This document shows, piece after piece, positions 1 to 38,132 of a stretch of DNA of 38,132 bases (the first letter of the stretch is position 1; every line of letters begins with the position of its first letter). Location of the stretch: IMG/VR virus record IMGVR_UViG_3300035663_000040, positions 1 through 38,132 of that record; one strand, written 5' to 3'. Origin of the DNA: a virus. The position numbers and the translations under genes are program-made. Below the pieces are notes generated by a model. The model made no database searches. It had not been told where the DNA came from and worked only from the letters and a program-made list of their open reading frames with translations.

Positions 1-255
1 TGAGTGCCGTAATGTTTCCTCGAACGATGCTTAAAGCTGCAAGCCCATTCACGCTAACTGTTGCGGCTCCGGTGTTTGATTGATGAGCAAGGAAAGAAAC
101 AACCATCCCATTTAGGTCGGAAGAAGAACTTATGTTGGGGGCGATTGTCAGATTGTAGGTATTAGCTGCCCCGGTCGAAGAGCCCGCATAAAGAGAGGAA
201 TCGTTGTCAATTCCAAAGAACAGGTTGTCGTAAGTGTACTTTGTAACGTCCGCAG
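1..255. repeat. Left copy of terminal redundancy (circular overlap)
   Basis: These 255 bases recur at 37878..38132 with five substitutions, at 128, 188, 206, 209 and 242 (right copy 38005, 38065, 38083, 38086, 38119). A single reading frame crosses the joint without interruption, so this is most simply the overlap of a circular or circularly permuted assembly and not a functional long terminal repeat. Confidence 0.9.
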
Positions 256-487
256 AGTCTTTAATGACAAACTTGTAGGCGCCATCCGCATAAGCTTGCC
301 CCGTACCATCCGCTCCAAGAATAAAAGGATTCGCAGTCGTCGATGACTTCTCTTGGTTTGTGTAAAGAGAGCGAGGCGTAAGAGTGCCCGCGTCATAAGT
401 ATAGACCTTCCCCGAAGCAAGGGGCTGATCCGTGGACGCATTGCGAACGCCGTTCAAAAGAAACTCAACCACTCGTGCTCGTGCCAT
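1..487 (-). CDS. Tail-fibre/appendage-like protein, N-terminal part (continues at the right end of the window)
   Basis: This is the 5' part of a gene that continues in frame at the other end of the window. Starting at the ATG at 487, the frame is open to base 1 and resumes at 37877, ending at 37435, which gives 309 aa in the closed circle. The first ~100 residues have the pattern of phage fibre head-attachment domains: a motif GKVYTYDAGTLTPRSLYT near residues 26-43, then NPFILGADGTG and ADGAYKFVI. I infer that it connects a fibre or appendage to the tail; the receptor-binding role is inferred. It starts 3 nt after the stop of the gp4-like tail gene (490..1170), consistent with translational coupling in the late operon. 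Confidence 0.7.
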   Translation of the reverse strand, partial: MARARVVEFLLNGVRNASTDQPLASGKVYTYDAGTLTPRSLYTNQEKSSTTANPFILGADGTGQAYADGAYKFVIKDSADVTKYTYDNLFFGIDNDSSLYAGSSTGAANTYNLTIAPNISSSSDLNGMVVSFLAHQSNTGAATVSVNGLAALSIVRGNITAL

Positions 488-489
488 TG

Positions 490-1170
490 CTAGATTGCCC
501 CGTCGACAAATTCATCATCGCCACGCTCCCGGTCTGAGCGTTTTGCGTCCACAAAATATCTATCAGCCATGCCCCGGAGATGGTCCCGGTCTTCAGCCGG
601 AAGCTTATAATCCTCAGCCAAGTAGGCCGCGAGTTCGTAAATAAGAGGAAGCTGGAATCGAGAGGGAAAGTCTCCGGCGCCGCCTGCTGTGTCCCAGTCT
701 TGAAGCTTGCAAATGCAGAGGATGTTAAGAGTTCGGTCCTGACTTGGAACGGGCCAGACGGTAATAGTTGGAGCAGTTACGCCCTTAGGACTTGTTACGC
801 CAACAAACACGGGGTCCCCCGTGCTGTCCTTGTCCGCAATATCAAAATACTGACGGCGAGAAATGACCTTCAGGGGGACATCGTTCGAGCCGTCATCGTA
901 AGAAGCTTTATCAATCGCAATGACTGCGGGGTCACCCGAAGCCGTATAGTCCTTGGTCCCAGCGATAAGAGAGACCGTGAGTTCCTCAAGGCGCCAAAGG
1001 TAGAGGTGGCGCGTCTGGAGGAATTTAACAATTTCGTTCAAGGCAAGACGGCCCTCTTCAAGCTGGGAGGCGGTAAGCGCGGCCCCTTCGGCCTGAATGC
1101 CAGCCTTTCGAAATGCAGCCTCGATGAGCTGATTGCGGGTAATCGCAAAGTCGAAGTCGGTCGTTGCCAT
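490..1170 (-). CDS. P22 gp4-like tail accessory / head-completion protein
   Basis: A 226-aa helical protein with the features of the P22 gp4 tail accessory factor family. It has an N-terminal helix (TRNQLIEAAFRKAGIQAEG), then ALNEIVKFLQTR followed by an LWRLEELTV strand, and a C-terminal helical segment typical of proteins that form the ring under the portal. In P22, gp4 closes the portal after packaging and starts tail assembly; I infer the same role. The neighbours agree: capsid genes upstream, and fibre and hub genes downstream. The ATG at 1170 has no clear Shine-Dalgarno sequence, and a strong leftward terminator (1181..1211) lies just upstream, so expression probably depends on readthrough. 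Confidence 0.7.
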   Translation of the reverse strand: MATTDFDFAITRNQLIEAAFRKAGIQAEGAALTASQLEEGRLALNEIVKFLQTRHLYLWRLEELTVSLIAGTKDYTASGDPAVIAIDKASYDDGSNDVPLKVISRRQYFDIADKDSTGDPVFVGVTSPKGVTAPTITVWPVPSQDRTLNILCICKLQDWDTAGGAGDFPSRFQLPLIYELAAYLAEDYKLPAEDRDHLRGMADRYFVDAKRSDRERGDDEFVDGAI

Positions 1171-1180
1171 AGGTGGTGTA

Positions 1181-1211
1181 AAAAGGGGGCGGGCTTTTTA
1201 GGGCCCACCCC
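1181..1211 (-). terminator. Intrinsic terminator between decoration-like and gp4-like genes
   Basis: On the - strand GGGGTGGGC pairs with GCCCGCCCC (9 bp, one G-U) around the loop CCTAAAAA and is followed by CTTTTTA. This is a textbook rho-independent terminator in a 47-bp gap. It should lower expression of the tail genes relative to the capsid genes. Confidence 0.8.
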
Positions 1212-1217
1212 GTTAGG

Positions 1218-1640
1218 TTACGGATTGGTTGTGTAGGTTACAACGAGCTTGATAACACTACCCGCCGTAATCGTCGTGAAGGTCGCGAGCGTTAGGTCGA
1301 TAGTGTCGTCCGCTGCGTAAACATAACCACCCGAGCCCGCAACATCCATCCGGTGGATAAACGCTGCCGTGGTTGACTTCGCAGACATGAACCGAGCCGC
1401 CGTAGTTCCGTCTCCAACGCTTGTCGTCGAAGTACTTGCGATACCGCCGGAGCCGCTGAAGATGATGTCAATAATTGTAGCGCCAGCCGGAATCTTGACC
1501 ATCTGAATAACGTCCGCCGCCGCAAGGCCGGAAGCCGGGATGGTGTAAGTACCAACCGCCGTAATAACACCAAGGTCGCTCTTCGCAGGCAGGATGCTTC
1601 CTGCTGTGATGGAGGCTTTATCTGAGTAAAAAGTAGGCAT
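1218..1640 (-). CDS. Small capsid-associated (decoration-like) beta-rich protein
   Basis: A 140-aa protein rich in Thr, Ser, Ala and Gly, with alternating beta-strand patterns and no catalytic motif. It follows the major capsid gene directly, at the place where head decoration/stabilisation proteins are usually encoded. That role is inferred from position and composition only. The ATG at 1640 has a good ribosome-binding site (AAGGA, 7 nt upstream). It lies between two leftward hairpins (1660..1689 and 1181..1211), so it may be made at its own level. Confidence 0.6.
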   Translation of the reverse strand: MPTFYSDKASITAGSILPAKSDLGVITAVGTYTIPASGLAAADVIQMVKIPAGATIIDIIFSGSGGIASTSTTSVGDGTTAARFMSAKSTTAAFIHRMDVAGSGGYVYAADDTIDLTLATFTTITAGSVIKLVVTYTTNP

Positions 1641-1659
1641 AGAAAAATCCTTAAAGAAA

Positions 1660-1689
1660 GCAAAGAAGGAGGAGGGTTTCCCCTCCCCC
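1660..1689 (-). terminator. GAAA-loop hairpin after the major capsid gene
   Basis: On the - strand GGGGGAGGG pairs with CCCTCCTCC around a GAAA tetraloop (9 bp, one G-U), followed by a pyrimidine/T-rich run (TTCTTTGCTTTCTTT). It is a partial terminator or an mRNA 3'-end stabiliser for the abundant capsid transcript. Confidence 0.6.
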
Positions 1690-1696
1690 TATTCGG

Positions 1697-2740
1697 TTAG
1701 AGGCCAGAGACGTTAGTTCTTGAGAGGTAGACTCCGAGTGAGCCGTAGTCCAAAGAATTAAATACGCTCTTAGCAACGCCGCAGATCATGTTCATGGCGA
1801 AGCCTTTTTGATTCTTGTAATCAAACTCTTCCTCAACCATGAAAGGTCTCTCGCCCCATGCCCATGCCGCGGACTGAGCGCCAAGGAATGCGCACTTAGC
1901 CCAAGCTACGGTAGAGCCACCACCATCGGTCGCGATTGCACAGTTCTCATGAGCACGGATGATCACGCCTCTCCAGTAAGCCTTCGCCCCGACAAAGAGA
2001 GGATTGCTCTTCCCACGCTCGGCAGCTTCACGCTGAGCCGCAACGAAGGTTGAATCACTCTCAAGGTCATACAGACAATCGGGGTGAACCAAGAGGACAT
2101 AAGCCTCCTCGCCACCACCAAGCTGAATTGGCCGAATCGGAATATAGGTACGGTTGCCTCCGGTACGAGCCCAAGTCTTGAGCGCGTTGATAAGGTCAGG
2201 ATTCAAGAGTGAGTTGGTCGCATGAAGGCCAGCCTTAGCCGTAGCCGCAGATCCCGCACTTACAACGCCAGAGGTGTTGCGATAGAACACCTTTGAGGGG
2301 GTAATCGCAGAAGCTGCGCTAAGTCCAAGTGCATCAAACACAAGGCCGTCACGCTTTTCCTTCATCCAGTCCTTAAGAGCCATACGGGCCTCGTCAGACA
2401 CATCGAACATTGCACGTTGGCGAGTAAGAGCTCCGTCGTCACGAACGGCTTCACGGTAGAGCTCAAGGCTCACGGTAAAGTCGTAGGTCGTTAGGCTCTG
2501 TTCATTCCCTTGGAGTTCGGTGCTTCCCGTTACCCCACTACCCGTGAGACGCTGACGAAGACCAAAGGTAATTCTATCACCCTTAGACTTCTCAAGCTCC
2601 GTCTTAACCTGAATGCAAGCATTCGGTCCGGTCCCCATGATGGGCTCGAAGAAAGATTCTTTAGCCGCATCGCGAAAAAGTTGCTCTTCCCAAACCTTGC
2701 GGGTAAGGGCGTTGCCAGTCGCAAAACTTGTCTTTGCCAT
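1697..2740 (-). CDS. Major capsid protein, N4-gp56 / DUF4043 type
   Basis: A 347-aa protein whose first 120 residues follow the N4-gp56/DUF4043 capsid family closely. It has LTRKVWEEQLFRDA near the N terminus, then FFEPIMGTG, IQVKTELEKSKGDRITFGLR, and an ELQGNEQSLTTYDFTV segment. The remainder carries the usual HK97-fold pattern, with HPDCLYDLESD and a late FDYKNQKGFA. It forms the icosahedral shell. It is preceded by an acidic scaffold-like gene and followed by a decoration-like gene, the normal head order. AGGAA lies 12 nt before the ATG. The frame is complete. Confidence 0.9.
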   Translation of the reverse strand: MAKTSFATGNALTRKVWEEQLFRDAAKESFFEPIMGTGPNACIQVKTELEKSKGDRITFGLRQRLTGSGVTGSTELQGNEQSLTTYDFTVSLELYREAVRDDGALTRQRAMFDVSDEARMALKDWMKEKRDGLVFDALGLSAASAITPSKVFYRNTSGVVSAGSAATAKAGLHATNSLLNPDLINALKTWARTGGNRTYIPIRPIQLGGGEEAYVLLVHPDCLYDLESDSTFVAAQREAAERGKSNPLFVGAKAYWRGVIIRAHENCAIATDGGGSTVAWAKCAFLGAQSAAWAWGERPFMVEEEFDYKNQKGFAMNMICGVAKSVFNSLDYGSLGVYLSRTNVSGL

Positions 2741-2754
2741 TTATATAAAAGTTC

Positions 2755-3684
2755 CTAACTCTGAGATTTTAAAAATTCACTTAACTCAGCGTCGGACCAC
2801 TTGGTTATGTCAGCGTCTTTTCCTGATCTGCGGGACGAGGATGCGCCTGCGGAACCTGTTATCTGCGGACTTGAGCGAAGGGCCTTATCTACGCTACGAA
2901 GAACTTGCTCGGGCTTGCCTTTTGACTTCTCAAGTTCGCCTTGCAACTTCTGTACGTAGGAAACGAGACTCTTTGCAGTCTTTCTCCACTTTGCAGCTTC
3001 AAATAAATACACGGCCTCTAGTGGTCCTGCGGCTCTAGCTGGGTCGCGCCTGAAATTCTCGATCGTTCCCGAATCAACTCGGTGCTCTCGAAGAATCTCA
3101 ACGGCGTCGTCGATATGAACCTGTTGGGGGTCCACAAAGCGACGGACCGTGCCATGCCACTGGTCTAGGTACTGCGTCTGCTGCTGCTCAGTTTCGATCG
3201 CTTCAAGCTCTTTCTGATTCTCCCTTAGCTGGATAACGGCTTCCGCCGCATGAGCTGGAGACTCGAAGGAGTCTTCTGATATCAGTTTCTTGAGGTACGC
3301 ATTCGCCTCCGCGAGTTCACGACGACTCTGACCTAGCTCGTTGTTCCTTCGCTGAATGAACGCTTCTTTTTGCTCAAGAGCTGTGCGCTGCTCTAAAAGC
3401 TGTCTTTGAATCGCCTCGACTTCCGCTCGTGTGTATGTTTCCTGAACTGCGTGCTTGGGGTCGTCCGCTACTTGCGGTTCCGGCTCGGATTCAGTCGTCG
3501 GCTCGTCTTCGGATTCGTCAACATCTTCGCCATCTGGCTCAGCGTCTAGGTTTTTAGCCTCGGCGTCTTTGAGGTAGTCGGCGATTTCGCTGTCATCAGC
3601 GTCCTCGACCCGCACAAGTTCAACCTCAGTCTGAGTCGTCCCAGTGTTTTCAGGCGTTGTTGATGTTGGTTCTGTAGATTCCAT
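2755..3684 (-). CDS. Scaffolding protein (acidic, coiled-coil)
   Basis: About 309 aa. The first ~110 residues are very acidic and disordered (Glu/Asp-rich). There follows a long coiled coil (EAIQRQLLEQRTALEQKEAF, with ELGQSRRELAEANAYLKKL further on). The C terminus is basic and Ser-rich and ends WSDAELSEFLKSQS. This architecture directly upstream of the capsid gene is typical of phage scaffolds, which guide shell assembly and then leave. I choose the ATG at 3684 because GGAG lies 5 nt before it; the frame is open to an ATG at 3726, which is less well supported. The shared late promoter element at 3739..3769 would give a leader of roughly 40-50 nt. Confidence 0.75.
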   Translation of the reverse strand: MESTEPTSTTPENTGTTQTEVELVRVEDADDSEIADYLKDAEAKNLDAEPDGEDVDESEDEPTTESEPEPQVADDPKHAVQETYTRAEVEAIQRQLLEQRTALEQKEAFIQRRNNELGQSRRELAEANAYLKKLISEDSFESPAHAAEAVIQLRENQKELEAIETEQQQTQYLDQWHGTVRRFVDPQQVHIDDAVEILREHRVDSGTIENFRRDPARAAGPLEAVYLFEAAKWRKTAKSLVSYVQKLQGELEKSKGKPEQVLRSVDKALRSSPQITGSAGASSSRRSGKDADITKWSDAELSEFLKSQS

Positions 3685-3738
3685 TTGTTCTCCGCTATCG
3701 GCCCCCGTTAAGGGGTCACCCCGCATAGCCTCTAAGCT

Positions 3739-3769
3739 GAGGGTGAGAACAAACGGCTTTACCCGTAAG
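3739..3769 (-). promoter_or_regulatory. Late promoter-like element A (scaffold/capsid unit)
   Basis: On the - strand this is CTTACGGG-N15-TCACCCTC followed by AGCTT. The same two boxes with nearly the same spacing stand before three other leftward units (11439, 25746, 35374). It lies in the 44-bp gap upstream of the scaffold gene. Confidence 0.6.
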
Positions 3770-3770
3770 G

Positions 3771-4211
3771 CTAGCGCCTACGTTGGAGCATGAAGAGAAG
3801 AACGGCTTCCTCGTCTGAGGCGTAAACCTCAAGTTGGCGAGATATGATGGAAAGTAGGTTAAGGAGCTCGGGGTCGGGACCTTCTAGAGCAAGGAGCGCC
3901 CCATCGGGAACCATAACAACGGACCGAAGAATAAGGTTGATGCGGTCAATTAGGTCCTTAGAGTTCAGGAGGGCCGAGGTGGCGCTCGGTAAGTCTGCGG
4001 ATTTTACGTTCTTTACCGCAGAGTCCAGCCAGGTCGTCCAGTCGGAAGCGACCGGGGCTTGGGTATCCTTCTTCTTTAGAGAGTGCTTTGACTTGGCCTT
4101 GACTACAGGCTTCGGGATCTTAAAGACAACCGTGTCCCGCTTCCGCCGAGCACCACCCGTACTGCCATTTCGGCGCCATCGGTAGGGTCTAAGAAGGAGG
4201 AGAAGGCTCAT
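3771..4211 (-). CDS. Hypothetical late protein, 146 aa
   Basis: A complete frame with a basic N-terminal third (repeated Lys/Arg, including KAKSKHSLKKK) and a helical C-terminal half rich in Leu, Ser and Asp. No motif that I recognise. It starts directly after the stop of the upstream gene (TAG ATG) and ends just before the promoter-like element upstream of the scaffold gene, so it is the last gene of the terL-to-glycosyltransferase segment. The position suggests a minor head component or assembly factor; this is a guess from context. Confidence 0.55.
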   Translation of the reverse strand: MSLLLLLRPYRWRRNGSTGGARRKRDTVVFKIPKPVVKAKSKHSLKKKDTQAPVASDWTTWLDSAVKNVKSADLPSATSALLNSKDLIDRINLILRSVVMVPDGALLALEGPDPELLNLLSIISRQLEVYASDEEAVLLFMLQRRR

Positions 4212-4492
4212 CTAATAGTCCCAGCCAGTCCTTTTATCTGCTGAATAGCCTCAAGTGTCTGCCCTTCCAAGCTTCCAAGAAGCGCCACAAACTGCCCGAA
4301 TTCTGCGCCCCTAAAGTAAAGAGACTCGTAATACCTAGGCACGAAAGCACCATCCACAGTGTTACCGTAAGCTAGGCATATGTGCGCGTGCGCGTCCTCT
4401 TGACTCCACTCAGATCGGGGCAGCGCCACAACATTGATCATCGCTATCCGCACTTCCGTTACTTGCGCTTGGTCCAGTTCCAACGTTGCCAT
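4208..4492 (-). CDS. Hypothetical late protein, 94 aa
   Basis: A small protein with a mixed alpha/beta pattern and no recognised domain. The ATG at 4492 has a good ribosome-binding site (AGAGG). Its first 83 bases overlap the 3' end of the glycosyltransferase gene in another frame. This long overlap coincides with a low-complexity, probably non-essential glycosyltransferase tail. It ends next to the start of the 146-aa gene, so the two are likely co-translated. Confidence 0.6.
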   Translation of the reverse strand: MATLELDQAQVTEVRIAMINVVALPRSEWSQEDAHAHICLAYGNTVDGAFVPRYYESLYFRGAEFGQFVALLGSLEGQTLEAIQQIKGLAGTIR

Positions 4493-5603
4493 GACTTGCC
4501 TCTTCTAAAATCCTATGCGTTGCTCGTGCCGTGTTATCCCAGCTAAATATCTTTGCAGTGATTAAGCCGTTCTCAATTCGATGTCGTGTCGCCTCGGGCC
4601 AATCAAGAGCATAGTTCACTACGTACTTAATATGATCCGAAGAGTGTTCGCACTTCCACGAATTGCTATCGTCGCAAAACTCCGCAAGCCCATCGACTCT
4701 TGTGGTAATTAAGGGAATGCCCCTTGCGAGAGCCTCTAAAGCCACTATGCCAAACGGCTCTTGGTTACTCGGCATCACAACAAAGCTTGCGTTCTGATAC
4801 GCGCTATCACGCCGCGACCGGGGGACGTGCCCAAGGTATCTGAAGTTCGGGAGTTTCTCGGCTGCTCTAATACGTTTCATCGCGTCTGTCTTCTCGGCTT
4901 CCTCTTGAGGAATTGCGGCTATCTGCCCAGCTACGGACACGCGAAAAGCAGGGTCGCGCTCTGCTATCTCAACCACATGCTCCCAGCCTTTCTGCGGGTC
5001 TATGCGCCCCATGAACAAAATGCTGCGTTCTGGCTTCCACTCAACCTGCCTCGCTGCTTCTACCCCGTTATAAACAACATCAATGGGCCTCTCGCACCCC
5101 ATGTGCATCTTGGCGTAAGTCGCCATCGAGCGAGACACACAAATCACGCGGTCAGCTTCAAGCAATGCAATCTGCTCGTAAGTAGGAGGTACCAAAGTTT
5201 GGTCATTTGCCGGGCGATTCTGCGCGGCCATCATCTCATGCTGAAATAGATGGAAGTGCGCGACCCAAGGAATGCCGGTAATCTTCCGCAAGTTGCGGGC
5301 AATCATCTGCATATCCCAGTCATGCGCATGAATCACGTCAGGCGTCCAACGCTTGATAATATCGAGGCAGTGGATTAGGTACGCTTCTGAATTAACCAAC
5401 AAGTTAGTAGGGAAACCGGGGTCAAAATCATAGCCGCACGTGCTCTTAGGAACGGTCACAGTCCAAGTGGGGTTTTGGTCCCACGTAAGGTCAGAGCATA
5501 CGTGATGCACGTTGCGGAACCGCTTATTCAGCTGCAGAACGCACTCGCCGCGCCCGCCCATAATGCGGTCAGACTCCACGCACAAGGATAATATTCTGGT
5601 CAT
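4410..5603 (-). CDS. GT-B fold glycosyltransferase (GT4-like)
   Basis: About 397 aa from the ATG at 5603, which overlaps the preceding stop as ATGA; a GTG at 5630 is possible. The family pattern is clear: an N-terminal Rossmann domain with PDVIHAHDWDM, then VICVSRSM, a linker with VVYNGVE, and a C-terminal domain with ILFMGRIDPQKGWE and the nucleotide-sugar motif EPFGIVALEALARGIPLITT. Retaining GT4 enzymes transfer a sugar from a nucleotide donor. The acceptor could be virion protein, DNA or host surface polysaccharide; the sequence does not say. It sits inside the head operon, which suggests glycosylation of a virion component. The last ~20 residues are low-complexity and overlap the next gene. 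Confidence 0.85.
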   Translation of the reverse strand: MTRILSLCVESDRIMGGRGECVLQLNKRFRNVHHVCSDLTWDQNPTWTVTVPKSTCGYDFDPGFPTNLLVNSEAYLIHCLDIIKRWTPDVIHAHDWDMQMIARNLRKITGIPWVAHFHLFQHEMMAAQNRPANDQTLVPPTYEQIALLEADRVICVSRSMATYAKMHMGCERPIDVVYNGVEAARQVEWKPERSILFMGRIDPQKGWEHVVEIAERDPAFRVSVAGQIAAIPQEEAEKTDAMKRIRAAEKLPNFRYLGHVPRSRRDSAYQNASFVVMPSNQEPFGIVALEALARGIPLITTRVDGLAEFCDDSNSWKCEHSSDHIKYVVNYALDWPEATRHRIENGLITAKIFSWDNTARATHRILEEASHGNVGTGPSASNGSADSDDQCCGAAPI

Positions 5604-6028
5604 GGATAAGCCGTCCCCATTATGCGGCACGCAAGCGTAGTTGCTCCAGCAGTGGTGTTGAGAAACTCAAAAACTACGGTTCCTGCTGCGTTGTCAATGT
5701 ACGCTTTAACTAGCCTCACGGTGCTCCCGCCATAAATCGTATCGGAGCTAATTGAAGCGCGAGAATCGTCCATTATACTTGGGTATGCAGCCACTGAAAC
5801 GCCGCCGCTCCTCCCAGTCGAGGAGGTAGGCCGAGCCTTGAAGTGATTTCCTTGATACCCCGACGATCCGGCGATTGCCGTTGCGGTGGAAATAACTCCA
5901 TTTGCCGCGCTCGCAAAAATTGGAATCGCAATCGTGTACAAAACAGTAGCGCTGCCTGCGATTGCCTGCGAAACAGTTGCAGAAAAGTCATATGCGCGGG
6001 GGAACCACCCGATTGAATTACTGCTCAT
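5600..6028 (-). CDS. Hypothetical beta-rich virion-like protein, 142 aa
   Basis: Ser/Ala/Thr-rich with alternating hydrophobic residues throughout (for example TVSQAIAGSATVLYTIAIP), as in small phage beta-sandwich proteins. No catalytic residues are evident. It overlaps both neighbours by 4 bases, so it is translationally coupled to the 321-aa protein before it and to the glycosyltransferase after it. A possible role is a head-fibre or decoration component and substrate of the adjacent glycosyltransferase; this is inferred only from gene order. Confidence 0.6.
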   Translation of the reverse strand: MSSNSIGWFPRAYDFSATVSQAIAGSATVLYTIAIPIFASAANGVISTATAIAGSSGYQGNHFKARPTSSTGRSGGVSVAAYPSIMDDSRASISSDTIYGGSTVRLVKAYIDNAAGTVVFEFLNTTAGATTLACRIMGTAYP

Positions 6029-6990
6029 GTGTAATAGACGAAGGTTACCCCGTCCCCGCTAACAGTTGAGTCAAGATAAATATCGTTGGCGTCGTCAATC
6101 TCAAGGCTATATGGCTGCCCAGCAGAAAGCGGGATACCTTCACGAGTGGCAAGCGTTGCAATACAGCCAGAACCGCCGACGACTATCGTGCCGGTGTTAT
6201 CCGTCTCTGCTACGAGATCCACTTTCTTACAAGGCGTTGATGAGGCTACGAGCTGCACCCGAGTCCCCGCAGTAGTGACAACTTTGCGCCCGGAAACAAT
6301 GCCGGTAATATCGTGGCCGACACGGCCAACAATTGCAGAGCCTGTGGTTAGTGCCGGGAGAGATGCAATTGATACCGCCTGCGTGCCGCTTGGGATGTTC
6401 CTAACCAGTAACGCCGGATCGGTCGCGGATGGTGCCGACTCTGTTACAAGCGCCGCTATTGAGTCGCCACCGATTGCAAGCTTAGGCCCTTGAACGAAAC
6501 TTCTTGTTACTAGACCTGCAAGCCCTGCTCCGCTAGCTACTGTGCTCGAAGTACTTATCGAGTTGAGGCGAGTTTGTAGTTGGGAGGTTTCGCTATATGC
6601 GTAAAGACCAGCTGAAGGGATACCATCCTCCGACGCGGGCCAAGCAGCCCAAGCAGGATTACCCTCGAAAGGAGCAGCTTTAAGAACACCGATTCCCGTG
6701 AACTGCCCTTGGCTTGTTTCGGTGCCGGCCTTGGCCGTGTCCTGCTCAGTCGCGAGCACTACAGGAATGCTTGAAGCTTCCGCCTTTTGACCAAGTGACG
6801 TGGCTACGCCGCCAACCTGCGTGAGGTTCACGTCCTGCGTGCCGGAGGGCGTGATAGTCCAGCTCGTGACCTCGTTACCGCTGCCGTCGTAAAGTATCAT
6901 CTTCTGATACTCCTCGCCGCCAATGGTCTTGGTCGCGGGAATGTAATCAGGGTTAGATGAGTTTGGCCCGTTGGATATTGTGGGACTCAT
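6025..6990 (-). CDS. Hypothetical beta-rich virion-like protein, 321 aa
   Basis: A complete frame, rich in Thr, Ser, Gly and Val, with predicted beta structure over most of its length. The first ~130 residues mention no known enzyme motif but resemble the extended N-terminal regions of phage surface proteins; the C-terminal ~90 residues look like a compact beta domain (TRVQLVASSTPCKKVDLVAE). It starts at the portal stop with a 1-base overlap and ends 4 bases into the next gene. Probably a virion surface protein; the function is not established from sequence. Confidence 0.6.
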   Translation of the reverse strand: MSPTISNGPNSSNPDYIPATKTIGGEEYQKMILYDGSGNEVTSWTITPSGTQDVNLTQVGGVATSLGQKAEASSIPVVLATEQDTAKAGTETSQGQFTGIGVLKAAPFEGNPAWAAWPASEDGIPSAGLYAYSETSQLQTRLNSISTSSTVASGAGLAGLVTRSFVQGPKLAIGGDSIAALVTESAPSATDPALLVRNIPSGTQAVSIASLPALTTGSAIVGRVGHDITGIVSGRKVVTTAGTRVQLVASSTPCKKVDLVAETDNTGTIVVGGSGCIATLATREGIPLSAGQPYSLEIDDANDIYLDSTVSGDGVTFVYYT

Positions 6991-9560
6991 TATGCCTCTG
7001 GCACGTCATCAATTCGAATTTGCGCATTGCCATTCGGGTCGCGGACGATGCTTCCGACGCTCGCGGACGGCTTAGCTAAGTAATTGTTGACAACGACAGG
7101 CGGAGGTTGAAGCTTCTGAATCGCTTGCACCATTTGCTCGGTCATCATCATCATGCGGTCCTCGCGCTCGGCCTTGTCCGACTCTGCGAGCAAGACTTCT
7201 GGAGAAAGGGCCTGACCCCCCAAACCTATTTCTGGGGAGTAAGAGGAAGGAGCGGTATCAAAACCAGAGGGGTCAGGCGAAACTTGAGGAGGCATTGCTC
7301 CCATTGACGGATCCATCGGCATCCCTTGCGGAGCTTGAGGGGCTTGCATCGCGGCTTGCTCAGGGGCAGGCATGTCGCCCATTCCAGAACCTTCCGCGAC
7401 TCCGCCGCCCGTCATCATCTGCTGAACTCGGGGAGTGTATATCCCCTTAGCCGCAAGAGTCTTCTCTACTTCGGCGTCAGCCATCGCTTGAGTGCCCTGA
7501 GCATCAGCCTCAACCTGAGCAGATATTGCGTCGAGCATCTTCTTGCGGGTTGCTTCTGGAATATCAGGAGCCGTCTCAATAAGAACTTCAGGAGGAATGC
7601 CAACACCCTTACCATAGAGCTCCACAAGTACACCGAAGAGAGCCGCCTGAGAGGTTGGGCTCCAAGCAGATTCAACAACCGCAACATCGTACTCGCCGAT
7701 GTCTGCTGTTTCGAGCATCGTGATAATTTCTTGGTCCGTGAAGGAGTCGAGAGCTTGGTCGCCAAGCATGACCTCTTCCCGAACGGACCGGTTCTTAAGA
7801 ATGCGAAGAATGCGCTGAGGGGAGTAATACTTGCGAATCATCGAGAGGAGGAGGCGCCCGAGCTTGCGTTTCGCAAAGGAGAGGTTTTGAAAGACTTGCT
7901 CGTGACCAAGCATCTTCTGCTGCTGCCGCTGATGAATAGCTGCGCCTGAAGTGTTCGCCCCTGCGTCTTCAACGGACGTGTCGAGGAAGAGCGAAATCGT
8001 ATTCGCTTCCATGTCGATAAGGTTCGCAATCTCGGAAGGGAACTTCGAGCCCTCGGTCTTTGATGGCTGCCGAGTAACGTCGTTAAGCGTAACAACGAAG
8101 CCAGGCTTGTTTGCGTTCTTCTCGAACTTAGCCTTCTCGCCTTCAGGGAAGAGAGTGTCGTCGATGAACCAACCGTAAGAGGACATCATGTTTCCGATGT
8201 CGACGGTCTGGCTTCGCCTGTAATTAACCTCGCGCTGAGAGTCTTTAATTGCCTCAATCTTTCCGTAGAAACGATTGCCGCGTTTCTCACAGTATACGGG
8301 TACAACAAAGAAGTCATCAGTCGGAAGGTCGGCTGGGTCCTCGTCAGAAAGAACCTTGGAGCCCGCAACTTTCGTTATGCGAATCTTTGGGATGTTCCGC
8401 TCGACAACAACGAAACCCGGAATGGTACGGACCATCTCGATGTCTTTATCGTTCCAGCGCTCGGCTTTATGGAAGAACTCGTCCGCAACATTAGCAAGTA
8501 CGGAGACGGGTTTGTAGATTCGACGCCAACACTCAATGACTCGGTACTCTTTCCGCGCAATGTCTACAAGAACTTCGCCGCCTAACATTATCTGAGTACG
8601 GTTCTCACTTCGACCATACTGGTCATTCGCGTAGTTCTTGTGTGGAGATGCGTCTTCCGTGAGGAACGTATCGTGATTAATCTCTATCTCTTCTGCGACC
8701 TTCGGCCAGAATTGTTTCAGCTTCATCATGCTGTACATCTGGTCTTTAATGAGAACTTCGCAGTCGCTTAGGTCTTCCTTCTCGTGTTCGCCAAAAGTCG
8801 CACGCATCCAAGGGAGTTTCTCGACCTTGATGTCGCCTTCAAGGGAGCTGTCAAAATTGACGGAGAGGGTGAAGTTCCCGCGCCCAACAATGCAGGCGTC
8901 CTTAAAAACCTTCCCCTCTTCGCGGTCGTAGTAGCATTGTTCAAGTACGTGCTTAGCAACGGCGGAGTATGCGTCGGCAACTCGGCCATCGCCCTCGCCA
9001 ACGGGTGCGTATTTAATGTCTGAGCGCTGACGGGCCTGAGCTCCGCAGAGTTTGTTGACGTAATGCTGAGCGTAGTTGAGAACAAGACATGCGCGGTTGT
9101 TAGCTTCACGCTGAAGCTTCTTCTCGGCAGGCCATTGCTCCCCGTCAAAGAAGTCATCGGCCTCAATGCCTTTCCGAAAAGAGTCGGCCTCAAGCTCTCG
9201 GCAGTCGCGGAAAATAGAGTGGACCTCGGAGACAATATCGTCGTCGAGTTGCTTCTTCGGCTGAGCCTTAAGCTGAACTTCCTCAAGGACGTGCTCGTGA
9301 CCATCTTCGGGGTCAGGCGCAATTACCCAGCCTTCAGGGACTTCGGGCATCCCTTGGTCCAGAGGCATCCCAGTCATCGGGTCAATCTGCGGCTCGACGG
9401 GAGGTTGGTAAGGTTGCCAGATTACTTCGTGGACATGACCGTCTCGCGCTTGAGACATGGCGCCAATGCCCTTCTCCTCGTTGAGGTAAACGATATGGTA
9501 GTGAGCTCCACGGCCAACTCCGATCGAGTCGGTGCGCTTAAATATCTTTGGGCCTTGCAT
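6990..9560 (-). CDS. Portal protein, P22-like
   Basis: 856 aa, somewhat longer than P22 gp1. An N-terminal extension of ~90 residues precedes a core with P22-portal hallmarks: a helical start (EADDFFDGEQWPAEKKLQRE), NRACLVLNYAQHYVNKLCG, KDACIVGRGNFTLSV, and a central FFVVPVYCEKRGNRFYG followed by DSQREVNYRRSQ. The C-terminal ~150 residues are rich in Met, Pro, Gln and Gly, possibly the barrel plus a flexible tail. The portal ring is the DNA entry and exit channel and binds terminase. Its start overlaps the 77-aa gene that follows terL. Confidence 0.88.
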   Translation of the reverse strand: MQGPKIFKRTDSIGVGRGAHYHIVYLNEEKGIGAMSQARDGHVHEVIWQPYQPPVEPQIDPMTGMPLDQGMPEVPEGWVIAPDPEDGHEHVLEEVQLKAQPKKQLDDDIVSEVHSIFRDCRELEADSFRKGIEADDFFDGEQWPAEKKLQREANNRACLVLNYAQHYVNKLCGAQARQRSDIKYAPVGEGDGRVADAYSAVAKHVLEQCYYDREEGKVFKDACIVGRGNFTLSVNFDSSLEGDIKVEKLPWMRATFGEHEKEDLSDCEVLIKDQMYSMMKLKQFWPKVAEEIEINHDTFLTEDASPHKNYANDQYGRSENRTQIMLGGEVLVDIARKEYRVIECWRRIYKPVSVLANVADEFFHKAERWNDKDIEMVRTIPGFVVVERNIPKIRITKVAGSKVLSDEDPADLPTDDFFVVPVYCEKRGNRFYGKIEAIKDSQREVNYRRSQTVDIGNMMSSYGWFIDDTLFPEGEKAKFEKNANKPGFVVTLNDVTRQPSKTEGSKFPSEIANLIDMEANTISLFLDTSVEDAGANTSGAAIHQRQQQKMLGHEQVFQNLSFAKRKLGRLLLSMIRKYYSPQRILRILKNRSVREEVMLGDQALDSFTDQEIITMLETADIGEYDVAVVESAWSPTSQAALFGVLVELYGKGVGIPPEVLIETAPDIPEATRKKMLDAISAQVEADAQGTQAMADAEVEKTLAAKGIYTPRVQQMMTGGGVAEGSGMGDMPAPEQAAMQAPQAPQGMPMDPSMGAMPPQVSPDPSGFDTAPSSYSPEIGLGGQALSPEVLLAESDKAEREDRMMMMTEQMVQAIQKLQPPPVVVNNYLAKPSASVGSIVRDPNGNAQIRIDDVPEA

Positions 9561-9771
9561 CTTCGTTAATCTCGAAAGCGGTGACTAGAGAGCTGCGGCC
9601 TTCGCCGAGAGTCTCGGTGCGAACGTGAAGAATCTTCAGGCGGTCGGAAAGAATCCCCTCGGACTTAGCCATCGTTGTAAAAGCGGAGAGAAGAGCGGAC
9701 ACAGCAGCACCAACGGAGTCAGGAGATGAGTCAAATGCAACTTGGTGCTTAAGAATCATACGAGGATCCAC
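9538..9771 (-). CDS. Hypothetical protein between terL and portal, 77 aa
   Basis: A small complete frame that overlaps the end of terL by 16 bases and the start of the portal gene by 23 bases, so all three are coupled. The sequence is mixed alpha/beta (VGAAVSALLSAFTTMAKSEG) with no known motif. The position suggests a packaging or portal-assembly accessory; nothing in the protein proves it. Confidence 0.6.
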   Translation of the reverse strand: MDPRMILKHQVAFDSSPDSVGAAVSALLSAFTTMAKSEGILSDRLKILHVRTETLGEGRSSLVTAFEINEDARPKDI

Positions 9772-11432
9772 CCATCGGAAGTTTGGTCTCGGTCTCGGAC
9801 GTACGCAGGGATTCGAGGCTTAGCTGGTTCGCTATCAGGAGGGCGAGCACCGAAGCGGTAATCGCGGAAAACGTCAAAAAGGTAAGCAAGAGCGTCCAAG
9901 CCATCGTCATGCCAATAAGGAAATTTACTCATCTCCAACCTAAGCCTCTCGATGTAGGCTTTCGGAATGGAAGATGAGATGTGGAGCTTGCCGTTGTTGA
10001 GGGGCCATTGAAGGTTTGAGAGGATACGCTCCTCTTTACTTCTTCCACCTGGCCTAAGTATGACTAAACTCCCACCTTCGACGGTGACACTCCGCCCTTT
10101 TGCTCGTAAGGCGTTCGCAACGTGAATCTCCATGCTCTGCATCGAGACTTTTTCAACGCCGAGCCTCAAGATTCGACCGTTTCGGAGGTAAACCTTGGTA
10201 ACAATGTCCATTGCCTCTGCTTCTGCGAGGGGTTCAATGACGGCATCGAGTATGTAAATGTTGGAGGCGCCCAAGTCGTCGCGGAAAGGCTCAACCCCAC
10301 AGACAAGAATACCCCAGGAGTCGCCCGTTCGGTCCTTTCGGTACCCGGCTGGGTCAATAACCATGAACTTGAAGAGGTTCTTTGGGATCTGGGAGGGCAT
10401 GACCTCCTTGAGATAGGCGGAGTTGAGCTTCTCCTCACCGCGGGGGGTAGGGTCAAGGAGTTGTTGAGAGTAGAAGAACTGCTTGTTCGTGCGGAGCTCG
10501 GCTAGTTTCTTCTCGGGTAGGTAAACGGACTCACCATTTGGGGCACCGTCGACCGTCGCAGGCTTAAGGCGTAGATGGTAAACAGGAGTGCCGTCGTCAA
10601 GCTTCTTCTCCCGAAGGGCCTGAAGCAGACCGAAGTGATGGTAAGGAGTACCCGTCACCCCATGGGTCCCGTCAACCGTGCCAAGGTTCTGGCTCATGTC
10701 AAAGGACTCTTTGAGCTTGGTGATTACATCGGGGTTGTTGACGAAATCGTGAACTTCAATATCGTCGTAAAGGCGCCGCGAGAAATGGCTACCCGTCGGC
10801 ATACCCTCAAGAAGTCCATGTCCAGAGATTGACGGCTCCGCCGCCGCAGTCGAACGCTTGATAACAAGCCCAACCTCCTCGCTCCACTTCGGGGATTCCT
10901 TCGCGGGGTTCTCATAGAAGATGTCCGGGAAGCAGGCCTTGAGAATCGCAGAGTCTTCAAGGACCCACTTGATTTGGCGCACAAACCTCTGAGCCGCGGG
11001 CTTTGAGTAGGAGAATAGGGCAATGCGCTCGTTCGGGTCGCGAAGAAGCCGGTGAATGGAGTCGGCTACGGTAATGATGGTTGATTTGCCGTGCTCACGG
11101 GCCCAGATGTCAAGTGTATTCGTTCGAGGTCCGTCTTGAACCTCCCAGCAGGCTTGAATCCAGAACTTGTGATAGGCAACCGGGACCCGAAGGCCAAAGT
11201 AGACAAGAGCCCAGAGGTCGTTAAGAAAGAGGTGCCGGTACTGCTCACGCTCCCAAGCCCCCTCGTCCACACCCTCGGGCGGGTTCATGATGGTCTCAAA
11301 GACCTCGTAGTAGTTGACCTTGTGCCTAACCCCAGGGATGCGGCTCCACTTGATGCCGTTAAGCTCAATCTCCGTACCCTCAAGGCGGTGAGGCTTCTGC
11401 GGGAACCAAGGCTTGGAAAAATCGTGTATCAC
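9756..11432 (-). CDS. terL: Terminase large subunit
   Basis: 558 aa. An ATPase domain comes first: a degenerate Walker A AREHGKST (~residues 111-118) and a Walker B-like LYDDIE (~221-226). The RNase H-like nuclease domain follows, with KFMVIDPAG and a C-terminal acidic motif DDGLDALAYLFD. It pumps and cuts DNA at the portal. The start is a GTG at 11432 with only GGGG as a possible ribosome-binding site. The -10-like box of the shared late element ends 6 nt upstream, so the mRNA could be leaderless. It opens the late operon. Confidence 0.92.
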   Translation of the reverse strand: MIHDFSKPWFPQKPHRLEGTEIELNGIKWSRIPGVRHKVNYYEVFETIMNPPEGVDEGAWEREQYRHLFLNDLWALVYFGLRVPVAYHKFWIQACWEVQDGPRTNTLDIWAREHGKSTIITVADSIHRLLRDPNERIALFSYSKPAAQRFVRQIKWVLEDSAILKACFPDIFYENPAKESPKWSEEVGLVIKRSTAAAEPSISGHGLLEGMPTGSHFSRRLYDDIEVHDFVNNPDVITKLKESFDMSQNLGTVDGTHGVTGTPYHHFGLLQALREKKLDDGTPVYHLRLKPATVDGAPNGESVYLPEKKLAELRTNKQFFYSQQLLDPTPRGEEKLNSAYLKEVMPSQIPKNLFKFMVIDPAGYRKDRTGDSWGILVCGVEPFRDDLGASNIYILDAVIEPLAEAEAMDIVTKVYLRNGRILRLGVEKVSMQSMEIHVANALRAKGRSVTVEGGSLVILRPGGRSKEERILSNLQWPLNNGKLHISSSIPKAYIERLRLEMSKFPYWHDDGLDALAYLFDVFRDYRFGARPPDSEPAKPRIPAYVRDRDQTSDGWILV

Positions 11433-11438
11433 TACCCC

Positions 11439-11469
11439 GAGGGTGAGATAGGAGTTGACTGCCCGTAAG
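11439..11469 (-). promoter_or_regulatory. Late promoter-like element C (terL unit)
   Basis: On the - strand CTTACGGG-N15-TCACCCTC. It matches the elements at 3739, 25746 and 35374 in both boxes and has the same 15-bp spacing as two of them. The second box ends 6 nt before the terL GTG. Confidence 0.6.
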
Positions 11470-11473
11470 TTTT

Positions 11474-11935
11474 ATGACACCTATTGGTCATGTCCTTCTA
11501 CGTCCCGGTCGTTAAAATCGGGGGCGCGCTTTGAGGCTTAATGCCGAACTGTCCAGCCGAAGGTTAGCGATGAATGCTCTTAAACGTCGCAGAATTAACA
11601 ACACCAGAGCGAAGCGGTTAATGACCGATACCCAACGAAGCTTGTTGCAAGGTTAGTTGGTAGGCGTTGAATGCATCTTAGGATGTCGTAAAGGAGGGAC
11701 AGCCCAACCCCCTCCAGGAAGCCGAAAGGGAGACTTTTCGGTCTCCGAGCGCGAGCAGTTATAAGTCTCGACCCTCCGAGTTGGCAGTTGCAACACCGAA
11801 TACGGATACCGACTAGGACCGATGTTTGCGTTCGCTAAAGGCTATGACCTTTTTGTCAAACAGAAAGGTAACGTAGCCCTTAGTGTAACCAAAGCCGTGT
11901 CCGCTAGTCCCGATATGTAGGATCAAGTATATAGT
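11474..11935. ncRNA. Candidate large structured RNA between terL and the regulatory block
   Basis: There is no credible reading frame, but many perfect or near-perfect helices. They include ATGAC/GTCAT (11474-78/11487-91), CCCGGT/ATCGGG (11504-09/11517-22), ATTAAC/GTTAAT (11594-99/11617-22), TACCCAAC/GTTGGTA (11629-36/11656-62, one bulge), GGAGGG/CCCTCC (11693-98/11710-15), and GGAGAC/GTCTCC (11729-34/11741-46), which is mutually exclusive with CCGAAA/TTTCGG (11722-27/11736-41). GACTAGGAC/GTC-CG-CTAGTC (11811-19/11899-909) encloses a long hairpin whose 10-bp outer helix (11835-44/11874-83) and 6-bp inner helix (11847-52/11864-69) flank an internal loop. Strand is unresolved: the outer helix has A-C on + but G-U on -, while other helices have G-U on +. 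Size and phage context recall GOLLD or ROOL RNAs, but I cannot assign a class. Confidence 0.4.
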
Positions 11936-12065
11936 CTATAGGTTCCGCTTTAGGGATCTTAGGGATTAGGGCCATGCCTCCAGTCAAAGGGATCGGGCCG
12001 CCACTTAAAAATATTCGCTAACTTCCGGGGTGTTTTATAACAAGAACGGTCGGACCCGCCGGAGA

Positions 12066-12094
12066 CCCCTACCCCCACACCCCCCCCCCTACCC
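12066..12094 (-). other. G-quadruplex-type tract (G-rich on - strand)
   Basis: On + the runs are C4, C5, C10 and C3, separated by 1-3 bases; the - strand therefore carries four close G-runs able to form an intramolecular quadruplex. It lies in the gene-free region upstream of terL. Confidence 0.6.
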
Positions 12095-12244
12095 TTCAGC
12101 CTCACGCACGCACAGCCTCCTTCTAGTCTTCTTCTACATCGAAGACAAATGCAAGCCCCTTGCCTATCTCTCCCACAATCGAGCGTGGCAAGCCCTGCAA
12201 TCGAGTGCATACCTAGATAAGTAGGGGAGATGCTTCACTTTCTA

Positions 12245-12262
12245 CGATAATACTAATTATCG
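12245..12262 (-). other. AT-rich inverted repeat over the stop of the HTH gene
   Basis: CGATAAT pairs with ATTATCG around a 4-base loop and covers the stop codon of the leftward HTH gene (12253). No T-run follows, so it is not a normal terminator. It may be an operator or a 3'-end hairpin. Confidence 0.4.
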
Positions 12263-12735
12263 GTTGAGCCTTTTGGGGGCTCTTGAGGCTTTGTAAAGCT
12301 CTGTGTTTGGCTCTTGGTGTTCGCGGTTGATTGGTCGTTTATGAGGCGATTCGCATGAAAAACCTCCTTGAACCCATAGATCACGTCCTTCAACGCGCCG
12401 TCGTCAAGTTTGCCCGATATTGATTTTAACAGCCTCATCTCAATATTGCTAAACAACTGAGTCTTTGAAACTAAGTATGCGGGCACGTCTTCAAGCTTTG
12501 GAAAATACTCCTCAAATCTCTTAAGTGCGTATCTTACTTGGTATGCCTTACAACCGATAGCCTTAGCAGTGGCTTCATTGGATAGCCCAAGCATTTTGCC
12601 GTGTAAGGCTTGAGCCTCAAGGACCATGCGCGCAGTCTCCTTATCACTTTTTAGAGATTCAAACTCACGCTCTTTTTGGTCGTTTCGTGGCCGTCCGCCT
12701 TTCTTCTTTCGCTTAATACTTCCGGCGACCTGCAA
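12253..12735 (-). CDS. HTH DNA-binding protein, candidate small terminase
   Basis: The convincing part is ~155 aa. A basic start (KRKKKGGRPRNDQKERE) leads to a helix-turn-helix (LSNEATAKAIGCKAYQVRYAL) and then a helical region (MRLLKSISGKLDDGALKDVI) with a disordered tail. HTH plus helical oligomerisation region, directly upstream of terL on the same strand, fits a small terminase subunit; a transcriptional regulator is equally possible. Start is uncertain. The frame stays open to a TTG at 13269, but the extra ~175 residues are Ser/Thr-rich, disordered and overlap a better coding frame (12713..13270). I place it at the TTG at 12735; an ATT near 12724 overlapping the upstream stop, or +1 frameshifting from the upstream gene, are alternatives. 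Confidence 0.5.
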   Translation of the reverse strand: MQVAGSIKRKKKGGRPRNDQKEREFESLKSDKETARMVLEAQALHGKMLGLSNEATAKAIGCKAYQVRYALKRFEEYFPKLEDVPAYLVSKTQLFSNIEMRLLKSISGKLDDGALKDVIYGFKEVFHANRLINDQSTANTKSQTQSFTKPQEPPKGSTDN

Positions 12736-13270
12736 ACGTTGAGTTAATGTCCCTTTGAAATCGCCTGTTGTGGAGTGTCTGCCGGATTGTGCCTGATTCG
12801 ATTCCCTTAAGGACTCGCTCCCGGAATTCGGTAGGGTCATAGTTGAGATGTCGACAGATCCACTCGAAGCTTCCAACGTGGTCGGCATCACTTCTGATCC
12901 ACCACAAGTCTGCATCTCCCTCTCGGCTGGGATTAGTGACTCCCTTTGCGGCGGACTCGATTCCCCTATAGAGGCACCAAAACCAGAGTTCGTGTTCGGG
13001 TAGGCTTGTCTCACTTGGAGTTGTGTAGTTGTCTCCTTGGATCCCGTCGATAAACTCGTGCTCGGCTCGTTCCCAATCTTTTGGTGTGAGACTGAGCCCG
13101 CTTCGCCAGGGGATCTTTCTCCCGGTAAGGGTGAGATTGGTTGGGACTCGGTTCTTACTTCGCCACTCTCGCTCTTTAATGAGCTCTTTGAGTCGCCTAA
13201 CGTGTCTGTCGGCGATAATTTGCGAGATTCGGTTCGCCCGCGCTCGGGGGTGGTCGTATTGTCTGGCAAT
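12713..13270 (-). CDS. Hidden open frame, ~185 aa, no standard start codon
   Basis: On the - strand a frame is open from just after a TAG at 13304-13306 to the TAA at 12713-12715. It reads like real protein: ISQIIADRHVRRLKELIKER, then LTPKDWERAEHEFIDGIQG, PEHELWFWCLYRGIESAAKG, and VGSFEWICRHLNYDPTEFRE. The last part resembles a module found in phage proteins of unknown function. Between the upstream stop and a TTG at 12907 there is no ATG, GTG or TTG. A possible start is the ATT at 13270 with AGGTG 4 nt upstream; a CTG at 13294 is another. The long overlapping frame of the HTH gene is the less protein-like of the two here. A 6-bp inverted repeat (TGCAAC/GTTGCA) lies just upstream at about 13314-13328. 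Confidence 0.55.
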   Translation of the reverse strand: MARQYDHPRARANRISQIIADRHVRRLKELIKEREWRSKNRVPTNLTLTGRKIPWRSGLSLTPKDWERAEHEFIDGIQGDNYTTPSETSLPEHELWFWCLYRGIESAAKGVTNPSREGDADLWWIRSDADHVGSFEWICRHLNYDPTEFRERVLKGIESGTIRQTLHNRRFQRDINSTFAGRRKY

Positions 13271-13336
13271 TGTGCACCTGTTGTGTGCCGCCAGATACCG
13301 ATTCTAGGCTAAATGCAACTTGGTTGCAATAAGAAT

Positions 13337-13603
13337 CTACGCGGTTTTATCCTTGTTTCTCAAGGCTTTCTTAATCGACGCGGCATCTTTTCGGAGTAAC
13401 TCCCAGAATTCGAGCACACTTAGTCCGCTAAGCTCTTGCGCATCTACAAGAACGTCAACCTTGACCGCTCGGGACGTTTTTTCAGCCACAAGGTAGCCTT
13501 GTTGGCTCAGGCCAAGCCTCTTTGCCATTCCATACGCGGTTAAGCCTAACTTTTTTCTGACCGTCTCAAGAGTTTTCATTGAGAAACTTTCTAACTTATT
13601 CAC
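13337..13603 (-). CDS. Cro/CI-like HTH regulator
   Basis: 88 aa from a GTG at 13603 with a good ribosome-binding site (GAGGT, 7 nt upstream); an internal ATG gives a shorter form starting MKTLETVRKKLG. Residues ~13-40 form an HTH of the XRE/Cro kind (GLTAYGMAKRLGLSQQGYLV). A short helical C-terminal part is followed by a Lys-rich end. It is divergent from the early operon and separated from it by repeated TTGATGA half-sites, the classic place for a phage repressor that controls both directions. I infer that it governs early transcription; the lysogeny role is inferred. Confidence 0.7.
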   Translation of the reverse strand: MNKLESFSMKTLETVRKKLGLTAYGMAKRLGLSQQGYLVAEKTSRAVKVDVLVDAQELSGLSVLEFWELLRKDAASIKKALRNKDKTA

Positions 13604-13618
13604 CGACTTACCTCATTA

Positions 13619-13702
13619 ATCAATTTTAGTTGATGAAAATGCTTGACTGGAAGCATCAAATCGTCGAAGGTTACTTTACTTGATGAATTTAAAATCATCA
13701 AG
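13619..13702. promoter_or_regulatory. Operator cluster between repressor-like gene and early operon
   Basis: Half-sites of the form TTGATGA recur in both orientations: ATCAA/TTGAT (13619-23/13630-34), TTGATG/CATCAA (13630-35/13654-59) with an inner TGCTT/AAGCA (13640-44/13651-55), and a perfect 8-bp palindrome CTTGATGA-N8-TCATCAAG at 13679..13702. These are likely binding sites for the adjacent HTH protein. Confidence 0.65.
13673..13701 (-). promoter_or_regulatory. Leftward promoter for the repressor-like gene
   Basis: On the - strand -35 TTGATG (13701-13696), 17-bp spacer, -10 TAAAGT (13678-13673). The -35 box lies inside one arm of the perfect operator palindrome (13679..13702), which would give autoregulation. 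Confidence 0.5.
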
Positions 13703-13730
13703 GTTAATCAACTAACTTGGAGAATAGATT

Positions 13731-14318
13731 ATGAACACTTTAGACTTTGTTTCACTCGCAGTATCCACCGACCAAACGCGGCACAACCTCACGGGCGTAT
13801 ACCGTGACACAAACAAGCTAGTCGCTACAGATGGTCACCGGATGCACTGGGTCAATTCCTTACCGGATGCAACTCCGAGTTATTTGGACGGGCGTAAGGA
13901 CTCCCAATTTCCGGACATCTCGCAGGTCATGCCCAAGGGGGATCCTTGCTATGCATTCACCTTCAAGATCGATAAGGGAGACGAAAAGCGATTGAAGGGG
14001 CTTCTTTCACTCGCTAAAGCTTGTGACCCAAAAACGCCTTGCGTATCGGTGTACGTTAGGGATTCTAGGATCGTGTTTCACCTTGTAAGCAAGGAGCACC
14101 AAACCACTGCCACGATCGAAATCTTGGGAAAGGTTCGCGGTAACACTTCCGACATCATAGGGCTAAATCTTAACTACTTGCTTGACGCAATGGCGCCCGC
14201 GCTCAAGGGGCTAGGGGATGTCACGATCGAGCCCTACGGGAAAATGGGTCCCGCGGTTATCTCTTGCGAGTTACCGGGGCAGTCTTACCGAGCAATCGTA
14301 ATGCCCACTAGGCTCTAA
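13731..14318 (+). CDS. Truncated DNA sliding-clamp (DnaN)-like protein
   Basis: 195 aa, about half a bacterial beta clamp (~366 aa). The segments match clamp domains II-III in order: NKLVATDGHRMHW (compare VATDGHRLA in DnaN), FPDISQVMPKG (compare FPDYRRVLPKN), GLNLNYLLDAMAPAL (compare GFNVSYVLDVLNAL), and a C-terminal YRAIVMPTRL (compare AYVVMPMRL). The end of a normal clamp, next to the partner-binding cleft, is kept while the first domain is absent. It could form an unusual clamp, load with host clamp, or compete for clamp-binding proteins. First gene of the rightward early operon, with TTGGAGA upstream of the ATG. Confidence 0.75.
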   Translation: MNTLDFVSLAVSTDQTRHNLTGVYRDTNKLVATDGHRMHWVNSLPDATPSYLDGRKDSQFPDISQVMPKGDPCYAFTFKIDKGDEKRLKGLLSLAKACDPKTPCVSVYVRDSRIVFHLVSKEHQTTATIEILGKVRGNTSDIIGLNLNYLLDAMAPALKGLGDVTIEPYGKMGPAVISCELPGQSYRAIVMPTRL

Positions 14319-14327
14319 TCCCTTCCG

Positions 14328-14349
14328 GGTCCCCCTTACGAGGGGGATC
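14328..14349 (+). other. Intercistronic hairpin after the clamp-like gene
   Basis: GGTCCCCCT pairs with AGGGGGATC (9 bp, one G-U) around a TACG loop, 10 bases after the clamp-like stop. No T-run follows, so it is probably an mRNA stabilising or processing hairpin. Confidence 0.6.
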
Positions 14350-14393
14350 TTGAAGCGATAATTGCTTCACTTAACAACCTTGGAGACGCCTTT

Positions 14394-15170
14394 ATGATTA
14401 ATATGGATAGATACTCGACAATCACACAAACGCAAGCACACGAAAAAACATCTGATAGGTTCGGGTTCGTTCCGACTTCGAAGATGCTGGAAATTCTCGC
14501 CGATTCAGGTTGGATGCCTTCAAAGGTTCGTCAAGCCTCGGTCCGCCGCGAAGATTATGAGGGCTTTCAAACTCACGTAGTTCGCCTTCAACACCAGAGC
14601 CGCGCAGAGGTTCCCGTAATCGTCGGTGAATACGTTCCTGAGCTCGTATTAAAGAACTCTCACCTTGGGGGCTGTTCCTTCCAATTAATGTGGGGAGTTT
14701 ATCGCTACGTATGCTCGAACGGTATGACGGTCGGCGAAGATTGGGGGCAAGAGCGCATCCGACACGTTGGGTTCGCTGCCGATAAAGCAGAGGAGGCCGT
14801 TCGTCGGCTTTCGGGGGGACTTCCAAAACTTCTTGATACGGTTGAGGGGTTCAGAAATACAAAGCTAAACGACAATCACAGACTTGCCCTTGCAGGTGCC
14901 GCGGTTGAGTTGCTCAAAGATGATGATGGAAAGTATTCGATCGAACCTCGGAGACTTCTCGAAACACGACGTTGGGCCGATAGGTCGGATCAGTCACTTT
15001 GGGGCACGTTTAACACGATACAAGAGAACGTAATCCGCGGGGGTGTGCGTAGAACCTCAACCGTTGGACGTTCCTTGAGAACTCGTGCGGTGAACTCCCC
15101 AGATAGAGACTTGAAGCTAAATCGAGCTCTTTGGACTCTCGCGGAAGCACTCCAGAAGCATATTCAGTAG
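14394..15170 (+). CDS. DUF932 (phage/plasmid-like) protein
   Basis: 258 aa with the typical course of the DUF932 family: an N-terminal region ending SKMLEILADSGW, a central HVVRLQHQSRAEVPVIVGEY, then VPELVLKNSHLGGCSFQLM and YRYVCSNGMTVG, and a helical C-terminal half. The family is widespread in phages and plasmids near replication genes; its biochemical role is unknown. The ATG at 14394 is preceded by CTTGGAGACGCC, the ribosome-binding leader shared by several early genes here, and the gene is followed by another C/G hairpin (15190..15206). Confidence 0.8.
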   Translation: MINMDRYSTITQTQAHEKTSDRFGFVPTSKMLEILADSGWMPSKVRQASVRREDYEGFQTHVVRLQHQSRAEVPVIVGEYVPELVLKNSHLGGCSFQLMWGVYRYVCSNGMTVGEDWGQERIRHVGFAADKAEEAVRRLSGGLPKLLDTVEGFRNTKLNDNHRLALAGAAVELLKDDDGKYSIEPRRLLETRRWADRSDQSLWGTFNTIQENVIRGGVRRTSTVGRSLRTRAVNSPDRDLKLNRALWTLAEALQKHIQ

Positions 15171-15189
15171 GGCCTCGACCCTCTCCCTT

Positions 15190-15206
15190 CCCCCTCAAGT
15201 AGGGGG
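15190..15206 (+). other. Intercistronic hairpin after the DUF932 gene
   Basis: CCCCCT pairs with AGGGGG around a 5-base loop and is extended outward by further C/G pairs. It resembles the hairpin at 14328 in place and composition and has no T-run. Confidence 0.5.
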
Positions 15207-15250
15207 TGGGGTGAGTGCCAATGTCGGTACTCGAAACGGAGACGCCAAAA

Positions 15251-15418
15251 ATGAACAAGCATGGATTGCTCTTTTCAATCACGTTGTGGGCTTTGATTGC
15301 GTACGCGGTCACGGGCTGCAGCGCCAAAATTGAGTTCGGGTATCACGGTCAAACGGGTAGGGATGATCGAGTCCAGACTCAATTGACTCGCAAGCCTGCG
15401 CAGAACCGAGAGTATTAA
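15251..15418 (+). CDS. Small predicted lipoprotein
   Basis: 55 aa. A Lys/His-containing start is followed by a hydrophobic stretch (LLFSITLWALIAYA) and a lipobox VTGC with the cysteine at residue 21, then a short polar tail. It should be exported and lipidated. The ATG at 15251 follows GGAGACGCC; an in-frame ATG at 15215 would spoil the signal peptide and lacks this element. Position in the early operon suggests a host-surface or superinfection-exclusion role, as for other small phage lipoproteins; this is inferred. Confidence 0.6.
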   Translation: MNKHGLLFSITLWALIAYAVTGCSAKIEFGYHGQTGRDDRVQTQLTRKPAQNREY

Positions 15419-15447
15419 TCACTTACCTAATCTTGGAGATATCAAAT

Positions 15448-15639
15448 ATGAGTAATCAATCATCAGCCGCAATTGCAAAGAATCGTTTAACGCTAGTCAA
15501 AAACTCTGAGCCTCAAGACTTGGCAGTCGCAAGGCTTGCACGCGTCGTAATTGACCTGAACAAAGGGCAAGGGATGACCCCGAGCCAAATCGTTGGACTC
15601 GTAGGAATCGCCCTTAAAATCTCAAACGCAACGCGATAG
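15448..15639 (+). CDS. Small hypothetical early protein, 63 aa
   Basis: The ATG at 15448 sits 9 nt after TTGGAG. The protein is mainly helical (LAVARLARVVIDLNKG), with a possible HTH-like end MTPSQIVGLVGIALKIS; too short to assign. It is followed by a good rho-independent terminator, so it closes the first part of the early operon. Confidence 0.6.
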   Translation: MSNQSSAAIAKNRLTLVKNSEPQDLAVARLARVVIDLNKGQGMTPSQIVGLVGIALKISNATR

Positions 15640-15650
15640 CGCGACCGTTT

Positions 15651-15695
15651 CCCCTCGGTTAGGTCTCCAAGCCTAGCCGGGGGCTTTTTCTTTTT
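15651..15695 (+). terminator. Rho-independent terminator
   Basis: CCCCTCGGTTAGG pairs with CCTAGCCGGGGG (one unpaired T and a G-U), followed by CTTTTTCTTTTT. It closes the clamp-like/DUF932/lipoprotein unit. Confidence 0.85.
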
Positions 15696-15718
15696 AACCT
15701 CATGGGAGACGCCACAAA

Positions 15719-16354
15719 ATGAGACGAATCAAGCTTACCGCACTCGCGGTCCTTTTCTTTTCTGCCTCTTATGCGTTCGCAGTAATTGTCCCTAAACTTG
15801 GGGCTGAAGTCGCGGAAGCGGCTCAAGAACTGCGCGATCGGATAAACTCCAAGCTCACAAGGGTTGAGTATGTGCAACAATTCATCAAGCCCGAACCTAA
15901 GCCCCTTAGCCAAATGATTAACGAGGCCGCGAAGAACCATAAACTACCATCCATACTCATTGCCGCATTAATCGAACAAGAGTCAGGCGCCAAGCTCCGG
16001 ACCGACCGCGTGAGGTACGAAGAGCACCTGCAATCTCGGTTTAAGTGCAAGCCCCATGAGACAAACGCCGAGTGTAGGGCGTATGCGAGTTCGTGGGGCC
16101 TTGGGCAAGTTGTTTACGGAATTTGGAAGGACTTCTGCAAGCTTGAGTCCTACTCCGACCTACTTGACCCCGAGCGCAACCTCGACTGTGCGGGAGCAAT
16201 TCTGCGATCTTGTTTGAATCGACGGACCAAAGAATCGAAAAGTGACTCGGTTAGGAACTGCCTCTCGGAGTATAACGGCGACCGAACGGGCCGATATGCA
16301 GGTGAGGTGTTGAGCCGTTATGTTGCAATCAGTATTGAAAAGAATCTGGGGTGA
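15719..16354 (+). CDS. Secreted lytic transglycosylase-like protein (SLT fold)
   Basis: 211 aa. N-terminal signal peptide (basic MRRIK, hydrophobic core to about residue 22, AFA cleavage-type site), a spacer, then an SLT/lysozyme-like domain. The catalytic motif is IAALIEQESGA (Glu ~88), followed by SSWGLGQVV. Such enzymes cleave the glycan strand of peptidoglycan. It is not in the lysis block but in the early region next to the integrase, so it may act in wall remodelling or as a lysogenic accessory gene. The start is preceded by GGGAGACGCC, the shared early leader. The end overlaps the integrase frame. Confidence 0.75.
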   Translation: MRRIKLTALAVLFFSASYAFAVIVPKLGAEVAEAAQELRDRINSKLTRVEYVQQFIKPEPKPLSQMINEAAKNHKLPSILIAALIEQESGAKLRTDRVRYEEHLQSRFKCKPHETNAECRAYASSWGLGQVVYGIWKDFCKLESYSDLLDPERNLDCAGAILRSCLNRRTKESKSDSVRNCLSEYNGDRTGRYAGEVLSRYVAISIEKNLG

Positions 16355-17246
16355 TGTTGTGCCCCTTAGTGAACACTTAGAAACTTGGCTAGGCTTCTGG
16401 GCAATCAATACCCAAAGGTCCTATAGGCGCTCCCTTGAGAGGTTCCAAGCCTCCCTTGGGGGCGTCTCTCTTCTTAACGCAACTGAGTTGCATTGCACGC
16501 GCTGGGCCACGCAAGTTAGAAAGGACGTCTCTCCCTGGTCCGCACGCCATCAAATCCTTGCGCTCAAGAGTGCCTACGATTACCTTTTACGAAACAAGCT
16601 CGTCAAAGAGAACCACTGGGCACGCATCCTCGACTCTATGCCTCGGGCCAAGCCTGGAGAACAGCGCCCCACAAAGCTCGTTCCCTTTGACCAAGTTCTC
16701 CGAATCATCTCCGCACCTTCTGGGATAACAACCGACGGCATCAGGGACCGCGCCGCGTTCGCCGTGTTCTTCTTTTGCGGCCTACGTTCTTCCGAACTCT
16801 TCGAGCTCCGCATCGGGAGCGTCAAGACAACCGACTCCGGCGCCATGTACCTGCTCCTTTCAAAAACCAAGTCCCAGAAGTTCCAGAAGGTCGCAGTCCC
16901 TGACACCGCGGTCGAGTATCTTAACAAGCTCCGAGAACTGCGCGATCGCGAGGGCGCCAAGCCTGACGCCTACCTCTTTACGAAATTCACGGACGGACGA
17001 AGCGTTGGCAAGCTTACCCGCGCAATTCTCCGCAACTCTTGGGCCTACTACACTCGCGCATGTGGGGTTGAGGGAACAGGTATGCACGCGGCACGCGCAA
17101 CCCTTATAACAAAGCTCTTAAGCGACGGAGTGTCCTACCGCGAAGTCCAAGAAGTCTCTCGCCACTCTTCTGTGCAAATGCTTGAAGTCTACGACAAACG
17201 TAGGTTCGAAATCGAAGAGCAAGCCAACAGAAAAATCAAGTTCTAA
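16320..17246 (+). CDS. int: Tyrosine recombinase / integrase
   Basis: 308 aa with an N-terminal core-binding domain (LETWLGFWAINTQRSYRRSL) and a C-terminal catalytic domain. All active-site residues are visible: Arg156 in CGLRSSEL, a Lys at ~182-184 in SKTKSQK, His256-x-x-Arg259 in GMHAARA, His282 in SRHSSV, and Tyr291 in LEVYDKRR. It can catalyse site-specific integration and excision or dimer resolution. A GTG at 16359 with GGGGTGA 4-5 nt upstream is an alternative start that would remove the overlap with the upstream gene. A 12-4-12 inverted repeat 25 bp after the stop is a candidate core site. Confidence 0.9.
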   Translation: MLQSVLKRIWGDVVPLSEHLETWLGFWAINTQRSYRRSLERFQASLGGVSLLNATELHCTRWATQVRKDVSPWSARHQILALKSAYDYLLRNKLVKENHWARILDSMPRAKPGEQRPTKLVPFDQVLRIISAPSGITTDGIRDRAAFAVFFFCGLRSSELFELRIGSVKTTDSGAMYLLLSKTKSQKFQKVAVPDTAVEYLNKLRELRDREGAKPDAYLFTKFTDGRSVGKLTRAILRNSWAYYTRACGVEGTGMHAARATLITKLLSDGVSYREVQEVSRHSSVQMLEVYDKRRFEIEEQANRKIKF

Positions 17247-17271
17247 TCAACTTTTTTCTTGCGGAAATTTC

Positions 17272-17299
17272 GAGTGGTATGATAAGGATCATGTCGCTC
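17272..17299. other. Candidate attP core (inverted repeat beside the integrase)
   Basis: GAGTGGTATGAT-AAGG-ATCATGTCGCTC is an imperfect 12-bp inverted repeat (9 of 12 pairs, inner five perfect). Read as 10-bp arms with an 8-bp spacer it has the dimensions of a tyrosine-recombinase core site. No tRNA-like sequence was seen here. Confidence 0.35.
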
Positions 17300-17414
17300 A
17301 CGGATTGTTGTTATTGGTCCCGGATGGACTGCTAACCACCGCCGACTTGGCTGTATTTGAGTTGGTAAGTAAAGTTATCGGTCAATTGTGAGCCGATAAG
17401 TAGTTGTTCATTGC

Positions 17415-17442
17415 AATAAAAAGGCCACCCCGTCGGGTAGCC
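17415..17442 (-). terminator. Leftward-facing terminator between rightward genes
   Basis: On the - strand GGCTACCC pairs with GGGTGGCC (8 bp, one G-U) around GACG, followed by TTTTTATT. On + the same helix would contain a C-A mismatch and has no T-run, so the orientation is clear. Both flanking genes are rightward. Confidence 0.75.
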
Positions 17443-17458
17443 CAGTGGGAGCTCAAGG

Positions 17459-18148
17459 ATGGGAGACGCCAGTCAACTTCCCCTCGAACAGCCAAAGCCA
17501 TTATCGCAGTCCTCTGCGACACAGGCAAGCGTGCGGGTAGGGATTAACCTTTGCAGTGCGATGATGCGTCTCCAGCCCCTGGAGGCCAAAGTCCTCTTTA
17601 CCATCTGCTATCACTACGCTCAAACAGGCTCGGGCCTCGAAGCCTCCCTCTCGGAAATCGCCGCGCTCGTCAACACGACCAAAGACAAGGCCCGTCACGC
17701 CATCAAGAACCTAACCCTCTCGCACGAGATACGCACGGATGCCGCACGAAACTCGCACGGGTTACTCCCTCGGGAAGATTACACAATTACCCTCGAACTG
17801 AATGAGGCTCGCACGAAACCCGCACGAAAGGCGCGCACGGAAAAAGTAGGTGTTTCCCCTTCCGAGGTAAAGAGAGTCCCGTTCGACGACCCCGAGTGCC
17901 TAGTCCGCATGACTAACAAAGAACTGGAGTCGTTCTTTAAGAAGTTCGGAGACGTCCAAGGCTGCTGGCTAATAGATGCGCTCGACGACTACCTCAAGGC
18001 TAACCCCAAGAAGAAGTACGACTCTCACTACCTCACGATGCTCAACTGGGACCGCATGAAGGCGGAAGCCGGTAAGAAGTTTGCGATTCAGCACCCACAA
18101 CTCGGCACGGGGTACTTCCCTCTCCACGTCATCGAGAGGTCTCGCTAA
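17459..18148 (+). CDS. Replication initiator-like protein (lambda O-like, winged HTH)
   Basis: 229 aa. Residues ~35-85 form a winged-helix domain (LQPLEAKVLFTICYHYA, then LSEIAALVNTTKDKARHAI), a basic linker follows, and the C-terminal part has a YDSHYLTMLNWDRMK segment as seen in phage replication initiators. The next gene is a RecA-fold ATPase, giving the usual initiator-plus-helicase/loader pair. The DNA for the linker holds seven CGCACG(A/G) copies, probably the origin to which this protein binds. The ATG at 17459 has GGGAG 6-7 nt upstream. The ATG itself is embedded in the shared GGGAGACGCC leader sequence. Confidence 0.7.
   Translation: MGDASQLPLEQPKPLSQSSATQASVRVGINLCSAMMRLQPLEAKVLFTICYHYAQTGSGLEASLSEIAALVNTTKDKARHAIKNLTLSHEIRTDAARNSHGLLPREDYTITLELNEARTKPARKARTEKVGVSPSEVKRVPFDDPECLVRMTNKELESFFKKFGDVQGCWLIDALDDYLKANPKKKYDSHYLTMLNWDRMKAEAGKKFAIQHPQLGTGYFPLHVIERSR
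17721..17840. repeat. Seven iterons, putative replication origin
   Basis: CGCACG(A/G) occurs at 17721, 17732, 17743 and 17754 (exactly 11 bp apart) and again at 17810, 17821 and 17834. The 11-bp step is not a multiple of three, so the repetition is not a by-product of a protein repeat. It puts all binding sites of each cluster on one face of the helix. This matches the layout of the lambda origin inside gene O. Confidence 0.65.
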
Positions 18149-19152
18149 TGGGCAAGTTAATTCCATTGTACAGGTCGGAGATGCCTTTGATTCGCCGCGA
18201 CATGGGCGACGTGATGAACGTCGAGTACTCTGAGCGCACCCAGTTCTGGGGCCCTGCGTTCGTCAAGTCAAGTCTCGTAATGGTTTACGCCCCGCGGGGA
18301 GTCGGTAAGACGTTCTTTGTTCTTAAACTCTCGCACGCTCTCGCAACGGGGTCCCAGTTCCTCAAGTGGGAAGGCCCGCGCAAGAGGCTCAAGGTAATCA
18401 TTTTCGACGGGGAGATGGGCGACCAAGGGATTGCGTCCCGAATGCACATGATCGAGGGCTCCTCACCCAACTCAATGGATTTTCGCTCCGTGTTCCTCGT
18501 GAACTACAAGGACTGCGGGGGTGAGATGTGGAACCTATCCAGCCCCAAGGACCAAGACCTATACGAGCGCGAGATCGAGGGCTGCGACGTTGTTGTTATC
18601 GACAACCTCCTCACTTGCTCCCGCGCAATGGGGAATCGAGACGAAGAGTTCAGCCAATGGACAAGGGTCCAGCCGTTTTTAATCAGGCTCCGCGAAGCCG
18701 GGAAGATGGTTGTCCTTGTCCATCATGCGGGGAAGGCCACGGACCGAGGCTCCTACGGCACGAGCCTGAAAGAGAACATCATGGACACCATCGTTGGCCT
18801 GAAGCCCATGCCTAACGACTCGGGGTTTGAGCTCCGCTGGGAGAAACTCCGCAACACGCCATCGTCCGAGTGCCCAAACCTCTATGTCAACATGCAGACA
18901 GACTCCCTTCAGAACCTAACCTGGGACTGGTGCTCCCTTGAGGATCGCCTTCGTCAACAAGTTCTCACAATGCACGCCTGCGGGACGAAGCCTCGCGAGA
19001 TTGCGGAGATCCTTCAGGTCTCAAGAAGTCGCGTTGCAAAGATGATATCGGATTACGCACCAAAGGAGACGTCAGATGGAGAACCCAAGGGGAGTCAAAT
19101 GGCATGGCATCAACGAGTTCTGGAAGAGAACGATGACAGTGAGCCGTTTTAG
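18148..19152 (+). CDS. RecA-fold ATPase, RepA/helicase-like, with C-terminal HTH
   Basis: 334 aa. Walker A is APRGVGKTFF (Lys54), preceded by SSLVMVYAP. A motif VIIFDGEMG (~83-91) and Walker B VVVIDN (Asp152) follow, then VVLVHHAGKATDRGSYGTS, the typical AAA_25/RepA-type sensor region. Residues ~285-315 form a helix-turn-helix (KPREIAEILQVSRSRVAKMI). RepA-like proteins are hexameric helicases or loaders at replication origins. The start codon overlaps the initiator stop (TAATG), so the pair is coupled. The HTH tail would let it bind DNA or regulate. Confidence 0.8.
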   Translation: MGKLIPLYRSEMPLIRRDMGDVMNVEYSERTQFWGPAFVKSSLVMVYAPRGVGKTFFVLKLSHALATGSQFLKWEGPRKRLKVIIFDGEMGDQGIASRMHMIEGSSPNSMDFRSVFLVNYKDCGGEMWNLSSPKDQDLYEREIEGCDVVVIDNLLTCSRAMGNRDEEFSQWTRVQPFLIRLREAGKMVVLVHHAGKATDRGSYGTSLKENIMDTIVGLKPMPNDSGFELRWEKLRNTPSSECPNLYVNMQTDSLQNLTWDWCSLEDRLRQQVLTMHACGTKPREIAEILQVSRSRVAKMISDYAPKETSDGEPKGSQMAWHQRVLEENDDSEPF

Positions 19153-19546
19153 AGTGTTCAAGGAGAGTCTCGACTATGACAAGTGGCGGTCAACCATCCT
19201 CGGTAAAGACATGTGGGCCGAAGGCTACGGAGAGTACAAAAACTGGAACTCCATGCTCTGGCACAACCTCCTTGCGGCTGCGACTTCCCTCACGGTCCGA
19301 GAGTCAAGAGTCAATGATGCTCTGGGAACAATGGAAGCGAGAGAATCCCATGCCTGGAAACTTGCCGAGGACGAAATGATGGCTCTCGGTCACTGCCCTC
19401 CTCACTTCAAAGGGATTGCGACCTGCCTTAATTGCGGGACCGTTGGGCACCCCAAGGAAGACGACCGCAAGGTTATGAGCTCCTGCCGATGGTGTTCTTT
19501 CCCCGGAGTCCTAAATCAGGCGCCCCTCTCTGCGGAGGTCCAATGA
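19076..19546 (+). CDS. Zinc-ribbon-like protein, 156 aa
   Basis: The ATG at 19076 has a strong ribosome-binding site (AAGGAG, 7 nt spacing), although it lies 77 bases inside the ATPase gene; an ATG at 19133 is a weaker option. The N-terminal part is aromatic- and Trp-rich and helical. The C-terminal third has two Cys pairs, CLNC and CRWC, with HCPPH before them, which suggests a zinc-binding ribbon. Function unknown; the position between helicase and nuclease genes points to replication or recombination. Its stop overlaps the next start as ATGA. Confidence 0.6.
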   Translation: MENPRGVKWHGINEFWKRTMTVSRFRVFKESLDYDKWRSTILGKDMWAEGYGEYKNWNSMLWHNLLAAATSLTVRESRVNDALGTMEARESHAWKLAEDEMMALGHCPPHFKGIATCLNCGTVGHPKEDDRKVMSSCRWCSFPGVLNQAPLSAEVQ

Positions 19547-20367
19547 ACCATCCTCTTGAAGCATTCGACACTCGCCTTGTCTACAACCAAGACTTCCGGG
19601 CGTACCGAAACGCGAAGGGCTACAACCAAAGCTCTTTAAAGCCTGGCCGGAAGGGTAACTGGGCCGCGGTTAAGTACGTTATTGACGGTGGAGCAAGCGA
19701 AGACTCCGACGCAAGAGTTGAGGGCCGTCTTATTCACTGCGCCTTACTTACTCCCGAGCTTCTTGAAAAGGATTACGTCTTCTGTGAGCCGCGTCAGCGC
19801 AAGGACAAGACTGATGGCCGGGAGTGGGTGTCTCACTCGGTCCACTCAAAAGCGTTCAACCTAACGGGCGCCGTATCTAAGAACGAAACGTTCACATCCC
19901 TGATGCGGGGCACGCAGACAGAGATATCCGCCTATTGGACCTGCCCAAAGACGGGGCTAAATCTCAAGGGCCGAGTCGACGCTTACCATCCCGAGCATAA
20001 GTACATTCTTGACCTGAAGACGACCGCCAAGGGTGCCGACCCGATGAGTGCAGCCCGGACAATCGCGGCTCTTGGTTACGATGGGCAGGCGGCTTGGTAC
20101 GTTGAAGGGCTTAGAGCTAACGGCCTTGAGGTTGAGCAATTCATCTTCGCGTTCCTTGAGAAGACCCCTCCCTACTCCGTTGGATTCTACCGACTCGACG
20201 CGGAGGACCTCGCCCGCGCACACACAGACAACAAAGAACTCCTCGCTCGCCTTGCGGACTGCCTCGAAAAGAACAGATGGCCCGCATATTACAACGAGAT
20301 TGTGGAGCTCAAGATACCGTCTGAATTTTTAAAAAACGTGGAGAGTTACGATGAGCTGGAAGCTTAA
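19543..20367 (+). CDS. RecE-like PD-(D/E)XK exonuclease
   Basis: 274 aa from the ATG at 19543 (GGAGGT 3 nt upstream; the frame is open further upstream but overlaps the zinc-ribbon gene). Family features: VEGRLIHCALLTP near residues 59-71, Glu127 in TQTEISAYW, GRVDAYH (Asp146), and ILDLKTT (Asp157, Lys159), the D...(D)xK nuclease core seen in RecE and exonuclease VIII type proteins. It would resect double-stranded DNA ends for homologous recombination. No separate annealing protein was recognised; the SSB-like gene next to it may fill the partner role. Confidence 0.75.
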   Translation: MNHPLEAFDTRLVYNQDFRAYRNAKGYNQSSLKPGRKGNWAAVKYVIDGGASEDSDARVEGRLIHCALLTPELLEKDYVFCEPRQRKDKTDGREWVSHSVHSKAFNLTGAVSKNETFTSLMRGTQTEISAYWTCPKTGLNLKGRVDAYHPEHKYILDLKTTAKGADPMSAARTIAALGYDGQAAWYVEGLRANGLEVEQFIFAFLEKTPPYSVGFYRLDAEDLARAHTDNKELLARLADCLEKNRWPAYYNEIVELKIPSEFLKNVESYDELEA

Positions 20368-20815
20368 ATCCTTTAAACAGAAAGACCCCGGAAGCTATGC
20401 CGGGACCCTTAAGCATGTGGGAGAGGCTCTTGCCAAGGAGTGGTTCGAGGACACCCGCACCTGGAGCGAGGAGGCAACGATTCCTGTTATCAGATTCACC
20501 TTCGACCTTGACGTCGACGGAGAGATGACGACCGAGGAGATTGACTGCAATCCAACCTCATCCTCCAAGGGGCGCCTCGTAATTATGCTTAAAGGCATGA
20601 GCCCAAAGACTTGGAGCGAAGCCGTCCGGATTAACGAAGCCGCAATGCAGAAGTTCGCGGAAGGGCTCGTCGGCAAACAGTTCCTACTTACCTACGCAAC
20701 GAACGAGAAGGGCAAGACGAGATTCTCAAGCATAATCCCCGCCCCTTCAGTCGTCTCGAAGGTCACGAAGCAAGAGCCACTACCCGCCGTCGACGATGAC
20801 GATATTCCCTTTTAA
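20351..20815 (+). CDS. Single-stranded-DNA-binding-like protein
   Basis: 154 aa. The body is beta-rich (IPVIRFTFDLDVDGEMT, then KQFLLTYATNE), compatible with an OB fold. The strongest sign is the last residues, AVDDDDIPF, practically the conserved acidic tip of bacterial SSB that recruits partner enzymes. I infer binding of single-stranded DNA in phage replication or recombination. The start overlaps the RecE-like gene by 17 bases. Confidence 0.65.
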   Translation: MSWKLKSFKQKDPGSYAGTLKHVGEALAKEWFEDTRTWSEEATIPVIRFTFDLDVDGEMTTEEIDCNPTSSSKGRLVIMLKGMSPKTWSEAVRINEAAMQKFAEGLVGKQFLLTYATNEKGKTRFSSIIPAPSVVSKVTKQEPLPAVDDDDIPF

Positions 20816-20824
20816 AGGACGCCC

Positions 20825-21088
20825 GTGAAAGCCAAAGAGATTACATATCGCCGCACGTTCCACCTCGGGCACATGAGCTGCGAAACAATCGAGATTCGCA
20901 TTGAAGTCTCCGACGGGGAGACCGCGAGCGAGGTGTATGAGATGGCGAAAAAGTTTGTCATGTCCAAGACCGAAGGACCGCGAGATGGGAGTGGTCACAA
21001 TTCTGTGGCGCCTCCAAAAATCCGTAAGCCTCTTGTCTCCCGGATTCCTTCGGCCCCTGGACTTGAGACAGAAATAGGAGGTGACTAA
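20825..21088 (+). CDS. Hypothetical early protein, 87 aa
   Basis: GTG start at 20825 with AGGA about 7 nt upstream. The first ~50 residues look like a small alpha/beta unit (CETIEIRIEVSDGETASEVY), the remainder is Pro/Arg/Ser-rich and probably unstructured. No known family is recognised. It ends in a TAATG overlap with the protease gene, which has a perfect GGAGGTGA ribosome-binding site within this gene's end. Confidence 0.55.
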   Translation: MKAKEITYRRTFHLGHMSCETIEIRIEVSDGETASEVYEMAKKFVMSKTEGPRDGSGHNSVAPPKIRKPLVSRIPSAPGLETEIGGD

Positions 21089-21780
21089 TGCCGCCAAAGC
21101 ACACTTCCGAACGGTCCGCCCCCCACCGTGAACAAGGGGGGTTTTTACCTCAACAGATGCCGTTCTTGCTAGGGCTATTAATTGGCCTGGCCTTGTTCGG
21201 ATTTATTTACGTCGCATATGCGAGGGCCGAAACCGGGGTCCGAGTGCTTCACCTAACGGGAGAGCGTTCGGTTTCTCGAACAGAACTTGACGAGATGCTT
21301 TACGTCACGAGCCGCAAGCTTGCCTTAGCCGGGAAGCCGATTCGCGTGATGAAAGTTATCTCCAAGCCCGACACATGCAGCGACAAGAATTTGCTTCAAG
21401 GATTCCCCTCTCAATATGGATGCTACAAAGAGCTCTCTGACAACCTACGCAGATTTAGAAATGGACCAACCCTCGTCATCTCGCCCCCTATTAAAGGAAG
21501 TGATGGTACTTCATATCTGGGAGGGGCCGCGAGGATTGACTGTATCCGCCACGCTTCCCGAAGGGTCTCATGGTTTGCCGCCGCAAGTGGTGTCTCGGCT
21601 TATCGAAACGCTGTCGGAAGCAGCCACGAGCTGGGTCATTCTTTCGGAGCCTCCCACGTCGACGACGAGTCAATCATGAACACGCTATCGCTGGGCATAT
21701 CGAAGTACAACCTAATCCTTAGCTTCAACGCGAAGTCTATAGGCGAAATGAGACAATGCAGAAACAGGGGGGCATTTTGA
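21088..21780 (+). CDS. Membrane-anchored metzincin-like metalloprotease
   Basis: 230 aa. A single hydrophobic segment at ~25-46 (MPFLLGLLIGLALFGFIYVA) serves as signal anchor or uncleaved signal; the remainder would be outside the cytoplasm. The zinc motif is full metzincin HExxHxxGxxH, HELGHSFGASH (residues 180-190, Glu181 catalytic), with a Met-turn-like SIMN at ~195-198. Cys residues at ~97, 112 and 152 could form disulfides. Zinc peptidases of this clan are very rare among phage genes. It has a perfect ribosome-binding site and is coupled to the genes around it, so it is expressed in the early region. The substrate is unknown: host envelope proteins are a plausible guess. Confidence 0.75.
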   Translation: MPPKHTSERSAPHREQGGFLPQQMPFLLGLLIGLALFGFIYVAYARAETGVRVLHLTGERSVSRTELDEMLYVTSRKLALAGKPIRVMKVISKPDTCSDKNLLQGFPSQYGCYKELSDNLRRFRNGPTLVISPPIKGSDGTSYLGGAARIDCIRHASRRVSWFAAASGVSAYRNAVGSSHELGHSFGASHVDDESIMNTLSLGISKYNLILSFNAKSIGEMRQCRNRGAF

Positions 21781-22019
21781 CGCAGGCACATGAAAAAATA
21801 CTGAAGCTGAGAGATGAGATTGTGATGCCTGACAAGCCCTGGGCCGCTGGCTCCCTTGTTCAGGACCCGTCCGCGGAGAAGCCTATTATCCTCTTCTTGC
21901 TTGAAGGGAACGGGGGCTCCGTCGCAGAGATGTCAACCGCTGAGGCCGTTAAACTTGTGGGCGAGATTCTCGACGGGCTTAAACAGGTAGCCGATCACAT
22001 GGGAGGCAAAGCAAAGTGA
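21777..22019 (+). CDS. Small early protein, 80 aa (paralogue of the next gene)
   Basis: I choose the TTG at 21777: it overlaps the protease stop as TTGA and has GGGGGG just upstream; an ATG at 21756 gives 7 more residues. The C-terminal half (ILFLLEGNGGSVAEMSTAEA) aligns with the next gene's protein, and both end in a helix of the form KLxxxIL. No family recognised. It overlaps the next start as GTGA. Confidence 0.55.
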   Translation: MTQAHEKILKLRDEIVMPDKPWAAGSLVQDPSAEKPIILFLLEGNGGSVAEMSTAEAVKLVGEILDGLKQVADHMGGKAK

Positions 22020-22252
22020 AAGACGAAAAAGAACAAAGCGCAATTCTTGCGAAGATGCGAGACGCCCTAGACAAGGCGCCTAACGTTATCGAGTTCAGGG
22101 GGCTCAACTCCCCGGACGTTGATGAGATAATGCTTTTCTTCTGGACCGACAATGACCAATCCGCCGTGTGGAATATGACCAAGGAACAAGGCGTGAAGCT
22201 CGGCAATAAGATCCTTGAGATGTCAGAGACGAAGGGGCGCATAATTATATAA
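22016..22252 (+). CDS. Small early protein, 78 aa (paralogue of the previous gene)
   Basis: GTG start overlapping the previous stop. The segment IMLFFWTDNDQSAVWNMTKE followed by GVKLGNKILEM resembles the previous protein in spacing and in residues, which suggests tandem duplication followed by divergence. Function unknown. It ends 93 bases before the next gene, in a gap containing a perfect CCGAGC/GCTCGG hairpin (about 22304-22318). Confidence 0.55.
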   Translation: MKDEKEQSAILAKMRDALDKAPNVIEFRGLNSPDVDEIMLFFWTDNDQSAVWNMTKEQGVKLGNKILEMSETKGRIII

Positions 22253-22345
22253 GTTTTCGAGCGTTGTTTCTCGTTTCATAGACAACATAGGACCACGTGT
22301 TCCCCCGAGCGTGGCTCGGATTCGGGGGGCTAGGAGCATAGCGAC

Positions 22346-22564
22346 ATGATTAAGACACTAACACTCACAGCCCGAACGCCTCACGACGAAAACGCTTTTG
22401 CCCTGCACCTTGCAGGCCCCGACTTCGCGCACTTTATCTGGGACTGGGAACAAAAGCTAAGAAGCAACTACAAGTACCTCGAAGACGACTCGACGACGTG
22501 GGAGAAGGTTCGCGAGCTTTGGTATGAGGTTAAGGCTGATTATAAACTTCCGGAGGCGGAATGA
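22346..22564 (+). CDS. Hypothetical accessory protein, 72 aa
   Basis: ATG with AGGAG upstream. A short beta-like start (IKTLTLTARTP) then helices rich in Trp and Lys. No known motif. It is the first of four tightly coupled accessory genes, overlapping the next start as ATGA. Confidence 0.5.
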   Translation: MIKTLTLTARTPHDENAFALHLAGPDFAHFIWDWEQKLRSNYKYLEDDSTTWEKVRELWYEVKADYKLPEAE

Positions 22565-22800
22565 CCACCAACGACGACAAGGCCCGGAAGGCGGCGGAGG
22601 AGTACAGTACACTGGTTAGAGAGACAGACGATGCCGAGGCTAAGAAACATGGTGCAATTGCTTGTCACCTCTACTCTACGGGCCAACTGAGAAAAGCATT
22701 TCTGGCCGGGTACCAATGGGCAATGCTTGGAAAGGGTGAGCCCATCAAGGCCATATATCACGATGACGCGCTCCCGCCCGCGCCGGAGGTAGGCAAATGA
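22561..22800 (+). CDS. Hypothetical accessory protein, 79 aa
   Basis: Acidic, helical, with ARKAAEEYSTLVRETDDAEA and then KAFLAGYQWAMLG, a pattern common in small phage accessory proteins. No family can be named. ATGA overlaps on both sides show coupling to its neighbours. Confidence 0.5.
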   Translation: MTTNDDKARKAAEEYSTLVRETDDAEAKKHGAIACHLYSTGQLRKAFLAGYQWAMLGKGEPIKAIYHDDALPPAPEVGK

Positions 22801-23012
22801 ATAAGCTGAGTGAGATAGGCACGGAATGCGAGTGGAACCAAGAGCCTCACCTGACGCCGTTAGAACCGTTTCATATTGTCTACACCCCCGCCGAGCGCCG
22901 TGAGTTGGTAAAAGCAGCGATTAATGGGTGGGAAAGCTTCAAGTGGCATCGAGGCTTTGCTGATGGGAAGCTACCGACGTTTGAAGAATTCTGTGAGGAG
23001 CAGGGTCTATGA
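22797..23012 (+). CDS. Hypothetical accessory protein, 71 aa
   Basis: A small acidic protein with FADGKLPTFEEFCEEQGL at its end. Coupled by ATGA overlaps to the genes on both sides. Not recognised; expressed as part of the accessory cluster. Confidence 0.5.
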   Translation: MNKLSEIGTECEWNQEPHLTPLEPFHIVYTPAERRELVKAAINGWESFKWHRGFADGKLPTFEEFCEEQGL

Positions 23013-23452
23013 GCACAAAACTGACCGCACGCTTGAGTGATGGGACGGAGTGGGAGGTGGTAGAGAGATGCGACACCCCCTTTGATATTAAAACAAATAC
23101 GATTTTAGATGGCTACGATCGGATGTTACTCAAGCCTCTGAAGCCCTCGCCGCCGAAGGAGTTATGGGTAGCGGTGGAGAATGCAACGGGTCTTTTTGGT
23201 GGCACGCGCCTTACTGATATTGGTAAGAACCTGAATCCAGACTATACAAATTTCCGCTACGTTCTCGCTGAAGAGCCCAAAGCCAAGCCGCAGCCGCGTG
23301 AGTGGTGGGATGTGAGATGCATACTGAATGATAAGGTCCTATGTTCTTACGACAACTACGGAGAAGCTCTAGGGCTACTGGTAAGGGAGAACGGGATAGC
23401 GGGGAGGACAGAGTTCGAGATCGTGCACGTTCGGGAGGTGCTGGATGGGTAA
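23009..23452 (+). CDS. Hypothetical accessory protein, 147 aa
   Basis: Mixed alpha/beta. The N-terminal ~50 residues begin KLTARLSDGTEWEVVERCD; the C-terminal part REWWDVRCILNDKVLCSYDN may be a second small domain. No motif recognised. Last of the four coupled genes; a 197-bp non-coding gap follows. Confidence 0.55.
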   Translation: MSTKLTARLSDGTEWEVVERCDTPFDIKTNTILDGYDRMLLKPLKPSPPKELWVAVENATGLFGGTRLTDIGKNLNPDYTNFRYVLAEEPKAKPQPREWWDVRCILNDKVLCSYDNYGEALGLLVRENGIAGRTEFEIVHVREVLDG

Positions 23453-23649
23453 TTAATTTTCGTAGAGAGCAATGTCACGAAGCGGGGTCGTGCCCCAACA
23501 GGTTCTTGCACTAAGAGGGATGGACCCTTCGGTTTTTTCCACAAGGTTGTGGGGTGCTGAACCTTAAATGAACCCATTACGCTTCCGACCTCTTGCTCTC
23601 TCTTTTCTCCCTCGTTACGGGCTAGGAGATCAGGCGCCACCCTCCGGGT
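23453..23649. other. 197-bp intergenic region upstream of the DUF1064 gene
   Basis: Contains GGGG/CCCC (23484-87/23493-96) and CCACAA/TTGTGG (23539-44/23547-52) hairpins, with a T6 run at 23533-38. A leftward frame spans it, but its composition is unlike a protein. It may be a leader RNA; no promoter stands out. Confidence 0.35.
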
Positions 23650-23982
23650 ATGGCAACATGGCGACGGTCCAAGTTCTTCAATAAGCCGACGGTTGTAGAC
23701 GGCATCCGGTTTCACTCTCAGAAAGAAGCGCGGAGGTATAAGGAATTAAAGCTTGAGGAGAAGGCCGGCAAGATCCGGGACCTGAAGCTTCAGCCTCAGT
23801 TTGAACTCTGGCTAAACGGGAAGCTTATCTGCCGCTACATAAGCGACTTTCAGTACATTCAGGTCGAGCCAACGATGCAGATAATCGTTGAAGACGTGAA
23901 GGGCGTACTGACGGACGTTTATAAGCTCAAGAAAAAGATGTTCCTCGCGCTCTATCCGCAGTACGTCTTCGTTGAGTCCTAG
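23650..23982 (+). CDS. DUF1064 family protein (predicted nuclease)
   Basis: 110 aa with the recognisable family pattern VDGIRFHSQKEARRYKEL, then LQPQFEL, ICRYISDFQY, and IIVEDVKGVLTDVYKLKKKM. The Glu...Asp...(Glu-Asp)xK arrangement is the PD-(D/E)XK nuclease core. Members occur in phage replication/recombination regions and probably cut branched or damaged DNA. It ends the rightward region and overlaps the end of the leftward holin-like gene by 4 bases. Confidence 0.75.
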   Translation: MATWRRSKFFNKPTVVDGIRFHSQKEARRYKELKLEEKAGKIRDLKLQPQFELWLNGKLICRYISDFQYIQVEPTMQIIVEDVKGVLTDVYKLKKKMFLALYPQYVFVES

Positions 23983-24221
23983 AGAAGACCTTTAATCGGC
24001 TTCTGAGCCTTCACGCGGCCCCAGATTCCGAATAGGTTTCCGATAGCGGAGACTAAGATTCCAAGCACATCCCCAAAAATCGGGAACGGTAGCACGCCAG
24101 TCAGGACAAGAGCCTGATCGATGACGGGTGCAATTGCGACGATGTTACCGATGACGGACTTGGACTGAAGCAGCCCCTTTGATTCCTGAACCATACGTTC
24201 CTTAATGTTTAAGTAATTCAC
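23979..24221 (-). CDS. Holin-like small membrane protein
   Basis: 80 aa with two hydrophobic stretches (VIGNIVAIAPVIDQALVLTG, and FGDVLGILVSAIGNLFGIWG) and a basic end RVKAQKPIKGLL. Size, topology and location at the end of the lysis block fit a holin that opens the inner membrane. The start overlaps the end of the secreted Cys-rich gene by 20 bases. Confidence 0.6.
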   Translation of the reverse strand: MNYLNIKERMVQESKGLLQSKSVIGNIVAIAPVIDQALVLTGVLPFPIFGDVLGILVSAIGNLFGIWGRVKAQKPIKGLL

Positions 24222-25017
24222 CTACTGCCTTGAAGTACCGATTCGGGACATCTCCGCAGTTACGCTTCCGAGGATCGGTAAATCCCGTCCCCCGCAAACA
24301 GTTCATTCTCCGCCCCCAGATGAAGGCATAATCACAGTCCTTGAACTTCCGTTTAAAGGCGCCTACGTCGAGAGTCTGGAAGTCGTCCCCGTCAAGGTCT
24401 GCCCCGCAAGGTTTGCGTAGGGATGCGTCCGGGCCATGCTTTTCGCAGAGGTATCCGGGTACGCAGGGGCCATCGGCTGGGTTGTCGACAATCTCGCACT
24501 GCGGGAAGAACCTTTTAGACCGTGCGATTAGCGTGCGACGGGCCGGGACAGAGAGATTGCACTCTAGGCAAGGGGATACGTAGCACTTGAGATTCCGCCT
24601 TCCCTGAAGCAGTTTACGGGCTCTTGCCGCGACGTAGTTAAACCGGCTCATGAGCCTCGGGTCGGCCTCCCGTACCTTGGTATCCGCGCTCCGGACGGAC
24701 TCCCCGTGGAACACCTCTTGCTTGCCGCACACCCTCCCCCGCTCCCGGAAGCAGGTAGAGTTAGCTAGGTGAATCCGGACGACCTTGGGCCTTGGGTCAG
24801 ACAGAAGCTTATCCGCGCAGGGGCACTCGTCCCCAAAGCTCTGGGCAAGCCACCCGACCCGAATCGTATCGAGACCGTCGAAGGCCTTAAGGCTCTCGTC
24901 GCACTTCCACGTCTTGTTGCAGAGGGCAAGGTAGGAGGCGCCAACGTTGGTTTCCGCCTTCGCGAAGAACGGGAAGAGTAGGCACCCGAGAATGAAACCC
25001 TTACAGAACGATAACAT
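24202..25017 (-). CDS. Secreted Cys-rich protein in the lysis block (TIM-barrel-like)
   Basis: 271 aa. N-terminal signal peptide (MLSFCKGFILGCLLFPFFAKA), then a region with about 16 cysteines and alternating strand/helix units: TIRVGWLAQSFG, KVVRIHLANSTC, NLKCYVSPCLECN, CEIVDNPADGP, CDYAFIWGRRMNC. The order and the acidic or aromatic strand ends resemble a (beta/alpha) barrel of the glycosidase kind, stabilised by disulfides. It lies between a transglycosylase and a holin-like gene, so I infer action on the host envelope after export. I could not identify a family. Confidence 0.6.
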   Translation of the reverse strand: MLSFCKGFILGCLLFPFFAKAETNVGASYLALCNKTWKCDESLKAFDGLDTIRVGWLAQSFGDECPCADKLLSDPRPKVVRIHLANSTCFRERGRVCGKQEVFHGESVRSADTKVREADPRLMSRFNYVAARARKLLQGRRNLKCYVSPCLECNLSVPARRTLIARSKRFFPQCEIVDNPADGPCVPGYLCEKHGPDASLRKPCGADLDGDDFQTLDVGAFKRKFKDCDYAFIWGRRMNCLRGTGFTDPRKRNCGDVPNRYFKAVGELLKH

Positions 25018-25480
25018 TCTGGTATTCCCCCGAGTCGATATGCGCCAGCACTTCCCTCGGGTAGTCCTTGTTCCCTCCCCCGTTGTAGAGAAGCAGAGCC
25101 TTGTTTATGTCGTCGTTAGCCTTCGCAAGCTTTGACTTGAGGACTTTGACCCCCATCTCAATGCCCGTCTGGACGTTGCAGAGCTCCGTAAGGAAGGTCC
25201 CCTCAAAGCCGTGTTCGCGTGCGGTCGCCCCCATTACCTGCATAGGCCCAAAACTTGTCGCCCGAGCCATACGCTCCGTTGCCTCCGAGACGAGCTTAAA
25301 GCTAGGCACAAAGCCCGTGAGCTTCTTGCCTTGGATATACTTGTCGAAGAACGCGGGCTCGTAGCGCATTGCGAACGGATTCGCCCTCGACTCTTGCCAG
25401 ATCATCGCTGCAATAAGCTGGGGGTTAATCCCGCTCTGTGCGCTGACCCGGTATATGACTGGACCTATTTCTCTCTTCAT
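25001..25480 (-). CDS. Lytic transglycosylase (endolysin)
   Basis: 159 aa from the ATG at 25480 (GAGGA 5-6 nt upstream); the frame is open further but without a better start. SLT features: IAAMIWQESRANP with Glu30 as catalytic residue, ATSFGPMQVMGATA, then GIEMGVKVLKSKL and NKALLLYNGGG. It has no signal peptide, so it would need the holin-like protein for release. It cleaves peptidoglycan glycan strands at the end of infection. It overlaps the membrane/coiled-coil gene before it by 56 bases and the Cys-rich gene after it by 17. Confidence 0.8.
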   Translation of the reverse strand: MKREIGPVIYRVSAQSGINPQLIAAMIWQESRANPFAMRYEPAFFDKYIQGKKLTGFVPSFKLVSEATERMARATSFGPMQVMGATAREHGFEGTFLTELCNVQTGIEMGVKVLKSKLAKANDDINKALLLYNGGGNKDYPREVLAHIDSGEYQNVIVL

Positions 25481-25706
25481 CACGTTTCCTCTCGAACTCC
25501 CGTAGCCTCTCGGTAAGATTTGCCAAAACCGACTCGACCACTGCGAGTCTTGGGGTTTCCATGGAGATTGCCGCCCGAAGTGAGGTGAGTTCTGAGTGAA
25601 TGGCGCTGAGCCAAACGGTAAGGGTACCGATAATGACAGAGCTGCAAAGACCAAGGAGCCAATATAGTAGCTGCTTGACATTCCCGTTGCCGTTCTCCGC
25701 GCTCAT
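25425..25706 (-). CDS. Membrane/coiled-coil protein of the lysis block (spanin- or holin-like)
   Basis: 93 aa. An N-terminal membrane segment (LLYWLLGLCSSVIIGTLTVW) is followed by a coiled coil (LTSLRAAISMETPRLAVVES and VLANLTERLREFERKRDEE) and a charged end. One membrane helix with a periplasmic coiled coil is the plan of inner-membrane spanins; a holin regulator is also possible. First gene of the lysis unit, with the shared late promoter-like element D about 40 bp upstream. Confidence 0.6.
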   Translation of the reverse strand: MSAENGNGNVKQLLYWLLGLCSSVIIGTLTVWLSAIHSELTSLRAAISMETPRLAVVESVLANLTERLREFERKRDEERNRSSHIPGQRTERD

Positions 25707-25745
25707 GTTTTAGTGTGCAAAACAAAGTCAGTCGTGATATAAGCA

Positions 25746-25777
25746 GAGGGTAACTTCTGGGGATGGGAGCCCGTAAG
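25746..25777 (-). promoter_or_regulatory. Late promoter-like element D (lysis unit)
   Basis: On the - strand CTTACGGG-N16-TTACCCTC followed by TGCTT. It differs from the other three in one base of the second box and one extra spacer base. It is ~40 bp upstream of the first lysis gene. Confidence 0.55.
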
Positions 25778-25780
25778 AGT

Positions 25781-25960
25781 ATGGACTTGGCAGATTGGTT
25801 TGGGGTCGCGTTCTTGGGCCTAATCGTATGGGGCTTTGGTTCCCTGCATGGGTACGACAAGGGGCTCAGGCTTGGGATGCGAGAGGGAGAGCGACTAGCT
25901 AATCTTCGTACGCCTGACGAGCCTCAATCACATCATCAAGAGCCTTCTTCGGCACCCTAG
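25781..25960 (+). CDS. Possible small membrane protein, 59 aa
   Basis: A rightward frame in a leftward region: MDLADWFGVAFLGLIVWGFG (membrane helix), then GYDKGLRLGMREGERL and a polar tail. It looks protein-like, but its ribosome-binding site is weak, it overlaps the 3' end of the large ejection-type gene and abuts promoter element D. An ATG at 25763 adds six residues. Uncertain. Confidence 0.35.
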   Translation: MDLADWFGVAFLGLIVWGFGSLHGYDKGLRLGMREGERLANLRTPDEPQSHHQEPSSAP

Positions 25961-28900
25961 CAAACAGCGTTGGGTCCTGCATCTCGATGTAACTCTTCTT
26001 TATCTGAGCGCTATTAGGCTTGATTCCCTTACTGGCTGCATCAGCGATTAGAGCGTCAAACTTTGCGTCGTCCCCATCAAAGAGAGCCTTAGCAAGCTTC
26101 CAGTTTACGTTCTCGCTATTTGAGGCCCTATCTTTCGCATTAAACTCTGCCTGCCTCTGCTCATAGGCTCGGCTGAATTCCGTTGGCGTAAAGCCCAAGG
26201 CATAAGCCGCCATCTGGTAGTTGGAAATCTGGTCGGGGGTAAGAGGCGTGTCCCCTGAAATGAGAGGAACGTTCCTTGTGTCTCTTAGACCTTCCTTCCG
26301 TACCCTATTTGCGCGAGCCAAGAACCTTACCCCTTCAGGGAGGAGAGCCTCACTTGCACGGCCCCATTCGCCGGTCTTTGTCCCCTGCTTATAGAACTGG
26401 GCAGCTCGATTAACGACCGCCCCTGGAGCCCCAAGGACAGAAGCCACCGCCTCAAAACCTTTCTTGTCCCCAATGTTTGATGCAACTTCCCCAAAGCCAA
26501 CGGAGCCTGAAATGTTTACGGAGTAGTCATCAGGAAGCCCTGCGGGGATACCATAGAGCACTCCGTCCGCAATCTTATTGTTGCCGCCCATCTCCTTAAT
26601 CTGTTCGCGAATCTCCTTGTTGACGTCGATGCCCATGCCTTGAAGGACATTAACGAGCTCTTTGGCTAAGGGGAGAGCCGTCGTGCCTCCGAGGGCAAAC
26701 ATAGGCGCAAGCATTCGGATCTTAGCCTTAACGCCCTTCTGGTCTCGAACAAGTCTGAGCCAGTTACCCGCGAACAGCTTGAAGGTGAATAGGGGCGCAA
26801 GGACTGGGCCTCTCGCCATCTCGGGACGGTTGCTCTTAGAGTTCACGAATTGAGTGTCGTCGACAAACCTCTCCGCAAACTTAAGCCGAGCCTCGGGAGC
26901 AATGCCCTTTGCGCGGGCAAGCTCATAACCTGAGATGAGTGCGTGGTACCTATTGAGCTTTTCAGCCTGACCAAAGCCCGCCATCCAAAGGTCCGCAAAC
27001 TTTCGGCCCGCAGACTTTACCCCGCCGACAGGATCCGCCATCCCCGCAATGTTCTTGTAAGCGTCTTCCGCGATAAGTCCGTCCGCCAAGGCTTTGGTGA
27101 TAGCCCCATGGAGTTCTGGATCTGCCTTAGCAAGGGCGCCGGTTCTGTAGTCGTTCGCATGTTTCCATGACTTGACGTAGAGCTTGGCCGCCTTAACTTC
27201 CCCTAACTGATTCGCAAGGACGGCCTGCGTAGTTGTTAAGGATTGCGTTAAATTCACCACCGCGGAGCGAACGTTACCACCAAGGAAGTAAAGGCTTAAC
27301 CCTTGCCGAATCTTCTGATTCTCGTTGACGTTACCAAGAACGTAATCCTTATGACGGATTGCATAGTCTCTTGCGAGAGCCTCACTCCCCCTACCCCCGC
27401 GACCGAAGCTTCCGATTGTCGAGTTTGCGACAGACTCAAACTTCTGATTCGCGGTCCAATTCGACAGGCTTGTGATATAGTCTGCAACCGTGCGGCCAAA
27501 GTCTTCGTTTGCCCCGCGGACAAAGTTCTTAGTCTTGAAGTGTTTCTCCATCCCCTTAACAGGAATTCCACTACCCTTCGCGAGGACATCTGGATCTATG
27601 CTGCCAAGCCTGCCAAGAGTGCCGACATCAAGTCCCGAGTGCATCTCCTTTGAGGTAGGAGAAAGCTTGTCCATCTCGACTTCATACTCATTTTTCCTCA
27701 GCTCTTTCGCTACGCGAAGTGCCTCTGCTTTTGTTTCATGCTGGGAAAAGTGAATGGCATCCCCGTCCTTAACTCTTGCGGCAACGTAGTATTCACCAAA
27801 TCTGGAATTAGGGACGTAGTTGTCCTCTTTCCAAGCGGCAAGTTTCGCCTGCACCACCGCAGGGAGGGGGGCTCCTCCGCGCCTAGCCATGAGTCCCTGT
27901 GCTGCATAGTCGACAGAGAAATCCAGCATCCCGCGGACCTCCTGGTACCCTTTTACCTCAGCCGGAGACAGGCCAAGGTTCTTGGCTAAGAAGTCGTCTG
28001 ACGGAGCGAATGTTGGACGCCCCTTTTTCTGAGCAAGAACCGTCGTCTCGTTTATCATCCGAGCCATTCGACCAATCTTGTCGCGGCTCTCCTTGGGGAG
28101 GGAGAAGAAGCTTTGGACTTTGTTCCCGAGGTCTTGAGCAACGAAAAAAATCTCCTTGTCTCTTACGCGGCCAGCCTCATATTGAGGTCTAAATAGAGGG
28201 GTCTTGTCGGCGAAGGTTTTAGGGAAGATAGACTTCGTGGCCGCCCATCCAAGCCCAAAGCCTCGGCGAAGGCGTTGCTCTCCCTTACTTACTTCTGGAG
28301 CGGACCAAATCCCGTATTTAAGTTTAGCCCTCTCCGAGCCGCCTGCGTCAACAAAGTTTTCTACGGTAGTTCGAATGTTGTCGAAGCCCTCGATGAGAAG
28401 ACTTGCGGGATTCTCTACGGCGCCGCGTTCTTTGTTCCGCTTCCTCGGCACACGCTTCTTGCTTACCGCTTCAACAACGGAGGCAACATCGTTCTCAACA
28501 ACTGCGGCCTTAGCAGCGGGCCATTTCGCGACCGTTCCCCTTGTCCAAGGCTGAGCGTCGATGCGAGCCTGTAAGGCGTCTGCTTCTTGCGTGAGGTTCT
28601 TCGCCTTCTGCCCTGCGGCTTGGAGCTCGGGAAGACTCTTGGCCTGATTCTCTACTCGGTACGCTTCCATTGCCGCAGACTGCTCGGGGCTTCTTCCTGA
28701 GTAGGTGTCTACCGGCTGAATTCGGGGAGGCTCAAAAGGCTGCGGAGCGGGAAGTCCGAGAGGAGGAGGCTGAGGCTTCGGTAATATCTGGTCAACAAAT
28801 CGAGACTGCGCCGCGGGGTCGTTTCGAGTTGCGTCTTTAACAGCCTTCACAACATCGGGAAAGGTCGAGTCAATAAGGTCCTGCTCTTTGAGGATAGGGC

Positions 28901-30035
28901 TCTTCTCGATGATGGCTGGAGGCGGAGCGGGCTGAGGGGGTGGAGCTTGAAGCCTGTCAATAAAAGCCTGCTCGGGGGCCAGTTCTTGAGGGCCAACAAA
29001 CTTGGAGTTGAAGTCACGCTGAGCGCCTGCCGCCTGAGAGGCTTGGAATTCGGCCATGGGGTCAATGTTCGGGACTCGGGGCTGAGGGGCTTCTACGCCT
29101 GCGGTTTGGGGCTGGTCTTCAGCTCCCGCGATCCATGGGTTGCCGTCTATCTCCGCCTGCTGCTGTGCAAGCTTCTGAAGCTCGGCCTCGGCTCGGAGCT
29201 GCTCCGCAAGGAGGGACTTCTTTGTCTCTGCCTGCTGGATTCTTGTCCCAAGTTCACCTGCCGCACCAAAGGCCGCACCGGTCACGGCTCCACCTACAGC
29301 TGCTTCCGCTAGGCGCCTGCCATACTCCTCACTCGGAATATCGTTACCCGTGGCGTACTCCTGAATGCCCATTGATGCCGCTTCTTGTGCCGGATTCTGG
29401 ATGGCATTAAAGAGAGCCGATTGCCCAACCCTTCGAAGGGGTCCGTAAGCTGGATTTGTCAGGCCGGGGACGACCACTTTGCCGCCCAAGTAGTTAAGAG
29501 CCGCGTCACCTGTCGCACCGAGAGCTGCGGAGCCAATGCTTGCGCCGTTCTCCCTTAGCCTTGGATAAGACTCTCCAAAACCTTGAGCCGCCATCGTTGG
29601 GAGGATAGTCTGAGGGGCAAAGATGGCCTGCGCCGCGGTCGGGAGTGCCCCACCTGCGAGCTTTGTGTAGAAGTCTGCGTTACTGCCTGGCTCAATGTTG
29701 AACGCCTCGGGGATCTGGCGTGCGGCAACGTCGTTCGCGAGCTGGTTTGTCTCGGTGAAGAATTGCTTTGAAGCTGGGACGGTATCGGGGTTAACGCCAA
29801 AGGTTCGAAGGGCTGCGTCTCCAAGCGTTGAGCCGCTAATCGTAGAGGCTGCCTCACTTAGGAACTGACCGGGGCCTGAGACTATCTTTGCAAAGGAGGG
29901 AACGGCCTGAGCTGCGGAAGCACCAATGAGGTCAAGCCATGAAGGCGAACTCTGCTCTACCGGCTTGTAATTAATGCCGTCAACTTGGTCCGCGGGGATT
30001 TGTTCTCCCGTTTCTGAATCGATGTAATAATCCAA
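25899..30035 (-). CDS. Very large internal virion / DNA-ejection protein
   Basis: 1378 aa, the largest gene. The N-terminal region (~1-300) is Ala/Gly-rich and helical. A low-complexity Pro/Gln/Ala-rich stretch (~300-480) follows; the C-terminal ~850 residues are long helical segments (LFTFKLFAGNWLRLVRDQKG and nearby MLAPMFALGGTTALPLAKEL). Size, composition and place at the end of the tail operon fit the inner-core proteins of podoviruses that form the trans-envelope channel for DNA. No lysozyme motif is visible, and I cannot place it in a named family. Only 11 bases separate it from the preceding gene. Confidence 0.6.
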   Translation of the reverse strand: MDYYIDSETGEQIPADQVDGINYKPVEQSSPSWLDLIGASAAQAVPSFAKIVSGPGQFLSEAASTISGSTLGDAALRTFGVNPDTVPASKQFFTETNQLANDVAARQIPEAFNIEPGSNADFYTKLAGGALPTAAQAIFAPQTILPTMAAQGFGESYPRLRENGASIGSAALGATGDAALNYLGGKVVVPGLTNPAYGPLRRVGQSALFNAIQNPAQEAASMGIQEYATGNDIPSEEYGRRLAEAAVGGAVTGAAFGAAGELGTRIQQAETKKSLLAEQLRAEAELQKLAQQQAEIDGNPWIAGAEDQPQTAGVEAPQPRVPNIDPMAEFQASQAAGAQRDFNSKFVGPQELAPEQAFIDRLQAPPPQPAPPPAIIEKSPILKEQDLIDSTFPDVVKAVKDATRNDPAAQSRFVDQILPKPQPPPLGLPAPQPFEPPRIQPVDTYSGRSPEQSAAMEAYRVENQAKSLPELQAAGQKAKNLTQEADALQARIDAQPWTRGTVAKWPAAKAAVVENDVASVVEAVSKKRVPRKRNKERGAVENPASLLIEGFDNIRTTVENFVDAGGSERAKLKYGIWSAPEVSKGEQRLRRGFGLGWAATKSIFPKTFADKTPLFRPQYEAGRVRDKEIFFVAQDLGNKVQSFFSLPKESRDKIGRMARMINETTVLAQKKGRPTFAPSDDFLAKNLGLSPAEVKGYQEVRGMLDFSVDYAAQGLMARRGGAPLPAVVQAKLAAWKEDNYVPNSRFGEYYVAARVKDGDAIHFSQHETKAEALRVAKELRKNEYEVEMDKLSPTSKEMHSGLDVGTLGRLGSIDPDVLAKGSGIPVKGMEKHFKTKNFVRGANEDFGRTVADYITSLSNWTANQKFESVANSTIGSFGRGGRGSEALARDYAIRHKDYVLGNVNENQKIRQGLSLYFLGGNVRSAVVNLTQSLTTTQAVLANQLGEVKAAKLYVKSWKHANDYRTGALAKADPELHGAITKALADGLIAEDAYKNIAGMADPVGGVKSAGRKFADLWMAGFGQAEKLNRYHALISGYELARAKGIAPEARLKFAERFVDDTQFVNSKSNRPEMARGPVLAPLFTFKLFAGNWLRLVRDQKGVKAKIRMLAPMFALGGTTALPLAKELVNVLQGMGIDVNKEIREQIKEMGGNNKIADGVLYGIPAGLPDDYSVNISGSVGFGEVASNIGDKKGFEAVASVLGAPGAVVNRAAQFYKQGTKTGEWGRASEALLPEGVRFLARANRVRKEGLRDTRNVPLISGDTPLTPDQISNYQMAAYALGFTPTEFSRAYEQRQAEFNAKDRASNSENVNWKLAKALFDGDDAKFDALIADAASKGIKPNSAQIKKSYIEMQDPTLFARVPKKALDDVIEARQAYED

Positions 30036-30046
30036 AGGAACACCCC

Positions 30047-30874
30047 TTATTTTGCACGAGTGGCGAAGCCTAGGTTCCTGCCTTCGGTCTTGTTCTTTAA
30101 GCCCAAGAGTTCAAGCGTTCGGTTAAACGCCTCGGGAGTCATGTCTTCGGTCTTTGTGACTGGTCCGGAGCCAGTCGGTGCCGATGCTCCCCTTATCTTG
30201 GCTGCAATAGCCGCATCCGTTGCGTTTCCACCACGTATGGCGCCGCCGCCCCATCCCGGAATCTCGTTGCCTGTTATCGGGTCAACCATGACCTGAGTGC
30301 CGTCTGGGCGAGTGGCGAGAACGGGAGCTTGCGGTTGTCTTGGGGTCGGGTCTCTTGGTGGAGCCTTCTCTTGATACTCGCCCGTATACTTATTGTACAC
30401 GCCGAATCCACCCATGCCCGTCGACACAACCTGCTGACCAAGTACGGAAGCATCGAGAGTTGGCTCTCCCATGGCTGCAAGCATCTGATTGCCGGTCTCT
30501 ACGTCGCCCATCTGAATGGCCTGATAAGCCTTCGCCATCTGCTGAGCCTTCATCGCCCTATCGTCATCGGCCTTCTTATTCTGGTAATCGAGGGCTGCAA
30601 GGCCATACTTCAGATTACCGGACTTCGCGAGTAGGTCAGGAAGCTTGTCGACCGTGAAGTTTGGATCCCCTTGAATGGCTGCTTCAAGTTCGGCCTGAGC
30701 CTGACTCTGGCGCTGAGCATCCCTCGCCTGAGCCTCTCGAATCTGAGCTTCCTGCGTTGCCTTCTGCTGAGCCTGAATCTCCTCAAGGAGACTCTTCGGC
30801 ACAACGTTAAAGTCAGCGTTGGTGTATCCGGTGAAGTTCGGAGTACCAGGGGCGTATTTGGGCATTGAGGGCAT
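30047..30874 (-). CDS. Probable internal virion protein, 275 aa
   Basis: The first ~110 residues are strongly helical and Gln/Ala/Glu-rich (EIQAQQKATQEAQIREAQAR and repeats of this type), giving a coiled coil. The C-terminal half is Pro/Gly/Thr-rich (PTRQPQAPVLATRPDGTQ). No enzyme motif. The ATG at 30874 has AGGGAGG upstream. Position between two other low-complexity virion-like genes suggests an ejection-apparatus component. Confidence 0.6.
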   Translation of the reverse strand: MPSMPKYAPGTPNFTGYTNADFNVVPKSLLEEIQAQQKATQEAQIREAQARDAQRQSQAQAELEAAIQGDPNFTVDKLPDLLAKSGNLKYGLAALDYQNKKADDDRAMKAQQMAKAYQAIQMGDVETGNQMLAAMGEPTLDASVLGQQVVSTGMGGFGVYNKYTGEYQEKAPPRDPTPRQPQAPVLATRPDGTQVMVDPITGNEIPGWGGGAIRGGNATDAAIAAKIRGASAPTGSGPVTKTEDMTPEAFNRTLELLGLKNKTEGRNLGFATRAK

Positions 30875-30885
30875 GGAAGCCTCCC

Positions 30886-31860
30886 TTACTTATTGTTCTG
30901 CTGGTAGGTGTTGTAGATTCCGCCGAGGCCAGAAATGAGGGCGTTATACCAATTGTTGTTTTGGACTGCGCCATTCTGTACTTGCTGGGCATTGAAGCCA
31001 CTATAATCGGGACCGCTTGCGGGTGGAGGTAAGTACGGTGGAGGGACGTACCCGCCCCCGCCAGAAACGCGAGGGTATTGAGAGCTAAGATAATCGTAAC
31101 GTTTGTTTGCCATCGTCCCATATGCGTCACCTAGGTTTGACGTCCCTTGGACCGCATAGCCCATAGGATTCTGCCGGGACATGAGCTCCATGAGACTGAA
31201 GTTCCTATCCCAAGCGTTGTTAGATACTCGCTCACGTCTCTGAGACTCGTTCTCCTGCATCGTCTGAAGGCGATTGGCTTCTTGCTGGGCAACCTGAGAA
31301 TTTCTCTCCGCCTCTCTCGATCCAAGGTCCGTTAAGAAATTGCGATATTGGTCGAACTGAAAGCCTGAACCTTGAAGCCCTGAAGCCGCAAGCTTTCGAT
31401 CAATAGCCTTTAGACCCTCGTCCCGCTGAAACTGATAGAGTGGAGAGCCTTGCCAGTTCTGGAACTCAAAGGCCCTTTGGTTTGGGAAGAGCGCGGAGTT
31501 ATCGTTTGGCGTTGCCTGAACGGCTTGATCCATCGGGCGCGGGGTGTCGGTTGTTGGGAGAACGTGGTTCGTTGCGCCTCCAATACCCAAGTAATCCCCC
31601 TGGCGGGGGCCGTCCCTACCAGCAACATACATCATGTCATGGAAGCGGGTCGCGTCAGCAATCGCGTCCTTATAATTACCTTCGCCCATCGTATTCATGG
31701 CCCGCTGACCCGAGTTCGCAGGCGCCCGCGACTTCTTAATCTTGCGATTAACAAACGCGAGTCGACGCTCTTGCCGCGCCTGTTTTGTTGGGTCCAAGCC
31801 ACCGGCCTTCAGGCTCTGGTTAAGCTTGCGCCTCTCCATTCCGAGTTTCTGAGCTGCCAT
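30886..31860 (-). CDS. Probable internal virion protein, 324 aa (YVAGRDGP motif)
   Basis: Basic N-terminal coiled coil (ERRKLNQSLKAGGLDPTKQA), a MYVAGRDGP motif near residue 95, then Asn/Gln/Gly-rich sequence and a C-terminal Pro/Gly stretch (GGGGYVPPPYLPPPASG). The motif and the DP-K-x-AR coiled-coil style recur in the next gene. No known family. Likely part of the same virion assembly. Confidence 0.6.
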   Translation of the reverse strand: MAAQKLGMERRKLNQSLKAGGLDPTKQARQERRLAFVNRKIKKSRAPANSGQRAMNTMGEGNYKDAIADATRFHDMMYVAGRDGPRQGDYLGIGGATNHVLPTTDTPRPMDQAVQATPNDNSALFPNQRAFEFQNWQGSPLYQFQRDEGLKAIDRKLAASGLQGSGFQFDQYRNFLTDLGSREAERNSQVAQQEANRLQTMQENESQRRERVSNNAWDRNFSLMELMSRQNPMGYAVQGTSNLGDAYGTMANKRYDYLSSQYPRVSGGGGYVPPPYLPPPASGPDYSGFNAQQVQNGAVQNNNWYNALISGLGGIYNTYQQNNK

Positions 31861-31868
31861 TTAAGGTC

Positions 31869-32819
31869 CTATCTCTGAGCTTTATTAAATCTCTGACGAG
31901 TATTGTTCTGCATCCGACTCAAGAATTGGACTCGCTCCTGCATGTTCTTCTGGCGCGCGGCAAGCTTTGGATCATTATTGGGGTTCTTGAAACTCTGAAG
32001 CCTGTCCTGAACCTGATTCAACTCATCAGCTCGATTACCAAAGCGTTCGTTGCCCGCCGCAATCCGCGTGTTCTGGTTCTGCCTCTGAAGGAACTGGGCT
32101 CGGGTGCGGAGCTTTGCGTCGTTGGCGCCTTCCTGGCCCATCCTTGCGCGTAGTTTTTCAATCTCCGCACGATTGCCCGCAATTCCTCCTTGCTGAGCCT
32201 GAGCGGCTTTCGCTGCGTTGTCACGCGCAATCTGCTGGGGAGAGCGTCCGGTGTAGGGCTGAGGTTGTCCGGGCATATTGCCGGGAGTCGGTCTCTGCAT
32301 TGGAGGGGGCTGACCATTAACTCCGGGGATAACCGTGCCGGGAGGGTAGCGAAGAATAGCGTTCTGGGCGTTTCCGATATACATGCCCTGCTGTTGCATC
32401 TGCCGAATCTGCTCTTGAGTTAGGCCGGGACCCGGTTGCCCTAAACCTCCAGGAATTCCGATCCCAGGACCATCGCGCCCAGCAATGTAGACTGCATCCC
32501 TCATCTGACCACCACCCGTCATCGCATCAATCTGCTCCTTCGTTAGCTGCTGACCGTAGCCATTAGCGCGGGCGCTCATGCCCATCGTGTCGTTGCCCCA
32601 GTTGCCAAAGCGGGATTGTTCTTGAGTGATGGAGTTGCCCCTGTCTGGCATGGACCGATACGGATTGACCTGTCCGCTCATCGAGCCTGAACCAAAAGGG
32701 CTTGCGGCAAAATACTGATTAGCCTGCTTTCGGCTCGCCTCGTCGTAGCCCTGTTGAAAAGGCTGCATTCCGTAAGCGCCACCGAGCATCGAAGGGTTTA
32801 ATCTTGGATCGTATACCAT
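31869..32819 (-). CDS. Probable internal virion protein, 316 aa (YIAGRDGP motif)
   Basis: N-terminal half Gly/Gln/Met/Asn-rich with VYIAGRDGP at about residue 110; the C-terminal half is coiled coil with repeated Arg/Gln/Asn (RQKNMQERVQFLSRMQNNTR). It shares the AGRDGP motif with the neighbouring gene 30886..31860. Not recognised otherwise; structural role inferred from context. Confidence 0.6.
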   Translation of the reverse strand: MVYDPRLNPSMLGGAYGMQPFQQGYDEASRKQANQYFAASPFGSGSMSGQVNPYRSMPDRGNSITQEQSRFGNWGNDTMGMSARANGYGQQLTKEQIDAMTGGGQMRDAVYIAGRDGPGIGIPGGLGQPGPGLTQEQIRQMQQQGMYIGNAQNAILRYPPGTVIPGVNGQPPPMQRPTPGNMPGQPQPYTGRSPQQIARDNAAKAAQAQQGGIAGNRAEIEKLRARMGQEGANDAKLRTRAQFLQRQNQNTRIAAGNERFGNRADELNQVQDRLQSFKNPNNDPKLAARQKNMQERVQFLSRMQNNTRQRFNKAQR

Positions 32820-32820
32820 T

Positions 32821-34002
32821 TTAAGCCTTTATTCCGTTCATCATGTAGAGAGCTTTTCGCTTTAGTTCTTGATCTGCGTTGAGATAGGTTGACCCGAGCT
32901 TCTCGGTCACGAGGCCGCGATTGAGCGACTCCTGAATAAGAGCCTTGCGCTGGTCCTCCGTTAACCGCTCCATCCAAGCGTTGCCAAACTCCTTCGCAAA
33001 GCCCGCACCGCCTACGCCCTGAGTGCGATTAAGGATTGTTTCGGGGGTTAGGTCGGACTCCTTGCGAGAGTTTGCGAAGCGGTTGTTGACGTACTTGCCT
33101 TCCTTGTCGTAGCCCTGGAAGTCTGGGGCGAGGTCGGTTCGGATTTGAGGATTCTTCTTATCCTTCATGTCCGCGTCAGTGATGTACTTGTAACCACTCT
33201 TAGCAAGGCGCCAATTGCGCATCTGTTCGCGGTTCGTCTTGTTCTTTACGCCAAGAGCTGCTCCGTAAGCGCCTCCCGCTACTGCGCCAATTCCGCCTCC
33301 GATGGCCGTGCCCATAGGTCCAAAAAGGCTCCCGATTCCAGCTCCAAGGGTTGCGCCACCCGAAGCTCCGCTCGTTACAGCACTACCTCGGTTCTTTGGC
33401 CGGTTACTGTACATATCTGCAAGTTGGTAGGTGCCTATTGCCATCTGAACGTAAGGCACGGCCTGTCCCCAAGAAGACATTGCCGTCGTTCCTTGGTTGC
33501 CCGCTGAAGAGCCTACCGTCTGATATTGAGAAAGAGTGCTTCCGGCTGGGGTGTAGGCTCCCCCTTGAGAGCTCGCAAGCATCTCGGCTGCGGAACCATA
33601 ACCCGCTGTGCCGTAGGCTGCTGGGGTAAATGCATTTGCGTAAGAGGCTCCAAGCGAGGACATCGCAGGGACCCCAGCTCCCGTGCCGACAGAAGATACG
33701 TTACCCGAGGGCGCCGAAGAGGTTGGGGAACTTGTCGTTGGTGTTGCGGAACTCGGAGGTGTTTTACCCGTTATTCTGTCCCAGATAACGCCGTCCGTCG
33801 TGTACTCGTACGGAAGAAAAGGATCCGCCATCTTCCAAACGCCATACGCCGAACCAAGCGTCCCAAGCGCACCCCCGCCCGCGGCTGCACCACCGCCACC
33901 ACCCGAACCGCCACGCGAAGCCTGCGCCTGCTGATACTCGCCCGGAGTATACTGAGGTGGAGGTCTATAACCGTAGTATTGCGGAGGAGGTGGGTATCCC
34001 AT
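32821..34002 (-). CDS. Glycine-zipper protein, probable ejection/pore component, 393 aa
   Basis: N-terminal Pro/Tyr/Gly-rich part (GYPPPPQYYGYRPPPQYTP), Ser/Gly/Ala-rich middle, and at ~210-255 a clear glycine zipper (GATLGAGIGSLFGPMGTAIG and GGIGAVAGGAYGAALGV), a motif that packs helices in membranes and pores. The C-terminal ~140 residues are charged and helical (DLTPETILNRTQGVGGAGFA). I infer insertion into host membrane during DNA delivery. It begins at the stop of the 60-aa gene (TAATG). Confidence 0.6.
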   Translation of the reverse strand: MGYPPPPQYYGYRPPPQYTPGEYQQAQASRGGSGGGGGAAAGGGALGTLGSAYGVWKMADPFLPYEYTTDGVIWDRITGKTPPSSATPTTSSPTSSAPSGNVSSVGTGAGVPAMSSLGASYANAFTPAAYGTAGYGSAAEMLASSQGGAYTPAGSTLSQYQTVGSSAGNQGTTAMSSWGQAVPYVQMAIGTYQLADMYSNRPKNRGSAVTSGASGGATLGAGIGSLFGPMGTAIGGGIGAVAGGAYGAALGVKNKTNREQMRNWRLAKSGYKYITDADMKDKKNPQIRTDLAPDFQGYDKEGKYVNNRFANSRKESDLTPETILNRTQGVGGAGFAKEFGNAWMERLTEDQRKALIQESLNRGLVTEKLGSTYLNADQELKRKALYMMNGIKA

Positions 34003-34184
34003 TACTCAAGAGGCCCCCCGCCACCGGGATTGCCGTCGCCAGGGTTACTTGGGGGATCGTCTTTGAAGAGCTTGAGAAGCTTATCGTGAAGCTGCATCTG
34101 ATGACACACCACGTGCGCAAGCTTCTTGTCGCTCTCGATGAGCTCGTTGATTAGATGCTTAAGTTTCTCTAGGAAGTTTTCCAC
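34002..34184 (-). CDS. Small coiled-coil protein, 60 aa
   Basis: I choose the GTG at 34184, which lies 2 nt after the stop of the upstream gene and 8 nt after AGGA; the frame also has an ATG at 34220 inside the upstream gene. A helix (NFLEKLKHLINELIESDKKL) is followed by a Pro/Gly/Asp-rich tail. Role unknown; translationally coupled to both neighbours. Confidence 0.5.
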   Translation of the reverse strand: MENFLEKLKHLINELIESDKKLAHVVCHQMQLHDKLLKLFKDDPPSNPGDGNPGGGGPLE

Positions 34185-34186
34185 AA

Positions 34187-34867
34187 TTAGAGTCCTGACG
34201 TGAAGTATGTTGCGCAACAAGAGGTCGATGTTGATGTGGTTGTCATTGCAAACTGCAAGGCCGTGTTCGCCGTTCCACGAATAGGCGTTGGAAACACGAC
34301 ATGAAACACATTATTTGCTGTGGTATTTGCGCCCACGTAGTAAGCCCACTTCGCAGTAGATCCGTCTTTAAGGGTCAAGATTGATGCGACACCAGAAGTG
34401 TTGTTGCAAGTTAGCGAAGTAACGTAGATACGGTTACCAACAACCGCAGAGACGATTGCGGTGTCCGCCGTTCCCGTAGCCGCAGAAGAACAGGAGACGA
34501 GAAACCGGTTAACATCTCCGCCGTAAGGGTTTACATATAAACGCCCGACGGAATCGGTTTTGATAGCCGCATAGTCGCCATCTGCCGAGGTGTCGCTTGA
34601 GAGATCGTCGTCTCTAACAGAGAGTACATTAGTCCCGGTCTCGCCCGTTCCGTGTGCGGCATCTTCTGCCTTGGCCATGCCCGAGCTCGATGCAAATTCC
34701 CTAGTCAAAGCTGCGCCCGTATCGGTTACCGCGACACAAGAGTTGTAGCCGTTAGTCCCGAAGGTAAGGCCAAGGTTGTCATTCCGCTTAACGCAAGCGT
34801 ACTGCTGAGCCTCTGCCGTGAGAGCGAAGCAAACAAAGAAGCAGAGAAAAAAGAGAATTCGAGTCAT
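34187..34867 (-). CDS. Secreted beta-rich protein in the virion operon, 226 aa
   Basis: N-terminal Sec signal peptide (MTRILFFLCFFVCFALTAEA, cleavage predicted after AEA), then a Thr/Ser/Ala-rich beta region (TAIVSAVVGNRIYVTSLTC) with several Cys residues. A signal peptide is unexpected among virion genes. It may coat or modify the host envelope, or be a virion-like protein exported for immunity or adhesion. It lies 1 base from the neighbouring gene. Confidence 0.6.
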   Translation of the reverse strand: MTRILFFLCFFVCFALTAEAQQYACVKRNDNLGLTFGTNGYNSCVAVTDTGAALTREFASSSGMAKAEDAAHGTGETGTNVLSVRDDDLSSDTSADGDYAAIKTDSVGRLYVNPYGGDVNRFLVSCSSAATGTADTAIVSAVVGNRIYVTSLTCNNTSGVASILTLKDGSTAKWAYYVGANTTANNVFHVVFPTPIRGTANTALQFAMTTTSTSTSCCATYFTSGL

Positions 34868-34868
34868 G

Positions 34869-35366
34869 TTACTTTCCGTACTTAAGATAATCCGGGAGAG
34901 GGATGTTTGTTTCGTAAGCTGGAACCGACTGGTTCATCGACTGCTGATACTGGGGGCTCGACATGTACGCGCTTAGAAGATTCATGTTGTTGAGGGAGTT
35001 CCCGTAGGTCTGCTCCATCTGGGGGAGGAGTCTTTGGCCTGTCTGAGCGTAGGGCTCCCAGAGCTTCTGGATCTTGCGGTTATCTTTCTTGTAAGACCCG
35101 AAGGCCTTCTTCTCGGCTGCGCTCTTTGCGGCTGCGTTCTTGGCGGCTGCGGCTGCACCTGCGGCCCTTGCGGCTTGCTCCTGCTCGTATTGAGCCATCG
35201 TGTATTGGTCGTAGTATTGACGCTCCGCGAGGTAGTCGGCATACCTCCGGTCCTCGTTGGCCTTCATCGCGTCGAAGCCCGCAGACTTTCCGCTATTCGA
35301 GTTATACGCCTGCCAGAGACTGCCGATTCCGCTGAGGATCGGAACGATGTAGTCAGAGTACGCCAT
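34869..35366 (-). CDS. Ala/Lys-rich internal virion-like protein, 165 aa
   Basis: N-terminal hydrophobic start (YIVPILSGIGSLWQAY), a long helical region with an Ala/Lys-rich centre (RAAGAAAAAKNAAAKSAAEK), and a Gln/Tyr/Ser-rich C terminus. The composition resembles small podovirus ejection proteins such as T7 gp14 in style, without recognisable homology. The ATG at 35366 has no ribosome-binding site, and the second box of promoter element B ends 7 nt before it; a leaderless message is possible. Confidence 0.6.
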   Translation of the reverse strand: MAYSDYIVPILSGIGSLWQAYNSNSGKSAGFDAMKANEDRRYADYLAERQYYDQYTMAQYEQEQAARAAGAAAAAKNAAAKSAAEKKAFGSYKKDNRKIQKLWEPYAQTGQRLLPQMEQTYGNSLNNMNLLSAYMSSPQYQQSMNQSVPAYETNIPLPDYLKYGK

Positions 35367-35373
35367 ACAAGCT

Positions 35374-35404
35374 GAGGGTGATGCCTGAGGGGGTTTCCCG
35401 TAAG
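35374..35404 (-). promoter_or_regulatory. Late promoter-like element B (ejection-protein unit)
   Basis: On the - strand CTTACGGG-N15-TCACCCTC followed by AGCTT, identical in both boxes and in spacing to elements A and C. It lies in the 42-bp gap upstream of 34869..35366. Confidence 0.6.
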
Positions 35405-35408
35405 GGGG

Positions 35409-35867
35409 TTAGGCTGCAATCTTAGAGAAGTATGTGAAGCTGCCGTATAGCGTAAAAGTCAGGCCAGCCGCGGGGAAGTCAGCAAGAGTCTCCCTCCCGA
35501 TCTGGAGAGTTCGGCTATCGGCTAAGTGTGAGAAGTAGCATGGATAGGTACCGGCGCTGGACAGCACGGCCCCCCTAAATACGCAGGAAGCAATGGTCTC
35601 CTTCGGCAGGGTTATGTAAAGATGGGTAGAGTCCGCGACCGTAAGCTCACATGCCACCTTAAACGAGACATGCGTAAGGCTATTGACTGAGCAATAGATG
35701 TAGTGGTCCCCCGTCTCGGGTGGCGTAACAATCTCAAACGTTCCCGTGGTCGAACTAACTGTCGGCGTAAACTCTCGGACCTGAAGGCCCTTAGCCAAGG
35801 ACTCCATCCAACGTTGTTCAAGCTGAGAACGTCCTCCCCTAGAGGCTGAAAAGTCGGAAATCTTCAC
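35409..35867 (-). CDS. Hypothetical tail-region protein, 152 aa
   Basis: A beta-rich protein with a helical start (SQLEQRWMESLAKGLQVREF) and strand-like segments afterwards (HYIYCSVNSLTHVSFKVAC). No motif recognised. It overlaps the hub-like gene by 4 bases, so it is coupled to it; it may be a tail-tip or hub accessory. Confidence 0.55.
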   Translation of the reverse strand: MKISDFSASRGGRSQLEQRWMESLAKGLQVREFTPTVSSTTGTFEIVTPPETGDHYIYCSVNSLTHVSFKVACELTVADSTHLYITLPKETIASCVFRGAVLSSAGTYPCYFSHLADSRTLQIGRETLADFPAAGLTFTLYGSFTYFSKIAA

Positions 35868-37435
35868 CCAAGCACCTCAAGGTCCATCTCGGCTGAGACA
35901 ATGCTCACGGGCACGGAGTCCGTTACCGCAAGCTCAAACTGCCGAGTCCTAAAGACGCCCATCCTTGAAAGCTTGGCCGTAATCTCGGACTCCCCCTGCC
36001 TCCCAAGGTCTATATGGCGTTCGCCCGTCCAAGGGCCTTCTCCGTTATCCCGCCACCTAAGAACCGCATAAGGAGTAGAAGTTGACGACCCCCTGCCCCG
36101 CTTGAGCCTGATTAGCATAGCCTTCGCAAGCTTTCTCTTGTGAGTTCCAAAATCAAGGTGCCCCGTTATTCGAGAGGCCCTCAGGATATTCCCCTTAACG
36201 GGGTCGCCCCGCGTTGTATAGTCAAGCATGTAGATGTTACTTCCGCCCTTATCATAGCAGAGCGAGACTCCCATCTCAGGAATGCTTATCCATCCCGTCA
36301 CGGAAGAGCCAACATAGGTGTCGCCATTCCATGCTCCCATCTGAGACCAGGTCATGGCCTTATCCGTCACTCTTACGGCATAAGTTCTTTGAGCCGAGGG
36401 AAAATCCCAAATAATAAAATTATCGCCGTGGATGGTTGCTGTATAGCCCTCAGCATCCGCAACAAAGGGGAGCGAAGCAATCTCCTTGTCAAAAGGGCTT
36501 TCAAGATAGGTGACATCGGAACCCGAGAAAGTCGCAAACTTCCTTGAAGCATCGAGCCAATAAACGCTCTGATTTGCCGCAACGATACTAAGAGGGGCAA
36601 CTGCTCCGCCTTCAATAAATCCGCCGCTGACGCGAGAAAAAGGAGTAACTCCATCATTCTCCCATATCTCGACAGACTGCCGACCAAAAAGGTATATGCG
36701 CCGATTCATTACAATGAGACGAGTAAGGTCGTCTTCATATCCTGCCGCAGAAGCAATGTCCGAAGCGCTCCAGGCGTAAACATTCCCAACATTGGAGAAG
36801 GCAAAGCGATTCGTCCCTCGATTCGATGCTACGCAATATGAATCAATGTAGCCGAGAGATGAGCTCCGAGTCGGCATGTTTGGGATTGTGGACACATCCT
36901 TGTCGTTCGGCCCAAGTATCGTAAAGCCCGAGTCAGTAAACTGCGCAATGCAAGGAACCTCTCCGCCAGCCGCAAAAAGATAGGTGTTCCCGTCGTACAT
37001 AAAAGAGGCTTTATCAGAGCCTAAAGTGCCCCATCGGCTGTAGGTATACGGATAAATGGAAACGTCCCTAACGGACAAATGAGGTGTAACAAGGTCATCG
37101 CCAATAGGGTCCGACTGACTTCGCGCAACTCCCCCAGGGGTTAACTGAGGAGGGTTAAAAAGCTGAAGTCCCGTTAAGGTTTGACCGACCGCAACGATTA
37201 GCGTGTTTTTCTTAGAGGCCCAATATAGCCCTGTGATTACAGGTTTATTCTGACCATTCGGGCCATCTGCGACAAAGCCTGACAAGGAGTGCAAAAGCGA
37301 CATCCCCGGAAGCCCAACCGTTCCACCAAGCACGTCAGTCGTTGCATTATAAAGACGGTAGTTGCCATCTTTAATCGAGACCTGATCGACGTTGGCGTAG
37401 ATATCCGAACCAAGCGGAATCTGAACCGTGGGCAT
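35864..37435 (-). CDS. P22 gp10-like tail hub / DNA-stabilisation protein
   Basis: 523 aa, close to the size of P22 gp10 (~470). Repeated beta-propeller-like units are visible: GLYWASKKNTLIVAVGQ, SFMYDGNTYLFAAGGEV, NRIYLFGRQS-type segment near 250 followed by EIWENDGVTPFSRVSGGFIE, and SVYWLDASRKFATFSGSD. This is the pattern of the packaged-DNA stabilisation family, where a sequence such as VEIWE...PF.R..G is typical. It would close the tail below the gp4-like factor. Its start overlaps the fibre-like gene (TAATG). Confidence 0.65.
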   Translation of the reverse strand: MPTVQIPLGSDIYANVDQVSIKDGNYRLYNATTDVLGGTVGLPGMSLLHSLSGFVADGPNGQNKPVITGLYWASKKNTLIVAVGQTLTGLQLFNPPQLTPGGVARSQSDPIGDDLVTPHLSVRDVSIYPYTYSRWGTLGSDKASFMYDGNTYLFAAGGEVPCIAQFTDSGFTILGPNDKDVSTIPNMPTRSSSLGYIDSYCVASNRGTNRFAFSNVGNVYAWSASDIASAAGYEDDLTRLIVMNRRIYLFGRQSVEIWENDGVTPFSRVSGGFIEGGAVAPLSIVAANQSVYWLDASRKFATFSGSDVTYLESPFDKEIASLPFVADAEGYTATIHGDNFIIWDFPSAQRTYAVRVTDKAMTWSQMGAWNGDTYVGSSVTGWISIPEMGVSLCYDKGGSNIYMLDYTTRGDPVKGNILRASRITGHLDFGTHKRKLAKAMLIRLKRGRGSSTSTPYAVLRWRDNGEGPWTGERHIDLGRQGESEITAKLSRMGVFRTRQFELAVTDSVPVSIVSAEMDLEVLG

Positions 37436-38132
37436 TAGTTTACCTCAAGCTCAATCGCGGCTGCGACTCCGCAGTTTGCACCAGACCCAAAACTTCCAGT
37501 GTAAAGATAACAGTCAATGTTTGAAGAAGATGCCGTTGCCCCCCAATAGCCTCCCGAGGAAGTGCCAACGGATTGAGCTCGACATCCACCACAGACTGCG
37601 GCTTTCGCCGTGTAGGCATTGGGAAGAGTGAATCTAAGATAAGCTGCGGCGCCCCCAGTTGTTCCCGTAAAAACAACCCCAACCTGAAGAAGCTTGCGGC
37701 TATCAATCGACCACCTCGCACTTGTTATTACTGTTGAGGTGAAGGTTGTTCCCTGAGCCGAAAGGCTTGGCGTGTAGTCTGCGGGGAGAGTTGCAAAAGT
37801 GTTTGACGGGATTATGTATGCGCGAGTCGACGTAAGGAGAAGAGTCATCCCCTGATTCTGAAGAATCTCGCCACCCGTGAGTGCCGTAATGTTTCCTCGA
37901 ACGATGCTTAAAGCTGCAAGCCCATTCACGCTAACTGTTGCGGCTCCGGTGTTTGATTGATGAGCAAGGAAAGAAACAACCATCCCATTTAGGTCGGAAG
38001 AAGAGCTTATGTTGGGGGCGATTGTCAGATTGTAGGTATTAGCTGCCCCGGTCGAAGAGCCCGCGTAAAGAGAGGAATCGTTATCGATTCCAAAGAACAG
38101 GTTGTCGTAAGTGTACTTCGTAACGTCCGCAG
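37435..38132 (-). CDS. Tail-fibre/appendage-like protein, C-terminal part (start at 487)
   Basis: Continues the frame from position 1; the bases 37878..38132 repeat 1..255. The C-terminal part, as read here, holds VVSFLAHQSNTGAATVSVNG, a repeated-strand region (STRAYIIPSNTFATLPADY), and a Cys-rich beta end (AAVCGGCRAQSVG, later IDCYLYTGSFGSG). The complete protein of 309 aa has an attachment-type N terminus and a beta-rich C terminus, as expected for a short fibre or collar appendage. The stop overlaps the hub gene start. Confidence 0.7.
   Translation of the reverse strand, partial: ADVTKYTYDNLFFGIDNDSSLYAGSSTGAANTYNLTIAPNISSSSDLNGMVVSFLAHQSNTGAATVSVNGLAALSIVRGNITALTGGEILQNQGMTLLLTSTRAYIIPSNTFATLPADYTPSLSAQGTTFTSTVITSARWSIDSRKLLQVGVVFTGTTGGAAAYLRFTLPNAYTAKAAVCGGCRAQSVGTSSGGYWGATASSSNIDCYLYTGSFGSGANCGVAAAIELEVN
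37878..38132. repeat. Right copy of terminal redundancy (circular overlap)
   Basis: Same 255 bases as 1..255 with five substitutions, all in third codon positions of the fibre-like gene and all silent. See the left copy. Confidence 0.9.

What the first reader, a model, noticed from the sequence alone, without database searches (positions are those of the whole stretch)
21088..21780. A phage-encoded membrane-anchored metzincin-like protease
The full motif HELGHSFGASH with a Met-turn-like SIMN further on is the signature of metzincins (astacin, reprolysin, serralysin and matrixin clans), combined with an N-terminal membrane anchor. It is embedded in the early operon with a perfect ribosome-binding site. 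Extracellular metalloproteases are very unusual in phages; it may modify the host surface (receptor destruction, superinfection exclusion) or give the lysogen a new trait.
Basis: partly seen in the sequence, partly recalled or inferred. Interest (0 to 1): 0.75.

Follow-up and report, generated by a model that had tools for sequence, protein, structure and literature searches.

The report
Phage-borne exported metzincin-type zinc protease
This phage carries a gene for a small zinc protease of the metzincin fold (the fold of ADAM and matrix metalloproteases) that is probably sent out of the cytoplasm into the host's envelope, where it would cut some still unknown protein; phage genes of this general kind were already known, but this particular family is new to the databases searched here.

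Summary
The 230-aa ORF at 21088-21780 has HELGHSFGASH (180-190) and SIMN (195-198), a strong ribosome-binding site and a hydrophobic N-terminus. The motif is not a chance match: a 45%-identical homologue sits in a different phage contig (L032) and a remote one in a third (L137), both with zinc ligands, glutamate and Met-turn intact. Pfam matches are M12B/reprolysin, just below cut-off. An AlphaFold model (pTM 0.69) has metzincin topology; its 50 best PDB matches are ADAM/venom proteases, fragilysins and archaemetzincin. Its alignment contained other metzincins, so fold support is good but not independent. 'Membrane-anchored' needs revision: the homologue has an ordinary cleavable signal peptide and the AxA|ET site is conserved here, so a released periplasmic enzyme is more likely. 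'Very unusual in phages' is overstated: motif scans returned dozens of metzincin ORFs in viral contigs, and a phage-derived metzincin has been studied in Listeria. The gene lies in the replication-side operon of a probably complete 38-kb podovirus-like phage with an integrase. Most likely role: cleavage of a host envelope protein (superinfection exclusion, envelope weakening or lysogen trait); the substrate is unknown. New family, known kind.

The parts
21076..21084 (+). ribosome-binding site AGGAGGTGA, inside the end of the upstream gene
   Evidence: read in sequence
21088..21780 (+). gene for the 230-aa metzincin-like protein
   Evidence: homologues L032 and L137
21088..21228 (+). residues 1-47: long n-region, hydrophobic stretch 26-43, predicted signal-peptidase site A45-R46-A47|E48
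   Evidence: hydropathy; conserved AxAET start of the mature part in L032, which has the plain signal peptide MKTKTLLLSLLLSTPALA
21229..21777 (+). mature catalytic domain (residues 48-230); four Cys shared with L032 (C97, C112, C152, C224); no room for a separate prodomain
21625..21657 (+). zinc-binding motif HELGHSFGASH (180-190)
21670..21681 (+). Met-turn SIMN (195-198)
20351..20815 (+). upstream operon gene with acidic tail DDDDIPF (ssDNA-binding-protein-like by its tail only)
   Evidence: similar arrangement near the L032 gene; no Pfam match
20825..21088 (+). upstream neighbour, 87 aa, overlaps the metzincin start by one base
21756..22019 (+). downstream neighbour, 87 aa, overlaps by 25 bases; no signal peptide seen, no family match
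22797..23012 (+). operon gene with a homologue downstream of the L032 metzincin
23009..23452 (+). operon gene with a homologue downstream of the L032 metzincin

Best explanation
The gene encodes a small, prodomain-less zinc endopeptidase of the metzincin fold, closest in shape to M12B (reprolysin/ADAM) enzymes. SHOWN by sequence: complete HExxHxxGxxH plus Met-turn, kept in two homologues from other phage contigs; a hydrophobic N-terminus; a place in the + strand replication-side operon with a strong RBS. INFERRED: it is made with the early/middle genes, exported by Sec, probably cut at A47|E48 (possibly left as an anchor), folded in the periplasm with two disulfides, and active as a protease. 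PROPOSED (least certain): it cuts a host envelope protein during infection, with superinfection exclusion or host-envelope takeover the most likely use (about 0.35), then weakening of the envelope to help lysis (0.2), a lysogen trait (0.15), maturation of a phage-encoded envelope or lysis protein (0.1), other (0.2).
For: Motif and Met-turn, chance expectation 0.003. Homologue L032 at 45% identity with all active-site residues and four cysteines shared; remote homologue L137, HMM E 1.7e-6. Pfam: Reprolysin_3 E 2.3e-4 at 22.1 bits against cut-off 22.4; L032 Reprolysin_2 E 7e-6, 26.5 against 27. AlphaFold with 13 aligned relatives: pLDDT 66, pTM 0.69, strand/helix order of a metzincin; Foldseek PDB 85 matches with E<=1e-3, the 50 listed all metzincins, TM about 0.6-0.7. 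A weaker model from three sequences only (pLDDT 55) also put ADAM/venom proteases first. Export: signal peptide of L032 and conserved AxA|ET. Precedents: secreted phage-derived Listeria metzincin that raises sensitivity to phage lysis (PMC8235301); a zinc metallopeptidase domain that is toxic in the bacterial periplasm (PMC6899460).
Against: No library match passes its curated cut-off. Profile comparison with reprolysins loses its signal when the motif is removed, so the sequence case for M12B rests on the motif. The better AlphaFold model used an alignment of metzincins and is of moderate confidence. The five residues just before HELGH in L032 are missing or shifted in the window protein. No substrate, partner or expression evidence. 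L137 lacks the cysteines and has no clear cleavage site.
Confidence: 0.7

Rival explanations
1. Lysis accessory: the exported protease cuts envelope or outer-membrane-linked proteins so that lysis and release are faster.
For: Listeria Mtz-Tim pair increases sensitivity to phage lysis (PMC8235301); the L137 homologue lies in the late structural module, just before the scaffold and major head genes.
Against: In the window and in L032 the gene is in the replication-side operon, away from the transglycosylase genes and from the lysozyme gene; the phages have ordinary wall-degrading enzymes.
Confidence: 0.2
2. Lysogenic conversion: the enzyme is made by the prophage and gives the lysogen a secreted or surface protease activity.
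For: A tyrosine recombinase gene (16320-17246; phrog_1 E 5e-33, Pfam 5e-19).
Against: The gene is co-oriented and overlapping with replication genes, which are normally silent in a prophage; no repressor was identified; no prophage copy was found in the one genome scan possible.
Confidence: 0.15
3. The protein is metzincin-shaped but works inside the cell as a membrane-anchored or cytoplasmic factor, or is no longer catalytic.
For: Long n-region and an 18-residue hydrophobic stretch resemble a transmembrane segment; the stretch before HELGH is shorter than in L032.
Against: All catalytic residues are conserved in three diverged proteins; four conserved cysteines fit an oxidising compartment; L032 has a standard signal peptide.
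Confidence: 0.1
4. Chance motif in an unrelated protein.
For: Library matches are all sub-threshold and centred on the motif.
Against: Conservation in L032 and L137; chance expectation 0.003; fold search.
Confidence: 0.04

Closest known systems
M12B reprolysin/ADAM family (Pfam Reprolysin_2/3/5; MEROPS clan MA(M))
   Same: Zinc motif, preceding GG-A strand region, overall predicted fold (TM 0.6-0.7), best Pfam scores
   Different: All scores below the family cut-offs; only 7 residues from third His to Met; no prodomain and no accessory domains
Matrixins (M10) and archaemetzincins (M54)
   Same: Short His-to-Met spacing as in matrixins; archaemetzincin TM 0.64-0.65
   Different: Pfam M10 and M54 matches weak (E 0.11 and 0.02); no cysteine switch; no archaemetzincin cysteine pattern
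Listeria Mtz, phage-derived secreted metzincin with the TIMP-like partner Tim (PMC8235301)
   Same: Phage origin, Sec signal peptide, metzincin motif with Met-turn
   Different: Gram-positive host, paired with a lipoprotein next to it; no such partner was seen next to the window gene; homology between the two was not tested
Annotated phage metzincins (Maribacter phage Colly_1 matrixin-family protease, Lactobacillus phage 3-521 Zn-dependent protease; BFVD)
   Same: Phage-encoded, similar predicted fold (E 9e-5 and 2.8e-4)
   Different: No sequence match to any phage record in the tblastn search
VgrG2b C-terminal metallopeptidase (T6SS effector, PMC6899460)
   Same: Bacterial zinc metallopeptidase domain acting in the periplasm
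   Different: Delivered by a secretion system, has an immunity protein; the comparison is of function only

Membership tests
Metzincins (clan MA(M)) | HExxHxxGxxH/D zinc motif | tested here: met
   HELGHSFGASH at 180-190; kept in L032 and L137
Metzincins (clan MA(M)) | Met-turn after the third zinc ligand | tested here: met
   SIMN 195-198; SIMS in L032; TIMN in L137
Metzincins (clan MA(M)) | Fold: mixed beta sheet, active-site helix, C-terminal helix after the Met-turn | tested here: met
   Model pTM 0.69, Foldseek E about 1e-6 to metzincins; caveat: alignment held other metzincins and confidence is moderate
Metzincins (clan MA(M)) | Zinc-dependent proteolysis | not testable with these tools
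   needs purified protein
M12B reprolysin | Pfam reprolysin profile at its curated cut-off | tested here: not met
   22.1 bits against 22.4 (Reprolysin_3); L032 26.5 against 27 (Reprolysin_2)
M12B reprolysin | Similarity beyond the motif | tested here: inconclusive
   hhalign 95.7% with the motif; no signal without it
M10 matrixin | Pfam Peptidase_M10 at its cut-off, prodomain with cysteine switch | tested here: not met
   12.8 bits against 24; mature part starts directly with the first strand
Fragilysin | TIGR03935 at its cut-off | tested here: not met
   15.7 bits against 190.7: only the motif matches
Listeria Mtz-Tim pair | Adjacent TIMP-like lipoprotein partner | tested here: not met
   neighbours 20825-21088 and 21756-22252 have no lipobox or signal peptide by eye and no family match

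The most novel reading that the evidence does not exclude
The gene belongs to a new phage family of prodomain-less, disulfide-stabilised exported metzincins that are swapped between unrelated phages and made with the replication genes, to shave or process a host envelope protein and block competing phages: a proteolytic form of superinfection exclusion.
Probability: 0.2. Interest if true: 0.65.

Novelty: new member of a known kind. Interest (0 to 1): 0.38.

Why it matters
Exported proteases are a little-studied way for a phage to change its host's envelope. The motif scans suggest that metzincin genes recur in many viral contigs, small and exported or fused into tail proteins, with almost no experimental work outside Listeria. 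A clear active site (E181) and a small soluble domain make this one easy to test. If it turned out to remove a receptor, it would add a proteolytic route to superinfection exclusion.

Tried and rejected
Homologue searches with the protein alone found nothing in INPHARED, PLSDB or PHROGs and nothing in the seeded IMG/VR scan; the homologues came from motif-pattern scans. PDB 'Cake' hits are repeats of a designed protein summing weak matches, rejected. Fragilysin was considered because it tops NCBIfam and appears in the fold search: rejected as membership (15.7 bits against 190.7). hhalign against reprolysins looked strong (95.7%) but the motif-free control showed no signal, so it is not used as evidence for M12B. 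The first AlphaFold model (three sequences) was poor, pLDDT 55. Kin genomes could not be drawn for a virus record, so the host remains unknown. A TIMP-like partner was looked for next to the gene and not seen. Literature searches for phage matrixins and protease-based superinfection exclusion found nothing further.

Full report
WHAT IS THERE. The window is a whole virus record of 38,132 bases. Its first and last 255 bases match at 98%, and another contig, L122, runs across that junction at 99-100% identity, so the genome is probably complete. It has a terminase, a portal of the P22-like type, a major head protein and a head-closure protein on the - strand, and on the + strand (13.7-24 kb) a replication-side block: a sliding-clamp-like protein, DUF932, a tyrosine recombinase, a replisome-organiser-like protein and an AAA ATPase, a PDDEXK protein and a protein with an acidic tail. 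The finding, 21088-21780, lies inside this block: it overlaps the stop of the previous gene (TAATG), follows AGGAGGTGA, and overlaps the next gene by 25 bases. GC and third-position GC are like its neighbours'.

IS THE MOTIF REAL. HELGHSFGASH and SIMN are present as described. Given the composition, HExxHxxGxxH is expected 0.003 times in the six frames of the window. More important, it is conserved. A scan of IMG/VR with the DNA pattern for HELGHxFGxxH gave one ORF, in L032, that matches the window protein far above all others (phmmer E 8e-45, the next at 2e-5): 45% identity over 192 residues, all zinc ligands, the glutamate and the Met-turn kept, and four cysteines shared. A stricter pattern gave L037's like only in L032 itself and in L137, a third, remote member (HEVGHMRGAGH...TIMN; HMM E 1.6e-7 and 1.7e-6). 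In this sentence 'L037' is a slip to be ignored: the two loci returned are L032 and L137. A last scan for the Cys-Tyr region found only L032, so the family is rare in IMG/VR.

IS IT A METZINCIN. Pfam gives reprolysin-like profiles just below their cut-offs (22.1 against 22.4 bits here, 26.5 against 27 in L032). A control shows that profile similarity to reprolysins is carried by the motif: without it hhalign falls to the level of shuffled columns. AlphaFold with three sequences was poor (pLDDT 55), yet its best PDB matches were ADAM and venom metalloproteinases (E 0.008, TM about 0.4). With 13 other sequences from viral contigs aligned the model improved (pLDDT 66, pTM 0.69, active-site region about 80-88) and shows strand-helix-strand-(helix)-strand-strand-strand, the HExxH helix, the Met-turn and a C-terminal helix. 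Foldseek then gives 85 PDB matches with E<=1e-3; the 50 listed are ADAM/venom proteases, fragilysins, archaemetzincin and a Bacteroides metalloproteinase, TM 0.57-0.70. Because the alignment held other metzincins, this supports the fold without being independent of the motif. Together I take membership of the metzincin clan as well supported, and the subfamily as open.

WHERE DOES IT WORK. L032's protein starts MKTKTLLLSLLLSTPALA|ETPVRV, a textbook Sec signal peptide with its own RBS. The window protein has ...FLLGLLIGLALFGFIYVAYARA|ETGVRV: the AxA|ET site and the first strand are conserved, preceded by a longer n-region and a longer hydrophobic stretch. Export is therefore likely, cleavage probable, anchoring possible. 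The mature part begins directly with the first strand of the catalytic domain, so there is no prodomain. Portal relatives are mostly in phages of Gram-negative hosts, so 'periplasm' is an inference; the host itself is unknown.

GENOMIC BEHAVIOUR. L032's contig (39.8 kb) is a different phage: another terminase family, portal and head protein. Yet it carries the metzincin in the same kind of operon, followed by homologues of the same two genes (22797-23012 and 23009-23452), and it shares a 2.6-kb block with a glycosyltransferase (window 4227-6828) at 84% DNA identity. In the related phage G004 the portal gene is followed directly by the scaffold gene, without that block. In L137 the metzincin gene sits in the late module just before scaffold and major head genes. 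The gene thus behaves as an accessory gene that moves between phages.

HOW UNUSUAL. A complete scan for HExGHxxGxxHx5IM returned 47 stretches; 35 distinct ORFs, 27 with the motif in the first 260 residues, 16 of these with a signal-, anchor- or lipobox-like start by a simple rule. Not every IMG/VR contig need be a phage. Several more carry a matrixin domain in large tail proteins (L171, L174). Annotated phage metzincins appear in BFVD, and a secreted phage-derived metzincin with a TIMP-like partner was shown to sensitise Listeria to phage lysis (PMC8235301). The kind is known; the family is new.

HOW IT MOST LIKELY WORKS. Made with early or middle genes, exported, active without a prodomain once folded and disulfide-bonded, it would cut an envelope protein of the host. 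Early expression favours host takeover or superinfection exclusion over lysis; the late placement in L137, and the Listeria case, keep lysis in play; the integrase keeps a lysogen trait in play. A zinc metallopeptidase domain that is toxic in the bacterial periplasm (PMC6899460) shows that such an activity can matter there. Substrate and biological role are not shown by anything here.

Noticed in passing
window 4227-6828: Block with a GT4 glycosyltransferase and two other genes is 84% identical in DNA to contig G001 (L135/L185), although the two phages have different terminase and head genes: recent exchange, possibly host-surface related.
   Followed up: partly
L171, L174, L139 (also L143, L152, L153, L156): Matrixin (PF00413 above cut-off in the three tested) domains inside large phage tail/tape-measure or M23-peptidase proteins: virion-borne metzincins.
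   Followed up: partly
window 13731-14318: Protein resembling a DNA polymerase sliding clamp (phrog_947 E 5e-12; Pfam beta-clamp domain E 1.5e-4, below cut-off).
   Followed up: partly
window 1-255 and 37878-38132: Terminal direct repeat of 255 bases, only 98% identical; L122 runs across the junction.
   Followed up: partly
window 24202-25017: Secreted-looking, cysteine-rich 271-aa protein (start ...FFAKAETNVG) next to a transglycosylase gene; no Pfam or PHROG match.
   Followed up: no
window 15719-16354 and 25001-25681: Two separate SLT transglycosylase-domain proteins in one small phage, one with a signal-peptide-like start beside the integrase.
   Followed up: no
L185:17686-18003 (-): Phospholipase-A2-like protein (PF09056 E 6e-4, below cut-off) in the phage that carries the closest metzincin homologue.
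   Followed up: no
window 23979-24221 (-) and L185:16778-16993: Small hydrophobic proteins homologous between the two phages, holin-like by eye; no family match.
   Followed up: partly
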